Part shown: positions 1-64,000 of the stretch, piece by piece
How the letters are laid out: each line of letters begins with the position of its first letter
How positions within the stretch are numbered: the first letter of the stretch is position 1
NCBI GenBank assembly: GCA_012523465.1
Contig: JAAYIK010000025.1
Span: 1-64,000 of the forward strand
Source of the DNA: Lysobacteraceae bacterium
GTDB taxonomy: Bacteria > Pseudomonadota > Gammaproteobacteria > Nitrococcales > AK92
Direction of reading: 5' to 3'
DNA: 64,000 bases
Program-made: the position numbers and the translations under genes
Notes under the pieces: generated by a model
Database searches by the model: none
The model's input: the letters and a program-made list of their open reading frames with translations, nothing else
Told to the model about the DNA's origin: nothing

Positions 1-2
1 GG

Positions 3-1046
3 GTCGAGATCGTGCCCTTCGACAACAAGGGCAGCCCGCAGGAGTCGCTGGTGATCCTGCGCCAGATCGCCGACCAGGGCATCCAGTTCGTGACCCAGGG
101 CAACGGCTCGCACGTCGCCGGTGCGCTAGTGTCGGCGCTGGAGCGGCACAACCGCCGCAATCCGAACAAGATCCTTTACTTCAACTACGCCGCGGTCGAC
201 CCCGTTCTGACCGAGGACCAGTGCAGCTTCTGGCATTTCCGGTTCGACGCTCATTCCGAGATGAAGCTGGAGGTGTTTACCAGCTACATGGCGGAATCGC
301 CGGACGTAAAGAAGGTGTTTCTGATCAACATGGACTATGCCCACGGGCATCAGATCCAGAACATCACCCGGCGGCTGCTGGCGCAAAAGAATCCGGACAT
401 CGAGATCGTCGGCGACGTGCTGCATCCCATCGGCAAGGTCAAGGACTTCTCGCCTTACATTGCCCAGATCCGCGCCTCCGGCGCCGATTCGGTGATCACC
501 GGCAACTGGGGTAACGACCTGGCCCTGCTGGTGCGGGCGGCCGCGGATGCCGGCCTCGAGGCTAAGTTCTACACCTACTACGGCGGCGGCCTCGGCGGGC
601 CGAAGTCGATCGGTGCGGCGGGCGAGGGCCGGCTGTTCCAGATCACCGAGTACCACCGCAACCTGCCGCTGGAGCTCGGCAAGCTCGAAGTGTATGACTT
701 CGTGCTGCCGTTCGACGAAGCCAACGGCGACGTGAATTGGTACTACGGCCGCATCGGCACCATGATGGACATGCTCAAGCTGGCCGCGGAGAAGGCCGGC
801 AGCACCGACCCGGTGGCCATCGCCTACGCGCTGGAGGACCTGGAGATGGAGACGCCGTTCGGCAAGGTCATCATGCGCGGCATCGACCATCAGCTGCTGC
901 AACCGCTGTTCATCTCCGGCTTCACCAAGGACGTCAAGTACGACGCCGAGAACAGCGGTCTGGGCTTCAAGACCGTCGTCGGGATGAGCGCCGAGCAGAC
1001 GGCGACCCCCACCACCTGCCAGATGCAGCGCCCGCCCCGGAGCTAG
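3..1046 (+). CDS. Branched-chain amino acid-type ABC transporter substrate-binding protein (5' end cut off)
   Basis: Periplasmic substrate-binding protein of the Peripla_BP_6 (LivK-like) class. The reading frame is open from the first bases of the window, so the signal peptide and about 60-80 N-terminal residues lie outside. Visible family features are an early SPQESL segment, the hinge-region text INMDYAHGHQ, and a second lobe with VKDFSPYIAQIRASGAD and TGNWGNDLALLVRAAADAG. It sits just upstream of livHMGF, with a 121-bp gap holding a small stem-loop, as expected for a binding protein made in excess over the membrane parts. The linked acetoacetyl-CoA synthetase suggests that the cargo may be a small acid or amino acid feeding acetoacetate; that is inference. 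Confidence 0.9.
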   Translation, partial: VEIVPFDNKGSPQESLVILRQIADQGIQFVTQGNGSHVAGALVSALERHNRRNPNKILYFNYAAVDPVLTEDQCSFWHFRFDAHSEMKLEVFTSYMAESPDVKKVFLINMDYAHGHQIQNITRRLLAQKNPDIEIVGDVLHPIGKVKDFSPYIAQIRASGADSVITGNWGNDLALLVRAAADAGLEAKFYTYYGGGLGGPKSIGAAGEGRLFQITEYHRNLPLELGKLEVYDFVLPFDEANGDVNWYYGRIGTMMDMLKLAAEKAGSTDPVAIAYALEDLEMETPFGKVIMRGIDHQLLQPLFISGFTKDVKYDAENSGLGFKTVVGMSAEQTATPTTCQMQRPPRS

Positions 1047-1090
1047 AGCCCCTCGCTCACTCTGAGAATCATTGTGTTATCCGTTCCCTG

Positions 1091-1106
1091 CCCAGCATTT
1101 GCTGGG
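1091..1106. other. Intercistronic stem-loop between binding protein and livH
   Basis: A perfect 7-bp inverted repeat (CCCAGCA / TGCTGGG) around TT lies between the binding-protein stop and livH. No T-run follows, so it is not an obvious terminator. Such stem-loops often protect or limit the upstream message, giving more binding protein than permease; that role is inferred. Confidence 0.4.
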
Positions 1107-1167
1107 TAGGGGCGGGCATACGGGCGAGTTTCGGCTAGGCCGAGAACTCCTGCCGAGGGTTGCTCTG

Positions 1168-2118
1168 ATGTTCGAGCTGTTCGTTTTCTCCATCATCAAC
1201 GGCCTGGTCTACGGCATGCTGCTGTTCATGCTGTCGAGCGGGCTGACTCTGATCTTCAGCATGATGGGCGTGCTCAACTTCGCCCATGCCAGCTTCTACA
1301 TGCTGGGCGCCTACGCCGCCTATCAGATCAGCGTCTACGTCGGCTTCTGGCCGGCGCTGATCATCGCGCCGCTAATCATCGCCTTCCTGGGCGCGCTGAC
1401 CGAGCGCTACGGGCTGAGGCACGTGCACCAGTATGGCCACGTGGCCGAGCTGCTGTTCACCTTCGGTCTGGTGTACGTCATCGACGAGATTGTGCACCTG
1501 ATCTGGGGCCGGCTGCCGGTGGACTACCGCATTCCGCCCTCGCTGGACTTCAGCCTGTTCACGCTGTTCGGCGCCTCCTTCCCGGCCTACCGCGGCTTTA
1601 TGCTGCTGGTGTCGGTGGTGATGTTCGTGGTGCTCTACCTGGTGCTGACCAAGACCAGGGTCGGCATGATTGTGCGTGCCTCGCTGTCCCATCCCGACAT
1701 GGTGCGGGCGCTAGGGCACAACGTGCCCATGGTGTTCACCATGGTGTTCGCGCTCGGCACCGGCCTGGCCGGTCTGGCTGGCGTGATCGCGGGCAACTAC
1801 TTCATCACCGAGCCGGGCATGGCCTGGGCCATGGGACCCATCGTCTTCGTGGTGGTGGTGTTCGGCGGCCTGGGTTCCATTGTCGGGGCGCTGTGGGCCT
1901 CGCTCATCATCGGCATCATCCAGACGGCAGCGGTGGCCATGCCTTATTCGCTGGCGGACTTGTTCGCCGTGTTCGGCCTGCAACTGACCCGGGACGCGCC
2001 GTTGGCGGATTTCTGGTTCCTGGAGCTGGCGCGGATCGCGCCCATCCTGCCCTATCTGCTGCTGGTGCTTATTTTGGTGTTCCGTCCGCGGGGCCTGATG
2101 GGGACGCGTGAAACATGA
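1168..2118 (+). CDS. livH: ABC transporter permease, LivH family
   Basis: Inner-membrane permease, 316 residues, about eight hydrophobic segments, BPD_transp_2 family. Diagnostic text is LTLIFSMMGVLNFAHASFYM near the N terminus and VFGGLGSIVGALWASLIIG in the C-terminal half, where the ATPases dock. I chose the ATG at 1168 (MFELFVFSI) because the in-frame extension upstream is not hydrophobic and runs through the intergenic stem-loop. The gene overlaps livM by four bases (ATGA), so the two are translationally coupled. It forms the pore together with LivM. Confidence 0.92.
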   Translation: MFELFVFSIINGLVYGMLLFMLSSGLTLIFSMMGVLNFAHASFYMLGAYAAYQISVYVGFWPALIIAPLIIAFLGALTERYGLRHVHQYGHVAELLFTFGLVYVIDEIVHLIWGRLPVDYRIPPSLDFSLFTLFGASFPAYRGFMLLVSVVMFVVLYLVLTKTRVGMIVRASLSHPDMVRALGHNVPMVFTMVFALGTGLAGLAGVIAGNYFITEPGMAWAMGPIVFVVVVFGGLGSIVGALWASLIIGIIQTAAVAMPYSLADLFAVFGLQLTRDAPLADFWFLELARIAPILPYLLLVLILVFRPRGLMGTRET

Positions 2119-3422
2119 GCGAGAAAGCCATGCAAAATACAGTCAGCGCCGGCCGGTTCACGCAGCTACTGGCCTGGCGGCAATATCTGCTGCTGCTGGC
2201 GGTAGTCGGTCTGGTGATCGCACTGCCGTACATCTTCACCTCGGGCCACTCGCTGTCCCTGCTCAGCCAGATGGGCATCGCCATCATCTTCGCGCTGTCC
2301 TACAACATGCTGCTGGGGCAGGGCGGCATGCTCTCGTTCGGCCATGCGGTCTACTACGGGCTGGGTGGCTTCATCACGGCCCACGTGCTCAACATGGTCG
2401 GCGATGGCCGGCTGGCGATTCCGCTCGAGTTGATGCCGCTGGTCGGTGGCCTGGGAGCGCTCGCCTTCGCGATCCCGCTGGGCTACATCAACACCAAGCG
2501 CAGCGGGGTCAGCTTCGCCATGATCACGCTGGGCATCGGCGAGCTGGTGGCGGCCAGCTCCTTGATGTTTACCGACTTTTTCGGTGGCGAGGCGGGGGTG
2601 TCGACCGACCGCATGGTCGATGTCACCCTGCTGCCGTTCGATTACGGTCCCAGCATCCAGGTTTACTACCTCATCGTGGCCTGGATGCTGCTCAGCGTGC
2701 TGGCCATGTACCTGCTGACCCAGACGCCGCTCGGCAAAATGGCCAACGCCGTGCGTGACAACTGGGAGCGGGCCCAGTTCGTCGGCTACAACCCGCGCAT
2801 CGTCAACTTCATCCAGTTCAGCATCGCCGGCTTCTTTGCTGGCGTCGCCGGCGGCCTGTTCGCCATCAACTACGAAATCCTCACCGCCGACACGGTAGGC
2901 GTGCAGCAGTCCGGCTTGGTGCTGCTGATGACCTTCATCGGCGGCGTGAGCTATTTCTTCGGTCCCATCCTGGGCGCGATCCTGATTACCTACCTCTCCA
3001 TCTCGCTGAGCAACATCACCGAGGCCTGGGTCCTGTACTTCGGCCTGCTGTTCGTGTTCATGGTGATGTACGCCCCCTCGGGGCTCGCTGGCATCATCAT
3101 GCAGCATCGCCCTGTCTGGCGGGCCGGCAAGATGGGGCGGCTGGTCGTGCCCTACCTGGTGGCGGCAGTGCCGGCCCTGATCCTGTTCTTCGGCGCGGCG
3201 GCCGTCATCGAGATGGCCTATCACCGCTCGGCGTCCTACGACCCCAGCACGCCCATGGAGCTGTTCCTGTGGGACAGCGTGGTGATCACGACCGTCTGGC
3301 CTTGGCTGTTCGCCGGTCTGGCCATCGTGATCGGCGGCGCGGGGTTGCGCTGGGCCATCCGCCGTTTCAAGGCGGTGTGGGATGAAATTCACGAAGAGAT
3401 AGCGGCGGGAGGTGGGGCATGA
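2115..3422 (+). CDS. livM: ABC transporter permease, LivM family
   Basis: Second inner-membrane permease of the Liv importer, 435 residues. Family signatures are IIFALSYNMLLGQGGMLSFG near residue 55 and FIGGVSYFFGPILGAIL near residue 275. It is longer than most LivM proteins because of an extra C-terminal membrane region after residue about 330 (VVPYLVAAVPALILFFGAA and a last helix near residue 410), ending in a charged tail. ATGA overlaps join it to livH upstream and livG downstream. Confidence 0.92.
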   Translation: MSEKAMQNTVSAGRFTQLLAWRQYLLLLAVVGLVIALPYIFTSGHSLSLLSQMGIAIIFALSYNMLLGQGGMLSFGHAVYYGLGGFITAHVLNMVGDGRLAIPLELMPLVGGLGALAFAIPLGYINTKRSGVSFAMITLGIGELVAASSLMFTDFFGGEAGVSTDRMVDVTLLPFDYGPSIQVYYLIVAWMLLSVLAMYLLTQTPLGKMANAVRDNWERAQFVGYNPRIVNFIQFSIAGFFAGVAGGLFAINYEILTADTVGVQQSGLVLLMTFIGGVSYFFGPILGAILITYLSISLSNITEAWVLYFGLLFVFMVMYAPSGLAGIIMQHRPVWRAGKMGRLVVPYLVAAVPALILFFGAAAVIEMAYHRSASYDPSTPMELFLWDSVVITTVWPWLFAGLAIVIGGAGLRWAIRRFKAVWDEIHEEIAAGGGA

Positions 3423-4174
3423 GTACCCCGGCGCTGAAGCTGGTCGACGTCCACAAGCATTTCGGCAACAGCCACATCATCCGTGGTGTCACCCTGGAGG
3501 TGAAGAAGGGCGAGCGGCACGCCATCCTCGGCCCGAACGGAGCAGGCAAATCGACCCTGTTCAACCTGATCAGCGGCCGGTTCGCGCCTAGCTCGGGCAC
3601 TATCGAGCTGAACGGCCAGCCTATCCACGGTCTGCCGCCGTACAAGATCAACCGCATGGGGCTGAGCCGCAGCTTCCAGGTGACCAACCTGTTCCACCGG
3701 ATGACGGTGTTCGAGAACATCCGCTGCGCCCTGCTGTGGTCCAAAGGTTACCGCTATTCCTTCTGGCATCTGCTGGGCTGGCAGAAGGAGCTGAACGAGG
3801 AGGCTGAGCACATCCTGGAGCGCATCAGGCTGATCGGGCGGCGCGACGTGCAGGCATCGCTGCTGTCCTATGCCGAGCAACGGGCGCTGGAGATCGGCGC
3901 CACCATCGCCGGCGGCGCCGAGGTCATCCTGCTGGACGAGCCGACGGCCGGCATGAGCCGCACGGAAAGCGATCAGGCGGTCGAGTTGCTGCGCGAGGTC
4001 ACCGAAGGCAAGACGCTGCTGGTGGTCGAGCACGACATGAGCGTGGTGTTCAATTTGGCCGACCGGATCTCGGTGGTAGTCTACGGCCAGATCATCGCCA
4101 CCGACACGCCCGATCGCATCCGTGAGAACAAGGCCGTGCAAGAAGCCTATCTCGGTCAGTTGGAGGTGGCCTGA
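3419..4174 (+). CDS. livG: ABC transporter ATP-binding protein, LivG family
   Basis: Cytoplasmic ATPase subunit, 251 residues. Walker A is intact (GPNGAGKST, residues about 38-46), Walker B plus catalytic Glu is present (VILLDEPTAG), and the switch His is present (VVEHD). The signature motif, however, reads LSYAEQR: the normally invariant Gly is Ala (codon 3872-3874). In a LivG/LivF heterodimer this motif faces the LivF Walker A, which is also altered, so one of the two ATP sites looks degenerate. It overlaps livF by one base (TGATG). Confidence 0.93.
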   Translation: MSTPALKLVDVHKHFGNSHIIRGVTLEVKKGERHAILGPNGAGKSTLFNLISGRFAPSSGTIELNGQPIHGLPPYKINRMGLSRSFQVTNLFHRMTVFENIRCALLWSKGYRYSFWHLLGWQKELNEEAEHILERIRLIGRRDVQASLLSYAEQRALEIGATIAGGAEVILLDEPTAGMSRTESDQAVELLREVTEGKTLLVVEHDMSVVFNLADRISVVVYGQIIATDTPDRIRENKAVQEAYLGQLEVA

Positions 4175-4869
4175 TGCTCGAAGTGAAAGACCTGCACGCC
4201 TACTACGGCAAGAGCCACATCCTCCAGGGCGTGGACATGCACGTGGGGAAAGGCGAGATCGTCAGCCTGCTGGGGCGCAACGGAGTCGGCCGGTCGACGA
4301 CCTGCAAGGCCATCATGGGACTGGTGCCGCCAATCGGCTCGGTGCGCTACAACGGCGTCGAGCTGGCCGGCAAAGAGCCGCACCAGATCGCCCGGCTCGG
4401 CCTTGGCTACGTGCCCGAGGACCGACAAGTCTTTCCCGGCCTGACCACCCGGCAAAACCTGGAACTCGGCATGAAGAGCGCCCGCAGCAATGGCCGCTGG
4501 ACCATCGAGGACGCATACGAGCTGTTCCCGCGCCTCAAGGAGCGGGCCGACACCCCGGCCGAGGTGCTCTCCGGCGGCGAGCAGCAAATGCTCAGCATGT
4601 GCCGCACGCTCATGGGCGACCCGGAGCTCATCATCGTCGACGAGCCCACCGAGGGGTTAGCACCCATGATCGTGGAACAGGTCGGCCGGTTCCTGCTGGA
4701 GATCGCCCAGCGCGGCGTGTCCATCCTGCTGGTGGAGCAGAAGCTGACCATCGCGTTGCGCATCTCGCAGCGGGTGTATGTGATGGGGCATGGCAAGATC
4801 GTGTTCGAGGGCACGCCGGCCGAGCTGCAAGCCAACGCCCAGGTGCGCAAGGAATGGCTGGAGGTCTGA
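4174..4869 (+). CDS. livF: ABC transporter ATP-binding protein, LivF family, with altered Walker A
   Basis: Second ATPase subunit, 231 residues. The signature LSGGEQQ and Walker B IIVDEPTEG are canonical, and the switch region has Gln (LLVEQK), as is usual for LivF. The Walker A reads GRNGVGRST: the phosphate-binding Lys is Arg (codon 4291-4293). An Arg here usually cripples ATP hydrolysis in that site. I believe some LivF subfamilies carry this change, so it may be inherited rather than a local mutation. The stop is one base before the acetoacetyl-CoA synthetase start. Confidence 0.92.
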   Translation: MLEVKDLHAYYGKSHILQGVDMHVGKGEIVSLLGRNGVGRSTTCKAIMGLVPPIGSVRYNGVELAGKEPHQIARLGLGYVPEDRQVFPGLTTRQNLELGMKSARSNGRWTIEDAYELFPRLKERADTPAEVLSGGEQQMLSMCRTLMGDPELIIVDEPTEGLAPMIVEQVGRFLLEIAQRGVSILLVEQKLTIALRISQRVYVMGHGKIVFEGTPAELQANAQVRKEWLEV

Positions 4870-4870
4870 C

Positions 4871-6847
4871 ATGAGCCAAACCCCCGAGATCCTGTGGCAG
4901 CCGAGCCAGGAGCAGATCGAGCGCACTCGGCTGCACGACTACATGCGCTGGCTGGCGCGGCACAAGGGGCTGGAGTTCGCCGACTACCATGCCCTCTGGG
5001 AATGGTCGGTGCACAGCTTGGAGGCCTTCTGGGAGTCCATCTGGCAGTACTTCGACGTCCAGGCGGCGGTCTCCTACGAGCGAGTGCTGGACGGCTACGA
5101 CATGCCGGGCGCCAAGTGGTTCGAGGGCAGTCGGCTCAATTTGGCCAGCCAGCTGTTCCGCTTCCATGCCGAGGAGCCGGAGCGGCCGGCCATCATCGCC
5201 CGCTCCGAGCTGCGGCTGCTGACCACTCTGAGCTGGGGCGAGCTTAAGCGCCAGGTCAGCCAGCTGGCGCAGGCGCTGCGGCGGCTGGGCGTGCAGCCGG
5301 GCGACCGGGTGGTTGCGTACCTGCCCAACTTGCCGGAGACAGTGGTCGCTTTCTTCGCCTGCGCCAGCATCGGCGCCATTTGGTCCAGCTGCTCACCCGA
5401 CATGGGCACTCGCAGCGTGGTCGACCGCTTCCGTCAGATCGACCCCAAGGTGCTGATCGCGGTTGACGGCTACCGTTACGGCGGCAAGGACTTCGACCGG
5501 CGCGGCGTGGTGGAGCAGCTGCGTGCGGAGCTGCCGACGCTGCAGCACGTGGTGCTGCTGCCCTATCTCGATCCCGCCGCACGGCTGCCCGGCGCCCACC
5601 TCTGGACGGACCTGCTACAGGGCGAGGCGGAGATCGTGATCGAGCAGCTACCGTTCGACCATCCGCTGTGGGTGGTCTACTCCTCCGGCACGACCGGACT
5701 GCCCAAGCCCATCGTCCACGGCCATGGCGGCGTCCTGCTGGAGACCCTCAAGGGCCATGCTCTGCACATGGACCTGGGGCCGGACGATCGCTTTATGTGG
5801 TTCACCACCACCGGCTGGATCATGTGGAACTCTCAGATCGGCGGTCTGCTGGTGGGCTCGACCATCTGCCTCTACGACGGCAACCCCGGCCATCCGGACC
5901 TGGAGACGCTGTGGCGCTTCGCCGGCGAGACCGCGATGACCTTCTTCGGCGCCGGCGCGGCCTACTTCCTCAACTGCAAGAAGGCCGACATCGAGCCGGG
6001 CAAGATTGCCGACCTCTCCCGGCTGCGCGCGGTCGGCTTTACCGGCTCGCCGCTGCCGGAGGAGGGCTTCCAGTGGCTGAGCGACAAGCTGGGCCGGCAC
6101 GTGTTGATCGCCGGCAGCAGCGGTGGCACCGACGTGGCGGCGGCCTTCGTCGGCTCCTGCCCGATCCTGCCGCTGTACGCGGGCGAGATGCAGTGCCGCG
6201 GCCTGGGGCTGGCGGTCTATGCCATGGACGACGCCGGCAACCCGCTCGAAGACGAGGTCGGCGAGCTGGTGGTCACCAAGCCCATGCCCTCCATGCCGCT
6301 GTTCTTCTGGAACGACCCCGACGGCAAGCGCTACCGGGAGAGCTATTTCGAGATGTACCCGGGTTGGTGGCGGCACGGTGACTGGCTGCGCATCACGCCG
6401 CGCGGCGGGGCCATCATCTACGGCCGTTCCGACACTACTATCAACCGTCACGGCATCCGCATGGGCACCAGCGAGATCTACCGCGTGGTGGAGGAGTTTC
6501 CAGAGGTGCTGGACAGCCTGGTGGTGGACCTGGAGTTCCTGGGCCGGGAGTCCTTCATGCCGCTGTTCGTGGTGTTGCGGGAGGGCGTCGAGCTGGATGA
6601 GGCATTGGCCGAACGCATCAAGAACGCCATCCGCACCCAGCTCTCGGCCCGCCACGTCCCCAACGAGGTGATCGCGGTGCCGGAAGTGCCGCGCACCCTC
6701 ACCGGCAAGAAGATGGAACTGCCGATCAAGAAGCTGCTGCTGGGCATGCCGCTGGACCAGGTCGCCAACCCGGACGCCATGGCCAACCCGCACAGCCTGG
6801 ATTGGTACATCGATTACGCCGCCCGCCGGGCCAAGCAGCCGGCTTGA
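4871..6847 (+). CDS. aacS: Acetoacetyl-CoA synthetase (acetoacetate-CoA ligase)
   Basis: Cytosolic enzyme of the ANL superfamily that activates acetoacetate with ATP and CoA (EC 6.2.1.16), 658 residues, the usual length for AacS. N-terminal ACAS-type segment with WSVHSLEAFWESIWQYFDV; P-loop YSSGTTGLPKPIVHG near residue 268; family text TTTGWIMWNSQIGGLLVG; C-terminal YGRSDTTINRHGIRMGTSEI and the catalytic-Lys region LTGKKMELPIKKLL. The start at 4871 follows the livF stop by one base, so it belongs to the Liv operon. A terminator follows 20 bases downstream. Other short beta-keto acids are possible substrates. Confidence 0.93.
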   Translation: MSQTPEILWQPSQEQIERTRLHDYMRWLARHKGLEFADYHALWEWSVHSLEAFWESIWQYFDVQAAVSYERVLDGYDMPGAKWFEGSRLNLASQLFRFHAEEPERPAIIARSELRLLTTLSWGELKRQVSQLAQALRRLGVQPGDRVVAYLPNLPETVVAFFACASIGAIWSSCSPDMGTRSVVDRFRQIDPKVLIAVDGYRYGGKDFDRRGVVEQLRAELPTLQHVVLLPYLDPAARLPGAHLWTDLLQGEAEIVIEQLPFDHPLWVVYSSGTTGLPKPIVHGHGGVLLETLKGHALHMDLGPDDRFMWFTTTGWIMWNSQIGGLLVGSTICLYDGNPGHPDLETLWRFAGETAMTFFGAGAAYFLNCKKADIEPGKIADLSRLRAVGFTGSPLPEEGFQWLSDKLGRHVLIAGSSGGTDVAAAFVGSCPILPLYAGEMQCRGLGLAVYAMDDAGNPLEDEVGELVVTKPMPSMPLFFWNDPDGKRYRESYFEMYPGWWRHGDWLRITPRGGAIIYGRSDTTINRHGIRMGTSEIYRVVEEFPEVLDSLVVDLEFLGRESFMPLFVVLREGVELDEALAERIKNAIRTQLSARHVPNEVIAVPEVPRTLTGKKMELPIKKLLLGMPLDQVANPDAMANPHSLDWYIDYAARRAKQPA

Positions 6848-6866
6848 GTCCCGGCACTTTCCAAGC

Positions 6867-6904
6867 CGCCCCGGCCGGTTCAGCAGGCCGGGGCGCTCTT
6901 TTTC
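6867..6904 (+). terminator. Rho-independent terminator of the liv-aacS operon
   Basis: Perfect 10-bp GC stem (CGCCCCGGCC / GGCCGGGGCG) with a 9-nt loop, followed by CTCTTTTT. It begins 20 bases after the aacS stop. Confidence 0.9.
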
Positions 6905-7035
6905 TCCTCGCGGCGGCGCGGGCGCGGTACGCTATATTCATCAGCTAATCCGAAACTAACGATTCACTAAGAGTCGGTGCGCCTGCCACGGCCACCGCCG
7001 GCCGTACCAACGTCCGTATCGAGAGCCGAATTGAA

Positions 7036-8106
7036 ATGAACCATACAACCCTGCGTCGGGCGGTCGCCTGGCTGACTGCCCTGCTGCTGCTTTGCTTGTC
7101 GCTTTCCGCCTTTGCCGAGCTGCGCGTCGCGGCCTGGAATATCCAGCATTTCGGCTGGGGCAAGAAGAAGAATCTGGATGCGGTGGCTGCGGTGGTGGAG
7201 CGCTTCGACCTGGTGGCGGTGGTCGAGCTCATGCGGCCGGAGGCCCTGACCGAGCTGGAGCGGCGGTTGGAGCAGCGCACCCGGGAGGCCTGGTCTAGCA
7301 TGGCCAGCGAAGCCATCGGGCGCGGCAGCCACAAGGAGCATTACGGCTTCATCTGGCGCGAGTCGGCGGCGCGCTATGTGGACGGCGCGGTGGTCTACAT
7401 TGACATCGACGACAGCTTCGCCCGCGAGCCCTTCTCAGCCCGTTTCCAGGACCGCCAGAGCGGGCAGGTGTTCGCCCTGGCCGCGGTGCATATCCTCTAC
7501 GGCAAGTCGGTGCGCGACCGCCTGCCGGAGCTGCGGGCGCTAGCCGAGTACTGGGACTGGCTGGGAGAGATCTATCCCGGCACGCCGCGCATCCTGGCCG
7601 GCGATTTCAACATCGTCCCAGATCATCCTGCCCTGGCGGCGCTGCACAGCCGAGCGCAACCGCTGATCACCCAGGGCGCGACCACGCTTTCCTCCCACGA
7701 CGGCCGCTACGCCAATCTCTACGACAACCTCTGGGTTGAGCCGGGCGGCTTCGTGATCAGCGAGGTCGGCATCGCCCGTTTCCCGGAGTGGCTGGGGCTG
7801 AGCCACGAGGCCGCCCGCGCCACGGTGTCCGACCACGCACCGGTTTATATGGTGCTGGGCGAGCCGGACCGGCCAGTGGCGCCGGCTGGCCGCCAGGCGA
7901 CCATGGCAAGGGCGGACTGCGTCGATCTCAACCGCTCCGAACCAGAGCACCTGATCCGGCTGCCGCACGTCGGACCCGCGCGGGCGCAGGCCATCGTTGC
8001 CGGCCGGCCCTGGCGCAGCGTGGCGGAGCTGGTGCGCATCCGCGGCTTGAGCCCTGCCCGGGTCGCCGACATCCGCGCCAGCGGGCTGCTGTGCGAGAGC
8101 TTTTGA
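7036..8106 (+). CDS. Exported endonuclease/exonuclease/phosphatase-family protein with C-terminal helix-hairpin-helix
   Basis: 356 residues. A signal peptide (about residues 1-27, hydrophobic ALLLLCLSLSAFA) precedes an EEP (DNase I-like) domain: AAWNIQHFG, VVELMRPEAL, the metal/catalytic block AGDFNIVPDHP and the C-terminal VSDHAPVY. Residues about 295-350 form a ComEA-like helix-hairpin-helix (VDLNRSEPEHLIRLPHVGPA, then a second hairpin RIRGLSPARVADIR), which normally binds DNA without sequence specificity. A periplasmic or secreted nuclease is the simplest reading; a phosphodiesterase is the alternative. It is transcribed alone after the aacS terminator, and TATATT at 6932-6937 could be a -10 element. 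Confidence 0.8.
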   Translation: MNHTTLRRAVAWLTALLLLCLSLSAFAELRVAAWNIQHFGWGKKKNLDAVAAVVERFDLVAVVELMRPEALTELERRLEQRTREAWSSMASEAIGRGSHKEHYGFIWRESAARYVDGAVVYIDIDDSFAREPFSARFQDRQSGQVFALAAVHILYGKSVRDRLPELRALAEYWDWLGEIYPGTPRILAGDFNIVPDHPALAALHSRAQPLITQGATTLSSHDGRYANLYDNLWVEPGGFVISEVGIARFPEWLGLSHEAARATVSDHAPVYMVLGEPDRPVAPAGRQATMARADCVDLNRSEPEHLIRLPHVGPARAQAIVAGRPWRSVAELVRIRGLSPARVADIRASGLLCESF

Positions 8107-8195
8107 GCGCTGTCTTCGCTTCAATGCCGGCTGCCGCCACGTTCCCTGCCTGGTGCTGCCTGGACTAGGCTTGCAGCAGGAAACGGAGCTCAGCC

Positions 8196-9491
8196 ATGGC
8201 CGTCTTCTTCCAGCGCCTGCTCAATGTCCGCCGCGACGAGCTGCTGCCGGTGCTGCTGTCGGCTCTGCTGTTCTTTTGCATTCTGACCGCGCTGATGCTG
8301 CTGCGGCCGGCGCGGGAGGCGCTGGGGATGCAGCGGGGCATTGAAGCGGTGCGGTGGCTATTTATCGGCACGGCGCTGGCGACCTTGCTGGTGAATCCAC
8401 TGTTCGGCCTGCTGGTGAGCTGGCTGCGGCGGCTGGCCTTTATCGCCGTCGTCTACGGCTTCTTCGCGCTGAGCCTGCTGGCGTTCTACCTGGTTATGGT
8501 GCTGGCGCCGGGAGCCATCGGCGTGGCCAGCGGCCAGGTCTTCTATGTCTGGTTCAGCGTCTTCAACCTGTTCTCCACCATGGTGTTCTGGGCCTTGATG
8601 GCGGACCGCTTCTCGCTCGAGCAGAGCAAGCGGTTTTTCGGCGTAATCGCCGTCGGCGGCACCTGTGGCGCCATCGCCGGGCCCGCGCTGGCTTCCTTGC
8701 TGGCAGCACCGCTGGGCACCCCGGCCTTGCTGCTGGTGTCGACCGGCTTGCTGCTGGCGGCGATTGGCCTGATCCGTCTGCTGGCGCGCTTCGAGCCGGC
8801 CGGTTGCGGCGCGGCAGCAGCGCAGCGCATTGGCGGCAGCGCCTGGGAAGGGCTGCGGGCGGTGTTCCGCTCCCGCTACCTGTTGGGCCTGGCGGCCTAT
8901 GTGATCATTCTGGCGGTGATTGCGACCTTTCTCTATTTCACCCGCCTGCAGATGGTGGCGGCGCTGGGAACGGAGCTGGATTACCGTACCGTGGTGTTCG
9001 CCCGCATCGACGTCGCTACCCAGGTGGCGACGCTGCTGATGCAGTTGTTGCTGGCCGGGCGCCTGATGCAGCGTTTCGGGGTGGCCGCGACCTTGGCGCT
9101 GTTGCCGCTGACCGCGGCATGCGGTTTCATCGGCCTGGCTCTGGCGGGATCGCTGCTGGTGCTGGTGGTGTTCGAGGCCGTCTTCCGCGCCGTGCAGCGG
9201 GCGCTGATGCGACCGGCCCGGGAGACGCTGTATACGGTGGTAAGCCGCGAGGACAAATATAAATCCAAGGCCTTCATCGATACCTTCGTCTACCGCGGCG
9301 GCGACGTGCTGGGCGCCCAGCTGGAAGGGCTGCTCGGCCGGCTCGGGCTGGGATTGGCGGCACTCACCGCCCTGGTTGTGCCGCTGGCGCTGGTTTGGCT
9401 GGCGCTGGGAATCTGGCTGGGCCGCACCCAGGAACGTCTGGCCGAGGCAGGGGACATGCCGCCGACAACCAAAAGGAGACCGTTGCCATGA
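8196..9491 (+). CDS. NTP/NDP-exchange-type (ADP/ATP carrier-like) MFS membrane protein
   Basis: Integral membrane protein, 431 residues, 11-12 predicted helices. The N-terminal LRPAREALGMQ and the late block KAFIDTFVYRGGDVLGAQLE match the Tlc/Npt-like group, which in intracellular bacteria swaps host ATP for ADP. In free-living bacteria members of this group have unknown substrates, so nucleotide exchange should not be assumed. The stop overlaps the next start (ATGA at 9488), so it is coupled to the aldo/keto reductase. Confidence 0.75.
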   Translation: MAVFFQRLLNVRRDELLPVLLSALLFFCILTALMLLRPAREALGMQRGIEAVRWLFIGTALATLLVNPLFGLLVSWLRRLAFIAVVYGFFALSLLAFYLVMVLAPGAIGVASGQVFYVWFSVFNLFSTMVFWALMADRFSLEQSKRFFGVIAVGGTCGAIAGPALASLLAAPLGTPALLLVSTGLLLAAIGLIRLLARFEPAGCGAAAAQRIGGSAWEGLRAVFRSRYLLGLAAYVIILAVIATFLYFTRLQMVAALGTELDYRTVVFARIDVATQVATLLMQLLLAGRLMQRFGVAATLALLPLTAACGFIGLALAGSLLVLVVFEAVFRAVQRALMRPARETLYTVVSREDKYKSKAFIDTFVYRGGDVLGAQLEGLLGRLGLGLAALTALVVPLALVWLALGIWLGRTQERLAEAGDMPPTTKRRPLP

Positions 9492-10417
9492 TGACCCGTC
9501 GCGATTGTTTGAAGCTGGCCCTGGCCGCCGGCGCCGCGTTCGGCCTGCGGTCGCTGTGGGCGCAGCAGGCGCAGGACCTGATCACCCGTGCCATTCCTTC
9601 CAGCGGCGAGCGCCTGCCGGTGGTGGGGCTGGGCAGTTCGGCCAGCTTCTCCCGCCTGGCCGGCGAGGATCCGGCGGCACTGGCCGAGGTGCTGCGCGCT
9701 CTGGTGGAGCACGGCGGCAAGGTCTTCGACACCGCCCCCAGCTACGGCGCGTCGGAAGAAGTGGCGGGACGGCTGGCCCAGCAGCTGGGGCTGGCCGAGC
9801 GCATGTTCTGGGCCACCAAGCTCAACGTCGCCGGGCGCGGCGGCAAAGCCGATCCAGCCGCTGCTCGGCGGCAGCTGGAAGCCTCCTTTGCCCGCATCGG
9901 CAAGCCGAAGATAGACCTGATCCAGGTCCACAACCTGGGCGATCTGGAGACCCAGTATCCGCTGCTCAAGGAGCTCAAGCAGGCGGGACGGGTGCGCTAT
10001 ATCGGTGTCACCACCACCTTTCCGCGGCAGTACGAAGAGCTGGAGCGCTTCATACAGCGAGAGCGGCCGGACTTCATCGGCATCGATTACACCATCGACA
10101 ACCGCACCCTGGAGGAGCGGGTGCTGCCGCTGGCGGCCGATCGCGGCATCGCTGTCATGGTATACGCGCCGTTTGGCCGTACCCGGCTGTGGGACAAGGT
10201 GCGCGGGCGGCAGCTGCCGGATTGGGCCGCCGAATTCGACGCCCGCAGCTGGGCCCAGTTCTTTCTCAAGTTCGTGCTTGCCCATCCCGCCGTCACCGTC
10301 ACCACGCCGGCCACCAGTCGAGTCGAGCATCTGGTCGACAACCTGGGCGCAGCGCGCGGCCGGCTGCCGGACGAGAAGATGCGGCGGCGGATGATAGAGC
10401 ACATCGCCGCGCTGTAG
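9488..10417 (+). CDS. Tat-exported aldo/keto reductase
   Basis: 309 residues. The N terminus TRRDCLKLALAAGAAFGL is a twin-arginine-type signal, so the folded, cofactor-loaded enzyme is probably moved to the periplasm. The AKR barrel follows, with the tetrad visible: Asp and Tyr in DTAPSYGASEEV, Lys in FWATKLNVAG and His in IDLIQVHNLGD. The C-terminal part TTPATSRVEHLVDNLGAA matches the usual cofactor end of the barrel. The start at 9488 gives an ATGA overlap with the upstream transporter gene; an adjacent ATG lies at 9491. The substrate is not predictable. Confidence 0.85.
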   Translation: MMTRRDCLKLALAAGAAFGLRSLWAQQAQDLITRAIPSSGERLPVVGLGSSASFSRLAGEDPAALAEVLRALVEHGGKVFDTAPSYGASEEVAGRLAQQLGLAERMFWATKLNVAGRGGKADPAAARRQLEASFARIGKPKIDLIQVHNLGDLETQYPLLKELKQAGRVRYIGVTTTFPRQYEELERFIQRERPDFIGIDYTIDNRTLEERVLPLAADRGIAVMVYAPFGRTRLWDKVRGRQLPDWAAEFDARSWAQFFLKFVLAHPAVTVTTPATSRVEHLVDNLGAARGRLPDEKMRRRMIEHIAAL

Positions 10418-10678
10418 TGCGGGGTGGTGCTTTTCTGGCAGGATGGCTGCCTGGACCGCAGCTGGGAGAATAGCCCCGTGAACGCCCCGTCGGCCGAGCT
10501 GCCAACGTGGCTGCCTGCATGCTGCTGGCGGCAGGCCGTGCCTTGCAGCCGCCGCCGGCCGTATCCGGCGCTGACGGCTAACGGAGCCTAGGCTTCCGGG
10601 AGCGGAGGACTGACGCCGGAGGCTGCGCCCGCACCGAACTTCGATCCGAGCCAAGACTTCCCGTGCGAGAATCGCCCG

Positions 10679-11305
10679 ATGTTGCCACTCGAGACCGTGC
10701 TGACCTTCTTCACCGCCTCGCTGCTGCTTGGCCTGGCGCCGGGGCCGGACAACATCTTCGTCCTTACCCAGTCCACTCTGCATGGCCGCAGCGCCGGTCT
10801 GCTGGTCATGCTGGGGCTGTGCACCGGGCTCGTCGTGCACAGCCTGGCGGTTGCGTTGGGAGCGGCGGCCATCCTGCAGACCTCGGTGCTGGCGTTCACC
10901 GTGCTAAAGCTCGCCGGGGCGGCTTACTTGCTCTACCTCGCCTGGGGCGCGCTGCGGGCCGGTGCCGCCAGCCTGCCCACGACGGCTGCGCAAGCTCCTG
11001 CCGCCGGCGCGCTCTATCGCCGGGGCATCATCATGAACATCACCAACCCCAAGGTTGCAATTTTCTTCCTCGCTTTCCTGCCGCAGTTCGCCGACCCGGC
11101 CCGCGGCTCGGTGGCGGTGCAGATCATGCTGCTGGGTGGGTTGTTCATCGTCGCTACCATCTTGGTCTTCGGCGGCGTCGCCTTGGCTGCCGGCAGCCTG
11201 CGCCAGTGGCTGTTGCGTTCGGAGCGCTCCCAGGTGGTGCTCAACCGGGTGGCGGGCCTTGTCTTCATCGGCCTGGCGGCAAGGCTGGCGACCGCGCAGC
11301 GTTGA
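10679..11305 (+). CDS. LysE/RhtB-family amino acid exporter
   Basis: Inner-membrane exporter, 208 residues with five to six helices. LGLAPGPDNIFVLTQS near residue 17 is the family signature, and NITNPKVAIFFLAFLPQF near residue 120 is the second conserved block. Exported substrate unknown (homoserine, threonine or Lys/Arg in studied members). It stands alone; the 260 bp upstream (10418-10678) contain no gene that I can support. Confidence 0.88.
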   Translation: MLPLETVLTFFTASLLLGLAPGPDNIFVLTQSTLHGRSAGLLVMLGLCTGLVVHSLAVALGAAAILQTSVLAFTVLKLAGAAYLLYLAWGALRAGAASLPTTAAQAPAAGALYRRGIIMNITNPKVAIFFLAFLPQFADPARGSVAVQIMLLGGLFIVATILVFGGVALAAGSLRQWLLRSERSQVVLNRVAGLVFIGLAARLATAQR

Positions 11306-11639
11306 GCACGGCCCATCGCGCGGCGGTCGGCCGGACGGGAACGAATAACGGCGCTGGCGCGGCAAGTGCGTCGCCGGCTTCTGCTCGGCCTGATGGATCG
11401 CAGCTTCGCGCGGAACGGGCGTCTAGCGTACGCATGGCCGCAAGGCCGGCAGCGCATGCAGCAACGCCGCGCGGGATGGCCGCAGGAATGCGAGCTGGTT
11501 GTTTGCGTCCTGGCTGGCATGGGTCACGCCGCGAACAGGCACTCCTTGGCCCTGTTTCCTGCCCTGACCTCGATCGAGGTATGCTGCAGCCTGTGCCAGC
11601 GCGCCCCTTACGGGGGGCTGCGGCCGCTGGTGGACTGGC

Positions 11640-11976
11640 TCGGCAGGGAGGCGCCGATATCCGTTTCGTCGGTGGAGACGTGCGCCGCGTCCATGCCGCC
11701 ATGCGGGCTGCCGCCGGGCGCAAGAACATCTGGTTCGTCGGCGGCGGCGATCTTGCCGGACAGTTCCATGACGCCGGCCTGCTCGATGAGCATATGGTAC
11801 AAATCGGCTCGGTCACGTTCGGCCGCGGCAAGCCACTGTTCCCCCGCCAGGTGCTGAGCCCGGTTCTGTGCCTGACGTCCGCGCGCCAGCTGGAGCCTGG
11901 CTTGGCCGAGCTGCGCTACAAGGTGCGCAAGCCGTGCTCGGGCGGCGTAGCTCGATCCGTAAACCGAGGACCGTGA
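11640..11976 (+). pseudogene. Remnant of a deaminase-reductase (RibD C-terminal/DHFR-like) family gene
   Basis: Only the C-terminal 110 or so residues are recognisable: DIRFVGGDVRRVHAAM, then KNIWFVGGGDLAGQFHDAGL, then GSVTFGRGKPLFPR and a final ELRYKV. These are family hallmarks of the one-domain reductases related to RibD-C. The N-terminal half with the substrate and NADPH start is missing; 11306-11640 gives no matching frame and looks like decayed or unrelated sequence. The frame stops at 11974-11976, overlapping the next ATG (TGATG). Confidence 0.6.
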
Positions 11977-12422
11977 TGGCTTGCTTTCAGCTGCATACCG
12001 AAATCGACATCGACGCTCCGGTGGCGCGGGTTTGGGCCGTGCTGGTCGACTTTGCCTCCTACCCGCGGTGGAATCCGTTCATCGTCTCGGTAAGGGGCCG
12101 TCCCGAGGTGGGCGCGCGGCTGCGGATCACGCTCCAGTCCGAAGCCGGCAAGCGCATGCGTTTCTCGCCCCGAGTCACCGTGGCCGATCCGGGGCGCGAG
12201 TTGCGCTGGCTGGGACGGCTGCTACTGCCGGGACTGTTCGACGGCGAGCATCGTTTCTTGCTCGAGGTGCTGGCAGCAGACAAGACGCGCCTGGTTCACA
12301 GCGAATCCTTCCGCGGGCTGCTGGTGAGACCGCTGCAGGGGAGCTTGCAGCGTGACACCCGGCGCGGCTTCGAGGCGATGAACCGGGCCCTGAAGGCACG
12401 GGTCGAGGCGGACAACGGGTGA
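11976..12422 (+). CDS. SRPBCC-family (START-like) protein
   Basis: 148 residues, a Polyketide_cyc2/SRPBCC helix-grip fold. EIDIDAPVARVWAVLVDFAS and YPRWNPFIVSVRG are the classical N-terminal block, and the C-terminal long helix is RDTRRGFEAMNRALKARVE. These domains bind hydrophobic ligands; the function here is unknown. The ATG at 11976 overlaps the remnant gene's stop and sits after a weak purine-rich stretch. It converges on the PucR-type regulator, with 15 bases between stops. Confidence 0.8.
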   Translation: MACFQLHTEIDIDAPVARVWAVLVDFASYPRWNPFIVSVRGRPEVGARLRITLQSEAGKRMRFSPRVTVADPGRELRWLGRLLLPGLFDGEHRFLLEVLAADKTRLVHSESFRGLLVRPLQGSLQRDTRRGFEAMNRALKARVEADNG

Positions 12423-12437
12423 CCGAGCGAGGTTCGC

Positions 12438-14426
12438 TCAGCTTCGGTCCCGCTCGTTCTGCTGCAGCTGCCACAGTCGCAGCGCGACGTGGATTTCCAC
12501 CGTGCGGCCGTCTTCGTTCCAGGCCCCCAGCAGCTTGCCGATGGTCTCGAGACGCTTGTGCATGGTGTTGACGTGGATCCCGAGCGCCCGCGCCGCGGCG
12601 CGGGCGTTTTGGTTTTCGTCGAGGAACTTCAGCAGGGTTGGCGCCAACTCGGTCCCGCGGCGGGTGTCGTAGGCCAGCAGCGGCCCGATGGCGGCTTCGA
12701 TGGTGTCGGCGATGGCGGCGGCGCTGTGCGGCTCGAACAGGGCGGCATACAAGGCCAGCTGCGGCTCCTGGACGATGCAGCGCTGCCGCCGCAGCTTGCC
12801 GAGCAGGGCGATGACGCGCTTGGCGGATTGATAGGCCTCAGCCAGCGCGGCCATGCCGTAGACCGTGCGCGAGACGCAGCCAAGCCAGGTGGTGTCGGTC
12901 TCGCCTTGCAGCGCCTCGTGCAGCTCGTCCCGCACCGCGGCCGGATCGGAGCGGTTGAGGATGACCACCAGCCGGCCGTCGATCTCGGTAGCGATATGCG
13001 GGTATTGACGGAAGATGACGGGAATCTGCCGCAGGCAATGGGCCACCCGGGCGCGTTCGACGGCAAGCAGGACCAGCAGCGCGGGTGCTTCGACGTTGAG
13101 GCCATGGTGCTTGGCGCGGGTGGCCAGATCCTTGTCGCCATGCTGGCTCGGGTCGAGCAGCGCGCGCACGGTGAGATGCACATCGCGGCGGGCGGAGAAC
13201 GACTTGCGATCGGCCAGCAGGGCGACTACGGCCATGGCAGTGGAGCAGCGCTCGAACACCTGCACCTCGTCGTCCGACAGCGGCTTGCTGGTGTGGATGA
13301 GCAGCGAGCCGAGGTGGTCGTCGCCGCTGAGCACGGCCACCACGCGGCCGTGTCCCGGCTGCCACAGCTCGACCGGCACCGAATGACCGGCAAACAGGCT
13401 TTGACCGAGGGCGGCGGGGATGCGCAGCAGCACCTCCGGGGTGAGCAGCGCTTCGATATCGTTGCCGCCATCCCGGCTGGTTGGCGCTGCCGCGGTGCAA
13501 AGCACCCTGCCGGTCGGATCGAGAAAGGCAATCCGGCCCTGCAGGGTGGCGGCGATCACTTCCACCATCTCCTGCAGACCGGCGCCCTTGGCCAGCTGCC
13601 GGTTCAGGCGGGCGTCGGCTTCGGCAGCGAACTCCAGGGCGGCAATCTTCTCCTGTAGCCTGCGGTTGGCCTCTTCCGCCTCGCGCAGCGCCTGCTGCTT
13701 GGCGGCGTAGGCAAGAGCGTTGCGGATGGCGGTGGAGGCATGGGCGGCCAGGATGGTGAGGATGGAGATCTCCCAAGGCTGGAAGGTGCGCTGGTAGCGG
13801 TTGCCGACGATCAGAATGCCGATGACGTCGTCGTCGGCCAGCAGTGGTACCGCTGCCACCGACTCCAGGCCTTCGTCGGCCAGGATACGGTCGATGGTGG
13901 CGTCGTGGGAGAAGGACTGGTCGGTCAGATAGCGTGAGCTGGTGAAGGGCGCCCGGGTCTTGGCGACGTGGCCGGCGATGCCGGCATTGGGCGGCGCATG
14001 CATTTCCCGGCTGGCCTCGCTGTTAGCGCCGTCGATGGCCAATACCCGAAAGCAGCCGTCATCCGAATCCGAACCGGCCAGCCAGGCCATGTCGCCGCCG
14101 AGTAGGGCCCTGCCGCGCACCACGATGTTCTGCAGCACGTCGTCCAGCGCCCGCAGCTCGGTTAGCGCCTGGGCGCTCTCGAACACGGTGCGCAGCGCCC
14201 GCTCATGCTGCTGGTGGCGCTCCAGCCGCTGCCAGATGGCGATGGCGTGCTGGGCTGCCTCGCCGAGCAGGGGCTTGGCGGGGGAGTCGGCAGGCAGGGC
14301 TTCGATGGCGGCCAGGACCGCCATCAGCGCATCGAGATCATCGCCGCGCTCCAGATGCGCCAGCAGACGCCGGTAAAGGCTGCCGACCTGGTCGCCGGAC
14401 AGCGGCGATGCAGTGAGATCGTTCAT
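12438..14426 (-). CDS. GAF-domain PucR/CdaR-type transcriptional regulator
   Basis: 662 residues. An N-terminal helical segment is followed by a GAF domain at about residues 75-215 (GIAGHVAKTRAPFTSS, IGILIVGNRYQRTF), a coiled coil near 220-260 (AAKQQALREAEEANRRLQEK), a second sensor-like region, a CdaR GGDEF-like domain, and a C-terminal PucR HTH (LKFLDENQNARAAARALGI, HVNTMHKRLETIGKLLG). This layout is typical of activators of aromatic- or acyl-compound catabolic genes that bind a CoA ester or acid effector. I chose the ATG at 14426 (MNDLTASPL) because it has a GAGGAC ribosome site. It is divergent from the enoyl-CoA hydratase and likely controls it and itself through the shared promoter region. 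Confidence 0.88.
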   Translation of the reverse strand: MNDLTASPLSGDQVGSLYRRLLAHLERGDDLDALMAVLAAIEALPADSPAKPLLGEAAQHAIAIWQRLERHQQHERALRTVFESAQALTELRALDDVLQNIVVRGRALLGGDMAWLAGSDSDDGCFRVLAIDGANSEASREMHAPPNAGIAGHVAKTRAPFTSSRYLTDQSFSHDATIDRILADEGLESVAAVPLLADDDVIGILIVGNRYQRTFQPWEISILTILAAHASTAIRNALAYAAKQQALREAEEANRRLQEKIAALEFAAEADARLNRQLAKGAGLQEMVEVIAATLQGRIAFLDPTGRVLCTAAAPTSRDGGNDIEALLTPEVLLRIPAALGQSLFAGHSVPVELWQPGHGRVVAVLSGDDHLGSLLIHTSKPLSDDEVQVFERCSTAMAVVALLADRKSFSARRDVHLTVRALLDPSQHGDKDLATRAKHHGLNVEAPALLVLLAVERARVAHCLRQIPVIFRQYPHIATEIDGRLVVILNRSDPAAVRDELHEALQGETDTTWLGCVSRTVYGMAALAEAYQSAKRVIALLGKLRRQRCIVQEPQLALYAALFEPHSAAAIADTIEAAIGPLLAYDTRRGTELAPTLLKFLDENQNARAAARALGIHVNTMHKRLETIGKLLGAWNEDGRTVEIHVALRLWQLQQNERDRS

Positions 14427-14518
14427 GGCGATTGTCCTCGTGTGTAAAACCCTGGCCGCCCGCGCCCTTCCGTGTCCTGCGTTCTCTGGATTCAAGACAC
14501 ATCGATCGGGTCGGCAAG

Positions 14519-14539
14519 TGTGAGACTATCACATTGTTG
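14519..14539 (+). promoter_or_regulatory. Candidate operator 1 (TGTGA-N5-TCACATTGTTG)
   Basis: An interrupted dyad TGTGA-GACTA-TCACA followed by TTGTTG lies in the divergent region between the PucR-type regulator and the hydratase. The same 11-mer TCACATTGTTG, with a TGTTA half-site at the same distance, recurs at 15486-15506 before the ligase gene. The spacer is 5, not the 6 of a CRP site. Binding by the adjacent regulator is inferred. Confidence 0.45.
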
Positions 14540-14646
14540 GCCACGCGCACTGCTTGCTAGCGTGACGAAAACTCAGCGTCCGCCCGCTGCGCGCGGCGCG
14601 ACCAGGCGCTTTCCGGCCGCAGCGAATCCTCAGCGAGGTCAGAGTC

Positions 14647-15438
14647 ATGAGCAAAGAGCTTGTCAGGTCCGAGCAAAAGCGAGCCGTTTTGTGGCTGACC
14701 TTGAACAGTCCGGAAACCATGAACGCACTGTCGTTGGAGATGCTGCAGGCACTGCGCGTGCAGGTGCGCCGGGTCCGCGAGGACAAAGAGATCCGCTGCG
14801 TTGTCATCACCGGATCCGGCAAGGCGTTCTCGGCAGGCGGCGACCTGAAGGGATTCATGCAGGATCTGGGGCGCGACGCCGCTGAGCCGCTGATAGCGCG
14901 GCTGGCCTATGCCCAGGATGTGTTCAACGAGCTGGAAGCGTTGCCGGTGCCGGTCATTGCCGCCGTCAACGGCTACGCCGTCGCCGGCGGGCTGGAGTTG
15001 CTGCTGTGCTGCGACATCGTGCTGGCGGCGGCATCGGCGAGGATCGGCGATGGCCACGCGCGCTACGGCGTCATTCCGGCCGGCGGGGCGACCGCTCGGT
15101 TGCCGCGCAAGATCGGCGAAAACCGCGCCAACGAGATGTTCTACACGGCCGAGCTGTATCCGGCCGAGGTGCTGCGGGAGTGGGGGCTGGTCAACGCCGT
15201 AGTGTCGGACGAGGCGTTGCTGGCAGAGGCCGAGCGCTACGCAGCCAAGATCGCCTCCCACAGCGCCGCGGGGCTGGCCCTGATCAAGCGCACGCTGCAG
15301 CAGGCCGAGGGCACGAGCCCGGCCGAGAAGGCCAGGGCCGAGATCGCCGCCTTTCGCGAGTATGTTCGTTATCCGGATCTGGCCGAAGGCCTGCAGGCTT
15401 TCATCGAAAAGCGCCAGCCCCGCTTCTCGGGACGCTGA
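14647..15438 (+). CDS. Enoyl-CoA hydratase/isomerase (crotonase) family protein
   Basis: Cytosolic, 263 residues. Oxyanion-hole text SGKAFSAGGDLKGFM (near residue 60) and NGYAVAGGLELLLCCDIVLA (near residue 110), then RYGVIPAGGATARLPRKIG, which normally carries a catalytic acid. The second catalytic acid of true hydratases is not obvious to me, so isomerase, hydratase or ring-cleavage activity are all open. It is divergent from the PucR-type regulator and upstream of the acyl-CoA ligase and TRAP genes, so it probably acts in degradation of the acid taken up by that transporter. Confidence 0.88.
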   Translation: MSKELVRSEQKRAVLWLTLNSPETMNALSLEMLQALRVQVRRVREDKEIRCVVITGSGKAFSAGGDLKGFMQDLGRDAAEPLIARLAYAQDVFNELEALPVPVIAAVNGYAVAGGLELLLCCDIVLAAASARIGDGHARYGVIPAGGATARLPRKIGENRANEMFYTAELYPAEVLREWGLVNAVVSDEALLAEAERYAAKIASHSAAGLALIKRTLQQAEGTSPAEKARAEIAAFREYVRYPDLAEGLQAFIEKRQPRFSGR

Positions 15439-15485
15439 GCGGCCGCGTTTACTTGTGCGATAGAAACATATAGCAGCTTTCCTGA

Positions 15486-15506
15486 TGTTATTTAGTCACA
15501 TTGTTG
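15486..15506 (+). promoter_or_regulatory. Candidate operator 2 (TGTTA-N5-TCACATTGTTG)
   Basis: Second copy of the pattern at 14519-14539, here upstream of the acyl-CoA ligase. The 11 bases TCACATTGTTG are identical and the left half-site differs by one base (TGTTA for TGTGA) at the same 5-base spacing. It overlaps the left arm of a 10-bp inverted repeat by three bases. Confidence 0.45.
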
Positions 15507-15537
15507 CGCCAAGGTTTTTTCCCGACACTTGGCGCAA
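15504..15537. repeat. 10-bp perfect inverted repeat upstream of the ligase gene
   Basis: TTGCGCCAAG and CTTGGCGCAA are separated by 14 bases that include TTTTTT. No T-run follows the right arm, so a terminator is unlikely. It could be a second regulator site or a leader structure. Confidence 0.5.
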
Positions 15538-15640
15538 GGCCAGGACCGCCGCGGTGGGGCGATGGCGGCAACCAACGAGAGGAGAGGACGGTTCGGCGCC
15601 GGACGCCGATACCGCTCGGGGCTGCGATTGAGGTTGATTG

Positions 15641-17539
15641 ATGCAGGACCGCAAGACGACCCGAGTTCTTCGGGTGCTGAAGAACGAACAAGACATTTCG
15701 GAGCTGGAACAAAGCCCTTACCGGGAGCTGGTGACCTCCCGCAACGTCTACGAAGTCTTCGAGACCAACGCGCTGCTCCACGGTGACCGCCCGGCGCTGA
15801 CCGTGCTGGGGTCCGGGCAGCCGCACGACGTCATCGCCAGCTACACCTACAGCGAGTTGCTGGCGGAAATCAACCGCGCCGCCAACATGCTTTACGCGCT
15901 CGGCGTCCGCCGGCGCGGCGTGGTGTCGGTGCTGGCGCGCACCCACGCGCGGGTGCCGGCCCTCATCTTGGGTGCCGAGACGGTCGGCATCGCCAGCTGC
16001 ATCAACTACCTGCTGGCGCCGGAGACGATCGCCGCACTGCTAGACGCCGAGCAGGCGCGCATTCTGATCTGCCCCGGTCCCGCACTCGACCCCGAGCTCT
16101 GGGCCAAGGCGCAGGCCGTGGCCAAGCAGGCCAAAACGCTGGAGGCGGTGCTGGTCCTCGGCGCCGCGCCGGACAAGCCGGATGCGCGCTTCCACGATCT
16201 GGACCAGCTCATGGGCGACCAGCCACACGACCGGCTGCTCTGCCCCGGCCTGCCAGACAGCGACGACATCGCGGCGCTGTTCCACACCGGCGGCACCACC
16301 GGTCTGCCCAAGCTGGTTCCGCAGACGCACGGCAACCAGATCCACGCCGCCTGGTCGCTGGCTCAGATGTTCGCTCTCTCTGAGCAGGACGTCTGCCTGA
16401 ACGGTTTCCCCTGGTTCCATGTCGGGGGCACCAGCACGTTAGGGCTATCCAGCCTGTCGGCGGCGGGGCACCAGATCATCCTGTCCCCGGCCGGCTTCCG
16501 CGACACCAGCGTGGTGCAGAACATCTGGCGCCTGGTCGAGCATTTCGGCGCCACCGTCTTGGGCGGGGTGCCGACCGCGATCGGCTCGATGAGCGAAGTG
16601 CCGACGGACGGTCATGACTTGTCGACGCTGCGCTTCGTCATGACCGGCGGCTCCACACTGCCGACCGCGATCGCCAAGCGATTCGAGCAGCGCACCGGGG
16701 TGCCGCTGATCGAGCAGTACGGCATGACCGAGACCGTGGCCGCCATCGCCACCACGCCGGTGCATGGCAAGCACGTGCGCGGCAGCGTCGGATTGCGCTG
16801 TCCGTATTCCGAGATCGCCATCCGCAGGCCCGATGCCGGCGGCCATTACGTCGACTGCGCCCGCGGCGAGGTCGGGCTGGTGATGGTGCGCGGCCCGCAG
16901 GTCTTCAAGGGCTATCTTGAGCCCAGCCACAACGAGGGGGCGTTCACCCCGGATGGTTTCTTCATCACCGGCGATCTGGGCTACCTCGACGAGGAGGGGT
17001 ATCTGTTCCTGTCCGGGCGGGAGAAGGACTTGATCATCCGCAGCGGCCACAACATCGACCCCCTGGCCATCGAAGAGGTCGCCAATTCCCATCCCGCCGT
17101 GGCATTGAGCGCGGCGGTGGGCATGCCCGACGAGTACGCCGGCGAGGTTCCGGTGGTCTTCGTCGCGCCGCAGCCGGGGCAGGCCCTGGATGTCGACGAG
17201 CTGATGGATTTCATCGCGCTGCGTATCCACGAGCCCCCAGCCAAGCCGCGGCGGGTATTCGTCATCGAGCAAATTCCGACCACGGCCGTGGGCAAGGTGT
17301 TCAAGCCGCAGCTGCGTCAGCTTGCGACCAGGCACAAGCTACGCGAGCTTGTCGGTGAGGCCGGCGATGCCCTTGAGCTGGTCGACATCGTGGTTTCGGA
17401 AAAAGGAAAGGAGGAATGCTACGAAGTGCGCGTCCGCCGGACTCGGAAGGCGGAGTGCGCCGTGGCCGTGGAAGCCTTGACCCGCGCCCTGGGGGAGCTG
17501 CCGGTGCATGTCCGGCTGGAGGTCTTGGCGGAGGAGTGA
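15641..17539 (+). CDS. Acyl-CoA synthetase (AMP-dependent ligase) with C-terminal extension
   Basis: 632 residues, ANL superfamily: forms an acyl-CoA from a free acid, ATP and CoA. P-loop FHTGGTTGLPKLVPQTHGN near residue 214; A5-type motif IEQYGMTETVAAI near 360; hinge and A8 block GREKDLIIRSGHNIDPLAIE near 465; catalytic Lys in TTAVGKVFKPQLRQ near 550. A further 75 or so residues after that Lys (ECYEVRVRRTRKAECAVAVE onward) exceed the family norm. The start is the ATG at 15641 rather than the TTG just before it. It follows the hydratase, has its own promoter region, and leads into the TRAP genes; substrate probably an aromatic or medium-chain acid (inference). Confidence 0.87.
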   Translation: MQDRKTTRVLRVLKNEQDISELEQSPYRELVTSRNVYEVFETNALLHGDRPALTVLGSGQPHDVIASYTYSELLAEINRAANMLYALGVRRRGVVSVLARTHARVPALILGAETVGIASCINYLLAPETIAALLDAEQARILICPGPALDPELWAKAQAVAKQAKTLEAVLVLGAAPDKPDARFHDLDQLMGDQPHDRLLCPGLPDSDDIAALFHTGGTTGLPKLVPQTHGNQIHAAWSLAQMFALSEQDVCLNGFPWFHVGGTSTLGLSSLSAAGHQIILSPAGFRDTSVVQNIWRLVEHFGATVLGGVPTAIGSMSEVPTDGHDLSTLRFVMTGGSTLPTAIAKRFEQRTGVPLIEQYGMTETVAAIATTPVHGKHVRGSVGLRCPYSEIAIRRPDAGGHYVDCARGEVGLVMVRGPQVFKGYLEPSHNEGAFTPDGFFITGDLGYLDEEGYLFLSGREKDLIIRSGHNIDPLAIEEVANSHPAVALSAAVGMPDEYAGEVPVVFVAPQPGQALDVDELMDFIALRIHEPPAKPRRVFVIEQIPTTAVGKVFKPQLRQLATRHKLRELVGEAGDALELVDIVVSEKGKEECYEVRVRRTRKAECAVAVEALTRALGELPVHVRLEVLAEE

Positions 17540-17639
17540 GCAGGCCGGGTTCTGCCTGGCCGCTGGGGGTAGTCGTGTCGGTCCGAGCCGGGCCGGCGAC
17601 ACAGTGAGCATCTTGATCCGAACGAGGAGGGAGAGCCTT

Positions 17640-18683
17640 ATGGCTAGGTCGTTGATGAAGCGCCTGGCGGTGACCTTGGTGGTCGGGGTCGCCGTGGCGA
17701 TGTTGGGTTCGGGTGCGTTCGCCCAGGAGACGAAGCCGCAGAACGTCATTAAGTGGCGGTTGCAGGCCCATCTGCCGACGGGCAGCGGCTCCTGGCAGGA
17801 CAGCGTGGTGGCGATGCGCGACAAGCTAGCTGAGCGCACCGGCGGCCGCCTGCAAATCGAGCTGCATCCGGCGAACTCGCTGATGGGCGCGACCGAGATC
17901 TTTCCGGCGGTGCGTCGCGGCATCCTGCAAATCGGCTACACCTCGCCGGCCTATCTGATGGAGCACGTGCCCACCGCTGGGCTGGCCTTCGCGGTGCCGG
18001 GTGCGTTCCAGGATGTCTGGGAGGCGCTGTACTTCTGGAAGAACCTAGGCTTCGAGGACCTGATTCGCGAGGAGGCCGAAAAGCAGGGGGTCTACTACTT
18101 TACCGACAAGCTGTACCCGACCGAGATGGTGCTGAAGAAGCCGGTCGGTTCGCTGCGGGAGTTCAGCAGCCTGCGCATCCGCTCGGCCGGGATGCTGCAG
18201 CGCTACATCAACCAGGTCGGTGCCGCGACCAGCTACATCCCCGGCCCCGAGATCTATCAGGCCATGGCGACCGGGGTGGTGGACGGCGCCCACTGGGGCG
18301 CGGCGCAGGAGGCCAACTCGCTCAGCCTGTACGAGACGGCCAAGTACCACGTGCGACCGGCACTCGGCGTCGGCGGTGTTGAGGCCTTCATCATCAACAA
18401 GAAGGCCCTGGATTCGCTGCCGGAGGACATCCGCCGCATCGTCGTGGAGACCATGGAGGAGCACTTCTGGCTGCGTACCATCGAGTACCAGTACCAGGAG
18501 CTGAAGCTGCTCAAGCAGCTGGCGGAGGAAAAAGGCGTGCAGGTGGTCGAGCTCCCCCAGGACGTGCAGGCCAAGCTGTGGGAGGTTGGCCGCCAGATGC
18601 GGGCCGAGGAGGCCAAGAAGAGCGACAACGCGCGCGAGGCGGTTCGGCGGCTGGAGGACTTCCTCCACACCCTCGGTCGCTGA
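17640..18683 (+). CDS. dctP: TRAP transporter substrate-binding protein, DctP family
   Basis: Periplasmic binding protein, 347 residues, with a signal peptide ending near GSGAFA-QE. DctP-family features include HPANSLMGATEIFPAVRRG, the carboxylate-binding Arg region SLRIRSAGMLQRYINQVGA near residue 180, and ATGVVDGAHWGAAQEANSL. The ATG at 17640 follows GGAGGGAGAG, a strong ribosome site. It delivers an organic acid to the DctQM permease encoded downstream. Its place next to an acyl-CoA ligase suggests the same acid is activated after uptake. The large permease is interrupted, so the system may be inactive. Confidence 0.9.
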   Translation: MARSLMKRLAVTLVVGVAVAMLGSGAFAQETKPQNVIKWRLQAHLPTGSGSWQDSVVAMRDKLAERTGGRLQIELHPANSLMGATEIFPAVRRGILQIGYTSPAYLMEHVPTAGLAFAVPGAFQDVWEALYFWKNLGFEDLIREEAEKQGVYYFTDKLYPTEMVLKKPVGSLREFSSLRIRSAGMLQRYINQVGAATSYIPGPEIYQAMATGVVDGAHWGAAQEANSLSLYETAKYHVRPALGVGGVEAFIINKKALDSLPEDIRRIVVETMEEHFWLRTIEYQYQELKLLKQLAEEKGVQVVELPQDVQAKLWEVGRQMRAEEAKKSDNAREAVRRLEDFLHTLGR

Positions 18684-18823
18684 CCGGGGAGAGCGGCGGT
18701 GGACCTTCGGGGCCATCGCCGCTCGCCTAACTCGCCGGCAGCCCAGCGCTGCGGACCAATAACGGCTTGTCGCGCGGAACCTGCGCTCGTCGCCGGCGCT
18801 GCGCCCGATCAAGGCACCCTGCC

Positions 18824-19372
18824 ATGCGATATCTCAACGGGCTACTCAGCGGAATCACCTGGTTGAACGAGCGTCTCGGCCGGTGGTTCGTCGCTTATCT
18901 GGTTTTCGTGATGTTCTTCCTGCTGCTGATCGAGGTGGTCGCCCGTTACGTCCTGGCGGCGCCCACCATCTGGGCCACGGAGCTGACCCAGATGATCTTC
19001 GGGGCCTACATCATGCTGTCGGGTGGCTACCTGCTGGTGCATCGGCGCCATGTCAGCGTCGACATTTTCTATTCGCGGTTTTCGCCGCGGACCAGGGCCG
19101 CGACTGACATCGCCACCTCGGTGTTTTTCTTCATCTTCATGCTGGTGCTGCTGAAGGAGGGGTGGACGATGGCGGAGGAGGCGATCAGCACCCTGGAAAC
19201 TAGCCACTCGGCCTGGAACCCGCCCATCTGGCCGCTTAAGCTGCTGATCCCGATCGGAGCCCTGCTGTTGCTGCTGCAGGGCATCGTCAAGCTGGTGCAG
19301 GACGTCCGCACCTTCTTCGCCGGCGCGCCAGCGGCCGCCGAGCGGCTGCAAGCAGAGGAGGGCGAAGCATGA
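18824..19372 (+). CDS. dctQ: TRAP transporter small permease, DctQ family
   Basis: 182 residues with four predicted membrane helices. The family text [20 protein letters not shown] followed by [15 protein letters not shown] is clear. The start at 18824 (MRYLNGLL) is preceded by AAGG and removes a basic non-hydrophobic extension. Its stop overlaps the dctM ATG (ATGA at 19369), so the pair is coupled. Confidence 0.9.
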
Positions 19373-20679
19373 CACCCGGCATCATGACGCTGCTGTTCTT
19401 CGGCTCGCTGCTGCTGTTCGTCTTCCTCGGCGCACCGCTGGCGTTCGTGCTGGGTGGCGTGTAGGCCATCTTCCTCTATTTCACCTGGGGGATGGACGGC
19501 TTCTTCATGGTGAGTGGCCGCATCTGGACCACCATGAACAGCTTCACTTTGGTCTCCATCCCGCTGTTCGTGCTGATGGCACTGATCCTGGCACAGACCA
19601 GCGTGTCGCAGTCGCTTTATCGGATGATGCATCTGTGGATGGGCGGGTTGCGCGGCGGGCTTGCCATCGGCACCGTGGTGATCTGCGCCATCTTCGGCGC
19701 TATGGTGGGGGTGAGCGCCGCCGCGGTCGTGACCATGGGCACGGTGGCGCTGCCGGCCATGCTGGAGCGCGGCTACGACAAGCACATGGTGCTCGGCGCC
19801 ATCAACGCCGGGGGCGGTTTCGGCGTTTTGATCCCGCCCAGCGTCGCCATGATCATCTTCTGCCTGACCACGGGGGTGTCGGTCGGCAGCCTGTTCGCCG
19901 CCGGCATGCTGCCGGGCTTGCTGCTGGCCCTGCTGGTGGCGTTGTACATCGCCGTGCGCTGCTTCTTTCAGCCGCAGCTGGGCCCTGCCCTGCCCAAGGA
20001 GGAGCGCGGCAGCTGGCGGGAGAAGCTGCTTGCGCTGCGTGCCGTACTGCTGCCCATCGTCGTGGTGGTCATGGTGCTCGGCTCCATCCTCAGCGGCATC
20101 GCCACGCCCACCGAGGGAGCGGCAGTCGGCGTGCTAGGAGCGCTGGTGTGCGCCCTGGTCAGGCGGGAGCTGAGCTGGCGGATGCTGTCGGAAGCGGCGC
20201 AGGAGACGCTCAAGATCTCCGGCATGATTATGTGGATCTTCATGAGCTCCCATGCCTTCAGCACCGCTTACAACGCCATGGGGGCGCAGGACATGATCAT
20301 GGAGCTGGTCGGCTACCTGCCGGGGGGAGCCTGGGGGGCGCTGGCCGCCATGCTGGGCCTGATCTTCGTGCTGGGCATGGTGCTGGACCCGATCGGGATC
20401 ATGCTGATCACCCTGCCGGTCTTCATGCCCATCATCGAGTTGCACGGCATCGATCCGATCTGGTTCGGGGTGCTGTTCATCATCATGATCGAGACCGGCT
20501 ACATGACCCCGCCGTTCGGCTTCAACCTCTTCTACCTGCGGGGTGTGGCGCCGCCGGAAATCACCATGGGCGACATCTACCGCTCGTCGATTCCTTATGT
20601 GGCGATGACCCTGCTCGGGCTGCTGATCGTGGCGCTGTTCCCGGCGCTCGCGCTGTGGCTGCCGAGCAAGCTTTTCTGA
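19369..20679 (+). pseudogene. dctM: TRAP transporter large permease, DctM family, interrupted by an in-frame TAG
   Basis: The ATG at 19369 overlaps dctQ and has the ribosome site GAGGAGGGCGAAGC. The frame reads [20 protein letters not shown] then LGGV, meets TAG at 19462-19464 (codon 32), and continues without any frame change through [15 protein letters not shown] to the normal end at 20679, total 436 sense codons, the usual DctM length. Downstream motifs are intact ([49 protein letters not shown]). Restart at the ATG at 19492 would lose the first helix. Either a point nonsense mutation or a consensus error. Confidence 0.85.
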
Positions 20680-20695
20680 CGCGCCAGGTCTTTTG

Positions 20696-20741
20696 GCCCA
20701 GTTCAAGGTCGCAGGCGCGGCCTTGGCTGGGCGACTTTTTT
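20696..20741 (+). terminator. Probable terminator after the TRAP genes
   Basis: GCCCAG and CTGGGC arms with an inner AAGG/CCTT pairing and a loop of about 12 bases, followed after GAC... by TTTTTT at 20736-20741. The stem is imperfect. Confidence 0.5.
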
Positions 20742-20814
20742 GTCTGGAAACGCACGAGAGGTGTAATCGGCCCGGGGTGGAGCCAGGAAAAAGTCGGGCG
20801 TGCAGGAAGGGATA

Positions 20815-20891
20815 TGGCGCACCCGGCTGGATTCGAACCAGCGACCTTCGGCTTCGGAGGCCGACACTCTATCCAACTGAGCTACGGGTGC
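20815..20891 (-). tRNA. tRNA-Arg (anticodon CCG)
   Basis: A 77-nt cloverleaf on the minus strand. The acceptor GCACCCG pairs with CGGGTGC, the D-arm is GCTCAGTTGGATAGAG, the anticodon stem TCGGC/GCCGA encloses CTCCGAA (anticodon CCG, reading CGG), and the T-arm is GCTGGTTCGAATCCAGC. The 3' CCA is encoded (TGG at 20815-20817 on the plus strand). It is followed on its own strand by the reverse side of the TRAP 3' region. Confidence 0.97.
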
Positions 20892-20905
20892 GTCGTAGAG
20901 GGCAT

Positions 20906-20934
20906 AGCATACCTTGCTTCGCCCCTCAGTCCAA
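20906..20934 (-). promoter_or_regulatory. Promoter of the tRNA-Arg gene
   Basis: On the minus strand TTGGAC (20934-20929), a 17-base spacer and TATGCT (20911-20906) stand 14 bases before the tRNA 5' end, a sigma-70-type arrangement at the expected distance. Confidence 0.6.
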
Positions 20935-21126
20935 GGCTTGCGCCGATATTCTGTGCTATTGTCTGCTGCCGAAGCAGACAAGTGGGCGGAGCCGGTCGTG
21001 TTTTCGCCTGCAGCCTTTGCCGTTATACTCTGGCCTCCTTGCAGCGGCGCGCTCGGGTGATGCCAGAGGCTCTTAGGCGCCATCAAGCGACAAGCCGATT
21101 TGCCATTGTTCAGACGGGAGCTCACC

Positions 21127-21636
21127 GTGAGCAAGCAAGAAGATACCAAGTTCATCAAAACCTTCATCGGTGTGATCATCGCGCTGATCGTCCTGACGGT
21201 CGCACTGATTGTGCTGGCGACCCGCACGGGGTCTCCCACCGAATCCGAACTGCAGGCGAGGCAGGCTCTGGATCGGGAGCGCGCCGAGGAGCGGCTGCAG
21301 CCGGTGGGGGCGGTGCGGCTGTCGGGTGAGCCCATGCCCGAGATCGCGCAGGCGCAGCCGGAGCCGGCGGCGGCTGCCGGGACGCAGACTCCGGAGCAGG
21401 TCGTGCAGTCGGTGTGCGCCAGTTGCCACGATACCGGTCTGCTTGGCGCGCCCACGCGTGGCGACAAGGCGGCCTGGGAGGCGCGTCTGACCAGCAAGGG
21501 GCTGGATACCCTCGTCAGCAGCGCGATCAACGGCTTTGGTGCCATGCCGCCGCGCGGCGGGGCCAGCATCAGCGACGACGAGGTTCGCGAGACCGTGCTG
21601 TTCATGCTGCGCGAGGCCGGCCTCGAGGTCGAATAA
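21127..21636 (+). CDS. Membrane-anchored cytochrome c5-type protein
   Basis: 169 residues. An N-terminal membrane helix ([19 protein letters not shown], about residues 13-35) anchors a Glu/Pro/Ala-rich linker and a C-terminal class I cytochrome domain: heme site CASCH near residue 97 and the Met ligand region [12 protein letters not shown] near 140. It is a periplasm-facing electron carrier of the cytochrome c5 group. The start is GTG at 21127, fixed by GGGAG six bases upstream; TATACT at 21024-21029 may be its -10 element. It converges on the AgmX/PglI-like gene, with a shared hairpin terminator between them. Confidence 0.88.
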
Positions 21637-21650
21637 ACCTGTTGTGGTTT

Positions 21651-21685
21651 CACGAAAAAGCCGGCTTCAAGCCGGCTTTTTCGTG
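21651..21685. terminator. Bidirectional terminator
   Basis: A perfect 17-bp inverted repeat around a single C (arm CACGAAAAAGCCGGCTT) gives AAAAA-GCCGGC-loop-GCCGGC-TTTTT on either strand. It ends both the cytochrome gene (plus) and the 12-gene motor operon (minus). Confidence 0.93.
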
Positions 21686-21700
21686 CCTGCGTTTTTCCCC

Positions 21701-22624
21701 TCAGGACGGGAAGAAGTGGATGGGATAGGTCACCGTCACCGTCTCCACGTCCTTGGCGCCGAAATTGAAGGTGCGTATGCGTGCCAGCAGCCGTTGCTCC
21801 AGCTCCGGGTCGCCCAGCTCGCTGGAGACGATGCCGATATGCGTGACTGCGCCAGAAGGGGCGATGGTCAAGCGTAGCACCACCCGGCCCTGCAGCGCGG
21901 CGTTTTCCCGCAAGGCGCGGTTGTAGATGCCGAAGATGGCGCCTTTGTTGCGATCGAACACCAGCTGGATTTCCTCGTCGGTACGGGTAGCTTTCTTGTT
22001 GCGCTGGCCGGCACCGCCCCCAGGCGGGCCGGTGTCGCCGATGGGGCTGCTGACGATTTGCGTCGAGCGTCCGCCCAGCTGCACGCCGGCGCCGGTGTCG
22101 CGGCTCAGCCTGCTGGTGTTGATGCCACCGCTACCCTGGGCGACGCGGGCGGTGAGGATGGAGCGCTCGGTGCGCTCGGCGCTGCCGCCGGAGGTGGACA
22201 GGCGGCCTTCGCGCAGCCGGCCGGCCGAAGCATCGTCGTGCAGTGACTGCAGGCTGTCTCGCATGGCGAGCACGCCCGCGCGCTGGGCCTGCTCGCGGGC
22301 GCTTTGCGGCTGCGGTGCCGGTGCCGGCCGCTGGGTTGGGGCGGGAGTTTGCGCCGTCTCCGGCGTCGGCGCCACTTCCGCCCGGCTCTGGGCCGGCGGC
22401 GGAATGGGTTGGGGCTCCATCAGCAGGCGGACGTAGCGCCTGGGTTCGGGTTCCGGCGGCGGCTTGGCGAGCTTTACCACCGGCAGAAAGGGAATGACCA
22501 GGCTCAGCAGCAGCAGGATGGCGGCGACCCGCAGCAGGATGCGGCGGAACCGCGCATCCTCCTCGCCTCCGCGGTTCCAGGGCAGCGGCGGAGGCGTCAG
22601 CAGCTCTTGGATGACGGCGCTCAT
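21701..22624 (-). CDS. AgmX/PglI-type TonB-like trans-envelope protein
   Basis: 307 residues, last gene of the motor operon. A short cytoplasmic tail precedes one membrane helix (LLRVAAILLLLSLVIPFLPV, about 28-50), a Pro/Ala/Gln-rich periplasmic stretch (55-110) and, from residue about 215, the AgmX/PglI C-terminal domain, a TonB-like fold: VFDRNKGAIFGIYNRALREN, GRVVLRLTIAPSGAVTHIGI, then RLLARIRTFNFG. By analogy with TonB, TolA and Myxococcus GltG/GltJ it should transmit force from the TolQR-like motor to outer parts. It lacks the GYF and zinc-finger modules of the large Myxococcus AgmX. Start two bases after the upstream TolR stop. Confidence 0.85.
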   Translation of the reverse strand: MSAVIQELLTPPPLPWNRGGEEDARFRRILLRVAAILLLLSLVIPFLPVVKLAKPPPEPEPRRYVRLLMEPQPIPPPAQSRAEVAPTPETAQTPAPTQRPAPAPQPQSAREQAQRAGVLAMRDSLQSLHDDASAGRLREGRLSTSGGSAERTERSILTARVAQGSGGINTSRLSRDTGAGVQLGGRSTQIVSSPIGDTGPPGGGAGQRNKKATRTDEEIQLVFDRNKGAIFGIYNRALRENAALQGRVVLRLTIAPSGAVTHIGIVSSELGDPELEQRLLARIRTFNFGAKDVETVTVTYPIHFFPS

Positions 22625-22626
22625 GC

Positions 22627-23124
22627 TTATCCTCCCTGGTCCGGCTTCTGCACCACTGCCAGCGAGATGCGACCGAAGCCGGCGTCGGCGCAGGTAGCCA
22701 TCACTTTCTTCAGGATCCGGTACGGCGTGCCGCGGTCGCTCATGATGGTGATCTCGCCGCGGTCGCCGTCTTCCTCGCCCGCGGCCTGCTGGCTGGTCAG
22801 CGCCTCGCGCAGGGCCGCGATGATGAGGGCGTCCTCGCCAAGTAGCGGCTCGATTGCGGCGATGGGCTGGCCGTCGATCTGGATCTCGCTGCTGGTCACC
22901 AGAACGGTCGGGGTTTCATGCGGCGAGGTGTCGGCGATGGACTCCGGCAGGTCGACCGCCTTGGGCAGGGAAATCTCCTGCACGTCGTTGGAATGCACCA
23001 GCAGGAAGAACACCAGGATGGTGAAGATGTCCATCAGCGCGACCAGGTTGAACGGCGGCAGCCGCCGCCCGCGGCCGTGTCGTCTCTCCCTGCGCTGCGC
23101 ACGGCGCAATTGCAACATGCTCAA
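22627..23124 (-). CDS. ExbD/TolR-family motor protein with the conserved Asp
   Basis: 165 residues. Basic N terminus, one membrane helix (LVALMDIFTILVFFLLV, residues about 27-43) and a periplasmic domain. Asp32 in ALMDIF aligns with the proton-carrying Asp of TolR/ExbD, so this copy should be the energised one. The periplasmic part ends with RILKKVMATCADAGFGRISL, the usual TolR C-terminal fold. It overlaps the other TolR gene by four bases; together with the TolQ-like protein they form a proton-driven stator. Confidence 0.9.
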   Translation of the reverse strand: MSMLQLRRAQRRERRHGRGRRLPPFNLVALMDIFTILVFFLLVHSNDVQEISLPKAVDLPESIADTSPHETPTVLVTSSEIQIDGQPIAAIEPLLGEDALIIAALREALTSQQAAGEEDGDRGEITIMSDRGTPYRILKKVMATCADAGFGRISLAVVQKPDQGG

Positions 23125-23621
23125 GAACCTCTCCTCAGTTGCGGCGCATCACCGATGGAGACGTCCGGGAACAGCTCGGCATAGACGATGCGCTCGTCCT
23201 GCTGCACCGGCACGACTCGCACGGTGTCCATGACCCGGATCAGCTGCTCATAGGTCAGTTCCGGCTCCAGCAGCAGGGTGGCGGCAACCGTGTCAGGCGC
23301 CCGCGCCTTGAGCTGCTGCAGCAGCGCGGAGAGGCCTTCCAGGTCATGCTGACCGTCGCGGTTGGGCAGCTCCCGCCGCAACCCCGCTGCGTGGTCGCTG
23401 ACCACCAGCCGGTCCTCGCGCACGATCACCTCGAGCTGCAACGGCGGCTCGGCGCTGGCGGCCTGGCTCGCCTGCGGCAGGCTCAGCTCATGGATGGCCA
23501 TGCGGGAGAACACCGCCATCACCAGCAGAAACGGCACCAGCGCCACCATCAGGTTCATGAAGGCGGTGATGTTCATCTCCGCCTCCACAGGCCGACGTCT
23601 GCGCCGCAGGCGGGTGCTCAT
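23121..23621 (-). CDS. ExbD/TolR-family motor protein lacking the conserved Asp
   Basis: 166 residues with the same plan as the next gene: basic N terminus (RLRRRRR), one membrane helix (FMNLMVALVPFLLVMAVF, about 21-38), periplasmic domain ending in QLIRVMDTVRVVP. Aligned with TolR (INIVPLLDVLL against MNITAFMNLMV), the essential Asp is Asn23. The copy therefore cannot carry protons in the known way and is likely structural or regulatory in a heteromeric TolR pair. ATGA overlaps on both sides. A role in sensing load or in peptidoglycan binding is conceivable but unsupported. Confidence 0.9.
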   Translation of the reverse strand: MSTRLRRRRRPVEAEMNITAFMNLMVALVPFLLVMAVFSRMAIHELSLPQASQAASAEPPLQLEVIVREDRLVVSDHAAGLRRELPNRDGQHDLEGLSALLQQLKARAPDTVAATLLLEPELTYEQLIRVMDTVRVVPVQQDERIVYAELFPDVSIGDAPQLRRGS

Positions 23622-24280
23622 GCCGCAGCCTCGTGCGGTTCGGCCGCCGCGGCGCCTGGGTCGAGCTTGTTCAGCATCTTGACCGCGGCCATTTCCAGGC
23701 TGCCGATCACCTGGTTAGTCTTCGATTGCAGCATGGCGTGAAGCAGCAGCAGCGGAATGCCCACGATCAGGCCGAAGGCCGTGGTGTTCATCGCGATGGA
23801 GATGGAGGCGGAGAGCAGGTCCGCCTTTTCCGCCGCGCTGGCGGCCGAGATCGAGGTGAAGGCCTGGATCAGGCCGATGATGGTGCCGAGCAGCCCCAGC
23901 AGGGTGGCGATGTTGGCCAGCGTCGCCAGGTAATGGGTGCGCTTCTCTAGCCGCGGCACGACCTCGAGCATGCTCTCTTCCATGGCAAGCTCGATGGCCT
24001 CCCGGTCGCGGGCCGTGGCCGCGCGGCTGAGCCCGCTGCGGAGGATGGCGCTGATCGCGCTCCTGGATTCCTGGACAATGCCTTGGACCTCGCTCAGCCG
24101 GCCAGCCTGCAGCAGCGGCATGACGCGATTCCAGGCGCTTTGGTTGCGGATTCGGAACAGGCTCAGATAGATGTAGCGCTCGATAGCGATGGCCAGCCCG
24201 AAGGCCAGCACCACCACGATGGGGTACATGAAGATTCCGCCATCCTGAAAGAAGCGGACGATCGTATTGTAAATATCCAT
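23618..24280 (-). CDS. MotA/TolQ/ExbB proton-channel family protein
   Basis: 220 residues, three membrane helices: about 18-36 (YPIVVVLAFGLAIAIERYIY), 115-140 (LANIATLLGLLGTIIGLIQA) and 160-185 (AMNTTAFGLIVGIPLLLLHA). The second and third carry the Gly-rich and Thr-containing faces that line the proton path in TolQ and ExbB. It is the motor core for the two TolR-like proteins encoded next, one TolQ to two TolR genes as in Myxococcus AglR-AglQ-AglS. A 43-bp gap separates it from the upstream small secreted protein. Confidence 0.92.
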   Translation of the reverse strand: MDIYNTIVRFFQDGGIFMYPIVVVLAFGLAIAIERYIYLSLFRIRNQSAWNRVMPLLQAGRLSEVQGIVQESRSAISAILRSGLSRAATARDREAIELAMEESMLEVVPRLEKRTHYLATLANIATLLGLLGTIIGLIQAFTSISAASAAEKADLLSASISIAMNTTAFGLIVGIPLLLLHAMLQSKTNQVIGSLEMAAVKMLNKLDPGAAAAEPHEAAA

Positions 24281-24323
24281 ATCTCAGACTCCTTGTGGCA
24301 CCGCCGGAAGAGCTCGCCGCTTC

Positions 24324-24605
24324 CTAGTCAATCGCCTGCATCGCATGGTAGTAGTCCAGCTCGCGCCGGAAGACTTCTGGGTCCAACGGCCCGATGCCTT
24401 CGTTGAACAGGCCGCTGGCTGGCGACGGCGTCGCCTCGCCCAGCTCCGCGCTTTGCCAGGGGACGATGTAGAGCGCCTTCGGCAGCTCCCTGTTACCGAT
24501 GACGTCCATGCCCTGTAACTCGCGCTCGTCGGTGCTCTCCGTCGCTGCTGCCGTGGCGCCGTTCAGAAGAAAGAGTGCCACTGCCAATGTCCCTGCCCGT
24601 TGCAT
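24324..24605 (-). CDS. Small secreted protein of the motor operon, unknown function
   Basis: 93 residues: signal peptide (TLAVALFLLNGATAAA, cut near residue 21), then a short soluble part with DVIGNRELPKALYIVPWQ and an acidic/Tyr end RRELDYYHAMQAID. I recognise no domain. It lies four bases after the TPR lipoprotein stop and 43 bases before the TolQ start, so it is part of the operon. The NRELPKALYIVPW core looks conserved enough to be a binding peptide, perhaps for a TPR protein; this is speculation. Confidence 0.7.
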   Translation of the reverse strand: MQRAGTLAVALFLLNGATAAATESTDERELQGMDVIGNRELPKALYIVPWQSAELGEATPSPASGLFNEGIGPLDPEVFRRELDYYHAMQAID

Positions 24606-24609
24606 GACT

Positions 24610-25365
24610 TCATCCTTGTTGCCTGCGCCGCTCCAGATCGGCGATCCATTGGTCGACTTCGGGATCCGCATCCCCGGACAGCTCCTGATAGCGGCGGTAA
24701 TGCTCCAGCGCGCAGTCGGGCTGCCGCAGATACAGATCGCACAAGATTCCGAGGTTCAAGTGACCGTGGCGGGACTCCGGATGCGCCGCCAGCAACCGCT
24801 GGTAGAGCGCTTTCGCTTCCTCGAAGCGGCCCGCGCGCCGTTCCAGGATGGCGAGCCAGTTGAGGGCGACCGGATGCTCGGGATCGGTGCTGAGCGCCTG
24901 CCGCAGTACCGCCGTCGCCTGTTCTTGCCTCTCGAGGTGGATATAGGCGACGGCCAGATTTACAAGTACTCCGGACAGCTCGGGATGCCGTTCCGCGACC
25001 GGCTCCAGCGCCTCGGCCGCTTGCCGGTACTGCTGCTGCCGTAGCATGGCCACGGCCTGCTGGAAGACGCGGCGGACCTCGGGCTCGACTTCGCCGGCCA
25101 CGGGTGCGGCCGGCGCTGGCTTTTCCTGTACGGCGGCTGGCTCGGTCTTGGGCAGGGGCGGGCTGCCGGCGCAGCCGGTCATGCCCGCCAGCACGGCCAG
25201 TGGCAAGGCGCGGGCAAGCAGGGCCGTCCGCCGGGGCTGGGCGGGCCCGGCTGCATTGGACTTGGCAGGCTCGTCTCGCGGCCCCTTCGACGGCGTGGTC
25301 GGCCGCAACGGTGCCGCGGGCGCGGGATCGGGGTAGTCAGCGGATGGTTTCGACAAAGTGCTCAC
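24610..25365 (-). CDS. TPR lipoprotein of the motor operon
   Basis: 251 residues. The first 45 residues are Pro/Ser-rich, then a lipoprotein signal (ALPLAVLAGMTGC). Residues 95-235 hold about four tetratricopeptide units (QYRQAAEALEPVAERHPELS, AYIHLERQEQATAVLRQALS, NWLAILERRAGRFEEAKALY, ILCDLYLRQPDCALEHYRRY). The GTG start at 25365 overlaps the upstream gene by 29 bases; a later start nearer the lipobox would give a more usual signal, so the true N terminus is uncertain. Comparable in type to Myxococcus GltE/AglT, a TPR lipoprotein (family analogy only). Confidence 0.8.
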   Translation of the reverse strand: MSTLSKPSADYPDPAPAAPLRPTTPSKGPRDEPAKSNAAGPAQPRRTALLARALPLAVLAGMTGCAGSPPLPKTEPAAVQEKPAPAAPVAGEVEPEVRRVFQQAVAMLRQQQYRQAAEALEPVAERHPELSGVLVNLAVAYIHLERQEQATAVLRQALSTDPEHPVALNWLAILERRAGRFEEAKALYQRLLAAHPESRHGHLNLGILCDLYLRQPDCALEHYRRYQELSGDADPEVDQWIADLERRRQQG

Positions 25366-28267
25366 CTCGCTCCGTCTTGGCGTAACGAACCGGCATCAGC
25401 TCGGCCAGCGCTTCCAGGCTCTTGCGGACCCACTGGTCGTAAATGCCTTCGGCGGTGCGGCTGGCGTTGACCTCGTGCAGCTCGATGGCCTTCTCCTCGA
25501 ACGGCATGGCTTGCTCTTCCAGCAGCACCTCGTATTCGGCCAGCGCCTCGCCCTTGAGTCCGCGCGGCCGTTCCGACTCCAGCAGGGCCTTGCCGAAGTC
25601 AGCGTAGAGCGCAGCGATGGCGTAGTTGGCCGCCGTGGCGATGCCGGCCACCTTGTAGCTAGCTGCCCGTTCGTAGGCGCGCAGGGCGCGACGGAAGGCG
25701 GCCTGCTTCTTGCGCAGGTTCTCTTGCAGCGGCTCGACCAGGCGCAGCTGGGCGTATTCCGCATATGGCTGCTCGGCCAGGGCCAGGGCGGCCTGAGCGG
25801 CTAGGAAGCGGCTGCGGTCGGTGCGCTGGGCACCTGCCTCGGCGTCGGCACGGATGATGGACAGGCGCCAGCTGCGGGCCGATTTGAAGTGGCCCATCTC
25901 CAGCGACAGCTCCAGCAGCTGTTGCTGGGCTTCCAGGTTTTGCCCGAACGGCTGCGGGAAGCGGTGCACGTAGCGGCGGAACACGGCATAGGCCTGCTCG
26001 GGCTTGCCGGCCTGGCGGTACAGCTCCCCTGCCTGCCACATGGCGGCCTGCGCGAGCTCCGGCGTGGCGGCGGCCTCGGCTACCTGCAGATACTCGGCCG
26101 CGGCTTCCTCGCTGCGGCCAGCGGCAAGCAACGCCGCGGCCAGACGGCGGGTGACCTCGGCCTGCTGCTCGTGCCCAGGGAACCGGCGGCGAAAGTTCTG
26201 TAGCGCGGTTATGGCCTCGGGCCATTGCTCCAGCTCGATCAGCACGGCGGCGGCGTCGAACTGGGCGGTGGCGGCCATGGCGGAGTCCGGCACCTCCTGC
26301 GCCGCCCGCAGGAAGGTGGCTGCGGCGGCCGCCAGTTCGCCGTTCTGGCGCTGCCGCTCGCCCTGCTTGTAGATGCTGGCTGCCAGTCGGTCGCCGATCT
26401 GGCGATGCTCATCGCTGCCGGGCGACAGCAGTCGCAGCCCTTCCCGGTAGGCCGCTTCGGCAGCGGCGTAGTCGGCGACATCGAAGGCGCTGTGGCCGAT
26501 GATGCGCAGGGCGATCAGGCGGGTGGCGGCGTCCACCCGGTCCAGCGTGAGGAGCTGCCTGGCCGCGGCCGCCGCGGCCGCGCCGTCGCCCAGCTCGAAG
26601 GTCTGCTGGGCGCTGTGGGCCAGCGCCGATATGGCGTGCTCGTGGCGGGGATATTCACCGGCCAGCTGGCTGGCCGCCGCTAGTACCTGGCGGCGGGCCG
26701 GCAGGCGCTGGTCGCCGGTGGCCCGCTTGGCCAGCTCCTCCAGCGAGAGTACCGCGGCGTAGGCGGCCTCGGCCGAGCGGGCATTGCGTTGCTCGCCGTA
26801 GGCGACCTGCAGGTACTGCTCCGCGGCCTCGGCGTAGCGCTTGTGCTCGTACAGCAGCTCGGCGTAGAGGAAGCGCACTTCCTGCGCCCTGCGGCTGGTG
26901 GGGAAGTTGCTGAGGAAACGCTGGTACCAGTCGGCGGCCGAGGCAAAGTCGCCCTCCTCGCCGCTTTTCTGGGCCTGGGCGTGGTAGTGGCGGGCGAGGT
27001 CGTGCAGGCTGGACTCGAGCTGCGCCACCACCGTTGGATGGTCTTCCGGCCGGCGCCGTTGCCAGAACGGGCTGCGCAGGTCGTAAAGCCGCACGAAGGC
27101 TTTCTGTGCCTCCAGCACCTGGCTGGGGAAACCGCCGGCGCGGTAGGCGTCGATGGCGCGCAACTGGAACTGCGGCCCCTGGTCGCTGTTGGGATAGGCG
27201 GCAACGAAGGCCTGAAAGGTGGCGGCGGCGTCGGAGAAGCGGTCCTTCTTGAGGTATTCCTCGCCTAGAGCGCGATAGAGGATGTCCTCGTCCTTGCGGT
27301 GGCCGCGCAGGCGGAAGTACTCGGCCACGCTGTCCGGGCCTTCCAGATAGGAGAAGCTTAGGCTGATGGCGCGCAGCGTGTCCTCGATGGTCTCGCGTTC
27401 GCCCCGGCTGAGCCGCTCCAGCTGCAGCCGACCCTCGTGCGACTTGAGGTCGATCAAGGCCAGGAAATAGTCGATGCCTTCCAGATACAGGCCCTGCTTG
27501 AACAGCGACCAGGCCCGCTTGTAGAGCGCCTGCTCGTAGAAGCCTGATTGCGGGCCGCGCCCGAGCACGGCGCGGTAGGCGCCGTCGGCCTCGCTATAGC
27601 GCTTGCGCACGAACAGGATCTCGCCGCGACGGAATTGCGCTTCGGCGATGTCGGGGCTGTTGGGATACTGGCGGACCAGGCGCTCCAGTACCCGCAGCTC
27701 GTCCTCCTGCCGCCCGGCGTTGTCGTAGGCGCGGGAGAGCTGATAGAGCACCTGATCGTTCTGCGGGTGATAGGGATAGGCGCGCAGGCGCTCTTCGTAC
27801 AGCGCGATGATGCGCTCGGCCTCCTCGCTGGACAGCGTCTCCCCCGACTCCGGCACCTCCTGAGGCACCGGTTCGGCCTCGGCCACGGCAGCAGGAATGT
27901 GCCTGGCCGCTGTGGCACCAGGATCAGGCGCGGAGCTTTGGCTTGCGGCCTGCTCCTCGACGACAACGGTAGTGACCTGCTCGCTGCCGCCGGCGGGCGT
28001 TGACGCTAGCCCCAGGCGCTCCTCTTCGGCCTCCAGGCTAAGGTCGGCCAGGCGGCGCATGGCCTCGGCCCGCAGCATGGGATCCTCGGCGTGACGCAGG
28101 AATTCGCGGTAGCCGGCGATGGCCCGTTCGCGGTCGGCGGCCGTCTCGGCTGGCAAGGCCGGTAGCGGCTCCTTGGCCAGGTCGGCCAGGGTGCCGCTGC
28201 GCTCGCCCTGGTGCGCGCAGCTGGCCAGCAGCAGCGTGAACAGAACGTAGCAGCGGTAGCGCGTCAT
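25337..28267 (-). CDS. Large TPR lipoprotein of the motor operon
   Basis: 976 residues, a lipoprotein (YVLFTLLLASC at the N terminus) exported to the periplasm. Nearly the whole length after residue 150 is tetratricopeptide-like, with BamD/CpoB-style repeats such as YPYHPQNDQVLYQLSRAYDN, YPNSPDIAEAQFRRGEILF and AYPNSDQGPQFQLRAIDAYR, continuing to about residue 850, then a helical tail. Such solenoids act as scaffolds; by size it is comparable to Myxococcus GltD. ATGA overlap with the upstream TPR gene. No sign of damage across almost 3 kb. Confidence 0.87.
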   Translation of the reverse strand: MTRYRCYVLFTLLLASCAHQGERSGTLADLAKEPLPALPAETAADRERAIAGYREFLRHAEDPMLRAEAMRRLADLSLEAEEERLGLASTPAGGSEQVTTVVVEEQAASQSSAPDPGATAARHIPAAVAEAEPVPQEVPESGETLSSEEAERIIALYEERLRAYPYHPQNDQVLYQLSRAYDNAGRQEDELRVLERLVRQYPNSPDIAEAQFRRGEILFVRKRYSEADGAYRAVLGRGPQSGFYEQALYKRAWSLFKQGLYLEGIDYFLALIDLKSHEGRLQLERLSRGERETIEDTLRAISLSFSYLEGPDSVAEYFRLRGHRKDEDILYRALGEEYLKKDRFSDAAATFQAFVAAYPNSDQGPQFQLRAIDAYRAGGFPSQVLEAQKAFVRLYDLRSPFWQRRRPEDHPTVVAQLESSLHDLARHYHAQAQKSGEEGDFASAADWYQRFLSNFPTSRRAQEVRFLYAELLYEHKRYAEAAEQYLQVAYGEQRNARSAEAAYAAVLSLEELAKRATGDQRLPARRQVLAAASQLAGEYPRHEHAISALAHSAQQTFELGDGAAAAAAARQLLTLDRVDAATRLIALRIIGHSAFDVADYAAAEAAYREGLRLLSPGSDEHRQIGDRLAASIYKQGERQRQNGELAAAAATFLRAAQEVPDSAMAATAQFDAAAVLIELEQWPEAITALQNFRRRFPGHEQQAEVTRRLAAALLAAGRSEEAAAEYLQVAEAAATPELAQAAMWQAGELYRQAGKPEQAYAVFRRYVHRFPQPFGQNLEAQQQLLELSLEMGHFKSARSWRLSIIRADAEAGAQRTDRSRFLAAQAALALAEQPYAEYAQLRLVEPLQENLRKKQAAFRRALRAYERAASYKVAGIATAANYAIAALYADFGKALLESERPRGLKGEALAEYEVLLEEQAMPFEEKAIELHEVNASRTAEGIYDQWVRKSLEALAELMPVRYAKTERGEHFVETIR

Positions 28268-29910
28268 CGGTTCCTCCCGGGTCGTTCCGCCGCCGGATCG
28301 TAGAGCTGCGCGAGAATGAAACGGGCCTGGGTGACCTGGGAGCGGACGGCATCGCGCCGCTCGCCCAGGGCTTGCAGCGCCTGTTGCTGCAGCACTTGCT
28401 GCTGGGTGTCGCGGCGCTGCTCGACCCGCTCCAGCAGCGCGGCCACCCGCTCGCGCATGAGCTGAATGCGGCCTTCGAAGGCAAGAAAGTCGTCCTCGGC
28501 CCGCGCCTTGATCGAGCCCAGCGCCGCGTGGCGCTGGCGCAGCTCACGCAGCTGCCGCTCCAGGGCGCGCAAATCGGCCTCCTTGCCAAGGGGCAGCGCC
28601 GCCTTGAGGGCCTGATAGCGCTGCTCCAGCGCCGTCGGCGCGAGGGCAGCGAGCCGCTGCTCCAGCTCGGGCAGCTTGCGCTCGAAGCGGCTGCGATGAT
28701 CGGCAAGGACGATTTCGAGCTGGTCCAGCTCGCCCAGCCACCAACGCAGATTGGCCGCCAGCGCGTCGATGTCCTGATAGTCCTGCAGGGCGCGGCGGAA
28801 CCCGTGGCTGGCGAGCAGGGTACCCAGGTAGGCGCGGCCGGGGACGTGCTCCAGCGGCGGCAGCTCGTTCTTGCGCGGATCGATCTGCAGCGTGACCTGC
28901 AGCAGAGCGCCGCGCTCGATCTCCCGCATGGCCTCCTCGATGCGCCCGGCCTCGGCCGAGAGTAGCTCGGTGGCGGTGCGGTACAGGTTGGCGGCTTGCT
29001 CGCGGGCCTGCAGCTGCAGCAGCGCATAGGGTATGGCCAACATGGCTTCCTGCACGGCCGGGTCGGCGATGGAGCGGCGCCGCAGCTCTTGCCAGGGCAC
29101 GAGCGCCGCCCGGTGGTCGCCCGCCATCAGCTCGGCCCAGCCGGCCCCGAGCAGCGCCAGATTGGAGACCGGACCCTGCAGCCGCACTTGCTGCAGGACT
29201 CGCTTGGCCTGCTGCGGTTGCGTCGGCAGCAGGGCGCGGGCGATGGCGACGTTGGCCTGATCGCGCAAAGCCAGGGCTTCCTCGGTTTTAGCCGGAATCC
29301 GGCCGACCCGGCGCAGCTGTTGCACGCCTGCCTCCAGCTGACCGCTGCGGATCAGGGCCACGCCGAGGTTGTAGCGGCCATAGGGCTCGTCCTCGGGCGG
29401 TCCGTGCCAAGGGTCCAGCATGGTCGCGGCGCCGGCGAAATCGCCTTGGCGCATGTGTACCAGCGCGCTCAGCAGCTGCCGCCGACCGGCGAAGTCGGGC
29501 GGCAGTCGGTCGCCGATCTGGGCCAGGGCGTGGGCCGCCTGGTCCAGCCGGTCTTTCTGGAACGCCAGCTGCGCCAGGTAGTACCAGGCATGGTCGTGCA
29601 CCTCGCGGGGCGCTTGCTGGCGCAGCAAGCGATTGAAGATGCGCTCGGCGGAGTCGGTCAGGCCGTAGGAGAGCTTGAGGCTGCCCAGCAGCAGCTCGGC
29701 CTGGAACCAGTCGCGCTCCAGCCGTCCCTGGCTGCGGGCTGCCATCAGCAACGTCAGGGCGGTGAAGTAGTCTTGCTTGTAGAAATGGAACAACGCCTCG
29801 CCGTAGCGGGCGTTCTCCACCCGCTGGCCGGGGATGGTGGGCGCTGCCAGCGCCGTGCTTGCGCTAAGCAGTAGGCCGCAGAAGGTCGGTAACAGCCGGC
29901 GCATGGTCAT
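28264..29910 (-). CDS. Exported TPR/coiled-coil protein of the motor operon
   Basis: 548 residues. A signal peptide (LLPTFCGLLLSASTALA) is followed by TPR-like repeats to about residue 300 (EALFHFYKQDYFTALTLLMA, LAQLAFQKDRLDQAAHALAQ, RYNLGVALIRSGQLEAGVQQ) and a long Gln/Arg-rich coiled coil from about 380 to the end (ERVEQRRDTQQQVLQQQALQ). I chose the start at 29910 (MTMRRLL), which gives an ATGA overlap with the gene before it and a normal signal peptide. Probably a periplasmic scaffold bridging the motor and the outer-membrane barrels (inference). Confidence 0.83.
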   Translation of the reverse strand: MTMRRLLPTFCGLLLSASTALAAPTIPGQRVENARYGEALFHFYKQDYFTALTLLMAARSQGRLERDWFQAELLLGSLKLSYGLTDSAERIFNRLLRQQAPREVHDHAWYYLAQLAFQKDRLDQAAHALAQIGDRLPPDFAGRRQLLSALVHMRQGDFAGAATMLDPWHGPPEDEPYGRYNLGVALIRSGQLEAGVQQLRRVGRIPAKTEEALALRDQANVAIARALLPTQPQQAKRVLQQVRLQGPVSNLALLGAGWAELMAGDHRAALVPWQELRRRSIADPAVQEAMLAIPYALLQLQAREQAANLYRTATELLSAEAGRIEEAMREIERGALLQVTLQIDPRKNELPPLEHVPGRAYLGTLLASHGFRRALQDYQDIDALAANLRWWLGELDQLEIVLADHRSRFERKLPELEQRLAALAPTALEQRYQALKAALPLGKEADLRALERQLRELRQRHAALGSIKARAEDDFLAFEGRIQLMRERVAALLERVEQRRDTQQQVLQQQALQALGERRDAVRSQVTQARFILAQLYDPAAERPGRNR

Positions 29911-30440
29911 TGCCACTCGCGAAAGACGAACTCCGGCTGCAGCTTCTGCTGCCGGTCGGAGACCTTCAGCTCCAGGGTCTTGGGCGCGTGCTCCTTGCGC
30001 GTACGCAAGGCGGCAGCGCGGCGGTACTCGCGGCCGTTGGGGCCGACGCCGGTGAAAAAGGCCACCAGCTCGTACTCGCCGACGGGCAGGTTGCCGATCC
30101 AGAGCCGGTGCGAGCCGCCCCGGCTGAGCGCCTGCAGCTCCTTGTCCGAGTACAGGTGCCGCGCAACCACCTTGTCGTTGATGCGCAGTTCCACCGATTC
30201 CAGCTGCAGCAGGCTGCCGCGGTCCATCGACACGTACACGGCCAGCTGCCGGCTGGCAGGAAACAGGAGGTCCTCCTGTAGGATTAGCAGATCGCGGTTG
30301 GCGGCCAGCACCTCTTCCTTGAGCGCCTGCAGCTCGTGGTCCAGCGCGCTGGGGTCCAGCGGCTCGTCGCCGGCTGTCGGCCCGGCCCACCAGAGCGCCA
30401 TCGCCAGGCAGGACAGCGTCAGCATCCGGTTCCAGTTCAT
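29907..30440 (-). CDS. Secreted protein of the motor operon, unknown domain
   Basis: 177 residues: signal peptide (MLTLSCLAMALWWAGPTAG), a helical segment (LDHELQALKEEVLAANRDLL), then a beta-rich part reminiscent of an immunoglobulin-like fold: VELRINDKVVARHLYS, HRLWIGNLPVGEYELVAFFT, GPNGREYRRAAALRTRKEH. I assign no function. It is placed between a beta-barrel gene and a TPR gene, with a 27-bp gap upstream and a 4-bp overlap downstream, which ties it to the same complex. Confidence 0.75.
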   Translation of the reverse strand: MNWNRMLTLSCLAMALWWAGPTAGDEPLDPSALDHELQALKEEVLAANRDLLILQEDLLFPASRQLAVYVSMDRGSLLQLESVELRINDKVVARHLYSDKELQALSRGGSHRLWIGNLPVGEYELVAFFTGVGPNGREYRRAAALRTRKEHAPKTLELKVSDRQQKLQPEFVFREWQ

Positions 30441-30467
30441 CGATCGCGCCTCCTTGCGCCGCCGGGG

Positions 30468-31118
30468 CTAGAAGTACACCGCCAGCCCGGCGGTCAGCTC
30501 CGTGTTGTAGGTCAGCTCGGACTCGCCGAAGAGGTCGGTCTCGAACATGTGCTCGCGCACGTCTATCCGCAGCGTCAGCCAGTCGTTGACCAGCAGCCGG
30601 AAGCCTAGGCCCAGATTGAAGGTGAAGTAGTCCTCGCCAGCGAAGCGCAGGCCGCCCAGGCCGGTGGTGAGGAACAGAGCGCTGGCGTAGGCGCGGCGGG
30701 CGCCGAGGAAGACCTCGCCGGGCAGGGCGTTGAAGCCCAGCGAGACGCTCAGGTACTCCAGATCGCGGCTGCGGCCGCCAAGCGGGCCGTTGCGCACCAC
30801 CCGGGCGTAGATCTCGTCGCTGGCCTCGGACAGGCCGAGGTTAGCTTCGAGGAAAAAATCCTCGGTTAGGTGATAGCCCAGCCGGATGCCGTAGACCGGA
30901 TTGCTGCCGAGGTGCTCCAGCTGCAGAACGCCGGCGAACAGCCCGACCTCGACGTCGCGGGCATCGATGCGCGGCACGCGAATGTCCTGCCGGGCCACGC
31001 GCGGCTCCAGCGGCTGCTCCGCCTCGCCCCTGGGCGCAGGCGGCTGCGCCAGGGTTAGCAGGGGTGCGCCGAGCAGGGCGAGAGCGGCCAGAATGCGGAT
31101 TGTGCGTGTCATACCCAT
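30468..31118 (-). CDS. Outer-membrane beta-barrel protein (OMP_myx_plus type)
   Basis: 216 residues: signal peptide (ILAALALLGAPLLTLAQ), a short acidic/basic linker, then alternating beta strands (VEVGLFAGVLQLEHLGSN, YGIRLGYHLTEDFFLEANLG, FNLGLGFRLLVNDWLTLRID) and a terminal Phe (LTAGLAVYF), the recognition signal of the BAM machinery. The pattern fits the small outer-membrane beta-barrel family also found in Myxococcus GltA/GltB. Start at 31118 after GAGGAAAGGGG; an in-frame ATG six bases later is an alternative. Confidence 0.83.
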   Translation of the reverse strand: MGMTRTIRILAALALLGAPLLTLAQPPAPRGEAEQPLEPRVARQDIRVPRIDARDVEVGLFAGVLQLEHLGSNPVYGIRLGYHLTEDFFLEANLGLSEASDEIYARVVRNGPLGGRSRDLEYLSVSLGFNALPGEVFLGARRAYASALFLTTGLGGLRFAGEDYFTFNLGLGFRLLVNDWLTLRIDVREHMFETDLFGESELTYNTELTAGLAVYF

Positions 31119-31127
31119 CCCCTTTCC

Positions 31128-31871
31128 TCAAAACAGCAGCACGAAGCCGGCTGTCAGCTCGTGATAGTTCTCGCTGTCGCCGTCGAAGCGCGCCCGGTTC
31201 CAGCGCCAGTCGGCGCGCAGCGCGAAGCGCGGCTCCAGCTGCCAGCTCGCCCCCAATCCCAGGTTGAGGTTCCAGCCGTCTTCCTTGGCGTCGTCCACCA
31301 GCGTTCGGCGCGGCTGGTTCTCGATCCAGCCCACGCCGGCCAGCAGATGCAGCGGGAAGCGCTGCTGCGGCCAGGGCCGCGCGGCGGCTTCCAGGCGGAT
31401 GAGACGGGTGCTGGAGTAGTCGCCCGCCGCCTGGGCGACCGCGAGCTCTGCCGACCAGTGCGGCGTGAAGCGATAGCCGCCCCAGAAGCTAACCACCGGT
31501 TCGTCGTCGAACACGCCGGCATTGAGGCCTGCCCGCAAGCGATCCTCAATGTGCCGGTCGAGGATGGCGGCGCGTAGGCCTTCGGCCACGCCGGCCGCGG
31601 CCAGGGTGGCGCGCAGCTGCTCGCGGTGGACCCAGCCGCTGGCGCCGTCGGCCTCGACCTGGTACCAGTCGGTGCGGCGATTGACGATGCCGATCACGCT
31701 GCCGCGCTCGATGGACTGAGTGACGGGATATCCCCGTCCGGGGCCGGTGCGCAGGTCCAGGTAGGGGTCGTGCACTTCCACCTGCAGCGGTGCGGCGGCC
31801 AGCGACAGCGGCAGCAGCAGCAGACTCAGCAGCCAGGCAGCGGCCAGCTTGTTGGGACGAAAGATGCGCAT
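31128..31871 (-). CDS. SH3-domain outer-membrane beta-barrel protein
   Basis: 247 residues: signal peptide (AAAWLLSLLLLPLSLAAA), a bacterial SH3 domain at about 28-90 (YLDLRTGPGRGYPVTQSIER, TDWYQVEADGASGWVHREQL), then a second-half barrel (SFWGGYRFTPHWSAELAVAQ, LNLGLGASWQLEPRFALRAD) ending in GFVLLF. SH3b domains bind peptidoglycan or peptide ligands, so this protein may tie an outer-membrane barrel to the cell wall. I chose the start at 31871 (MRIFRPNK) because residues before it are Arg/Pro-rich and not signal-like. Nine bases separate it from the next barrel gene. Confidence 0.83.
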   Translation of the reverse strand: MRIFRPNKLAAAWLLSLLLLPLSLAAAPLQVEVHDPYLDLRTGPGRGYPVTQSIERGSVIGIVNRRTDWYQVEADGASGWVHREQLRATLAAAGVAEGLRAAILDRHIEDRLRAGLNAGVFDDEPVVSFWGGYRFTPHWSAELAVAQAAGDYSSTRLIRLEAAARPWPQQRFPLHLLAGVGWIENQPRRTLVDDAKEDGWNLNLGLGASWQLEPRFALRADWRWNRARFDGDSENYHELTAGFVLLF

Positions 31872-32043
31872 TTCTCGTTCTTCCTGTTGGCGCCGCCGGC
31901 GGCCGGGTCGGGGATGCCGGCCGTAGCCGCGCGGCGGGCGAGCTTCCTTGGGCGGCACGCCCTTGTTATGTCGGTTCGGCCTCTCCCGGGGGCTTTGTGT
32001 GCTAACGGCAGCCGGGGAGGCCGGCGTTGACCGATTCGGCGTT

Positions 32044-35028
32044 TCAGCGACAGCCGGTCGCGATCCAGTCATGCAAAATCGAATACCCCTCATCCCCAGG
32101 TAGCAGCATGGGCCCGCGAACGCCGCCGCGGTCGACGCTGGGATGCGCCAGTGGGTCCTGTTCGGTCGAGCTCGGGCGCAGCAGCAGCGCGTTGGCAGCT
32201 GGGTCGCAGGGATCGCCGACCATGGCGGCGGCAGCGCCGAAGTCCGCCTCCACGGTGCCCGTCAGCGCGAAGCGGTTGGGCGCATGGGGCGGGTTGCGGT
32301 GATTGGGCGCGCCGATGTCGCTGCTGTTGGCCTGCGGCAGATGGCAGCCTAGGCAACGGTTGCGCAGCAGCGGGTGCACTTCGACCGCGAAGCGATCGCG
32401 CGCCAGCAGGGCGGCACTGGTCTCGCGCGCTGGCACGTTGCGGTAGGCCGCGCCCAGGTCTATCCATTCGACGATCAGCCGCCGTTCGCCTGGCGTCAGG
32501 TAGCCGCCATGGTCGGGCACGCCGTCCAGCGATTGCGGCGCTAGCAGCTCCTGGCCGAACAGCACCTCGACCAGATGGCTGCTGCGGGAGCTGTCGGCGG
32601 AGCCGCCGACGGTGACCAGCGGTGGCGAACGCTCGATGACGGTGCGGCCGTCGCGCTGGACCGCCGTCGCGCCTTGCGGGCGGCCCAGGACCAGGCTGTC
32701 ATAGGAGCGCAGGCGGCCGGAGGGGGCGAGCGCGTCACTCAGGTCCAGCCTGCTGCCGGGGCCGTGGCAACCGAGGCAGTTGGCGTTCCAAATCGGCTGG
32801 ATGTGGCGGGCGTAGTCGATGATGCCCTCATCCGGGCGTAGCGTCGCTGGGTACGGTAGGGTCAGATCGGGGTCGGGCGCGCGGCCGGCGCTGACCGGGT
32901 CGGTCCAGACATCGGTAAAGAAAGGATCCGGCTGCAGCTGCAGCGCGGTCGGATCCAGCCGGGTGCGGGTTTCGGCCATGGTCTCGCCCGGCAGGGCGCT
33001 GAGGGCGGCTCGCGAGCCTTCGAACGGACCGCCTGCCGGGGAGCCGGCATTGAGCGGCTGTACGCTGCGGTGAGCCGAGTGGCAGCCGTGACAGCGGCGC
33101 TCCTCGCCCGGGCGGGCCTGCAGCCAGCTGGTGTGAGTTTGGAATGCGCGGCCTTGGGCGTCCACCACCGCCAGGGCGAGCGGGGTGTCGGCCGGCACCG
33201 CCACGCGCACCGAGCCGTCCGGCTCGATGGGTGCGTAGCCGAGCAGCTGTTGCATCTTGAAGCTGGTGGCGCCGATGCCGTCCAACGACTGCCCTGGCGG
33301 CGTCGGCAGGGCGCGACTGATGCGCAGGAAGCGGGCCGGACGTTCTGCCGCCGTGGTCAGGCGGGCGTCGCGCAGCCGCGCCAGGTTCGGCCGGCCGGTG
33401 GCATCGCGCGGGATGCGCTCGCCTTCGACCAGCACGCTCTCGCCCATGCTGTCGAGGAAATCGGTGTCGTAGACGCTGCGAATGTTAAGAATGGCCTGCG
33501 GCACTGGCTCGGGATCGGGTTCCCCCGGCTCGCCCGGCTCGCCAGGCTCACCAGGCCCTCCGGGTTCGCCAGGATCCTCGCATTCCTCGGGCGGCGGCTT
33601 CGGATCCGGTTGCGGATGCGGCCTGGGACTGACGTCGTCGGGGCATTCCGACTCCGGCTCGATCGGTATGCACTCGCCGGGCGGTCCCGGCCGCGGCGCG
33701 TAGCCTTGCGGGCAGCCCGGCTCGTTGGGCACGCCGACGCAGGATTCCCGCATGGTGCCGTCCGGGCACAGCCAAGGCCGGGGCGCGACACCCGGATCGC
33801 CGGGGGCGCCGGCCGGAGGGATCACCGCCGGCTGTGGCCGCGGCATCAGCGCGACCGGGCTGAGCAGCGCCCGCCCTTCGCGGGCGGTTGCGATCAGCCG
33901 CATGCTGCGGTCGTCGAGGTCCAGCATGTAAATGCCGTAGCGCGGCTCGGTCTCGCCCGGTACGGTCGGGCTCGGCGTCCCGCCGCGCTGCGGCGGCGAC
34001 CAGGCTACCAGCACCCGGTTGCTGCCGTCCCAGAGCGGATAGGGCGTGGTATAGCGGCCGTTGGGCGAGGCTGCCCGGCCCAGCGGCAGTTCGTACAGGG
34101 TCGGCTGGTACTGGCCCGCGCCAGGGAGGCCATCCAGGCGGCGGCGATGGTCGGTGTGGGTTCTGACGTCGGCGATCACCAGCGCGCCGCCGTTGCGCAC
34201 GCCGGCCAGCGGCAGCACGGTTGAAATCACGCGCCCGTCCGGCATCTCGCGCGGATGCAAAAAGCTGTCGCCGGGGCTGAAGGCGCCGTAGAGCACGTTC
34301 AGCTCCCGGCCGTCGGGACGGATGGTGAAGATCGGCTGGTGGTTACGATTGCCGACGTGATCCCAGCGGACGTACATGATCTCGCCGTTCATGCGCACGC
34401 TGGGGTTGCGGTCGTGGCTTTGGTTGAAGGAGATCTGCTCGATGTTGCCGCCGTCGGCATCCATCACGTGCAGCACCAGCGCCGCCTCACGGTTGTAGCC
34501 GTCGGCGTAACTGAAGGGCGGCATGCCGGCCGCCTCCAGCTGCGCCCTGCTGTTGGCCTGGCGGTTGGAGGTGAACACGATGCGGCCGTCGGGCAGGTAG
34601 TGCGGGTCGAGATCATCGCCGGCGTTGGCCAGCTCGTCGTCGGCGATCACGCGCCGCAGGCTGCCGCTGTCCAGGGAATACTCCCAGATGTTCCAGGTCG
34701 GGTCGTCCGGGCCGCGCATGGAGAAGATCAGCCGGCGGCCGTCGTAGGAGACGTTGGGACTGCTCACGTCGCCCCGGCCGCGGGTGTATTGGTAGGTGAT
34801 GTTGTGCGCCGGGGCGCTGGGCGAGGACAGCTCGCGCAGGTACAGGTCTCCGCCGGGAACGAAGGTTACGCCGTCGGCTGCGTTTCCCGCCGCTTCGAGC
34901 GCGCGGTCGGCGTAGGCGATGGGGTAGTCGCCACCCACGACGATGCCGCCGCTGCTGCCGCCGCAGCCAGCCGTGGTGGCAACCAATGCGAGCGTCAGCA
35001 GATGCAGCCGGACATTCTTAGAGTTCAT
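32044..35028 (-). CDS. HzsA-like triheme lipoprotein with beta-propeller and collagen-like linker
   Basis: 994 residues, a lipoprotein (LALVATTAGCGG). Residues about 50-400 are a PD40/TolB-like propeller (VSSPNVSYDGRRLIFSMRGP, DLDPHYLPDGRIVFTSNRQA, SHDRNPSVRMNGEIMYVRWD), followed by a Cys/Pro-rich spacer and a Gly-Glu-Pro repeat near 480-500. The C-terminal third holds three heme motifs: CHGCH near residue 646, CLGCH near 749 and CLGCH near 890, each in a cytochrome-like setting, resembling the hydrazine synthase alpha-subunit (HzsA-like) family. This does not imply anammox. Likely a periplasmic or surface redox protein. First gene of the motor operon; a 172-bp gap follows it, so a separate promoter for the remainder is possible. 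Confidence 0.82.
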   Translation of the reverse strand: MNSKNVRLHLLTLALVATTAGCGGSSGGIVVGGDYPIAYADRALEAAGNAADGVTFVPGGDLYLRELSSPSAPAHNITYQYTRGRGDVSSPNVSYDGRRLIFSMRGPDDPTWNIWEYSLDSGSLRRVIADDELANAGDDLDPHYLPDGRIVFTSNRQANSRAQLEAAGMPPFSYADGYNREAALVLHVMDADGGNIEQISFNQSHDRNPSVRMNGEIMYVRWDHVGNRNHQPIFTIRPDGRELNVLYGAFSPGDSFLHPREMPDGRVISTVLPLAGVRNGGALVIADVRTHTDHRRRLDGLPGAGQYQPTLYELPLGRAASPNGRYTTPYPLWDGSNRVLVAWSPPQRGGTPSPTVPGETEPRYGIYMLDLDDRSMRLIATAREGRALLSPVALMPRPQPAVIPPAGAPGDPGVAPRPWLCPDGTMRESCVGVPNEPGCPQGYAPRPGPPGECIPIEPESECPDDVSPRPHPQPDPKPPPEECEDPGEPGGPGEPGEPGEPGEPDPEPVPQAILNIRSVYDTDFLDSMGESVLVEGERIPRDATGRPNLARLRDARLTTAAERPARFLRISRALPTPPGQSLDGIGATSFKMQQLLGYAPIEPDGSVRVAVPADTPLALAVVDAQGRAFQTHTSWLQARPGEERRCHGCHSAHRSVQPLNAGSPAGGPFEGSRAALSALPGETMAETRTRLDPTALQLQPDPFFTDVWTDPVSAGRAPDPDLTLPYPATLRPDEGIIDYARHIQPIWNANCLGCHGPGSRLDLSDALAPSGRLRSYDSLVLGRPQGATAVQRDGRTVIERSPPLVTVGGSADSSRSSHLVEVLFGQELLAPQSLDGVPDHGGYLTPGERRLIVEWIDLGAAYRNVPARETSAALLARDRFAVEVHPLLRNRCLGCHLPQANSSDIGAPNHRNPPHAPNRFALTGTVEADFGAAAAMVGDPCDPAANALLLRPSSTEQDPLAHPSVDRGGVRGPMLLPGDEGYSILHDWIATGCR

Positions 35029-35049
35029 GCGTTCCCTGGATCCTTCCGC

Positions 35050-35075
35050 GCCGCCTGCGGCTGTTGGCAGGCGGC
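35050..35075 (-). promoter_or_regulatory. Stem-loop in the leader of the triheme lipoprotein gene
   Basis: Perfect 9-bp stem GCCGCCTGC / GCAGGCGGC with an 8-base loop, 21 bases before the ATG and just upstream of an AAGGA/AGGGA ribosome site. No T-run, so it is not a terminator; it could control translation. No known riboswitch is recognised in 35029-35209. Confidence 0.4.
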
Positions 35076-35209
35076 TGGTGTTCTTCCTTGATCCATGGCG
35101 CGAGGCAGCAGACGGCCGCCTTCACGCTCGGCAGTGTCTTAAGGCAATGGGGTTGGCGGGCGGAAATTTCGAGGGGGAAGGGGGCGCCTGGCGGCTCAGG
35201 GGACGCGCA

Positions 35210-35980
35210 CTAGTCAAGGTAAATCATCCGGCGTGTCATGCCGCCGTCGACGACGAAGTTCTGTCCGGTGATGAAGCTGGCCCGTGTCGAGATCAGGTAT
35301 GCCACCAGCTCGGCAATGTCCTCCGGCCGCCCGACCCGGCCGACCGGATGCTGCGCATGGTCTTCGGGCCGCAGCTTGGGCTGTCGCCGCCGGTTGGCCT
35401 TCTGCCAATCGCCCACCTCGATCCAGCCCGGACTGATGCAATTGACGCGGATCTCCGGCCCCAGGCTGACCGCCAGCGCATGGGTAAGCGCTACCAAGCC
35501 GCCCTTGCTGGCGGCATAGGCTTCGCTGTTCGGTTCCGACTGCAAGGCCCGGGTGGAGGCGATGTTGACGATGGCGCCCCGGCTGCGGCGCAGCGCCGGC
35601 ACCGCGTGTTTGCAGCATAGGAACGGGCCGGTGAGATTGACCGCCAGCCGCCGGTTCCAGTTCTCCAGCGGCATGTGCTCGACAGGGTCGTTATAGGGGT
35701 GCGCCAAGCCGGCGTTGTTGATGAGCGCATCAAGGTGGCCGAAGCGGCTCAAGGTCGTCTCCACCAGCCGCGCCACCTGCGCCTCGTCCGCCACGTCGGT
35801 GGGCTGGAACAGCACCTGGCCGAAGGCTTCCAGCTCCGCCGCCGCCTCCTGCCCGGCTTCGGTATCGACCTCGGCCAGCACCACGTGCATGCCTTCCTCC
35901 AGCAAATGCTTGGCGATGCCCTTGCCGATGCCCTGCCCGGCGCCGGTGACGATGGCGACTTTGCCGATAAGGTCGGTCAT
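35210..35980 (-). CDS. SDR-family oxidoreductase
   Basis: 256 residues, classical short-chain dehydrogenase. Cofactor motif [12 protein letters not shown] (near residue 12), NNAG at about 85, catalytic Ser in IVNIAST near 137, YAASKGG (Tyr/Lys near 150), and the C-terminal family end [17 protein letters not shown]. Most residues point to NAD as cofactor (VVLAEVD has an acid after the second strand). Substrate unknown. I chose the start at 35980 (MTDLIGKVA). It converges toward nothing and sits upstream of the motor operon on the same strand. Confidence 0.9.
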
Positions 35981-36348
35981 GGCGAGCGCTCCGCTGTCAA
36001 GAGGGTCGATGTGAGAATATGACCGGGCGGCGGCAATGCAACCATGGGCCGTGAGGCGGCAGACCGCAAGCGGCCGCTCGTCTCCGCTCTTCCATATCGG
36101 TTCTGCGGACAAAGGGGTTCGGAAAACGGCCAAGGCCGCAGGCATCAGCCCTCGTCAAGCGCCGCCCATGAGATCCCGTGACCGCCAGATCCGCAACCGA
36201 TCCCTTCCCGAGCCTTCATCACCCGGAGGTCGCCGCGAGCAGTGAGCGGCAGGTCCCGACGGCGACGGTTGCCAGCGTCTTCCTGGGCGAATGCGCCACC
36301 CCCACTTTGCACCGGTGGGCTTTCCGCAACCTCAAGAGGGATGACCGT
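35981..36348. other. Divergent intergenic region, 368 bp
   Basis: Lies between the SDR gene (minus) and the CMD-family gene (plus). I see the ribosome site AGAGGG at 36335-36340 for the latter, and no RNA gene, clear hairpin or conserved peptide. Promoters for both genes are expected here but not convincing by eye. Confidence 0.5.
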
Positions 36349-36756
36349 ATGGCAACCGATCGCTATCAACGCGGCCTCGATCGCATGATGGAGCTCGTCT
36401 CCGCCGAGCACGCCGACACCTTTGACCATGTCAAGCTGGTCGAGTCGTACAAGGATCTGGATCCGGACCTGGCCGACTACATCGTCTCCTTCGCTTTCGG
36501 CGACATCTACTCCCGGACCAGCCTGTCCCAGCAGGAGCAGACCATGGTGACCATCGCCACGTTGGTCGCTCTGGGCACCGACCCGCAGTTGAAGCTGCAT
36601 ATCAACGTCGGCTTCAACGTGGGACTGAGTAAGGAAAAAATCGTTGGCACGCTGATCCATTGCATTCCTTACGTCGGGTTTCCGCGCGTGCTCAACGCCC
36701 TGACCCTGCTCAAGGAAGTGATGGCGGAGCGAGGCATTGATCCGAAGGCGCGGTAG
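36349..36756 (+). CDS. Carboxymuconolactone decarboxylase-family protein
   Basis: 135 residues, all helical, CMD family. The core TMVTIATLVALGTDPQLKLH and VGLSKEKIVGTLIHCIPYVG is typical, and the central His is kept. It lacks the CxxC pair of AhpD-type peroxidases, so a decarboxylase-like or unknown role is more likely. The ATG at 36349 follows AGAGGG with 8-base spacing. The next gene, an NAD-binding dehydrogenase, starts 91 bases later on the same strand and may be co-transcribed. Confidence 0.88.
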   Translation: MATDRYQRGLDRMMELVSAEHADTFDHVKLVESYKDLDPDLADYIVSFAFGDIYSRTSLSQQEQTMVTIATLVALGTDPQLKLHINVGFNVGLSKEKIVGTLIHCIPYVGFPRVLNALTLLKEVMAERGIDPKAR

Positions 36757-36847
36757 GGCGTGACGGGCCGGCCAACGGGACCTTGATGGCGCGCCGTGCG
36801 AGCCTGATACAGGCCTGTGGAACGGTTACTGCTCGCGAGGAAGGGTC

Positions 36848-37639
36848 ATGCATCTGATCATCGGGCTTGGGCCAATTGGTGGAAATGTGGGCGCGCGCTT
36901 GGTCGAGGTGGGACGGCGTGTTTATGGCAACGACTTCAACGCCGAGCGGGTTCGCGGGTGGTCGGAGGAGACCGGGGCGCCGGCGGCAACCGATTTGACC
37001 GCCGTCGACTGGGCTGCCGTGGAGAGCGTTCACATTGCGGTGCGGCTGGCGGACCAGGTCGTGTCCGTGTTCGAGTCGCTGCGAAAGCACACCGAGCGAT
37101 CGTTGACCGTCTTCGTCCACACCACGCTGGCGCCGAGCGATGCGCGGAAGATTTTTTCCGCGGCACCGGAAGGCTGGCGCGCGTTCGAAGCCCCCGTGTC
37201 GGGTGGTCCCCAGGGTGCGCGGCAGGGTTCGATGACCATCTTCCTCGTCGGGCCCGAGCCTACCGAAGCGGAAGACAGGCTGCTAGCCGCCATCGCGGGG
37301 CGCGTCTTCCGCATGCCGTCCTACGGCCAGCCAGCGCTGGTGAAGCTCCTCAACAATGCCCTGGCAACCTACAACTTGGCCGCCACGGCGCGGATGCTCA
37401 ACCTGGCCGCCGAGCATGGCGTTCCCGCCAGGGACTTTTTCGAAGTGATCAGCGTGTCGACAGGGCGGAGCTGGATGAGCGACAACCTCATCGATGTCCA
37501 GTACGACCTGCTGCTCAAGGATGTTGGCCTGCTCCGCGGCGAGCTTGGTTCGCTGCCTACCGGCGAGCTTGACGAGGGGGTCGAGCAGGCGATTCTGCAG
37601 GCGCGCGCGCGGCTGGAGGCTGATTCCGCAGCTCGGTGA
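36848..37639 (+). CDS. 3-hydroxyisobutyrate dehydrogenase-like NAD(P)-binding protein
   Basis: 263 residues, 6-phosphogluconate/HIBADH superfamily. Nucleotide site IIGLGPIGGNVGARL at the very N terminus, substrate-site segment FEAPVSGGPQGARQGSMTIF near 115, catalytic Lys in ALVKLLNNALATYN near 168, and an all-helical C-terminal domain. It probably oxidises a beta-hydroxy acid; the exact one is not predictable. Shorter than typical HIBADH (about 290-300). Confidence 0.87.
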   Translation: MHLIIGLGPIGGNVGARLVEVGRRVYGNDFNAERVRGWSEETGAPAATDLTAVDWAAVESVHIAVRLADQVVSVFESLRKHTERSLTVFVHTTLAPSDARKIFSAAPEGWRAFEAPVSGGPQGARQGSMTIFLVGPEPTEAEDRLLAAIAGRVFRMPSYGQPALVKLLNNALATYNLAATARMLNLAAEHGVPARDFFEVISVSTGRSWMSDNLIDVQYDLLLKDVGLLRGELGSLPTGELDEGVEQAILQARARLEADSAAR

Positions 37640-37844
37640 GCTCCCGGGCAGCGCGGGCTTGCCCCTGCCAGTCTTTCGGTGACGAGGCCGCGCAATAACG
37701 AGTCAGTCAGACCGGGCTTCGCCGCTTCATGGTTCATCAAAAGTTGTCTTCTCTTGGAGGCCTGATTGGGGCTGTCAGGAGCGGGGCCGGGCAGGGCGAG
37801 ATGTGCGCTGCTCGAGTCAATAAGCTCGCAAAATTAACCGATTG

Positions 37845-37865
37845 CGCCATGCGTCAAACATGGCG
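37845..37865. repeat. 7-bp inverted repeat in a 312-bp intergenic region
   Basis: CGCCATG and CATGGCG are separated by CGTCAAA, just after AT-rich sequence (AAAATTAACC). This could be an operator or promoter element for the gene starting at 37952. The rest of 37640-37951 shows no gene that I can support. Confidence 0.35.
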
Positions 37866-37951
37866 TTGCTTGCGAAGTTGCTCGCCAACCCCCACCAATC
37901 TCCAGCGTCCGAGCAACGCATGAGCGGGCACGGGGCTCGGCAAGCCGAGCG

Positions 37952-39133
37952 TTGGCAAGAAGAAGGACGAGAAGAGGAAGGCGCGTGGGGCAAGCAACAC
38001 CAATACGCCGCGCGGGGGATTCAGCCGGCCCCGCCAGATTGATCGTCGAGCATTGCACCAGGCTCGATCAGCTGCATTCGCTCGTCCCGGAATGGGAGCG
38101 GCTCGCGGCTCATGCGGCCGAGCCGAACATTTTCTACGAGCCGTGGATGATGCTGGCCTCGCTGGAGCAGTTCTCGCGCAGGCTGCGGCTCGATGTGGTC
38201 GCGGTCCACGTCGAGGAGAGCGGAGGCCGGCGGCTAGTCGGGCTGTTCCCCTTCGAGCGCAGCGGCGGATTCGGCAGGCTGGGCGCCGTAGCGGCGCAAT
38301 CGCTCCGCTATTACTACTGCTCGCTTTGCACGCCGCTGGTCGCCCCCGAATATGGGGCGGAGGCGGTCGCCGCTGCGTTGGCGGCGCTGCGGGTGCGCTA
38401 TGCGTCGGTGGAGTTCAAACTGGTCGCGGCCGATGGGCCAGTGTACCAGTGGCTGGAACGGGCCGCGGCCAGCGAGCCGGGGTTCCACGCGGGCGAGCGC
38501 ACGGAGCGCGCCTTCCTACGCAGGTACCGGAGCGCTCAGGCCTATGTCGCCGACAGCTTCCGGCGGGAGGCGAAGAAGAAGGACCTGGCCCGGCTGGAGC
38601 GACGCCTCGCCAAGCTTGGCGCACTGCGCATGTATACCGCGCTGGAGGACGAGCCGCTCGAGTTCTGGCTCGACGAATTCCTGGCCTTGGAAGCCAAGGG
38701 CTGGAAGGGGCGCGAGGGCACCGCGCTGGCCGCGGTGGCGGGCGGCAGCGAGTTTTTCCGTCGCATCTGTCGGGAGGCTCATGACCGTGGTCGGTTGGAG
38801 ACATGCTCCCTGCGCCTCGACGGCAAGGCCATCGCCATGATATGCTTCCTGCGTGTGGCCGACGGTCTCATCTTCCTGCGCACCGCCTATGACGAGGACT
38901 ACGCGCGCCATTCGCCCGGGTTGCTGCTGGCCTTCAAGTTCACCTGCCTGCTGCATGAGAAGACCGACATCGCGTGGCTGGACTCCTGCTCAGATCCCGG
39001 AGCCATCATGTCCAACCGTGTCTGGAAGCAGCGTCGACCGCTGGCGGGCTTTCGCATCGTATACCGCCCCCAGCCGGTGCTGAGCGCGCTGTTTGGCGCG
39101 GTAAAGGCTCGCTTTCCCGGCGCATCCGGGTAA
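37952..39133 (+). CDS. FemAB/BioF2-like GNAT-fold acetyltransferase
   Basis: 393 residues. Matches the BioF2-like acetyltransferase group (formerly linked with CelD cellulose proteins): PEWERLAAHAAEPNIFYEPW near residue 50, SFRREAKKKDLARLERRLAK near 205, DEFLALEAKGWKGREGTAL near 245, and LRTAYDEDYARHSPGLLLAF near 310. The likely role is acyl or aminoacyl transfer in surface polysaccharide or envelope work. The start is uncertain: TTG at 37952 gives an Arg-rich leader, and another TTG at 38039 begins just before the conserved part. Confidence 0.78.
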   Translation: MARRRTRRGRRVGQATPIRRAGDSAGPARLIVEHCTRLDQLHSLVPEWERLAAHAAEPNIFYEPWMMLASLEQFSRRLRLDVVAVHVEESGGRRLVGLFPFERSGGFGRLGAVAAQSLRYYYCSLCTPLVAPEYGAEAVAAALAALRVRYASVEFKLVAADGPVYQWLERAAASEPGFHAGERTERAFLRRYRSAQAYVADSFRREAKKKDLARLERRLAKLGALRMYTALEDEPLEFWLDEFLALEAKGWKGREGTALAAVAGGSEFFRRICREAHDRGRLETCSLRLDGKAIAMICFLRVADGLIFLRTAYDEDYARHSPGLLLAFKFTCLLHEKTDIAWLDSCSDPGAIMSNRVWKQRRPLAGFRIVYRPQPVLSALFGAVKARFPGASG

Positions 39134-39436
39134 GCGCCCGCCATGGGGTCGGACTGCTGCGAGCCGTTGCTCGCTCCCTGCCAGGATGATCGCCAGGCTT
39201 GCGGTCCCGGGTTCAAAGGTCGGCCTTAAGGCGTTGAAGCCTGGAATGGAGAGGTGAGTCCTCTCCAGTCTCCGCACGCTGGTCACCTGCTGGAATTGCG
39301 CCGACACGTGACCTTGCCTGCCAAGCTTACTGTGCCTAGGCTTCCCAGTCGTTGAGCCTGCGTCTGCTCGCGTGGTCGCCACGTTGCCAGTGGCAAGCCA
39401 TGACGGTTGGTGTTGCATGAATCAAGCGATGAGATC
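39134..39436. other. Intergenic region, 303 bp
   Basis: Ordinary GC-rich sequence between the acetyltransferase gene and the AT-rich gene. I see no RNA gene, terminator with T-run or conserved peptide. The base composition changes sharply near its 3' end. Confidence 0.5.
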
Positions 39437-40053
39437 ATGGGGCAGCTCGATCACATCAAAGATTACATAAGCCTGCGCCTAGAGCTCTGGGTTGCTTATC
39501 ACAACCACAAGGAAAATATGGCCAATGCGGGTTTCTTGTTCAAATTGCCTTGTTTGGTGCGGTCATAACGGAAAATATATGGCCGCCAGAATGGGTAGAA
39601 AAGGTTGTCGTTCTTCCTGAGATGGCAACTTTTCTTGTGTATGCGCTACTTTGGTTTCTTATTCATTACTATACTAGGTGGCAGCTGATAAATAAGCGCA
39701 TCTCGGCATTTTATGTGGCCGGCTTTGATGAGGCTTTTCAAGAGCTATTGACAGCTGATCCTGAAAGCTTGAGGCTAGATCCGTATGGAAAAGAGGCTGT
39801 TAGTCTAAGCAGGTGGCGTATCTTTCTTTCAAGAATTTTGTATTTGCCTAAAGGCTTTGTTCGCATGGATGCCTCCGTGGCCGGCTTGCCTTGCTTCCTG
39901 GCCGAAAAGGTGAAACGTAGATTTGATGTTGGGAGCGGGGGAGACAGCTTGGAAATATTGATGACATATTGCTGTTCCTTGTGGCAATTAAGATATTTTT
40001 TGCGTAGCTTCTCTGGTTTTTCAGGGCAGACAGAAGAAAGATGCTGCTGCTAA
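39437..40053 (+). pseudogene. AT-rich gene for a small membrane protein, one-base frameshift
   Basis: Two frames join into one sensible protein of about 205 residues: ATG at 39437 gives MGQLDHIKDYISLRLELWV and a following MANAGFL; the reading then moves to the next frame (missing one base near 39536-39541) as QIALFGAVITENIWPPEW and continues to 40053. Two hydrophobic segments (FLVQIALFGAVI region, ATFLVYALLWFLIHYY) precede a soluble tail. No family recognised. It is much poorer in G+C than its neighbours and uses AT-ended codons such as ATA, TTT and AAA, which suggests recent transfer. Its end overlaps the next start at 40041. Confidence 0.6.
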
Positions 40054-40811
40054 AGATCACCATCGTTCCGTTGTTCATCGGTCTGGTGACGCTGGCCGGG
40101 CGCAGGTGGGGCGCGGGCGTTGCGGGCTTGCTTGGCGGCTTGCCGGTGGTGGCCGGGCCGATCGTGGTTTTCGTCGCCCTCGAGCAGGGGCCGCAATTCG
40201 GTGCGCTGACGGCGACCGCGGCGATAGCGGGCATCGCCGGGTTGCTGGTTTTCGGCCTGGCCTATGCATGGGCTAGTACGCGCTGGTCCTGGCCGGCTGC
40301 GCTGTGCTGCGGCGTGTTGGCATGGTTCGTCTGCGCCCTGGGGCTGGCCGCGCTGCCTGCACGACCAGAAACGACCCTGCTGGTGGCGGCCATCGCGCTG
40401 CTTGCCACGCCGCGAGCGCTGCCGCCGGGGGCGCCCTCCCCGGGCCGCGCCAGCCTGCGTGATCTGCCCTATCGCATGGCGACCGGCGCCTTGCTCACGA
40501 TCGGTGTCACGGCCGTGGCGGCAACCGTGGGTGAGGTCTGGAGCGGCTTGCTGGCGGTCTTCCCCATCATCGGGCTGGTGCTGGCAGTGTTCACCCACCG
40601 CGGCCAGGGCGCGAGGCAAGTTGCTTTCATGTACCGCGGCATGGTGAAGGGGTTGTATTCCTTCGCCGCGTTCTTTTTGGCGCTCGCGCTGCTTTGGCCG
40701 CGCATGGAGTTCTGGGGCGCGCTCGCCGCCGCCATCGGGGCCGGCATCGTCGTGCAGGCGGCTGTGCAGTGGCTGGCCATGCCCAGACGGGAGCTGCAGC
40801 CGACGCGCTGA
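40041..40811 (+). CDS. Integral membrane protein, unknown function
   Basis: 256 residues with about eight hydrophobic helices and little soluble sequence. Recognisable stretches are GRRWGAGVAGLLGGLPVVAG near residue 20 and VGEVWSGLLAVFPIIGLVLA near 165; the two GLLGGLP/GLLAVFP segments suggest an internal duplication of two four-helix halves. GC-rich like the rest of the window, unlike the gene it overlaps by 13 bases. I cannot name a substrate; a GlpM-like small membrane family is a possible relative. Confidence 0.75.
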   Translation: MLLLKITIVPLFIGLVTLAGRRWGAGVAGLLGGLPVVAGPIVVFVALEQGPQFGALTATAAIAGIAGLLVFGLAYAWASTRWSWPAALCCGVLAWFVCALGLAALPARPETTLLVAAIALLATPRALPPGAPSPGRASLRDLPYRMATGALLTIGVTAVAATVGEVWSGLLAVFPIIGLVLAVFTHRGQGARQVAFMYRGMVKGLYSFAAFFLALALLWPRMEFWGALAAAIGAGIVVQAAVQWLAMPRRELQPTR

Positions 40812-40829
40812 GCGCTTTGGGAGAAGTTC

Positions 40830-41303
40830 ATGGCGCTGGAGAAAATCGTCTCGGGCGGCCAGACGGGGGTGGATCGTGGAGCGCTCGATGCGGCTCTGGC
40901 GCGCGGCTTTCCCTGCGGTGGCTGGTGCCCGGCGGGGCGTCTTGCCGAGGACGGCGTCATTCCGCCGCAATATCCGCTGACCGAGCTGAGCCGGGGCGGC
41001 TACAGGCAGCGCACGTTGCAAAACGTGCTCGACTCCGACGGTACCGCGATCATCTACTTCGGCACCTTGGAGGGTGGCACCGAGCTGACGCTGCTGTTCT
41101 GCATCAGACACCGCAAGCCTTACAAGTTGATAGACGGAACGGAAATCCCTCCCGTCCGCGCCAGCGTTCTGTTGCGCGATTTCGTCGAGGCGATGGATAT
41201 TCGGGTTCTAAACGTCGCCGGTCCGCGCGCCTCCAAGGTGGCGGAAGCAGAGCAATATGCCGCGCAGGCCGTCGGCGCCTTGCTCGAAGCGATGGCGCCG
41301 TAG
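40830..41303 (+). CDS. Putative molybdenum-carrier-like (SLOG/LOG-fold) protein
   Basis: 157 residues. IVSGGQTGVDRGALDAAL at the N terminus, CGGWCPAGRLAEDG near 32 and IIYFGTLEGGTELTL near 75 mark the SLOG-fold group annotated as putative molybdenum carriers. The Rossmann-like fold binds a nucleotide-type ligand; the molybdenum role rests on plant/algal relatives and is uncertain here. It starts 18 bases after the membrane protein stop and is probably co-transcribed with it. Confidence 0.85.
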   Translation: MALEKIVSGGQTGVDRGALDAALARGFPCGGWCPAGRLAEDGVIPPQYPLTELSRGGYRQRTLQNVLDSDGTAIIYFGTLEGGTELTLLFCIRHRKPYKLIDGTEIPPVRASVLLRDFVEAMDIRVLNVAGPRASKVAEAEQYAAQAVGALLEAMAP

Positions 41304-41397
41304 GGCCTGGTCTGAGCGGCGGGCAGCGGCGCCGGAAAATGACAACCGCGGCCTTCGGCGTGGCTGGCGGCAAGCAGCAAGCAGAGGGGAGGAGACC

Positions 41398-42149
41398 GTG
41401 AGGAAGATATTGATAGTTACCGGCGGCAGCCGGGGCATTGGTGCCGCAACCGCGCGCCTTGGCGCTGCGCACGGCTACGCGGTGTGCATCAATTACCTGC
41501 GCAACGAGGCAGCCGCGCATGCTCTCGTGGAGGAGATCAAGCGCGCCGGGGGCGAGGCCATGGCCGTTGCCGGCGACGTTGGCAACGCGGCCGATGTCGC
41601 GCGCCTCTTTGCCGAGGTCGATCGCAAGCTGGGGCCTGTCACGGCGCTGGTCAACAACGCCGGCATCCTCGAGCGGCAGATGCGCGTCGAGGACATGGAC
41701 GCCGGGCGGCTGCGCCGCGTCCTGACGACCAATGTGATCGGCAGCTTCCTTTGCGCCCGCGAAGCCATCCGGCGCATGTCCACCCGCCATGGCGGGCGCG
41801 GAGGGGCCATCGTCAACGTCTCCTCGGCCGCTGCCCGCCTGGGCTCGCCCAACGAGTACGTCGATTACGCCGCCGCCAAGGGTGCGATCGACACCTTCAC
41901 CCTGGGCCTCGCCAAGGAAGTAGCCGCCGAGGGCAGGGCATCCGCGTCAATGCGGTGCGCCCGGGCCTGATCCATACCGAGATCCACGCCAGCGGCGGCG
42001 AGCCCGACCGCGTCGAGCGGCTGAAAGCCACCGTCCCGATGCAGCGCGGCGGCGATCCCGAAGAGGTCGCGCGCGCCATTCTTTGGCTGCTGTCGGACCA
42101 GGCGTCCTACTGCACCGGCACGCTGCTCGACGTTGCGGGCGGGAGATAG
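41398..42149 (+). pseudogene. SDR-family oxidoreductase, frameshifted by a 5-bp tandem duplication
   Basis: GTG start at 41398. The first frame gives a normal classical SDR: VTGGSRGIGAATARL, VNNAGILERQM, GGAIVNVSSAAARLGSPNEY with YVDYAAAKGAID. At 41931-41940 the sequence GGGCA occurs twice in tandem. Removing one copy restores AAEGIRVNAVRPGLIHTEIH, the universal SDR continuation, to the end at 42149 (248 residues, normal length). As it stands the frame ends early after a short wrong tail. The lesion removes the C-terminal substrate loop and dimer region, so the product is probably inactive. Confidence 0.88.
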
Positions 42150-42197
42150 GCGAGCGAACGCGCAAGCAACCGCCGGCTTCCCGTAACCGGGCATTTG

Positions 42198-43412
42198 CTA
42201 AATGACTTGGACGGCAATGCTGCCCAAGACGGTTGCCAGCACGACTAGCCAGGGGGCGAGGCGCCGGACGGTCAGCAGGGCGAATGCCGCCAGCGCGATC
42301 GCGAGATCGGTCGGCGTCAGCACCGCTGTAGTCCACACCGGATCGTACAGGGCGGCGCCCAGCACACCCACCACGGCCGCATTGATGCCGGCCATCGCTG
42401 CCTGCGCCTGCGGTTGCCGGCGCAAGATGTCCCAGAACGGCAGCAGGCCGACCAGGATGAGCAGCCCCGGCAGAAAGATACCGCTCAGGGCTATGACGGC
42501 GCCAGCAATGCCATTGGGCTCGGGTTCGACGGCGCCGCCGAGATAGGCTGCGACGGCAAACAGCGGCCCCGGCACGGCCTGCGCCAAGCCATAGCCGGTC
42601 AGGAACGCGTCGGCGCCTAGCCAGCCGGGCGTCACGAGCCGTGTCTCCAGCAGTGGCAACACCACGTGTCCGCCGCCAAACACAAGCGCGCCCGCCCGAT
42701 AGAAGGACTCGAACAAGGCCAGTCCCTGTGCCGGCAGCAGCGTCACAGCCGCCGGCAATCCCAAAAGCAGCGCCAGGAACAGGCACAGCGCCGCTGCGCC
42801 GGTGCGGCGCGAGAGGCCGAACTGCAACCGTCCCGCTGCCTGACCGGGCGCCCGCGCGTACCAGCGGAGCCCGGCCAGCGCACCGAAGGCGATGGCGCCG
42901 ATTTGCCCAAGCGCCGTTGGCAGGAAGAGCACGCACAGACCCGCCACAATCGCGATCGCTACCCGCGGCCGATCAGGCGTCAGGCTGCGGGCCATTCCAC
43001 GCACCGCGTGAGCCACCACAGCCACCGCTACCAGCTTGAGGCCATGGGTCCCCGCCCGCCAGAGCGGGCCGTCGAAGGCATCGGCGCAGAGGGCAAAAGC
43101 GAACAGGAGCAAAGCTGAGGGCAGGGTGAAGGCCGCCCAGGCCAGGCAGGCGCCAAGCCAGCCGCCGCGCAGCAGTCCCAATGCGAATCCCGCTTGGCTG
43201 CTGGTCGGTCCGGGCAGGAACTGGCAGAGCGCCACCAGCTCGGCGTAGCCGGCTTCATCGAGCCAGCGTCGGCGTATCACCAGCTCGTCGCGGAAATAGC
43301 CGAGGTGGGCGATCGGCCCGCCAAAGGAGGTCAGGCCGAGCTTCAGGAAAGCGCCCAGGACTTCGCCGGGCGCCTTGCGCGCAGCAGGCTGGGACGGTTC
43401 AAAGGATACCAT
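42198..43412 (-). CDS. chrA: Chromate transporter, CHR family (long form)
   Basis: Inner-membrane protein of 404 residues with two homologous halves. N half: GLTSFGGPIAHLGYFRDEL and QFLPGPTSSQAGFALG; C half: ALVFGGGHVVLPLLETRLV and GYGLAQAVPGPLFAVAAYLG. This duplicated SFGGP/FGGGH and PGP pattern defines ChrA, which exports chromate by proton antiport. I chose the ATG at 43412 (MVSFEPSQ), which follows GGGAAAGCGCG; earlier starts add a basic leader. No chrB regulator is next to it. Confidence 0.9.
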   Translation of the reverse strand: MVSFEPSQPAARKAPGEVLGAFLKLGLTSFGGPIAHLGYFRDELVIRRRWLDEAGYAELVALCQFLPGPTSSQAGFALGLLRGGWLGACLAWAAFTLPSALLLFAFALCADAFDGPLWRAGTHGLKLVAVAVVAHAVRGMARSLTPDRPRVAIAIVAGLCVLFLPTALGQIGAIAFGALAGLRWYARAPGQAAGRLQFGLSRRTGAAALCLFLALLLGLPAAVTLLPAQGLALFESFYRAGALVFGGGHVVLPLLETRLVTPGWLGADAFLTGYGLAQAVPGPLFAVAAYLGGAVEPEPNGIAGAVIALSGIFLPGLLILVGLLPFWDILRRQPQAQAAMAGINAAVVGVLGAALYDPVWTTAVLTPTDLAIALAAFALLTVRRLAPWLVVLATVLGSIAVQVI

Positions 43413-43695
43413 CGCGCTTTCCCGGTCGACGCTGGAGGGAGTCCTGGCGGCTTGGCGCCGGCGTTTGGCCGAACAAGATTGCCTTGAGGATGCCAGAAAT
43501 TCGCTTCCAGGGGCGTAGGAAGGCATGGTTTCGATTGGCTTTCCGGGGGCGGGTGGCGCAGGTTCGGGTCGCTCCAGCCCTGGGCGTCGCCAAGCCGTCT
43601 ACGGCAACCAGGCTTCTCCTTGCGCGTTTCCTTCATGGCCGCAATTACCCCTCACAGGTTACGGGCAGCTGCCGGCAGCTCAAGGGGGCAGCGAC

Positions 43696-44418
43696 ATGAA
43701 GCGCAAACTCGTCCCGCCGCTATTGGCTGCGTGGCTGCTTTTGGCTTGCCAGGCCGTCATCGTCGCGCCCAGCCGTGAGCCGCAGGCCAGCCACTTCCCC
43801 GGCGCAGAATACCGGCGCCTGGAGACGGGCGACGGCGTTGTCTTTTGGCTCGATCCACGCGCGTCCGCCGTGCATATCCATGTCTATCGCGGCGGGCCGC
43901 TGGCGGCTCGGGGTCACAACCATGTGATCGTGGCGACGGACTTCGTAGGCGCGGCGTTCATTCCAGCCTGGAACCTGGCGCAGGCACGCTTTGATCTCGA
44001 AATACCGGTCGACAGGCTGGAGGTCGATCCGCCGGCTCTACGCGCCCGGCTCGGTGGCGGATTCGCCAGTGCGGTGGACGCCGAGGCGCGGGCTGGAACC
44101 CGCGCCAACATGCTGCGTGCCGCCGTGCTCGATGCCGGGCGTCACCCGTACATCGCCGTACGCTCACGGGAGCTGGCCGGCGAGATACCGAAGCTTGCGC
44201 TCAATGTCACCGTAAGCATGCGCGGCGTCAGCCGGGCGCAGTGGGTTCCGGTCGACGTGCGCATCGACGGTGACCGCTTGCTGGTCCGGGGGACGCTGGT
44301 GCTCGACCAGCGGGATTTCGGCATCCGGCCGTTCTCGGCACTTGGTGGCCTGCTCAGGGTGCAGGAGTTGGTCGTGGTCGAGTTCAGGCTGGTTGGCTGG
44401 TCCCGGCAGCAACGTTGA
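43696..44418 (+). CDS. YceI-like lipoprotein
   Basis: 240 residues with a lipoprotein signal (LLAAWLLLACQAV). The body resembles the YceI-like lipocalin fold: GGPLAARGHNHVIVATDFVG near 70, AGTRANMLRAAVLDAGRHPY near 140, and VSMRGVSRAQWVPVDVRIDG near 180. YceI proteins bind isoprenoid-type lipids; here the ligand is unknown. The ATG at 43696 follows AAGGGGG. The upstream 283 bp between it and chrA (divergent) hold promoters but no gene. Confidence 0.78.
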   Translation: MKRKLVPPLLAAWLLLACQAVIVAPSREPQASHFPGAEYRRLETGDGVVFWLDPRASAVHIHVYRGGPLAARGHNHVIVATDFVGAAFIPAWNLAQARFDLEIPVDRLEVDPPALRARLGGGFASAVDAEARAGTRANMLRAAVLDAGRHPYIAVRSRELAGEIPKLALNVTVSMRGVSRAQWVPVDVRIDGDRLLVRGTLVLDQRDFGIRPFSALGGLLRVQELVVVEFRLVGWSRQQR

Positions 44419-44602
44419 AAGGCGATCCGCCGGTTTTTGCTTGTGTGTGGCCGGAAAATCGGGAAAAAATCGCCTAGCGTTCCAAGTTCGATCCGCGAAT
44501 GCCGGTCGGAACGAACTCCTGGCGCTCGGGCCGCTGCCTGGTTCGCGCCAATGCGCGGACACAGCTTGCCCAAAAACGACAATCAGAATTTGGCCAATTG
44601 CC

Positions 44603-44986
44603 ATGCAAAACGCTTTGCTCGTCGGTCTCGGTGGCTTCCTTGGTGCCATCGCGCGCTACAGTCTGAGCAGCCTCGCCCTGTACTGGGCCGGTGAAGGCCG
44701 CTTTCCGTTCGGCACGTTCACGGTTAATGTGCTCGGCTGCTTGCTCGCGGGTCTGCTCGCCGGGGCTGCGGAGCGGTATGCGGTAGTCAGCCCGGAGGTC
44801 CGCCTGCTGCTGTTCACCGGCTTGCTGGGTGGCTTCACGACGTTCTCAGCCTTCGGACTGGAGGTGATGTCCTTGATGCGCCGCGGAGAGACCGGCATGG
44901 CCGCCTTGTATGTGGGCGGCAGCGTCGTGCTCGGCATCGCGGCGGTCTGGCTGGGCCTCAGGCTGATCGCCTGGCTGCCGCGCTGA
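44603..44986 (+). CDS. crcB: Fluoride channel Fluc/CrcB
   Basis: 127 residues, four membrane helices, dual-topology fluoride exporter. GGFLGAIARYSLS, FGTFTVNVLGCLLAG and the hallmark GLLGGFTTFSAFGLEVMSL (Phe box and Ser/Thr line) are all intact. I chose the ATG at 44603 because it begins directly in the first helix. I looked for the fluoride riboswitch in 44419-44602 and could not find its conserved core. Confidence 0.95.
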   Translation: MQNALLVGLGGFLGAIARYSLSSLALYWAGEGRFPFGTFTVNVLGCLLAGLLAGAAERYAVVSPEVRLLLFTGLLGGFTTFSAFGLEVMSLMRRGETGMAALYVGGSVVLGIAAVWLGLRLIAWLPR

Positions 44987-45047
44987 GCCGGCAGCCAGGC
45001 TTTTGCGGGCGTGAAAAGGATTCGACACAGGAGGCAGGAGAAGTCTC

Positions 45048-45374
45048 ATGCGGAAAGGCGTAAGCGTTTACCGAGTGGATAAGTTCGTGGTGCCGGCGGC
45101 GGCGCGCGAGGAGTTTTTGCGCAGGGTGGAAGAAACCCATCAGCTTCTTCGGCGCCAGCCGGGCTTCATCCGTGACGCCATCCTGGAGCAGGTCTCCGGC
45201 CCTGGCCGGTTCAACATCGTCACCATCGCCGAGTGGGAGAGCCAGGAGGCCATCGATGCTGCCCGGACAGTCGTCAGCAAGGCCCATGTGGAGCGCGGCT
45301 TCGATCCGCAGGAGACCATGCGGCGCCTCAGCATCGAGGCCGACATCGCCAACTATCGGCCTGTGGGTGAATGA
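45048..45374 (+). CDS. Antibiotic biosynthesis monooxygenase (ABM)-domain protein
   Basis: 108 residues, a small alpha-beta ferredoxin-like fold: VYRVDKFVVPAAAREEFLRR, LLRRQPGFIRDAILEQVSG, IAEWESQEAIDAARTVVSK. ABM proteins act as cofactor-free monooxygenases on quinol-like compounds or as heme-binding proteins; which applies is not clear. GGAGGCAGGAG upstream is a strong ribosome site. It stands alone, and 45375-45601 contain no supported feature. Confidence 0.85.
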   Translation: MRKGVSVYRVDKFVVPAAAREEFLRRVEETHQLLRRQPGFIRDAILEQVSGPGRFNIVTIAEWESQEAIDAARTVVSKAHVERGFDPQETMRRLSIEADIANYRPVGE

Positions 45375-45601
45375 CGCCGGCCGCTGCCCGCCGGATTCCG
45401 GGCCAAGTCGTCCGGAGCCTGCCGAGCGCGGATTTCGCTGTGCGTGTACTCTTGGCATTTCCATTTCATGGTCTATAAGTCTGCGAGGACCCGGCAACCA
45501 TTAGCGCTTGCTATTGAAAGCCCCGTCCTTGTCTCGGTCCGGCGTCCAGCCACGGCGCCTGGCGGGACGCTCAATAACCGAACGCAACGGGCGGGAATGC
45601 A

Positions 45602-46716
45602 ATGGGGCTCAGCGATGATGACTTGCTCGCGGTCGTCGATGCCTTCGGCGCGGCGGCGATTGGCGCTGAAGACTGGCTGCACGCGCTTAGCCGGCTGGCC
45701 GAAGTGACGGGCTCAGAAGCGGGGCAGCTGATCGGCTACGGTGCGCACGGGCAGGAGCCCTTCATGTGGACGGCCGATCCCGATCCCGGCTGGCTCGAGC
45801 GCTTCGCGGAGTACGGCGCGGCCGATCCGAAAATCAATCCGCGGATTGGCCTCGGAATGCGCATGCCGATCCTGCGTCTGCTCACCGATCAGGACGCGAT
45901 CAGCCGCGACGAGCGGCGGCAGCATCCGCTTTACGCCGATTATTTCGACCGCAACGACCGCCCCTTCATTTGCGCTGCCAACCTGGTGAAAGACCAGGAA
46001 CGCTGGGTGGGGCTCGCGGTGCTGCGCACGCGCCGACAAGGCGAGATCACCGACCAGCAGCGGGCGGTGTTCGCGGCCTTGGCGCCGCACGTGCGAGCCG
46101 CCGTCCACATGCAGCGGTGCTGGAGGATCGCGGCGCACAGGTACTGGCCGGTGTCCTGGAGGCGCTCTCGCTTGCCGTGTTCATCCTCGACGGGCGGGGC
46201 GTGGTACGGGCGATGACGCCCGCCGCCGAGGCGCTCGTTTCCGGCGGTACGCCGCTGGGGCTCAGAGGCGGCAGGCTACATGCCGCTCGCCCCGACGAGA
46301 CCGGCCGGCTGGCCGAGGCGATCCGGCTGGCGGTTGCCAGCGGTGGCAGGTTCTCCGCGCCTCAGCTGCGAACGCTGCTCGTCTCCGGTCCGGTCGGGTT
46401 GCCGCTGGTACTGGACGTGGTTCCGTTGCCCCGGCGGCTGCATGGGTTCGGCCATGATCCGCGCGCCTTGCTGGTCGTGCGCGGGGCGGAGCGCAATCCG
46501 GCGCGCGCCAGGCTGCTTTTGCAGGCGGCGTTTCGTCTGACGGCCACCGGGGCCGAGGTGGCCTTGCTGCTGGCCACCGGCCTGCCGCCGGAGGCGATCG
46601 CAGCAACCCGCAGCGTCGCGCTCGGCACCATTCGCACTCAGATCAAGGCCATCTACGCCAAGCTTGGTGTGCACCGGCAAAGCGAGCTGGTCGCCTACGT
46701 CAATCATTTGCGCTGA
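45602..46716 (+). pseudogene. LuxR-type HTH regulator, one-base frameshift
   Basis: The ATG at 45602 opens a sensor half (DLLAVVDAFGAAAIGAEDWL, QHPLYADYFDRNDRPFICAA, VRAAVHMQR). After codon 46115-46117 the sensible frame moves by one base: the continuation LEDRGAQVLAGVLEALSLAV runs to the stop at 46716 and ends in a LuxR C-terminal helix-turn-helix (LTATGAEVALLLATGLPPEA, then TIRTQIKAIYAKLGVHRQSE). One missing C in CGG(C)TGCTG would explain it. Restored length 371 residues. The truncated product would lack the DNA-binding domain. Confidence 0.85.
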
Positions 46717-46874
46717 ATGTTCCCTACGGATTGCAGTGGCATACCCAAGATTGGAGATGCGGGCAGCGTCGTCTCTTCCGCACGATGATGCCGGTGCGGG
46801 TGAGGCGCTGGTCACCCTTCCTGTCGCAGCTGCGATCGCAGCCTCGGACCATAGAAAATTCCGTAGGGGGATTC

Positions 46875-49010
46875 ATGAAAATCAAGCAAAGTGCGCTCTC
46901 GCTGGCGCTGATGGCAGTGCTCGTCGGCTGCGGCGGTGGGGGAGGAGGGGGAAAGCCTGCTGGAAATCCCCCAAATGGCGGCGGTGCTGGTGGCGGCGCG
47001 ACCCTCACCGGTCGGTTCATTGGCGCACCGGTGGCCGGCCTCAAGTATACGGTGGAACCGTCGCAGCTACCTTGCGAGGCGACGGCAGCCGGCTGCGTCA
47101 CCGATGAAAACGGCACCTTCGAGTACAAGGCGGGCGACCTGGTCACCTTCATGCTCGGCGAGCAGACGCTGGGCACGGTTCAGGGCCAGGGCGTAGTGAC
47201 GCCGCAGACGGTGGCGGAGGCCATCGTCGCAGACAATCCCGGAGCCAACGTCGAGACCGTTCGCAACAATTTGCTGGTCTTCTTGCAGTCGCTGGACGAC
47301 GACGGCAATCCGGAAAACGGCATCAACATCGCGCCCGAGGTCTCCAGCGCCATCACGGCGCGCAACAGTGTGAGCTTTACCGCCGAGCCGGCCGTTTTCG
47401 ATGACGCGTTTGCCACAATGGTAGAAAGCGTCGAGGCTGCGAGCGGCAAGGATCTCACCATCGTGGATCGTGAGGACGCGGTTGATCACTTCATCGGTCA
47501 GCTTGCTGCCCAGCTGCGTGGCACCTTCGTTGGCGCCGATGCCGATTTCGCGCCGGTGCTAAAGCACATGCGCACACTGACCTTCTTCGGCGATGGCACC
47601 TATCTGTACGGCGGCCACGACGGCGAAGGTTGCGACGGCATGCCGGGCAACGCGAACGGCATCGAGATCGGCAGCTTCGGCTATGACCCGCAGGCTAAGT
47701 CGCTAATCTTCACGAAGGAAAGGGACACCAATGACTGCGGCGGACCGGAGAATGAGGAGGGCCAGTACTGGCAGGTGGATTTCGACGGTGCCCGGCTGAC
47801 GATTACGCTGGTGGATGCCAGCGGGGAGGAGGTGCTGGATGACGAGGGCCAGCCCGACATAGCGCACTTCGTGCGAGTCCCCAATGGCAATGGAACCGTG
47901 GCCGGCGCCTGGCTGTTGCCGCACACGGCGCTCAACGGCATGCCCACGGTCTTCACCGCCTTCCCTGGCCCCAACCCCGCGAGCGGACGTTACTTCCTAG
48001 CCGACGCCCGTCGTGATAGTTCGATTGAGGGCTACGAGGGCCTCGACCCCGGCATCGAGGAAGGCTGCTATACGGTGGATAGCAATAACGTCGCGACCTT
48101 CACCGCAAACGCAGCGGACTGCGACGCGGCCATCGACACCAACGGTGAGGATGGCTGCAACGGCGTCTCACTAAGCATGACGGTGGACTCGCACGGACGC
48201 CTGACCCTCGTGGAAGAAGACTACACCGTCCATTTCATGCCGGTGCCCAGCAGTCCGTACAGTTTGCGCGACTTCGCTGGCGCTTGGATCCTGGAAGCCG
48301 ATCCTGGCGTGGAGCTTGCCAATCAGCAAGGCTTGTTCGTTCTCGTCCTCGACGCTGAAGATGGTGGGTTCGTCTTTGGCACGCAGCATAATATCGATCC
48401 GGCCGAACTCGAAGAGGAGTGCGCGCCAGCCGGCTATCCAACGACTCTGGGAACGGTGGCCGACGGCGCCAATGGCATCGAATCCGGGGTTTTCCAGCAG
48501 ATCCGTGACACCGGCAGGATTAGGTCGATGATCGAAGAGGCCAGCGGCATCGATACCAACGGCTGGTGCGGAATGTTCGATGCCGAGAAGGAGAACTCCT
48601 ATATTTTCCGCAAGAGCCTGGAGCCCGATACCTTGACGTGGTGGGACGACTATCCCGGTGAGGAAGAAGGATACGTGTTCCGACGCGTCGTCTCGGAGGA
48701 GGGCAGCGAGATCGGCCTCTGGCGGCATGGCACGACCGACGCTCCGCAGAATGAGTACACCCTGTTCCTGCCGGGCGGCCAGGTGTTCTCGATCCGCTTC
48801 GAAAGCCGCGAGGACTCCGGCATCCGCCGCGAGCGCTACAGTCGGGACGGTGACTCGATTACCGTTACCGGCGCCGGCTTCGACCGCTGTGTCGACACCA
48901 TCGACGACGGCGCAGCCTGCGAGGACACTGCCGGCTGGACGCTGGCGCTGAACGCCGCCCGCACGGAAGCCAGCCTCGCCGGTGGAACGATGTTCAAGGT
49001 GAGCAAATAG
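46875..49010 (+). CDS. Large secreted lipoprotein, unknown function
   Basis: 711 residues. Lipobox LMAVLVGC is followed by Gly/Pro-rich runs. Residues 40-170 form the beta-rich module common in gammaproteobacterial surface lipoproteins (GAPVAGLKYTVEPSQLPCEA, DENGTFEYKAGDLVTFMLG). The rest is acidic with even Cys spacing and repeated GAWxL units (AGAWLLPHTALNG, AGAWILEADPGVE) that look like lipocalin- or beta-sandwich-like repeats. Asp/Asn-rich loops (DDDGNPENG, DTNGEDGC) suggest calcium binding. The ATG at 46875 follows AGGGGG. A strong terminator follows. Unknown function; adhesion or enzyme are both possible. Confidence 0.78.
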   Translation: MKIKQSALSLALMAVLVGCGGGGGGGKPAGNPPNGGGAGGGATLTGRFIGAPVAGLKYTVEPSQLPCEATAAGCVTDENGTFEYKAGDLVTFMLGEQTLGTVQGQGVVTPQTVAEAIVADNPGANVETVRNNLLVFLQSLDDDGNPENGINIAPEVSSAITARNSVSFTAEPAVFDDAFATMVESVEAASGKDLTIVDREDAVDHFIGQLAAQLRGTFVGADADFAPVLKHMRTLTFFGDGTYLYGGHDGEGCDGMPGNANGIEIGSFGYDPQAKSLIFTKERDTNDCGGPENEEGQYWQVDFDGARLTITLVDASGEEVLDDEGQPDIAHFVRVPNGNGTVAGAWLLPHTALNGMPTVFTAFPGPNPASGRYFLADARRDSSIEGYEGLDPGIEEGCYTVDSNNVATFTANAADCDAAIDTNGEDGCNGVSLSMTVDSHGRLTLVEEDYTVHFMPVPSSPYSLRDFAGAWILEADPGVELANQQGLFVLVLDAEDGGFVFGTQHNIDPAELEEECAPAGYPTTLGTVADGANGIESGVFQQIRDTGRIRSMIEEASGIDTNGWCGMFDAEKENSYIFRKSLEPDTLTWWDDYPGEEEGYVFRRVVSEEGSEIGLWRHGTTDAPQNEYTLFLPGGQVFSIRFESREDSGIRRERYSRDGDSITVTGAGFDRCVDTIDDGAACEDTAGWTLALNAARTEASLAGGTMFKVSK

Positions 49011-49028
49011 CGGCCGACGCCGCAGACC

Positions 49029-49056
49029 AAAAAGCCGGGCCTTGGCCCGGCTTTTT
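49029..49056 (+). terminator. Terminator of the large lipoprotein gene
   Basis: Perfect 13-bp inverted repeat AAAAAGCCGGGCC / GGCCCGGCTTTTT around TT, 18 bases after the stop. Confidence 0.93.
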
Positions 49057-49243
49057 GTATTCTCGCTTTTGACAGCCGAATTCCCTAGATCCGGCTCCGA
49101 TTGCCGCCGGCTTGAGGCATGCCCTTGTCGAGGTGAACAGGCGGCTAGATCTGTTATCCGGAGGCGCCTTTCTGGTCACCTGTGCCGACGCGGCTGCAGA
49201 GCGCTTCCTGGTGTCCCTTCACAACACGGAAAGAGCAACCGGC

Positions 49244-50473
49244 GTGATTTCTAAGCCGCCCATGGCAGGGAGCTTCCTCGACCGCTGGGGCGGCTTCGTC
49301 TCGGTGGCCGCGGCGGTCGCGCTCGGGTTCATCATCGCCTCGGTGCCGACCCCGCTGTACCCGCTGTATCAGGCTGAGTGGCAGCTTCCGCCCAGCGCGC
49401 TCAGCTACATCTTCACGGCCTACATGGCAGGCCTGCTGGTGGCCTTCTTGTGTTTCGGCAGCCTGTCAGACTCGCTGGGGCGACTGCTGGTGGTGCTGGC
49501 GGCGCTGGCTGGCATCGCGGCGGGCCTGCTGCTGTCGGCGCTGGCTGCCGGCGTTGTGACGTTGGTGGTGGCGCGGGCCTGCATTGGACTGGCCAACGGG
49601 GCGCTGACCATGGCGGCCGCCATGGCGCTGACCGAGGCGCATCCGCGGCGTGACCGGCGCATGGCGGCCGTGACCACTTCCGCGGCCATCACGGCCGGCT
49701 TCGGGCTGGGGCCGGTGGTCGGCGGTGGCCTGGCGCAGATCGGTCTGGTGCCGTTGCGGTTGCCGTATCTGGTGCTGTTCGGCTTGATGATGGCGAACAT
49801 GGTCCTAGTGCTGCGGTCGCGGACGCAGCTGCGGGGGCCGCACGGCGCGCGTCGGCCGCTGTCGATACGGCCACGGATGGCCATGCCTGGCCGTGCGGGA
49901 CGCCCGCCGTTCTTTCTTGCCGCGCTGGCGGGGTTCTCAGCGTCGGCGGCGGTTTGTCTGTTCGCTTCCCTGGTGCCGTCGCTGCTGCAGGATTCGTTGC
50001 CTTGGCGGGGGCCTCTGGTGATTGGCTCGGCCTTCCTGCTGTTGGCCGGCGCCTCGGCGACGACGCAGATCGCCCTGCGACGCACGCCGCCGTTCATTGG
50101 GCTGGCGCTGGGCATGTGCGCGCTGCTGCTGGGGCTGCTTTGCCTGGCTGTCGGGGTGAGAGGGCATGGCCTGGTGGCGCTGGCAGCGAGCATGTTGCTG
50201 ACGGGCGTTGGTCAAGGCTTCGGAATCATGGATGCCACCATCATCGCCAGCCGCAGCGCCGACGAGGCCAACCGGGCGGCCAACGTATCGACGTTCTTTT
50301 TCATCTCCTAACTCGGCGCGACGCTGCCCATCATCGCCGTCGGGCTGTTGGCCGATTGGCTGGGGTTGGCGACGGCGGTGCCGATTTTCTGCACCGTCGG
50401 TGCCGTCTTGCTGCTCATGCTCGCCGCCTGGGCGCTCTACCTGCATTGGCAGATCGAGCCGGCAGGGTCGTAG
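49244..50473 (+). pseudogene. MFS transporter, interrupted by an in-frame TAA
   Basis: Sugar/drug-type MFS protein of about 409 codons. GTG start at 49244 after GGAAAGAG; ATG at 49262 is an alternative. The first half is normal (ALGFIIASVPTPLYPLYQAE, CFGSLSDSLGRLLVVLAALA, ARACIGLANGALTMAAAMAL). In the tenth or eleventh helix the frame meets TAA at 50309-50311, after NVSTFFFIS, and continues unchanged as LGATLPIIAVGLLADWLGLA to TAG at 50471-50473. The expected residue is probably Tyr (FISYLG), so TAC or TAT became TAA. The truncated protein would lack the last one or two helices. Confidence 0.83.
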
Positions 50474-50836
50474 CATCACAGGTCGCCCTCGTGGGTGAGT
50501 GAGGGCAAGCAGCGTGGTGCGAGCGACGTCAATAATTGTCAGATCTTGTGCGCAGAGATTATTTCGCGACCGGGATCGACGCATGGCGCCCATTGTTAGA
50601 GAAAAATACGTTAAATCAATGGCTTGCCGCTTCTGCTTGGACTGCTGATCGTCGCTTTCGGCAGCTCTGCCGATGGATGCTAAGCTTCTAACGCGCAGCG
50701 GGCGGTCCGCCGGAATCGGCGACAAAAGCAAGAGAACGGCAAGGCCTTGCAACCGGGCCGGCCATCCGCAACGACGGCTGCGGTTCCATTGCGCTGCGCC
50801 CGCTGGTATCCAGGCGCCAACATTAGGAGAAAAACG
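50474..50836. other. Intergenic region, 363 bp
   Basis: Contains a weak hairpin GCCCTC...GAGGGC right after the MFS gene (no T-run), an AT-rich part near 50600 (AGAGAAAAATACGTTAAATC) that may hold a promoter, and AGGAG at 50825-50829 as ribosome site for the next gene. No other gene seen. Confidence 0.45.
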
Positions 50837-51106
50837 ATGAGCGACTTCGAATATTGCGAGGAATGCGGCGAGGAGTATTCGCTGGAGGAGCACGATTCGT
50901 GTCCGAACTGTTTCGAGGATGAAACCGTCATCTGCGAAGAGTGCGGAACTGAGTACCTGCTCGAAGAAGGGGAGTGCCCTTACTGCGCGGAATGGGAGGT
51001 GCCGGAAGGGACCGAGTGCGAGTTCTGCGACAATCCTGCGGTCGCTTACGTGCAGGATCACCCCGTTTGCCAAGATCACTACGACGACGCTTATCCTATC
51101 GACTGA
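50837..51106 (+). CDS. Acidic Cys-rich zinc-ribbon-like small protein
   Basis: 89 residues, strongly acidic, with five CxxC pairs in order (CEEC, CPNC, CEEC, CPYC, CEFC), plus a last Cys and two His near the end (VCQDHYDD). The pairs would bind two to three zinc ions as rubredoxin-like knuckles. The start follows AGGAG with a 7-base spacer. I cannot name a partner; such proteins often act as transcription or ribosome-associated adaptors. It stands 126 bases before the AtoE gene. Confidence 0.8.
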   Translation: MSDFEYCEECGEEYSLEEHDSCPNCFEDETVICEECGTEYLLEEGECPYCAEWEVPEGTECEFCDNPAVAYVQDHPVCQDHYDDAYPID

Positions 51107-51231
51107 ATCTGGACGCAGGAAATTCAGCTGTTAAGCTCATCTAAAGGAATCCCCTCCCGGGGAGCAGGCGCAGGAATGCGCTAGTCGAGCCGTATATCTA
51201 CCCCTATAAGAACGAGAAGGGAGGAGAGTCG

Positions 51232-52545
51232 ATGTTCAAAAGAATAACTATGGCTTCTGTCCGGCTGGTCGAGCGCTGGCTACCGGACCCCTATGTGCTC
51301 GTGCTCATCCTCACGCTGATCACCTTCGTCGCTGGGATGCTGATCGGCAACACCCCTATGCAAATGATCGACCACTGGGGGACCGGCTTCTGGGGCCTGC
51401 TGCAGTTCTCGATGCAGATGGTGCTGATCCTGGTCACCGGCTGGGTGCTGGCCAGCACGGTCTTCTTCCGCCGCATCCTGGAGGCGGTGTCCAGGCTGAC
51501 CCGTACGCCGGGGCAGGCCATCATCGGCGTGACCTTGGTGGGCCTGATCGCCAGCTGGATCAACTGGGGCTTTGGCCTAGTGATCGGCGCCATGGCGGCC
51601 CGGCAGATCGCGCGCCAGGTTCCCGAAGTGGACTACCGGCTGCTGATCGCCAGCGCCTATTCGGGCTTCCTGGGCTGGCACGGCGGCCTGGCCGGCGCGG
51701 TGCCGCTCACCATCGCCACGGAAGGGCACTTCCTGGCCGACAAGATGGGCCTCATCCCCACCAGCGAGACTATCTTCTCCTTCTACAATCTGGCCATCGT
51801 GGTGGCGCTCTTCATCATCGTTCCGCTCGTCAACTGGCTGATGATGCCGGATAGGGAGCACACCGTGACGGTCGATCCGGCCAAGCTGGTCGATGAGCTG
51901 GAGGTGCCGCGCCCGGAGAAGGAAACGCCGGCCGACAAGCTCGAGAACAGCCTACTGCTCTCCGTCGCCATCGGCGTCATGGGCGTGATCTTCGCCGCCT
52001 ATTACTTCATCTCCAAGAGTGGCGGGCTCAACCTCAACATCGTCAACTTCATTTTCCTGATGCTGGGCATCCTCCTGCATGGCAGCCCCGCGCGGCTGCT
52101 CAAGGCCGTCGAGACGGCGGCGCGCGGCGCTTCCGGCATCATCATCCAGTTCCCGTTCTATGCCGGCATCATGGGCATGATGCTGCACTCGGGGCTCGCG
52201 CAGGTGATCTCCGACTGGTTCGTGGCGATCTCCACGGCCGACACGCTGCCGCTGTTCACCTTCTGGGCCGCCGGTCTGGTGAACATCTTCGTCCCCTCCG
52301 GCGGCGGCCAGTGGGCGGTGCAGGGACCGATCATGATCCAGGCCGCGCAGGAGCTGGGCGCCGACCTCGCCAAGGTGGCCATGGCGGTGGCCTGGGGCGA
52401 TGCCTGGACCAACATGATCCAGCCGTTCTGGGCCCTGCCGGCGCTCGCCATCGCCGGCCTGCGTGCCAAGGACATCATGGGCTACTGCCTGATCATTCTG
52501 GTGGTGTCGGGCATCGTGGTCAGCCTGGGGTTCGTCCTCCTGTAA
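51232..52545 (+). CDS. atoE: Short-chain fatty acid transporter, AtoE family
   Basis: Inner-membrane protein, 437 residues, about 11-12 helices. SASYSGFLGWHGG-like core (SAYSGFLGWHGGLAGAVPLT near residue 142), SASWINWGFGL-type segment (LIASWINWGFGLVIGAMAAR near 105) and NIFVPSGGGQWAVQGPIMIQ near 350 are family hallmarks. It imports short-chain acids such as acetoacetate or butyrate. The activating enzyme AacS is encoded at the other end of the window rather than next to it. ATG at 51232 after GGGAGGAGAG. Confidence 0.93.
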   Translation: MFKRITMASVRLVERWLPDPYVLVLILTLITFVAGMLIGNTPMQMIDHWGTGFWGLLQFSMQMVLILVTGWVLASTVFFRRILEAVSRLTRTPGQAIIGVTLVGLIASWINWGFGLVIGAMAARQIARQVPEVDYRLLIASAYSGFLGWHGGLAGAVPLTIATEGHFLADKMGLIPTSETIFSFYNLAIVVALFIIVPLVNWLMMPDREHTVTVDPAKLVDELEVPRPEKETPADKLENSLLLSVAIGVMGVIFAAYYFISKSGGLNLNIVNFIFLMLGILLHGSPARLLKAVETAARGASGIIIQFPFYAGIMGMMLHSGLAQVISDWFVAISTADTLPLFTFWAAGLVNIFVPSGGGQWAVQGPIMIQAAQELGADLAKVAMAVAWGDAWTNMIQPFWALPALAIAGLRAKDIMGYCLIILVVSGIVVSLGFVLL

Positions 52546-52807
52546 GCGGTGCTTGCGGTTTGCCTTCAGGAGCCGGGGGAGCTCTGCCCCCCCGGCGTTT
52601 CAGGCCGGAAGGGCTCTCCGCACCGCGTCTCGGGTCGGAGGCCCCTATCCTTGATGGAAGCAGCCGCGACCGGCCGCGACAACCAGGGGGCACGGGGTTT
52701 TTCCGCAGCGGGGGTCTGAGCGCGGCACCAGCGGCAACCGTCACCGCCAACCGCCACCGGCATCCAGGCGTGGCGGGTTCCTTAAGCAGCGTTCGCCAGC
52801 GAAGACG

Positions 52808-52847
52808 AAAAGAGCGCTACCGCAACACGCTCGGCAGCGCTCTTTTT
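52808..52847. terminator. Bidirectional terminator between atoE and the MCP gene
   Basis: AAAAGAGCGCT (52808-52818) pairs with AGCGCTCTTTT (52836-52846), with an inner CCG/CGG and a T-run. It serves atoE on the plus strand and the chemoreceptor on the minus strand. The remaining 52546-52807 shows no gene. Confidence 0.85.
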
Positions 52848-52869
52848 CGATTCCTACCTAAAGCCGCCC

Positions 52870-54573
52870 TCAGCTTCCCTTGGACGCCAAGGAACCCCGC
52901 TCGGGAATGCTGCACATGAGCGCATCAGTACGGAACGTGCTCACGATCGCTTGCAGCCTCTCCGTCAGCTCGGACAAGTTGCGGCCGGCGTTCGCCGCCT
53001 TGCTCGCGCCTGCGAGCGTCTCACGCGCAACGTCGCGAATGGCGATGACGTTGCGGTTGATCTCCTCGGCTACGGCGCTTTGCTCTTCCGCGGCCGAAGC
53101 GATCTGCGTGTTCATGTCGCTGATCTGGTCAACGGCGGCGACGATCTGCTCAAGGGCTGCGCCGGCCTCGGAGACCTTGCTCACGCCCACCTGAGCCTGC
53201 TCGCGGCTGGAATTCATCGTGGCGACGGCGCGGGCGATGCCGGCCTGCAGGCGCTCGATCATTTCCTGGATCTCGCCGGTGGATTGCTGGGTGCGCTGGG
53301 CCAGCACACGCACCTCGTCAGCCACCACAGCGAAGCCGCGGCCCTGCTCGCCGGCGCGCGCCGCCTCGATGGCGGCGTTCAAGGCCAGCAGGTTGGTCTG
53401 CTCGGCCACGCCGTTGATCACGTCCAGCACCGAACCGATGTTCTCGCTCTCGCGCTGCAGGGCGCGAATGGCCTCGGCCGTCTGCTCGACTTCCGCCGCC
53501 ACGCGGTCCATGACATCGATGGTTTGCGAGACGATTTGCTTCCCTTCGCCCGCAGCCTGATTGGCGCCAGCTGCGGAATCAGCGGCCTGGGCAGCGTTGC
53601 GGGAAACTTCCGCCACGGACGCGACCATCTCGTTCATTGCCGTTGCCACCATCTCGATCTGTTCTTGCTGTTCCCTGGCGCCGGCATTGGCGCGTTCCCC
53701 GAACGCGGAGCTGTCGCGGGCGGCGCCGGCAAGCTGGGTGACGGCGGCCGCCAGCTCCAGGATGAGCTCCTGGAAGCGGGCGCTCATGGCGTTGAAGGCG
53801 GAAGCAATCACGCCGAGCTCGTCGCGTCCTTCGTAATTGGCGCGCGCGGACAGGTCGCCCGCGGCCATTTGCTGTGCCGCCCTAGCTACGGTTTCCACGC
53901 CGCGGGATACCTGGCGAATGGTGTAGACGGCAAAGCCGATAGCCAGGACCGTGACCACGAGGAAAACGACAATCGTCAAATTGCGGGACCAGCGGTAAGC
54001 CGCGGCCGCCTCCTCATACAGGGCTTGCGCCTGCTGGAGGTGGTTGGCCATCAGCTTGTTGGCGGCTTCCTCGGCAGCCACGTAGGCGGGATTGATCCGT
54101 TGCAGCAGGATCGCGTTGGCACCGCGGTAATCCTCGCGCATGAGCCGCTCGAGCGCTGGCAGCAGGCCTTGCTCGAAAAGGATCTGCTGGCGGCGTTCGT
54201 ATTCGTGGATGGCGTCGGCCGCTTCGCTGTCGCGTGGATACCTGCTCCAGATGCGCTCGATCTCCGCCAGAGACTGGCGAATGATGTCGGTATGCCGCGA
54301 CAGGGGATGATCGTGCGAGTCGGCGAAATGCGCGGTTGGGTCGTGCTGCAGGGCCAGCAGTACATGGGTGCGGGCCGTCCCCAGCAGGTTGAGCAGCCGG
54401 CCCAGCTCGCCGGTGGGCTGCAGGCGCTCTTGATAGATCGAGCGTAGCGAGTCGCGCGAATCAACGAAGCTGGACAGCCCCATCGCGCCGATCAGCAGCA
54501 TTCCCAGAATGGCGACGACGACCATCACCGTCAGTCGCCCCTTGATGGCATGGCGGCTCAATAGGTGCAACAT
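52870..54573 (-). CDS. Methyl-accepting chemotaxis protein
   Basis: 567 residues. First membrane helix at about 14-34 ([20 protein letters not shown]), periplasmic four-helix-bundle sensor to about 185, second helix near 190-210 ([20 protein letters not shown]), HAMP, then the cytoplasmic signalling hairpin with the invariant tip [20 protein letters not shown] and [19 protein letters not shown]. No pentapeptide (NWETF-like) at the C terminus. I chose the start at 54573 (MLHLLSRH), where basic residues lead into helix 1. Ligand unknown. Its gene stands alone, separated from atoE by a shared terminator. Confidence 0.92.
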
Positions 54574-55086
54574 TCTTTTCCATCCGGGAGAGTCATGGGT
54601 TATAGCGAAAACCGGCAATGCAGGTCACGTGCCGAAAGCGATAGCTGCGGCTACTTAATTATCGCTTGATAATGTCGTCGCCGCGACGAGCGCCGAACAA
54701 GACCAGAGCGCAAGATCGGCGGCTGGCTGCGATGCCGCCGTCATGACACGGCCAGGGTTGTGGCTGGCAGTCTCAAGCGCCTGGTCACCTACGGCGCCGC
54801 CTGCGTGGCGATCACTCGCTAGGGATACCGGGTTTCGGCATCTCCATGCAATGCCATCGCATTCTTGAAATGCGCTACTAAAGAGCGTCAGGAGTCCGAT
54901 TAACTTTAGCGTTTGCCATTTCTGCGAGCTGGTTTCCAAGCCGGTGGCCGGCCGACGCCGTGAGCACGGGAAGCTTTGTGCTCTGGGACGGGCGGCAAAT
55001 CCGGTGCGAAGGCCAGGATGGTCTGGTTGTGCCTGTGCGGAATGGATGCGGCCATCCCGGTGGGACGGCCGGCGCAGGCAGGGGAG
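54574..55086. other. Intergenic region, 513 bp
   Basis: Upstream of the MCP gene and downstream of the porin remnant. ATTATC-GCTT-GATAAT at 54658-54673 is a perfect 6-bp dyad in AT-rich sequence, a candidate operator for the MCP promoter. A 94-codon frame on the minus strand (54655-54939) has no protein character and I do not support it. No RNA gene seen. Confidence 0.4.
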
Positions 55087-56197
55087 CTAGAAGTAATAAC
55101 CGATGTTGAGGTTAAGGCGCTGCTCGCGGTCGCGGGCGTCGCCGGTCATGGTGCCGCCGATGAAGGGCTGGTTTCGGGCGGAGACGAAGTCCAGGTAGGC
55201 CAGGACCGGGCCGGCTTCCAGGGAGAGCCCGAGGACGTTCATGACGGTGTCCTTGCTGCCGTCGGCTTTGTCGGTCACCAAGCTGTTGTCGAAGTAGAAG
55301 GTCAGCGCCGAGATCGGCCCCCAGCTGACCGGCAGGCGGTAGGCGAGATTGGCGGTATAGGTCATGGCGTCGGCCGGGATGCCGTAGGTGGCCTGATAGG
55401 CCCCCATGACCAGCCGGTCGGCGCCGCTGTCGAGGTCGTACTCGTACCAGGTGGCCTGCAATTGCAGGTTCCAGCGACCGTAATCGCCGTTGAGATGCGC
55501 CGCCACGGCACGGTAGTCGCCGGCCTTGCCGGAGTCATCATGCACTTGGCCGCCCATCGCGGAGATACCGATCTGGGTCGCGGCGCCACCGCCGGCGCCG
55601 AAGGTATAGGCCACGCGGCCAACCAGGGTGTTGGCTTCACCGATAGCGCTGCCGTCATTGTCCGCGATCACGTCGAAGGAGTAGCGCTCGGGGCCGGTGC
55701 CGCCGCCGCCGCGCTCGTCGTTCTTGAAGAATCCCAGGCGCACGTCCCAGGGCTGCGCCAGCCACGAGAGCTTGATGCCAGCGTCGTAGTCGTCTTCCAA
55801 CCCCAGGTAGAAATTGCTGCTGAAGAAGAAGCTGTGCGAGTTGAAGGGCAGGTTGCCGAAGGGGACCTGGGTGATGCCGGCCTCGCCGCGCAGCGTCTCG
55901 GTGAAGTCGTAGCCTACCCAGGCGTGGTGGATCACCTGCATATAGTCATAGTAGCGCGCTTCGGCGGACAGGATGAGGCCATTGATGCGGCCGTCGACGT
56001 TGATGCGAAAGGTGTCGAAGTCGATGTCGCCGCCGCGGCTTCTGTTGCCGGAGTCGTAATCCTCGTAGCTGTACTGGAAGCGTACGGCACCGCCGATGCG
56101 CAGGCCGTCTTCCTGGGGCCAGGGCAGGCATTGACGTGGTAACCAGCGCCGCAGTCAGGACGAGCTGCGGAAAACTACGATGGAGAGATTCGGGCAT
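55087..56197 (-). pseudogene. Outer-membrane porin, frameshifted in a G/C homopolymer
   Basis: The ATG at 56197 gives a signal peptide (FPQLVLTAALVTTSMPALA). At 56115-56118 a run of four G (plus strand) in place of three moves the reading frame; dropping one base restores QEDGLRIGGAVRFQYSYEDY and continues through strand after strand (ANTLVGRVAYTFGAGGGAAT, WNLQLQATWYEYDLDSGADR) to the terminal Phe (NLNIGYYF), total about 369 residues. The barrel resembles carbohydrate- or DcaP-like porins. As written, only a short signal peptide fragment would be made. Confidence 0.83.
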
Positions 56198-56309
56198 CAG
56201 GCGACTCCTGGCTTGTTGATTGTGCACAAAAGCTGGACGTGTGCGCTGACCACGCTGGAAAAGACTTAGTCTGCCGAAGCGGGCAGGCCAAGGCAAAGGC
56301 GGCTAGCCG

Positions 56310-57068
56310 CTACATTTGTCGGAATTTGTCGGCGTAGCTGCGACTGACGGCAAGCGTATGGTCGGTGTCGCGCAGCGTCAGCAGGAGCCGGCCGCGGAAA
56401 TCGCGGGTGACAGAGTGGATTTGGCGGACATTGACGATGCAATTGCGGTGAATGCGCCAGAAGTGGCGTGGATCGAGGCGGGCTTCGAGCTCCTTGAGCG
56501 GGGTGCGGATGAGAAACTCGCCGTCCAGGGTATGGATGGTGGTGTACTTGTCCTCGGAGCGGAAAAACAGCGCCTCGGCTGCCGCGATCAGTCGAATGCG
56601 CTCCCCGACCGACACGCGCAACCACTCCAGATGCGGCTCCGGTTGCGCCAGCGCGCGATCGAGCCGCGCCAGCAGCGCGGCCAGGTCGGGTGTGGACCGA
56701 TCGGGAGCGGCAAGTCGCCGCCGCAGCCGCTCGACCGTGGTCAGCAGCCGCTCCTCGCGCACGGGCTTAAGCAGATAGTCCACGGCTTCCCGCTCGAACG
56801 CCTCGACCGCGTACTGATCGTAGGCCGTCACGAAAACCACATGGCAGGAATGCGGCAGCCTCCGGCTGACATCGAGCCCGGTCAGGCCAGGCATTCTGAT
56901 GTCGAGGAAGGCGACGGCAGGGCGCATGGTAGCCAGCGAACGCAGGGCTTCGTGGCCGTCGCTGGCGTGATGGATGCTGCCAAGCTCGGGCCAGAGCAGC
57001 CGGAGCTGGCGTTCGAGGTCGCGCCCGAGCTCCGGTTCGTCGTCGGCGATGAGGACGGTGACGGTCAT
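56310..57068 (-). CDS. LytTR-family response regulator
   Basis: 252 residues. Receiver domain with acid pair Asp9/Asp10 (LIADDEPE), phosphoacceptor Asp56 (VAFLDIRMPG), Thr81 and Lys101 (DYLLKPV); C-terminal LytTR DNA-binding domain from about 145 (RIRLIAAAEALFFRSEDKYT, FWRIHRNCIVNVRQIHSVTR). It overlaps the sensor kinase gene by four bases, forming a LytS/LytR-like pair. The target is unknown; regulators of this type often control the adjacent transporter or an envelope gene. Confidence 0.93.
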   Translation of the reverse strand: MTVTVLIADDEPELGRDLERQLRLLWPELGSIHHASDGHEALRSLATMRPAVAFLDIRMPGLTGLDVSRRLPHSCHVVFVTAYDQYAVEAFEREAVDYLLKPVREERLLTTVERLRRRLAAPDRSTPDLAALLARLDRALAQPEPHLEWLRVSVGERIRLIAAAEALFFRSEDKYTTIHTLDGEFLIRTPLKELEARLDPRHFWRIHRNCIVNVRQIHSVTRDFRGRLLLTLRDTDHTLAVSRSYADKFRQM

Positions 57069-58129
57069 GATCGAGGCAACCTCAGGCGCGCGGTCACTCC
57101 GCCATCTGGGTTCTCCTGCACCTGGAGCCGACTCTGGTGGCCATAGAGCGCCAGCAGGCGCTCACGCACGTTGGCAAGGCCGGTGCCTGCCCGCTGATTG
57201 CCGCCGAGGCCAACGCCGTCGTCGATGACGTCGATGTCGATGTAGTCCCCGACCGCGCGGGCACGGATCGAGAGCGCGACGGGCCCCGGCTTCGGCTCCA
57301 GGCCGTGGCGGATCGCGTTTTCCACCAGCGGCTGCAGCAGCATGGGGGATAGGCGTTGCTGGCGCAAGGCGTCGGGAACGTCGATGTGGAACCTCAGCCG
57401 CTCTCCCATACGCAGCCGCATGATGGCGAGATAGTTGGCGAGCAGGTCGAGCTCCTCGCCGAGGGTGATGTGCTCCTTACGACTGTGGCAAAGGCTGGCG
57501 CGCAGGTAGTCGATCAGGTGATCGAGCAGGCGCTGGCCCAGGTCGGGATCGCGGCGGATGAGGCCGCGCAGCAGCGCTAGGGTGTTGAACAGGAAGTGCG
57601 GCTCCACCTGCGCCTGCAGCAGCCGCAGCTCAGCTTCGATGCGGGCCTTGTCGGCCTGCAGATGCTTGAGGCGCATCTCGCGCAGCCCCTTTTCCACCAG
57701 CAGCGTGCGCTCGCGGTGGAAGGCGAACACCGTTACCGCGGCGCCGAACAGCAGGCTCACGACCACCGTCTGCCAGAACCTCTCGCCGAAACCGTTCAGC
57801 AGCGGCAGGCCCGTGAGCAGATAGCCAAGGCCCGCGCCGAGCAGCGAACCGCCAGTGACCGCAACCACCAGTCCGGCCTGCTGCTGCCGTCCCCGCGGCA
57901 GCCAGCGCAGGGCACTCTCCACGCCGAGATAGATGGTCAGGCCGATGCTCTGCGAAAACAGCCAGTTCACTGCGAAGGGTCCGCCAAAGTCGATGCCGGT
58001 CAGGAAGAGAGCGACGGCGGTGTTGAACAGCAGGATGCCGCCCCAGCGGACCCAGGCCGGCAGCTCCAGCCAGGGTGACTTGGCAATCGTGCGCGTGGTT
58101 GTACTGGTTCGATCCATCGTTGCTTTCAC
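57065..58129 (-). CDS. LytS-type sensor histidine kinase
   Basis: 354 residues. Four membrane helices in residues 31-137 with no extracytoplasmic sensor domain, a short coiled coil, then a His_kinase domain (QAQVEPHFLFNTLALLRGL with His178) and a HATPase with the N-box LLQPLVENAIRHGLEP and G-box DDGVGLGGNQRAGTGLANVR. The His-kinase/HATPase_c_5 layout matches LytS/YpdA. It is transcribed before and coupled to the response regulator. Confidence 0.93.
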   Translation of the reverse strand: MKATMDRTSTTTRTIAKSPWLELPAWVRWGGILLFNTAVALFLTGIDFGGPFAVNWLFSQSIGLTIYLGVESALRWLPRGRQQQAGLVVAVTGGSLLGAGLGYLLTGLPLLNGFGERFWQTVVVSLLFGAAVTVFAFHRERTLLVEKGLREMRLKHLQADKARIEAELRLLQAQVEPHFLFNTLALLRGLIRRDPDLGQRLLDHLIDYLRASLCHSRKEHITLGEELDLLANYLAIMRLRMGERLRFHIDVPDALRQQRLSPMLLQPLVENAIRHGLEPKPGPVALSIRARAVGDYIDIDVIDDGVGLGGNQRAGTGLANVRERLLALYGHQSRLQVQENPDGGVTARLRLPRS

Positions 58130-58162
58130 GGTATGCCGCCGCCGCGCTCTCCCTGTCGATGG

Positions 58163-59503
58163 TCAGGCCCGGACGAAGTGCCCATGGAAACCCAGCGGCA
58201 GCGGGTAAGGCAAGGCCGCCTCCGCCACCGGGCCGTCCGCCAGGCGGGCGGCATCGAACAGGGTCAAGCGGGTGACTCCGGCAGCTGTGTCGAGCACCGT
58301 GCCCAGGAGCCAGCTGTCGCCGTCCTCTGCCGTGGCCGATTTGGGGACGACCACATGCTCTTCGAGCATGACCTCGTCGCCGAACCTATGAATTTGCTCC
58401 GTTTCCCGGTCCAGGTCGATCCGGCGGAGCGCGTTGAACCCCGGGCGCTCCAGCTTGCCGCTTGCCTCCACGACGACGAGGTAGCGCTGCCGGCGGCCGT
58501 TGTGGCGCGGATCAATGGCGGGAAATTCGCTGCGGCCCGGCAGCACCGCCTGCGCCGCCTTGCCCGATGCATGCAGCGTGACGCGGGCAGGCTGGGCATA
58601 GTCGTGACGGACCGCGCCGCCGCGCATGAGTGCGCGGAAGTGCTCGGTCAGCACGGCGGCATCGGCAAAGCGCAGATAGTCGAGATGGATGGTGCCGCCG
58701 GGCTCTTCCCAGGCATTGCCGATATGGAACAGGAACCCGGCCGGCAGTTCGTACCAGCGCTGCCGGGACCAGTCGTTCTTGGCGATCACCAGCGCCCGCA
58801 TGGGGCGATCGGGCTGCCAGACGTAGCTGTCCAGCACACTGGCTCCCTCGATGAGCCGTTCCATGGCGAGCAGTAGCGGCGGCAGTAGGAAAACGAGATG
58901 GCGTTCGGTGATGGCGAAATCGTGCACGAACGGCAGATCCGCCACTGGCAGCGCCGCGGCTCGCTTCAGCCTGCCGTCGGCAGCGACATGGTAGAGGATC
59001 AGCGATTGATTGCCGGCAATGCCGAAGTTCCAAAGGCTGCCGTCGCTATCGCGGCGCGGGTGGGCGGAAAAGGGCAGACCCGCCAGGTCGTCGCGCCAGA
59101 CTACCGGGCCGCGGGTACGCAGTGTGTCGGGATCGATGGCCCAGGCGGAGCCGCCTTCCCAGAGGGCGAGCAGATCATCGCCGTGTCGGATGACGCTGGT
59201 GTTGGCGACGTTCATCTGATCGGGGCTGGTGATCGGCTGCATGCCTGACAGGCGGGTGCCGAAGGCCGGCACGAGCAGACGGCCCGCTGCGCGTTCGGCC
59301 GCATACTTGCGCGTTTCCACAAAGCGGCCCAGGTGCGAGATGCGGCCATTCTCGATGCGGAAGGCCTGCACCATGCCGTCACCGTCGAACCAGTGCCGGT
59401 AGCGAGTGCCGCCGCGCTCATGGCGAGCCGGCATGTTGCGGTAGAACACGCCGCGCAGGTCGTCAGGCCAGCGGCCGCTGAGCGTAAGCGATTCGGCTTG
59501 CAA
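58163..59503 (-). CDS. Carotenoid oxygenase (RPE65/CCD family), probable N terminus further upstream
   Basis: At least 446 residues: an iron-dependent cleavage enzyme acting on carotenoids or related alkenes. DLRGVFYRNMP and YRHWFDGDGMVQAFRI open the propeller; His ligands fit LPFSAHPRRDSDG, LPFVHDFAITERHL, FLFHIGNAWEEPGG and the terminal GFHGHFV. The TTG at 59503 is the first conventional start, but the frame continues upstream with family-like sequence (NLPTQPLTAPLGWHTIEHDV) to an ATA at 59566-59564, following GAGGA, exactly where an ATGA overlap with the preceding gene would sit. An ATG-to-ATA change is likely, so expression may be reduced. Confidence 0.82.
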   Translation of the reverse strand: MQAESLTLSGRWPDDLRGVFYRNMPARHERGGTRYRHWFDGDGMVQAFRIENGRISHLGRFVETRKYAAERAAGRLLVPAFGTRLSGMQPITSPDQMNVANTSVIRHGDDLLALWEGGSAWAIDPDTLRTRGPVVWRDDLAGLPFSAHPRRDSDGSLWNFGIAGNQSLILYHVAADGRLKRAAALPVADLPFVHDFAITERHLVFLLPPLLLAMERLIEGASVLDSYVWQPDRPMRALVIAKNDWSRQRWYELPAGFLFHIGNAWEEPGGTIHLDYLRFADAAVLTEHFRALMRGGAVRHDYAQPARVTLHASGKAAQAVLPGRSEFPAIDPRHNGRRQRYLVVVEASGKLERPGFNALRRIDLDRETEQIHRFGDEVMLEEHVVVPKSATAEDGDSWLLGTVLDTAAGVTRLTLFDAARLADGPVAEAALPYPLPLGFHGHFVRA

Positions 59504-59562
59504 GACGTCATGCTCGATGGTGTGCCAGCCGAGCGGGGCGGTTAGCGGTTGCGTGGGCAGAT

Positions 59563-59991
59563 TTATGGCGAGTTCCTCAGCGCGATGGAGATGGTCAAAT
59601 CCTGTCCGTCCATGGCGATGGCAGCTGCTTCAAAGCTTGGCGGCCCCAGGTTGCCTATGGCGTTGCGGCTGAAGCCGTAGGGCTCGGTCGGAATCCCGAG
59701 CAGGTTGGTGTCGAGCACGCCGTTGCCGTTGAGGTCCTGGAAGGCCGCGACGGCATAGCGGCCGGGGGGCAAATCGGTGAAAGCTGCGGAAGGCCGCGTG
59801 GCCCAGCGCTTAATCACCGCCAGCCTGAAGCCGTCGCGCCGCTTGAAGCTGGCCGCGTCGTCGAACAGCGCCAGATAGACCGGCGCGTCCTGCCTGGCAT
59901 TCGTGACCTCGACACGCAAATCGGCCGTCGAGCCGGTGCCGCCTGCCGTGAGCGTTGCGGCTGCGAGCGAGTAATACAGATATCCGAACAT
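59563..59991 (-). CDS. DUF2141-domain secreted protein
   Basis: 142 residues: short signal-like N terminus (LYYSLAAATLTAGGTGS), then DUF2141 (RVEVTNARQDAPVYLALFDD, AAFTDLPPGRYAVAAFQDLN, GNGVLDTNLLGIPTEPYGFS). Such proteins are periplasmic and of unknown function, often next to carotenoid or outer-membrane genes, as here. The ATG at 59991 is preceded by AAGAGGCAGAAGAG; an in-frame ATG at 60030 is possible but has no ribosome site. Its TAA stop overlaps the suspected ATA start of the carotenoid oxygenase. Confidence 0.82.
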   Translation of the reverse strand: MFGYLYYSLAAATLTAGGTGSTADLRVEVTNARQDAPVYLALFDDAASFKRRDGFRLAVIKRWATRPSAAFTDLPPGRYAVAAFQDLNGNGVLDTNLLGIPTEPYGFSRNAIGNLGPPSFEAAAIAMDGQDLTISIALRNSP

Positions 59992-60292
59992 GGCTCTTCT
60001 GCCTCTTGTCGATTTCAGGCGAGAGCCCATTGGACACTTAATCTGCCTCGGGCAGCGATGGATATGCGACGGATGGCGTGATGGAGCGATAGGCTGTGGA
60101 TGCGGGGCGCGAATGGCGGCCAGCTGGCTCCAAGGAAGGCTAGAAAGGGGCGAGCAATATTGTCCCCTGGGACCGGGACGCCCATAATCCGCTTTCGGCC
60201 GGGAAAATCGAATCATTAAAAACCGATAATAAATTTGCGCTCGCAGGGCATGGCCGAGCCCCTCCGAGGGCGAATTTGGTTGCTGAGGTCCC
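59992..60292. other. Divergent promoter region, 301 bp
   Basis: Between the DUF2141 gene (minus) and the DUF945 gene (plus). AT-rich sequence at 60205-60236 (ATCATTAAAAACCGATAATA) looks promoter-like, with GATAAT as a possible -10. No gene or RNA seen. Confidence 0.4.
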
Positions 60293-61600
60293 ATGAAAAA
60301 GCTTGCTGTCATATCGAGCCTGGCGGTCATCGTCGCCGGCGGTGCCGCGGCCGTGCCGTACTATGTGGGGAACAAGGCGGAGCGATACATTACCGAGCCG
60401 CAGACCTATGAGCAGGGCCAGGTGGCGCTCCGTCACCGGGGGGAGAGCTACGAGCGAGGCTATCTGTCCTCGCGGGCGCAAACGCGGCTGACCTGGCAGC
60501 TCGAGGACGAGATCATCGAGTTCGCCGCCACCCACGAGATCGATCACGCCTTCACGCCCCGCATCGTCTCTCGGTTCCGGGTGCTGCCGGGCGGTGGGGA
60601 GGTGCAGCAGGCGCTGCATGAGATTTTCGGCGATGAGCCGCTGCTCATGGCCGACACCCGGCTCAAGGCAGGTCGCCAGCAGACCGAGTTCCACATGCCC
60701 GAGACGAGGAAGCGCCTCGATGGTGGTGAGCTGCATCTGGCTGGCCTGCGCGGCGCATTTCAGGTCGAGGGCGCTCGGCTGGCTGGCCATGTCGATGTGC
60801 AGCCGATCAGCTTCAACGGCGCCGTGGCCAGCGCCCATGTCGGCGCGCAGCGACTGGAGCTGCAGGCAAGCGATCGCAACGACCAGCTCGGTCCGGGTAG
60901 CGCCTCCTACGTGATGAAAAGCGCCCAGCTGCGCGATGCCGACGGCGAGTCGGTGGCCTTGCGTGACCTGCGCCTGCGTACGTCGCAGACCGCGGTCGGC
61001 ACGAGCATCGACAGCGAGGTGGTGATCGAGCTGGCGGCGCTGGAAACTTCGGCAGGCTCGCTCGAGAACCTCAGCCTGCGCTTTACCGCCAGCAACCTGC
61101 ACCGCGAGCTGATGGAGCTCCTGCTCGCGCTGGATGAGCAGGACGAGGCGGAACGCAACCTGTCACCGGAGGTCTGGCAGCCGCCGCTGCGCCGCTTCCT
61201 GGAGAACAATCCCAAGGCCAGGCTGGACATCGTGCTCGGTCCGGAGACCGACGCCAAGGCGTCGCTGGGGTGGGAGCTCATGTACCGACAGCCGGACGGG
61301 ATGCCCCTCGATCTAGAGAACCCGTTCGAGCTGTTCGCCGGCTTGGATACCACCGCCACCCTGGCCTTCACGGACGAGTTCATCGAAGAGCTCGCCGTCC
61401 TTCTGCAAGAGTACTGGGGCTCGCCGGAAGATGTAATCGCGGCGCTGTCCCTGCTGGAGAGCAACGGCTTTCTGGTGCGCAATGGGCAGGGCTACCGGGT
61501 CAAGCTCGGCTGGCGTCAGGGCGACATCCTGGTCAACGACACTCCACGGCCCGAGCTGGCGATGATGCTGGGCATGCTGCTGGCGTCCAGCATGCAATGA
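60293..61600 (+). CDS. DUF945 (YdgA-like) family protein
   Basis: 435 residues: N-terminal signal or anchor (LAVISSLAVIVAGGAAAVPY), then the DUF945 fold (YERGYLSSRAQTRLTWQLED near 55, ELMELLLALDEQDEAERNL near 280, LESNGFLVRNGQGYRVKLG near 390). YdgA-like proteins are inner-membrane anchored and periplasmic; their function in gammaproteobacteria is not established, with links to motility and attachment in some species. Good support for a gammaproteobacterial host. Confidence 0.87.
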   Translation: MKKLAVISSLAVIVAGGAAAVPYYVGNKAERYITEPQTYEQGQVALRHRGESYERGYLSSRAQTRLTWQLEDEIIEFAATHEIDHAFTPRIVSRFRVLPGGGEVQQALHEIFGDEPLLMADTRLKAGRQQTEFHMPETRKRLDGGELHLAGLRGAFQVEGARLAGHVDVQPISFNGAVASAHVGAQRLELQASDRNDQLGPGSASYVMKSAQLRDADGESVALRDLRLRTSQTAVGTSIDSEVVIELAALETSAGSLENLSLRFTASNLHRELMELLLALDEQDEAERNLSPEVWQPPLRRFLENNPKARLDIVLGPETDAKASLGWELMYRQPDGMPLDLENPFELFAGLDTTATLAFTDEFIEELAVLLQEYWGSPEDVIAALSLLESNGFLVRNGQGYRVKLGWRQGDILVNDTPRPELAMMLGMLLASSMQ

Positions 61601-61753
61601 GGCAGGCGTTTCTGCCGGTGGCAGCCGAGCGCTGCCCGCTGGCAGGCACGTGTTGAGGTCCGTCATGCGGCGGGGTTTTGGTGAGGCCGGCGCCTTTGGT
61701 GTGGCATGCTGCGGCTTTCCGGGAGCGCCGCCAGAATTCAGGGAGGAATCTGC

Positions 61754-62275
61754 ATGACGCCACGGATCAATGTGCTTACGCTCGGGGTCGATGATCTGGA
61801 GCGCTCCGTCCGGTTTTATCGCGCTATCGGATTCGACTCGGAGGGCATCGTCGGCCAGGAATTTGAGCACGGGACCGTGGGCTTTTTCGTTTTGTAGCCC
61901 GGGCTGAAGCTGGTGCTCTGGCCGCACCAGAGCATCGCCCACGATGCCGGCCTTCCCCTCGACCGCCCAAGCGCGACCGAGTTCGCCCTCGGTTACAATG
62001 TTTCCTCCAAAGCCGGACTCGATGCGGTCATGCAGGCAGCAGCCGATGCCGGTGGCGCCATGGTCAAGCCGGCGCAGGACGCTTTCTGGGGCGGCTATGC
62101 CGGCTACTTCCAGGATCCGGACGGGTACCTCCTGTGGGAGGTGGTGTGGAATCCGCAGCTCCAGCTGGTCGCGCGGTTCCGAGTTGCCATCATCCCGTTT
62201 GCGGCCGGGCTGGGAGCTGGCCAGGCAGGAGCGCCTTCAGCCGGAGGCGGCCTGCAGGCGACGGAACGGGCGTGA
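61754..62275 (+). pseudogene. VOC (glyoxalase-like) family gene, interrupted by an in-frame TAG
   Basis: The ATG at 61754 follows GGGAGG. The first beta-alpha-beta unit is TLGVDDLERSVRFYRAIGF; the frame then meets TAG at 61895-61897 after GFFVL and goes on unchanged with PGLKLVLWPHQ, the usual continuation, then GGYAGYFQDPDGYLLWEVVW, a clear VOC C-terminal half. The expected residue is Gln (CAG to TAG). The intact protein would end near residue 140; the tail beyond that to 62275 overlaps the convergent sigma-54 activator gene. Confidence 0.85.
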
Positions 62276-63811
62276 GTCCACGCCCAGCTTGCGCATGCGC
62301 GAGCGGAGCGTGTGCGGATTGATGCCCAGCAGGCGAGCGGCGCCGGACGGTCCCTCGATGCGGCCATGGGTGCGAGCCAGTGCTGAGCGGATATGGGCGG
62401 CCATGGCTTCGTCCAGGGTCGGGAAACGGCTGTTGTCGCTGCTGGATGGGGTCTGCAGGCTGTGTCCGGAAGCCGGGCCAAGCACTGTGACCGGCCCGGT
62501 TGGCATGCCGAAGGCGGGCTCAAGCTGCAGGCCTTTGCCGTTGCCCAGGATGGCTGCCCGCTCGATCACAGCAGCCAGTTCGCGCACGTTACCTGGCCAG
62601 GCGTAGCTGCGCAGCAGCTCGATGTCCCCGGCAGTTGGCAGCTGCAGCGGCAAGCCGAGCTTGACAGCGGCGCGGCGGGCGAAGTGCTCGGCCAGGGCGG
62701 GAATGTCGGACTGGCGCTCGCGCAGCGGGGGAATCGCAATCGGAAACACCGCGATTCGATACCAGAGATCCTGGCGAAAGCTGCCGTTGGCCACCATGGC
62801 CGCCAGATCGCGATGGGTGGCGGCCACGACCCGCACGTCGACCTGCAGCGGCTCTTCGCCACCCACGCGGTACAGGGTGCCGTCCTGCAGCACCCGCAGC
62901 AGCCTCACCTGCGCGGCCGGAGGTAGCTCTCCGATCTCGTCGAGAAACAGGGTGCCGCGGTCAGCGCGCTCGAACCAGCCCCTGTGCTGGCCGGCGGCGC
63001 CAGTGAAGCTGCCGCGTTCGTGACCGAACAGTTCGGAGTCGATCAGGTCGGGCGGGATGGCACCGCAATTGACGCGAATGAAAGGTCCCTGGCTGCGCGG
63101 CGAGCGCTCGTGCAGGGTGCGGGCGATGATTTCCTTGCCGGAGCCGGTCTCGCCCAGCAGCAGCACCGTGGCATCGGAGCGCGCCACCAGGTTGACGCGT
63201 TCCATCACGCCTTTCAGGCAGCCATCGGCTCCGACCACCTCGTCGCCATCCAGGCGGCGTCCGAACCGCGCCAGCAGCATTTCACGGTCGGCTTCCGCGC
63301 GCGCCCGCTGCGTCGCCGGCTCGCGCCAACGGAGTTCGTTGGCTAGGCCGACTGCCAGCGGCTCCAGCAGGGAGGCCAGCAAGGCGGCATCGGCAGCGCC
63401 GAAATCGGCTCCGGCATGGGCGTTCAGCACGGCGATGCCATCGTGTCGGTTGTCCGGATCGCGCAGGTAGCCGATGAGCGCACCGGACGATCCGTGCCGG
63501 ACGGCGAGTGGCCGCAGATCGTCTGGCCACGGTTCGCCGACTCGCAGGCGCCGTACCGGATGGCGTTGCAGCGAGAGCAGAAGCCGGTCGCAGACGGCCT
63601 GGGCGCAGCGCATGCGCAGGTCGGCGGTGGCAGGCTCGGTCGTCGCTAGCGTCTCGAGCGCTTGGCGCGGCCGATCAAGGTGCACGATCGTCAGCGCAGC
63701 CAGGGGCAGCGACTGGCGCACGGCGGCGGCAATGTTGTCGAGCGCCTTGGCTAGTCGCCGCTGGCGGCCGATTCCCCGCTATGCAGCCAATACTAGGTCA
63801 CGGTGGTGCAT
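62237..63811 (-). pseudogene. Sigma-54-dependent activator (NorR-like), in-frame TAG at codon 11
   Basis: The ATG at 63811, preceded by GAAAGGATGGGC, starts a frame HHRDLVLAA then TAG at 63781-63779, and continues unchanged as RGIGRQRRLAKALDNIAAAV for 513 more codons. The rest is intact: GAF-like sensor, AAA+ domain with [13 protein letters not shown] (Walker A), GAFTGA-type loop GSFTGAAGQHRGW, Walker B TLFLDEIGELP, and a Fis-type HTH (GPSGAARLLGINPHTLRSRM). Overlaps the VOC gene end. Restart at GTG 63721 would lose only the first 30 residues, so partial function is possible. Confidence 0.83.
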
Positions 63812-63893
63812 GCCCATCCTTTCAACGCGCAGCAGGACCTTGTCGACGCTTCATTGGCGGAAGCCGATCGAGTTCCCTATGCCCAGCCCGGGG

Positions 63894-63907
63894 TGGCCAA
63901 ATGGCCA
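63894..63907 (+). promoter_or_regulatory. Dyad TGGCC-AAAT-GGCCA upstream of the sigma-54 activator gene
   Basis: A perfect 5-bp dyad with 4-base spacer, 83 bases before the activator start and 22 bases before a sigma-54-like promoter on the other strand. A plausible activator binding site, though unusually close to the promoter. Confidence 0.4.
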
Positions 63908-63928
63908 ATCGCAATATGAAAGAGCCGT

Positions 63929-63946
63929 TTGGCAGGGTGAATTGCA
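63929..63946 (+). promoter_or_regulatory. Sigma-54-like promoter pointing out of the window
   Basis: TTGGCA at 63929-63934 and TTGCA at 63942-63946 resemble the -24/-12 boxes, but with 11 bases between GG and GC instead of 10. A gene driven by it would start beyond 64000, divergent from the activator. Confidence 0.4.
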
Positions 63947-64000
63947 GGAGAGCCGTCGCAAAGCAGATGCAGGGCCGAGCAGGGCTCGGCCTTCACCAGC

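Follow-up and report, generated by a model that had tools for sequence, protein, structure and literature searches.

In Myxococcus xanthus, proton-motive force acting through the AglRQS motor moves both the Glt and the Nfs complexes, and the GltB, GltA and GltC proteins interact in all pairs (PMC4488436, PMC3858216). An Agl-Glt core complex comprising aglRQS and gltC, D, E and G is also known from Gammaproteobacteria, where its function is unknown (Luciano et al. 2011, PMC3169522).

The window, i.e. the whole stretch of 64,000 nucleotides that was analysed, contains twelve open reading frames on the minus strand running from 35028 down to 21701, with short gaps or overlaps between neighbours. 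A preliminary description had assigned to this operon one TolQ, two TolR proteins, an AgmX/PglI protein, three TPR proteins, a pair of outer-membrane barrels and two small secreted proteins, with a triheme lipoprotein encoded by the leading gene. Open frames and family matches bear this content out, as does the gene order, which was found again in dozens of genomes and is therefore not a chance arrangement. Three gene starts were refined, namely those of the SH3-barrel protein (31871 instead of 32093), TPR protein a (29910) and the small secreted protein F (24605). The features are, in the order of the operon:

32044..35028, minus strand: triheme outer-membrane-type lipoprotein, HzsA-like, 994 aa, with PD40 propeller, HZS_alpha middle domain, three CxxCH motifs and lipobox Cys22
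31128..31871, minus strand: barrel 1, SH3 domain plus OmpA-like beta-barrel (SH3 + PF13505), 247 aa
30468..31118, minus strand: barrel 2, outer-membrane beta-barrel of the TIGR04565 OMP_myx_plus family (147 bits, cut-off 60), GltA/GltB-like, 216 aa
29907..30440, minus strand: small secreted protein "sec" without known family, 177 aa, conserved directly upstream of TPR protein a
28264..29910, minus strand: TPR protein a (TPR families), 548 aa, in the GltC place behind the barrels
25337..28267, minus strand: large TPR lipoprotein b (TPR families), 976 aa, GltD-like by position
24610..25365, minus strand: TPR lipoprotein c (TPR families), 251 aa, GltE-like with 28 bits for NF033758, below the cut-off
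24324..24605, minus strand: small secreted protein F, 93 aa, carrying the motif GxxIIGNxELPKxLYIVPWK and resembling GltF only in size and position
23618..24280, minus strand: TolQ/AglR-like proton channel, 220 aa (PF01618, 100 bits), with invariant Thr133 and Thr167
23121..23621, minus strand: TolR1, stator axle in the AglQ position, 166 aa (PF02472, 57 bits), Asn23 replacing the proton-carrying Asp
22627..23124, minus strand: TolR2, stator axle in the AglS position, 165 aa (PF02472, 63 bits), Asp32 retained
21701..22624, minus strand: AgmX/PglI-TonB arm, 307 aa (NF033768 tail, 69 bits, cut-off 40; TonB_C above cut-off)
21651..21685, no strand assigned: likely terminator, inverted repeat with a strong 16-bp stem and T tracts directly behind the last operon gene

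The inverted repeat at 21651-21685 is likely a terminator common to the operon and the convergent cytochrome gene.

Profile searches placed the operon's motor proteins far below the cut-offs of both Tol-Pal and ExbBD families: TolQ scored 59.6 bits against the Tol-Pal TolQ equivalog (cut-off 221), and the two TolR proteins 24.8-27.5 bits against that of TolR (cut-off 127.3). As the same genome carries a TolQ-TolR-TolA set and a TonB-ExbBD set, both apart from the operon, a duplicate of either system was dropped as an explanation, and the initial proposal of an Agl-Glt-like trans-envelope motor was upheld. The AglR-like TolQ and the two TolR-like proteins outside Tol-Pal and ExbBD are accompanied by a TonB-like arm with one N-terminal hydrophobic segment and the AgmX/PglI C-terminal domain of GltG/GltJ (NF033768 above cut-off), and by three motor-linked TPR proteins whose order is shared by dozens of loci, the GltE match being below cut-off and the likeness to GltC and GltD one of position. 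A GltF match of protein F was not found in NCBIfam, so that its identification as GltF is based on size, position and motif only. TolQ, TolR1, TolR2 and the arm were all present in 44 of the 46 loci having TPR lipoprotein b and the arm, and Thr133 and Thr167 of TolQ were invariant across the loci compared. The motor half of the operon is most probably the Agl-Glt core complex known from Gammaproteobacteria.

Since the arm carries a TonB_C domain above cut-off and an iron transporter is present in some of the DUF3570 clusters described by Meheust et al. (PMC8238504), the operon might encode a dedicated Ton/Tol-like uptake system, in which the arm opens or loads an outer-membrane receptor, e.g. 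for iron, and reduction of the substrate falls to the heme and flavin proteins. We regard this as improbable, because the recurring neighbours included no recognisable TonB-dependent receptor, the barrels are small and OmpA-like, and TolQ and TolR score far under the ExbBD and Tol cut-offs in a genome that has its own TonB-ExbBD.

In a proton-driven 5:2 motor with a proton-carrying Asp on each axle, this residue would be expected in the transmembrane helices of both TolR proteins, which is not what was found. TolR1 has Asn at the proton-carrying position in 46 of 47 loci, whereas TolR2 keeps Asp in all 46; three other TolR/ExbD proteins of the window's genome have Asp. Judged from these residues, the Asn/Asp split argues for an asymmetric heterodimeric stator in which one axle would carry protons. 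The split is relevant to AglQ and AglS as well, for which the choice between homodimers and heterodimers is stated to be unknown in a 2022 review (PMC9389320): protons could not be carried by a TolR1 homodimer via the usual Asp. This asymmetry of the TolR pair was absent from the preliminary description.

The heme protein was matched by PF18582 (76 bits) and PD40 in profile searches. Like the alpha subunit of hydrazine synthase it shows the PF18582 middle domain followed by CxxCH, the three CxxCH motifs lying at residues 646, 751 and 892. Matches with HzsA (5C2V) are co-linear and cover propeller pieces, the middle domain with the first CxxCH and the C-terminal region; unlike HzsA, the group to which the heme protein belongs consists of triheme or diheme lipoproteins. 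A true hydrazine synthase alpha subunit was rejected on the whole-protein NCBIfam score (77.6 bits, cut-off 800), and no genes for beta or gamma subunits were recognised beside the heme gene. An AlphaFold model built from two sequences (pLDDT 29) was set aside. In a 2025 survey of HzsA relatives, the top structural hits included no protein of other, experimentally confirmed function (PMC12758564), and our literature searches found nothing that ties HzsA-like proteins to gliding or TonB systems; this group of proteins here gains a genomic context.

The heme gene is not peculiar to this operon and proved to be a stereotyped partner of the motor in 31 families. In a class sample of 369 genomes, with the gene of large TPR lipoprotein b as motor marker, the heme gene was present in 51 genomes of these families, the marker in 88 and both in 50 (Fisher 2e-36); in the sole heme genome without motor (G087), the heme gene is a repeat-broken and truncated pseudogene. 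A contig is shared with the TPR gene by 36 of 52 heme genes, 35 of them at 6.7-14.6 kb and one at 21.3 kb. The same-order sample contained the heme gene in five of five motor-bearing genomes, and matches in the phylum sample were confined to the same class. Scanning named genomes with the heme protein yielded one clear relative, an Ectothiorhodospiraceae MAG, and four weak cytochrome-motif matches. Barrel 1 occurs in 40 and barrel 2 in 39 of 46 heme loci, compared with barrels in one of 24 loci without heme. The heme gene is no chance neighbour; its association with motor and barrels is near-obligate.

The reverse does not hold: 38 of the 88 motor-bearing genomes have no heme gene, which means that the motor works without the heme protein. 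Furthermore, the heme gene belongs to a separate block, which in some loci is divergent (L078, L080 and L101, for instance) or set apart from the motor block, so that co-regulation without contact is conceivable. That the two blocks merely share a regulon or habitat and act apart is nevertheless improbable in our view, given the motor in 50 of 51 heme genomes, the pseudogene as the exception, the spread over 31 families and the packing of heme, barrel and motor genes into a single tight operon in the window. The tree of the large TPR protein does not support the view that the heme linkage arose only once: it needs about 10-12 changes of the heme label, at least 7 of them forced by starred branches, while the label is more clustered than shuffled ones (17.6-19.2 changes; 0/500 as low).

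The TPR and barrel genes belong together, as had been suggested. With TIGR04565 above cut-off for one barrel and weak for the other, the two are putative counterparts of GltA/GltB. Of the suggested gliding/sporulation machinery, only the core and an outer-membrane barrel pair are matched; as a label it was too specific, the gammaproteobacterial core having no known function. A gliding machine, moving surface adhesion complexes as in Myxococcus with the heme protein as accessory, would fit the Agl-Glt plan of motor, TPR proteins, TonB-like arm and two barrels. This seems rather improbable, however, as the match is limited to core and barrel pair, an FHA-type GltG is lacking since the operon's arm has no FHA domain, and a near-obligate heme partner would be left without reason.

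In most relatives, the heme-bearing motor loci additionally contain secreted cytochromes and a flavinylation set made up of TlpA, DUF4266, DUF3570 and ApbE. DUF3570 was detected in 49 of 51 heme-bearing genomes, and almost all loci have DUF4266-type CxC peptides adjoining it. The window contains no such set, and its genome lacks DUF3570 and ApbE, so that a flavin path cannot apply there. Another partner, the LamG-containing, lectin-like diheme lipoprotein c03, occurs in 42 of 51 heme genomes, often at heme loci together with c02 and c05. The presence of c03 could point to an Nfs-like surface-polymer machine, whose motor would move or pack a polymer after its export, while the heme protein, joined in relatives by the LamG cytochrome and further secreted proteins, would oxidise or cross-link it. 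Agl-Nfs moves Exo polymer around the Myxococcus spore, and secreted proteins of more than 1,100 aa come after some heme-free motors. Genes for polysaccharide export or synthesis did not recur among the clustered neighbours, however, and the window's genome has no c03, so that we consider a polymer machine unlikely, though less so than uptake or gliding.

We favour, with a probability of roughly 0.5, the reading that the operon encodes a single trans-envelope machine whose motor acts on an outer-membrane redox complex with the heme lipoprotein as load; its physical assembly and the force on the load are inferred. TolQ and the TolR1/TolR2 pair would form the proton-driven inner-membrane motor, and force would be relayed over the periplasm by the AgmX/TonB arm together with F, sec and the three periplasmic TPR proteins. 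The two OmpA-like barrels may constitute the outer-membrane end of the machine, at which the HzsA-like multiheme lipoprotein would be held. The motor might then pull, or shift along the surface, an outer-membrane complex engaged in electron transfer or oxidation; in most relatives this complex could receive or hand on electrons via TlpA, DUF4266 and flavinylated DUF3570. Its redox chemistry may serve either electron transfer at the surface or the oxidative treatment of a surface polymer. A shared operon need not mean a shared complex, and surface exposure of the lipoprotein is presumed. More tentatively, one can speculate that an outer-membrane multiheme complex is driven mechanically by a proton-driven Agl-type motor of which one axle works while the other is proton-dead. 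If true, this would be a machine class that couples envelope force to surface redox chemistry and is widespread in Gammaproteobacteria.

Among the known systems, Tol-Pal shares with the operon TolQ-TolR and a TonB/TolA-like arm, and the propeller of the heme protein gave a TolB-like match of 39 bits, which is below cut-off; Tol-Pal differs in that the operon's TolQ lies far under the cut-off and real TolQ, TolR and TolA are encoded elsewhere in the genome. The DUF3570/DUF4266/thioredoxin/ApbE clusters of Meheust et al. 2021 comprise the same four gene kinds that lie inside most relatives' heme-bearing motor loci, whereas the main text of that report does not mention a motor or TPR partner (PMC8238504). 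Closer are the Agl-Glt gliding and Agl-Nfs spore-coat machines of M. xanthus, with a proton-driven AglRQS-type motor, TPR proteins, TonB-like GltG/GltJ and the paralogous outer-membrane barrel pair GltA/GltB adjoining a TPR protein. Compared with these, the operon encodes an arm without FHA domain and no GltI-like giant protein, and is headed by a heme lipoprotein; furthermore, Myxococcus AglQ requires Asp28, where TolR1 has Asn. To the same class as the operon belongs the gammaproteobacterial Agl-Glt core, with one TolQ, two TolR, a TonB-like arm and TPR proteins in a single cluster. As described, this core comprises seven genes without partners of the heme, barrel, F or sec kind, whereas these are regular members of the operon type reported here, in which TolR1 lacks the proton-carrying Asp. 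While the core was already known, the tie of the heme gene to the motor and the TolR Asn/Asp asymmetry are new, and the link to heme protein and barrels, often with the flavinylation module, provides a first lead to the load of the gammaproteobacterial Agl-Glt core.

All twelve minus-strand genes that the preliminary description had recognised as an operon are present, running from 35028 down to 21701. The starts of these genes were set by ribosome sites and overlaps, and most neighbours share about 4 bases or sit at most 50 bases apart; the gap between the leading heme gene and the SH3-barrel gene, which starts at 31871, is about 170 bases. A search of the stretch revealed no sigma-70-like promoter, and a terminator with a 16-bp stem directly follows the last gene. 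The operon and its surroundings contain the following features:

32044-35028, minus strand: heme gene, encoding a 994-aa triheme HzsA-like lipoprotein (HzsA, hydrazine synthase alpha subunit)
29907-30440, minus strand: sec gene, encoding a protein of 177 aa
25337-28267, minus strand: large TPR gene (TPR b), used as marker of the motor
24324-24605, minus strand: gene of the F protein
21100-21636, plus strand: membrane-anchored monoheme cytochrome (Cytochrome_CBB3, 53 bits)
20815-20891, minus strand: tRNA-Arg (CCG), the sole tRNA found in the window

Long open reading frames listed across the tRNA are spurious. The cytochrome gene is convergent with the operon; their ends lie 65 bases apart with a common terminator. 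This cytochrome is a possible electron partner of the operon and was not among the conserved neighbours in relatives.

Family searches assigned TolQ to PF01618, both TolR proteins to PF02472 and the AgmX/PglI tail of the TonB-like arm to NF033768 (above cut-off). They further revealed three TPR proteins, an SH3-plus-barrel protein and an outer-membrane barrel of the OMP_myx_plus family (above cut-off), while the two small secreted proteins matched no family. A placement of TolQ and TolR with Tol-Pal or ExbBD, which the preliminary description had set against its Agl-Glt-like reading, was not obtained, as the scores fall far under the Tol and Exb equivalog cut-offs. Since the same genome carries elsewhere a true TolQ-TolR-TolA set (above cut-off) and a TonB-ExbB-ExbD set, the operon encodes a separate motor. 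The F protein contains a conserved ELPKxLYIVPWK stretch and may correspond to GltF, a protein that has been compared with a TonB box (PMC9389320); the profile search was neutral on its identity. The sec protein was detected in 35/46 loci with and 22/24 loci without the heme gene.

The leading gene encodes a lipoprotein that combines a PD40 propeller and an HZS_alpha middle domain with three CxxCH motifs. A profile of its family hits hydrazine synthase alpha (5C2V) with E 1.9e-22; the propeller, middle and C-terminal parts match in the same order, the outer parts weakly, and this co-linearity indicates an HzsA-like architecture. The protein misses the equivalog cut-off of hydrazine synthase alpha by a factor of ten. 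Relatives possess either this triheme form, usually beside a small heme lipoprotein (c07), or a diheme form, usually with a trio of genes divergent from the heme gene that encode a monoheme secreted protein (c02), a LamG diheme lipoprotein (c03) and a secreted protein (c05). The trio is unannotated, for instance at L089:9348-14795 and L102:9634-14974, and yielded nothing above cut-off in the family search except the LamG domain.

Comparison of related genomes demonstrated that the heme gene is not a chance neighbour of the motor. Within the order, the large TPR gene occurs in five genomes, each of which also carries the heme gene (5/5); in one further genome of the same genus, fragmentary and 78% complete, the heme gene is the only one of the two. 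In a sample of 369 genomes, spread evenly over the class, the heme gene occurred in 51 (31 families), the large TPR gene in 88 and both in 50. The sole heme-only genome, G087, lacks a large TPR gene, and its heme gene is truncated and broken by a repeated element. This HzsA-like pseudogene (L104:8000-10300, minus strand) is interrupted by two inserted repeat copies and ends prematurely close to a tRNA-like sequence. Where both genes lie on one contig, their distance is 6.7-14.6 kb in 35/36 cases. Owing to relatedness among the sampled genomes, the Fisher value for this association overstates independence; a better case is made by the occurrence in 31 families and by the scattered placement on the tree. 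In this tree of 62 large TPR proteins, genomes with the heme gene are clustered yet do not form one clade, which points to repeated loss or gain of the heme linkage.

About 70 loci were fetched, profiles were built from the genes of the window and gene orders were drawn. The arrangement that recurs is heme lipoprotein, SH3-barrel, barrel, [TlpA, DUF4266, DUF3570, ApbE], sec, TPR a, TPR b, TPR c, F, TolQ, TolR1, TolR2, arm. The SH3-barrel gene is present in 40 and the barrel gene in 39 of the 46 heme loci, as compared with 1/24 loci without heme; thus, a constant motor-plus-periplasm part is combined with an exchangeable outer-membrane part. Clusters of previously unassigned neighbours include DUF3570, a TlpA-like thioredoxin, ApbE and small lipoproteins that end in CxC and have the form of DUF4266. 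DUF3570 was found in 49/51 heme-bearing genomes, the exceptions being G087 and the genome studied here, and c03 in 42/51. As a search of the latter genome found neither DUF3570 nor ApbE nor c03, the minimal conserved unit comprises heme lipoprotein, two barrels and motor.

One well-supported group on the tree consists of heme-free motors, and several of its members have a secreted protein of more than 1,100 residues after the motor; one member, G002, holds both kinds of motor locus. In heme-free motors of one clade, the gene after that of the arm encodes a very large secreted protein (L111:16224-20000, L120:1-4125, L127:1-3563). Such proteins are candidates for an alternative load of heme-free motors. 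Cytochromes with 21 and 24 CxxCH motifs adjoin motor loci in L119 (1-2176, minus strand) and L073 (612-aa ORF beside the operon). As L119 has its multiheme cytochrome without an HzsA-like gene, recruitment of multiheme partners may have happened on more than one occasion.

Sequence alignment revealed an asymmetry of the stator. In 46/47 loci, TolR1 shows Asn at the site of the proton-carrying Asp (Asn23 in the window), the odd locus being L110 with sequences unlike the rest, whereas TolR2 keeps Asp (Asp32) in 46/46; Asp also occupies this position in three further TolR/ExbD proteins encoded by the same genome. TolQ retains Thr133 and Thr167. As loci that have the heme gene and loci that lack it share the split, it characterises the sampled group as a whole. 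In Myxococcus, by contrast, AglQ and AglS are each predicted to carry Asp, and Asp28Asn in AglQ abolishes conductance and paralyses the machine (PMC3858216, PMC9389320); whether the two form homo- or heterodimers there is unsettled (PMC9389320). The Asn fixed in one TolR partner argues for a heterodimeric axle with a single proton site or for a structural role of TolR1.

The Myxococcus AglRQS motor is powered by proton-motive force, makes contact with GltG and sets Glt or Nfs complexes in motion, and GltA, GltB and GltC bind one another (PMC4488436, PMC3858216). On this model, the motor would most likely be connected by the arm and the TPR proteins to the two barrels, at which the heme lipoprotein would be held; the motor might then either mobilise a surface electron-transfer complex or drive oxidative work on a surface polymer. 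The sec protein, absent from the seven genes of the published Agl-Glt core (Luciano et al. 2011, PMC3169522), is likely an overlooked core part. The DUF3570, TlpA-like, ApbE and DUF4266-form neighbours correspond to the flavinylation set described by Meheust et al. (2021; PMC8238504), whose main text mentions no motor. The core motor is already known, the redox partner module is new and statistically strong, and the stator asymmetry is new.
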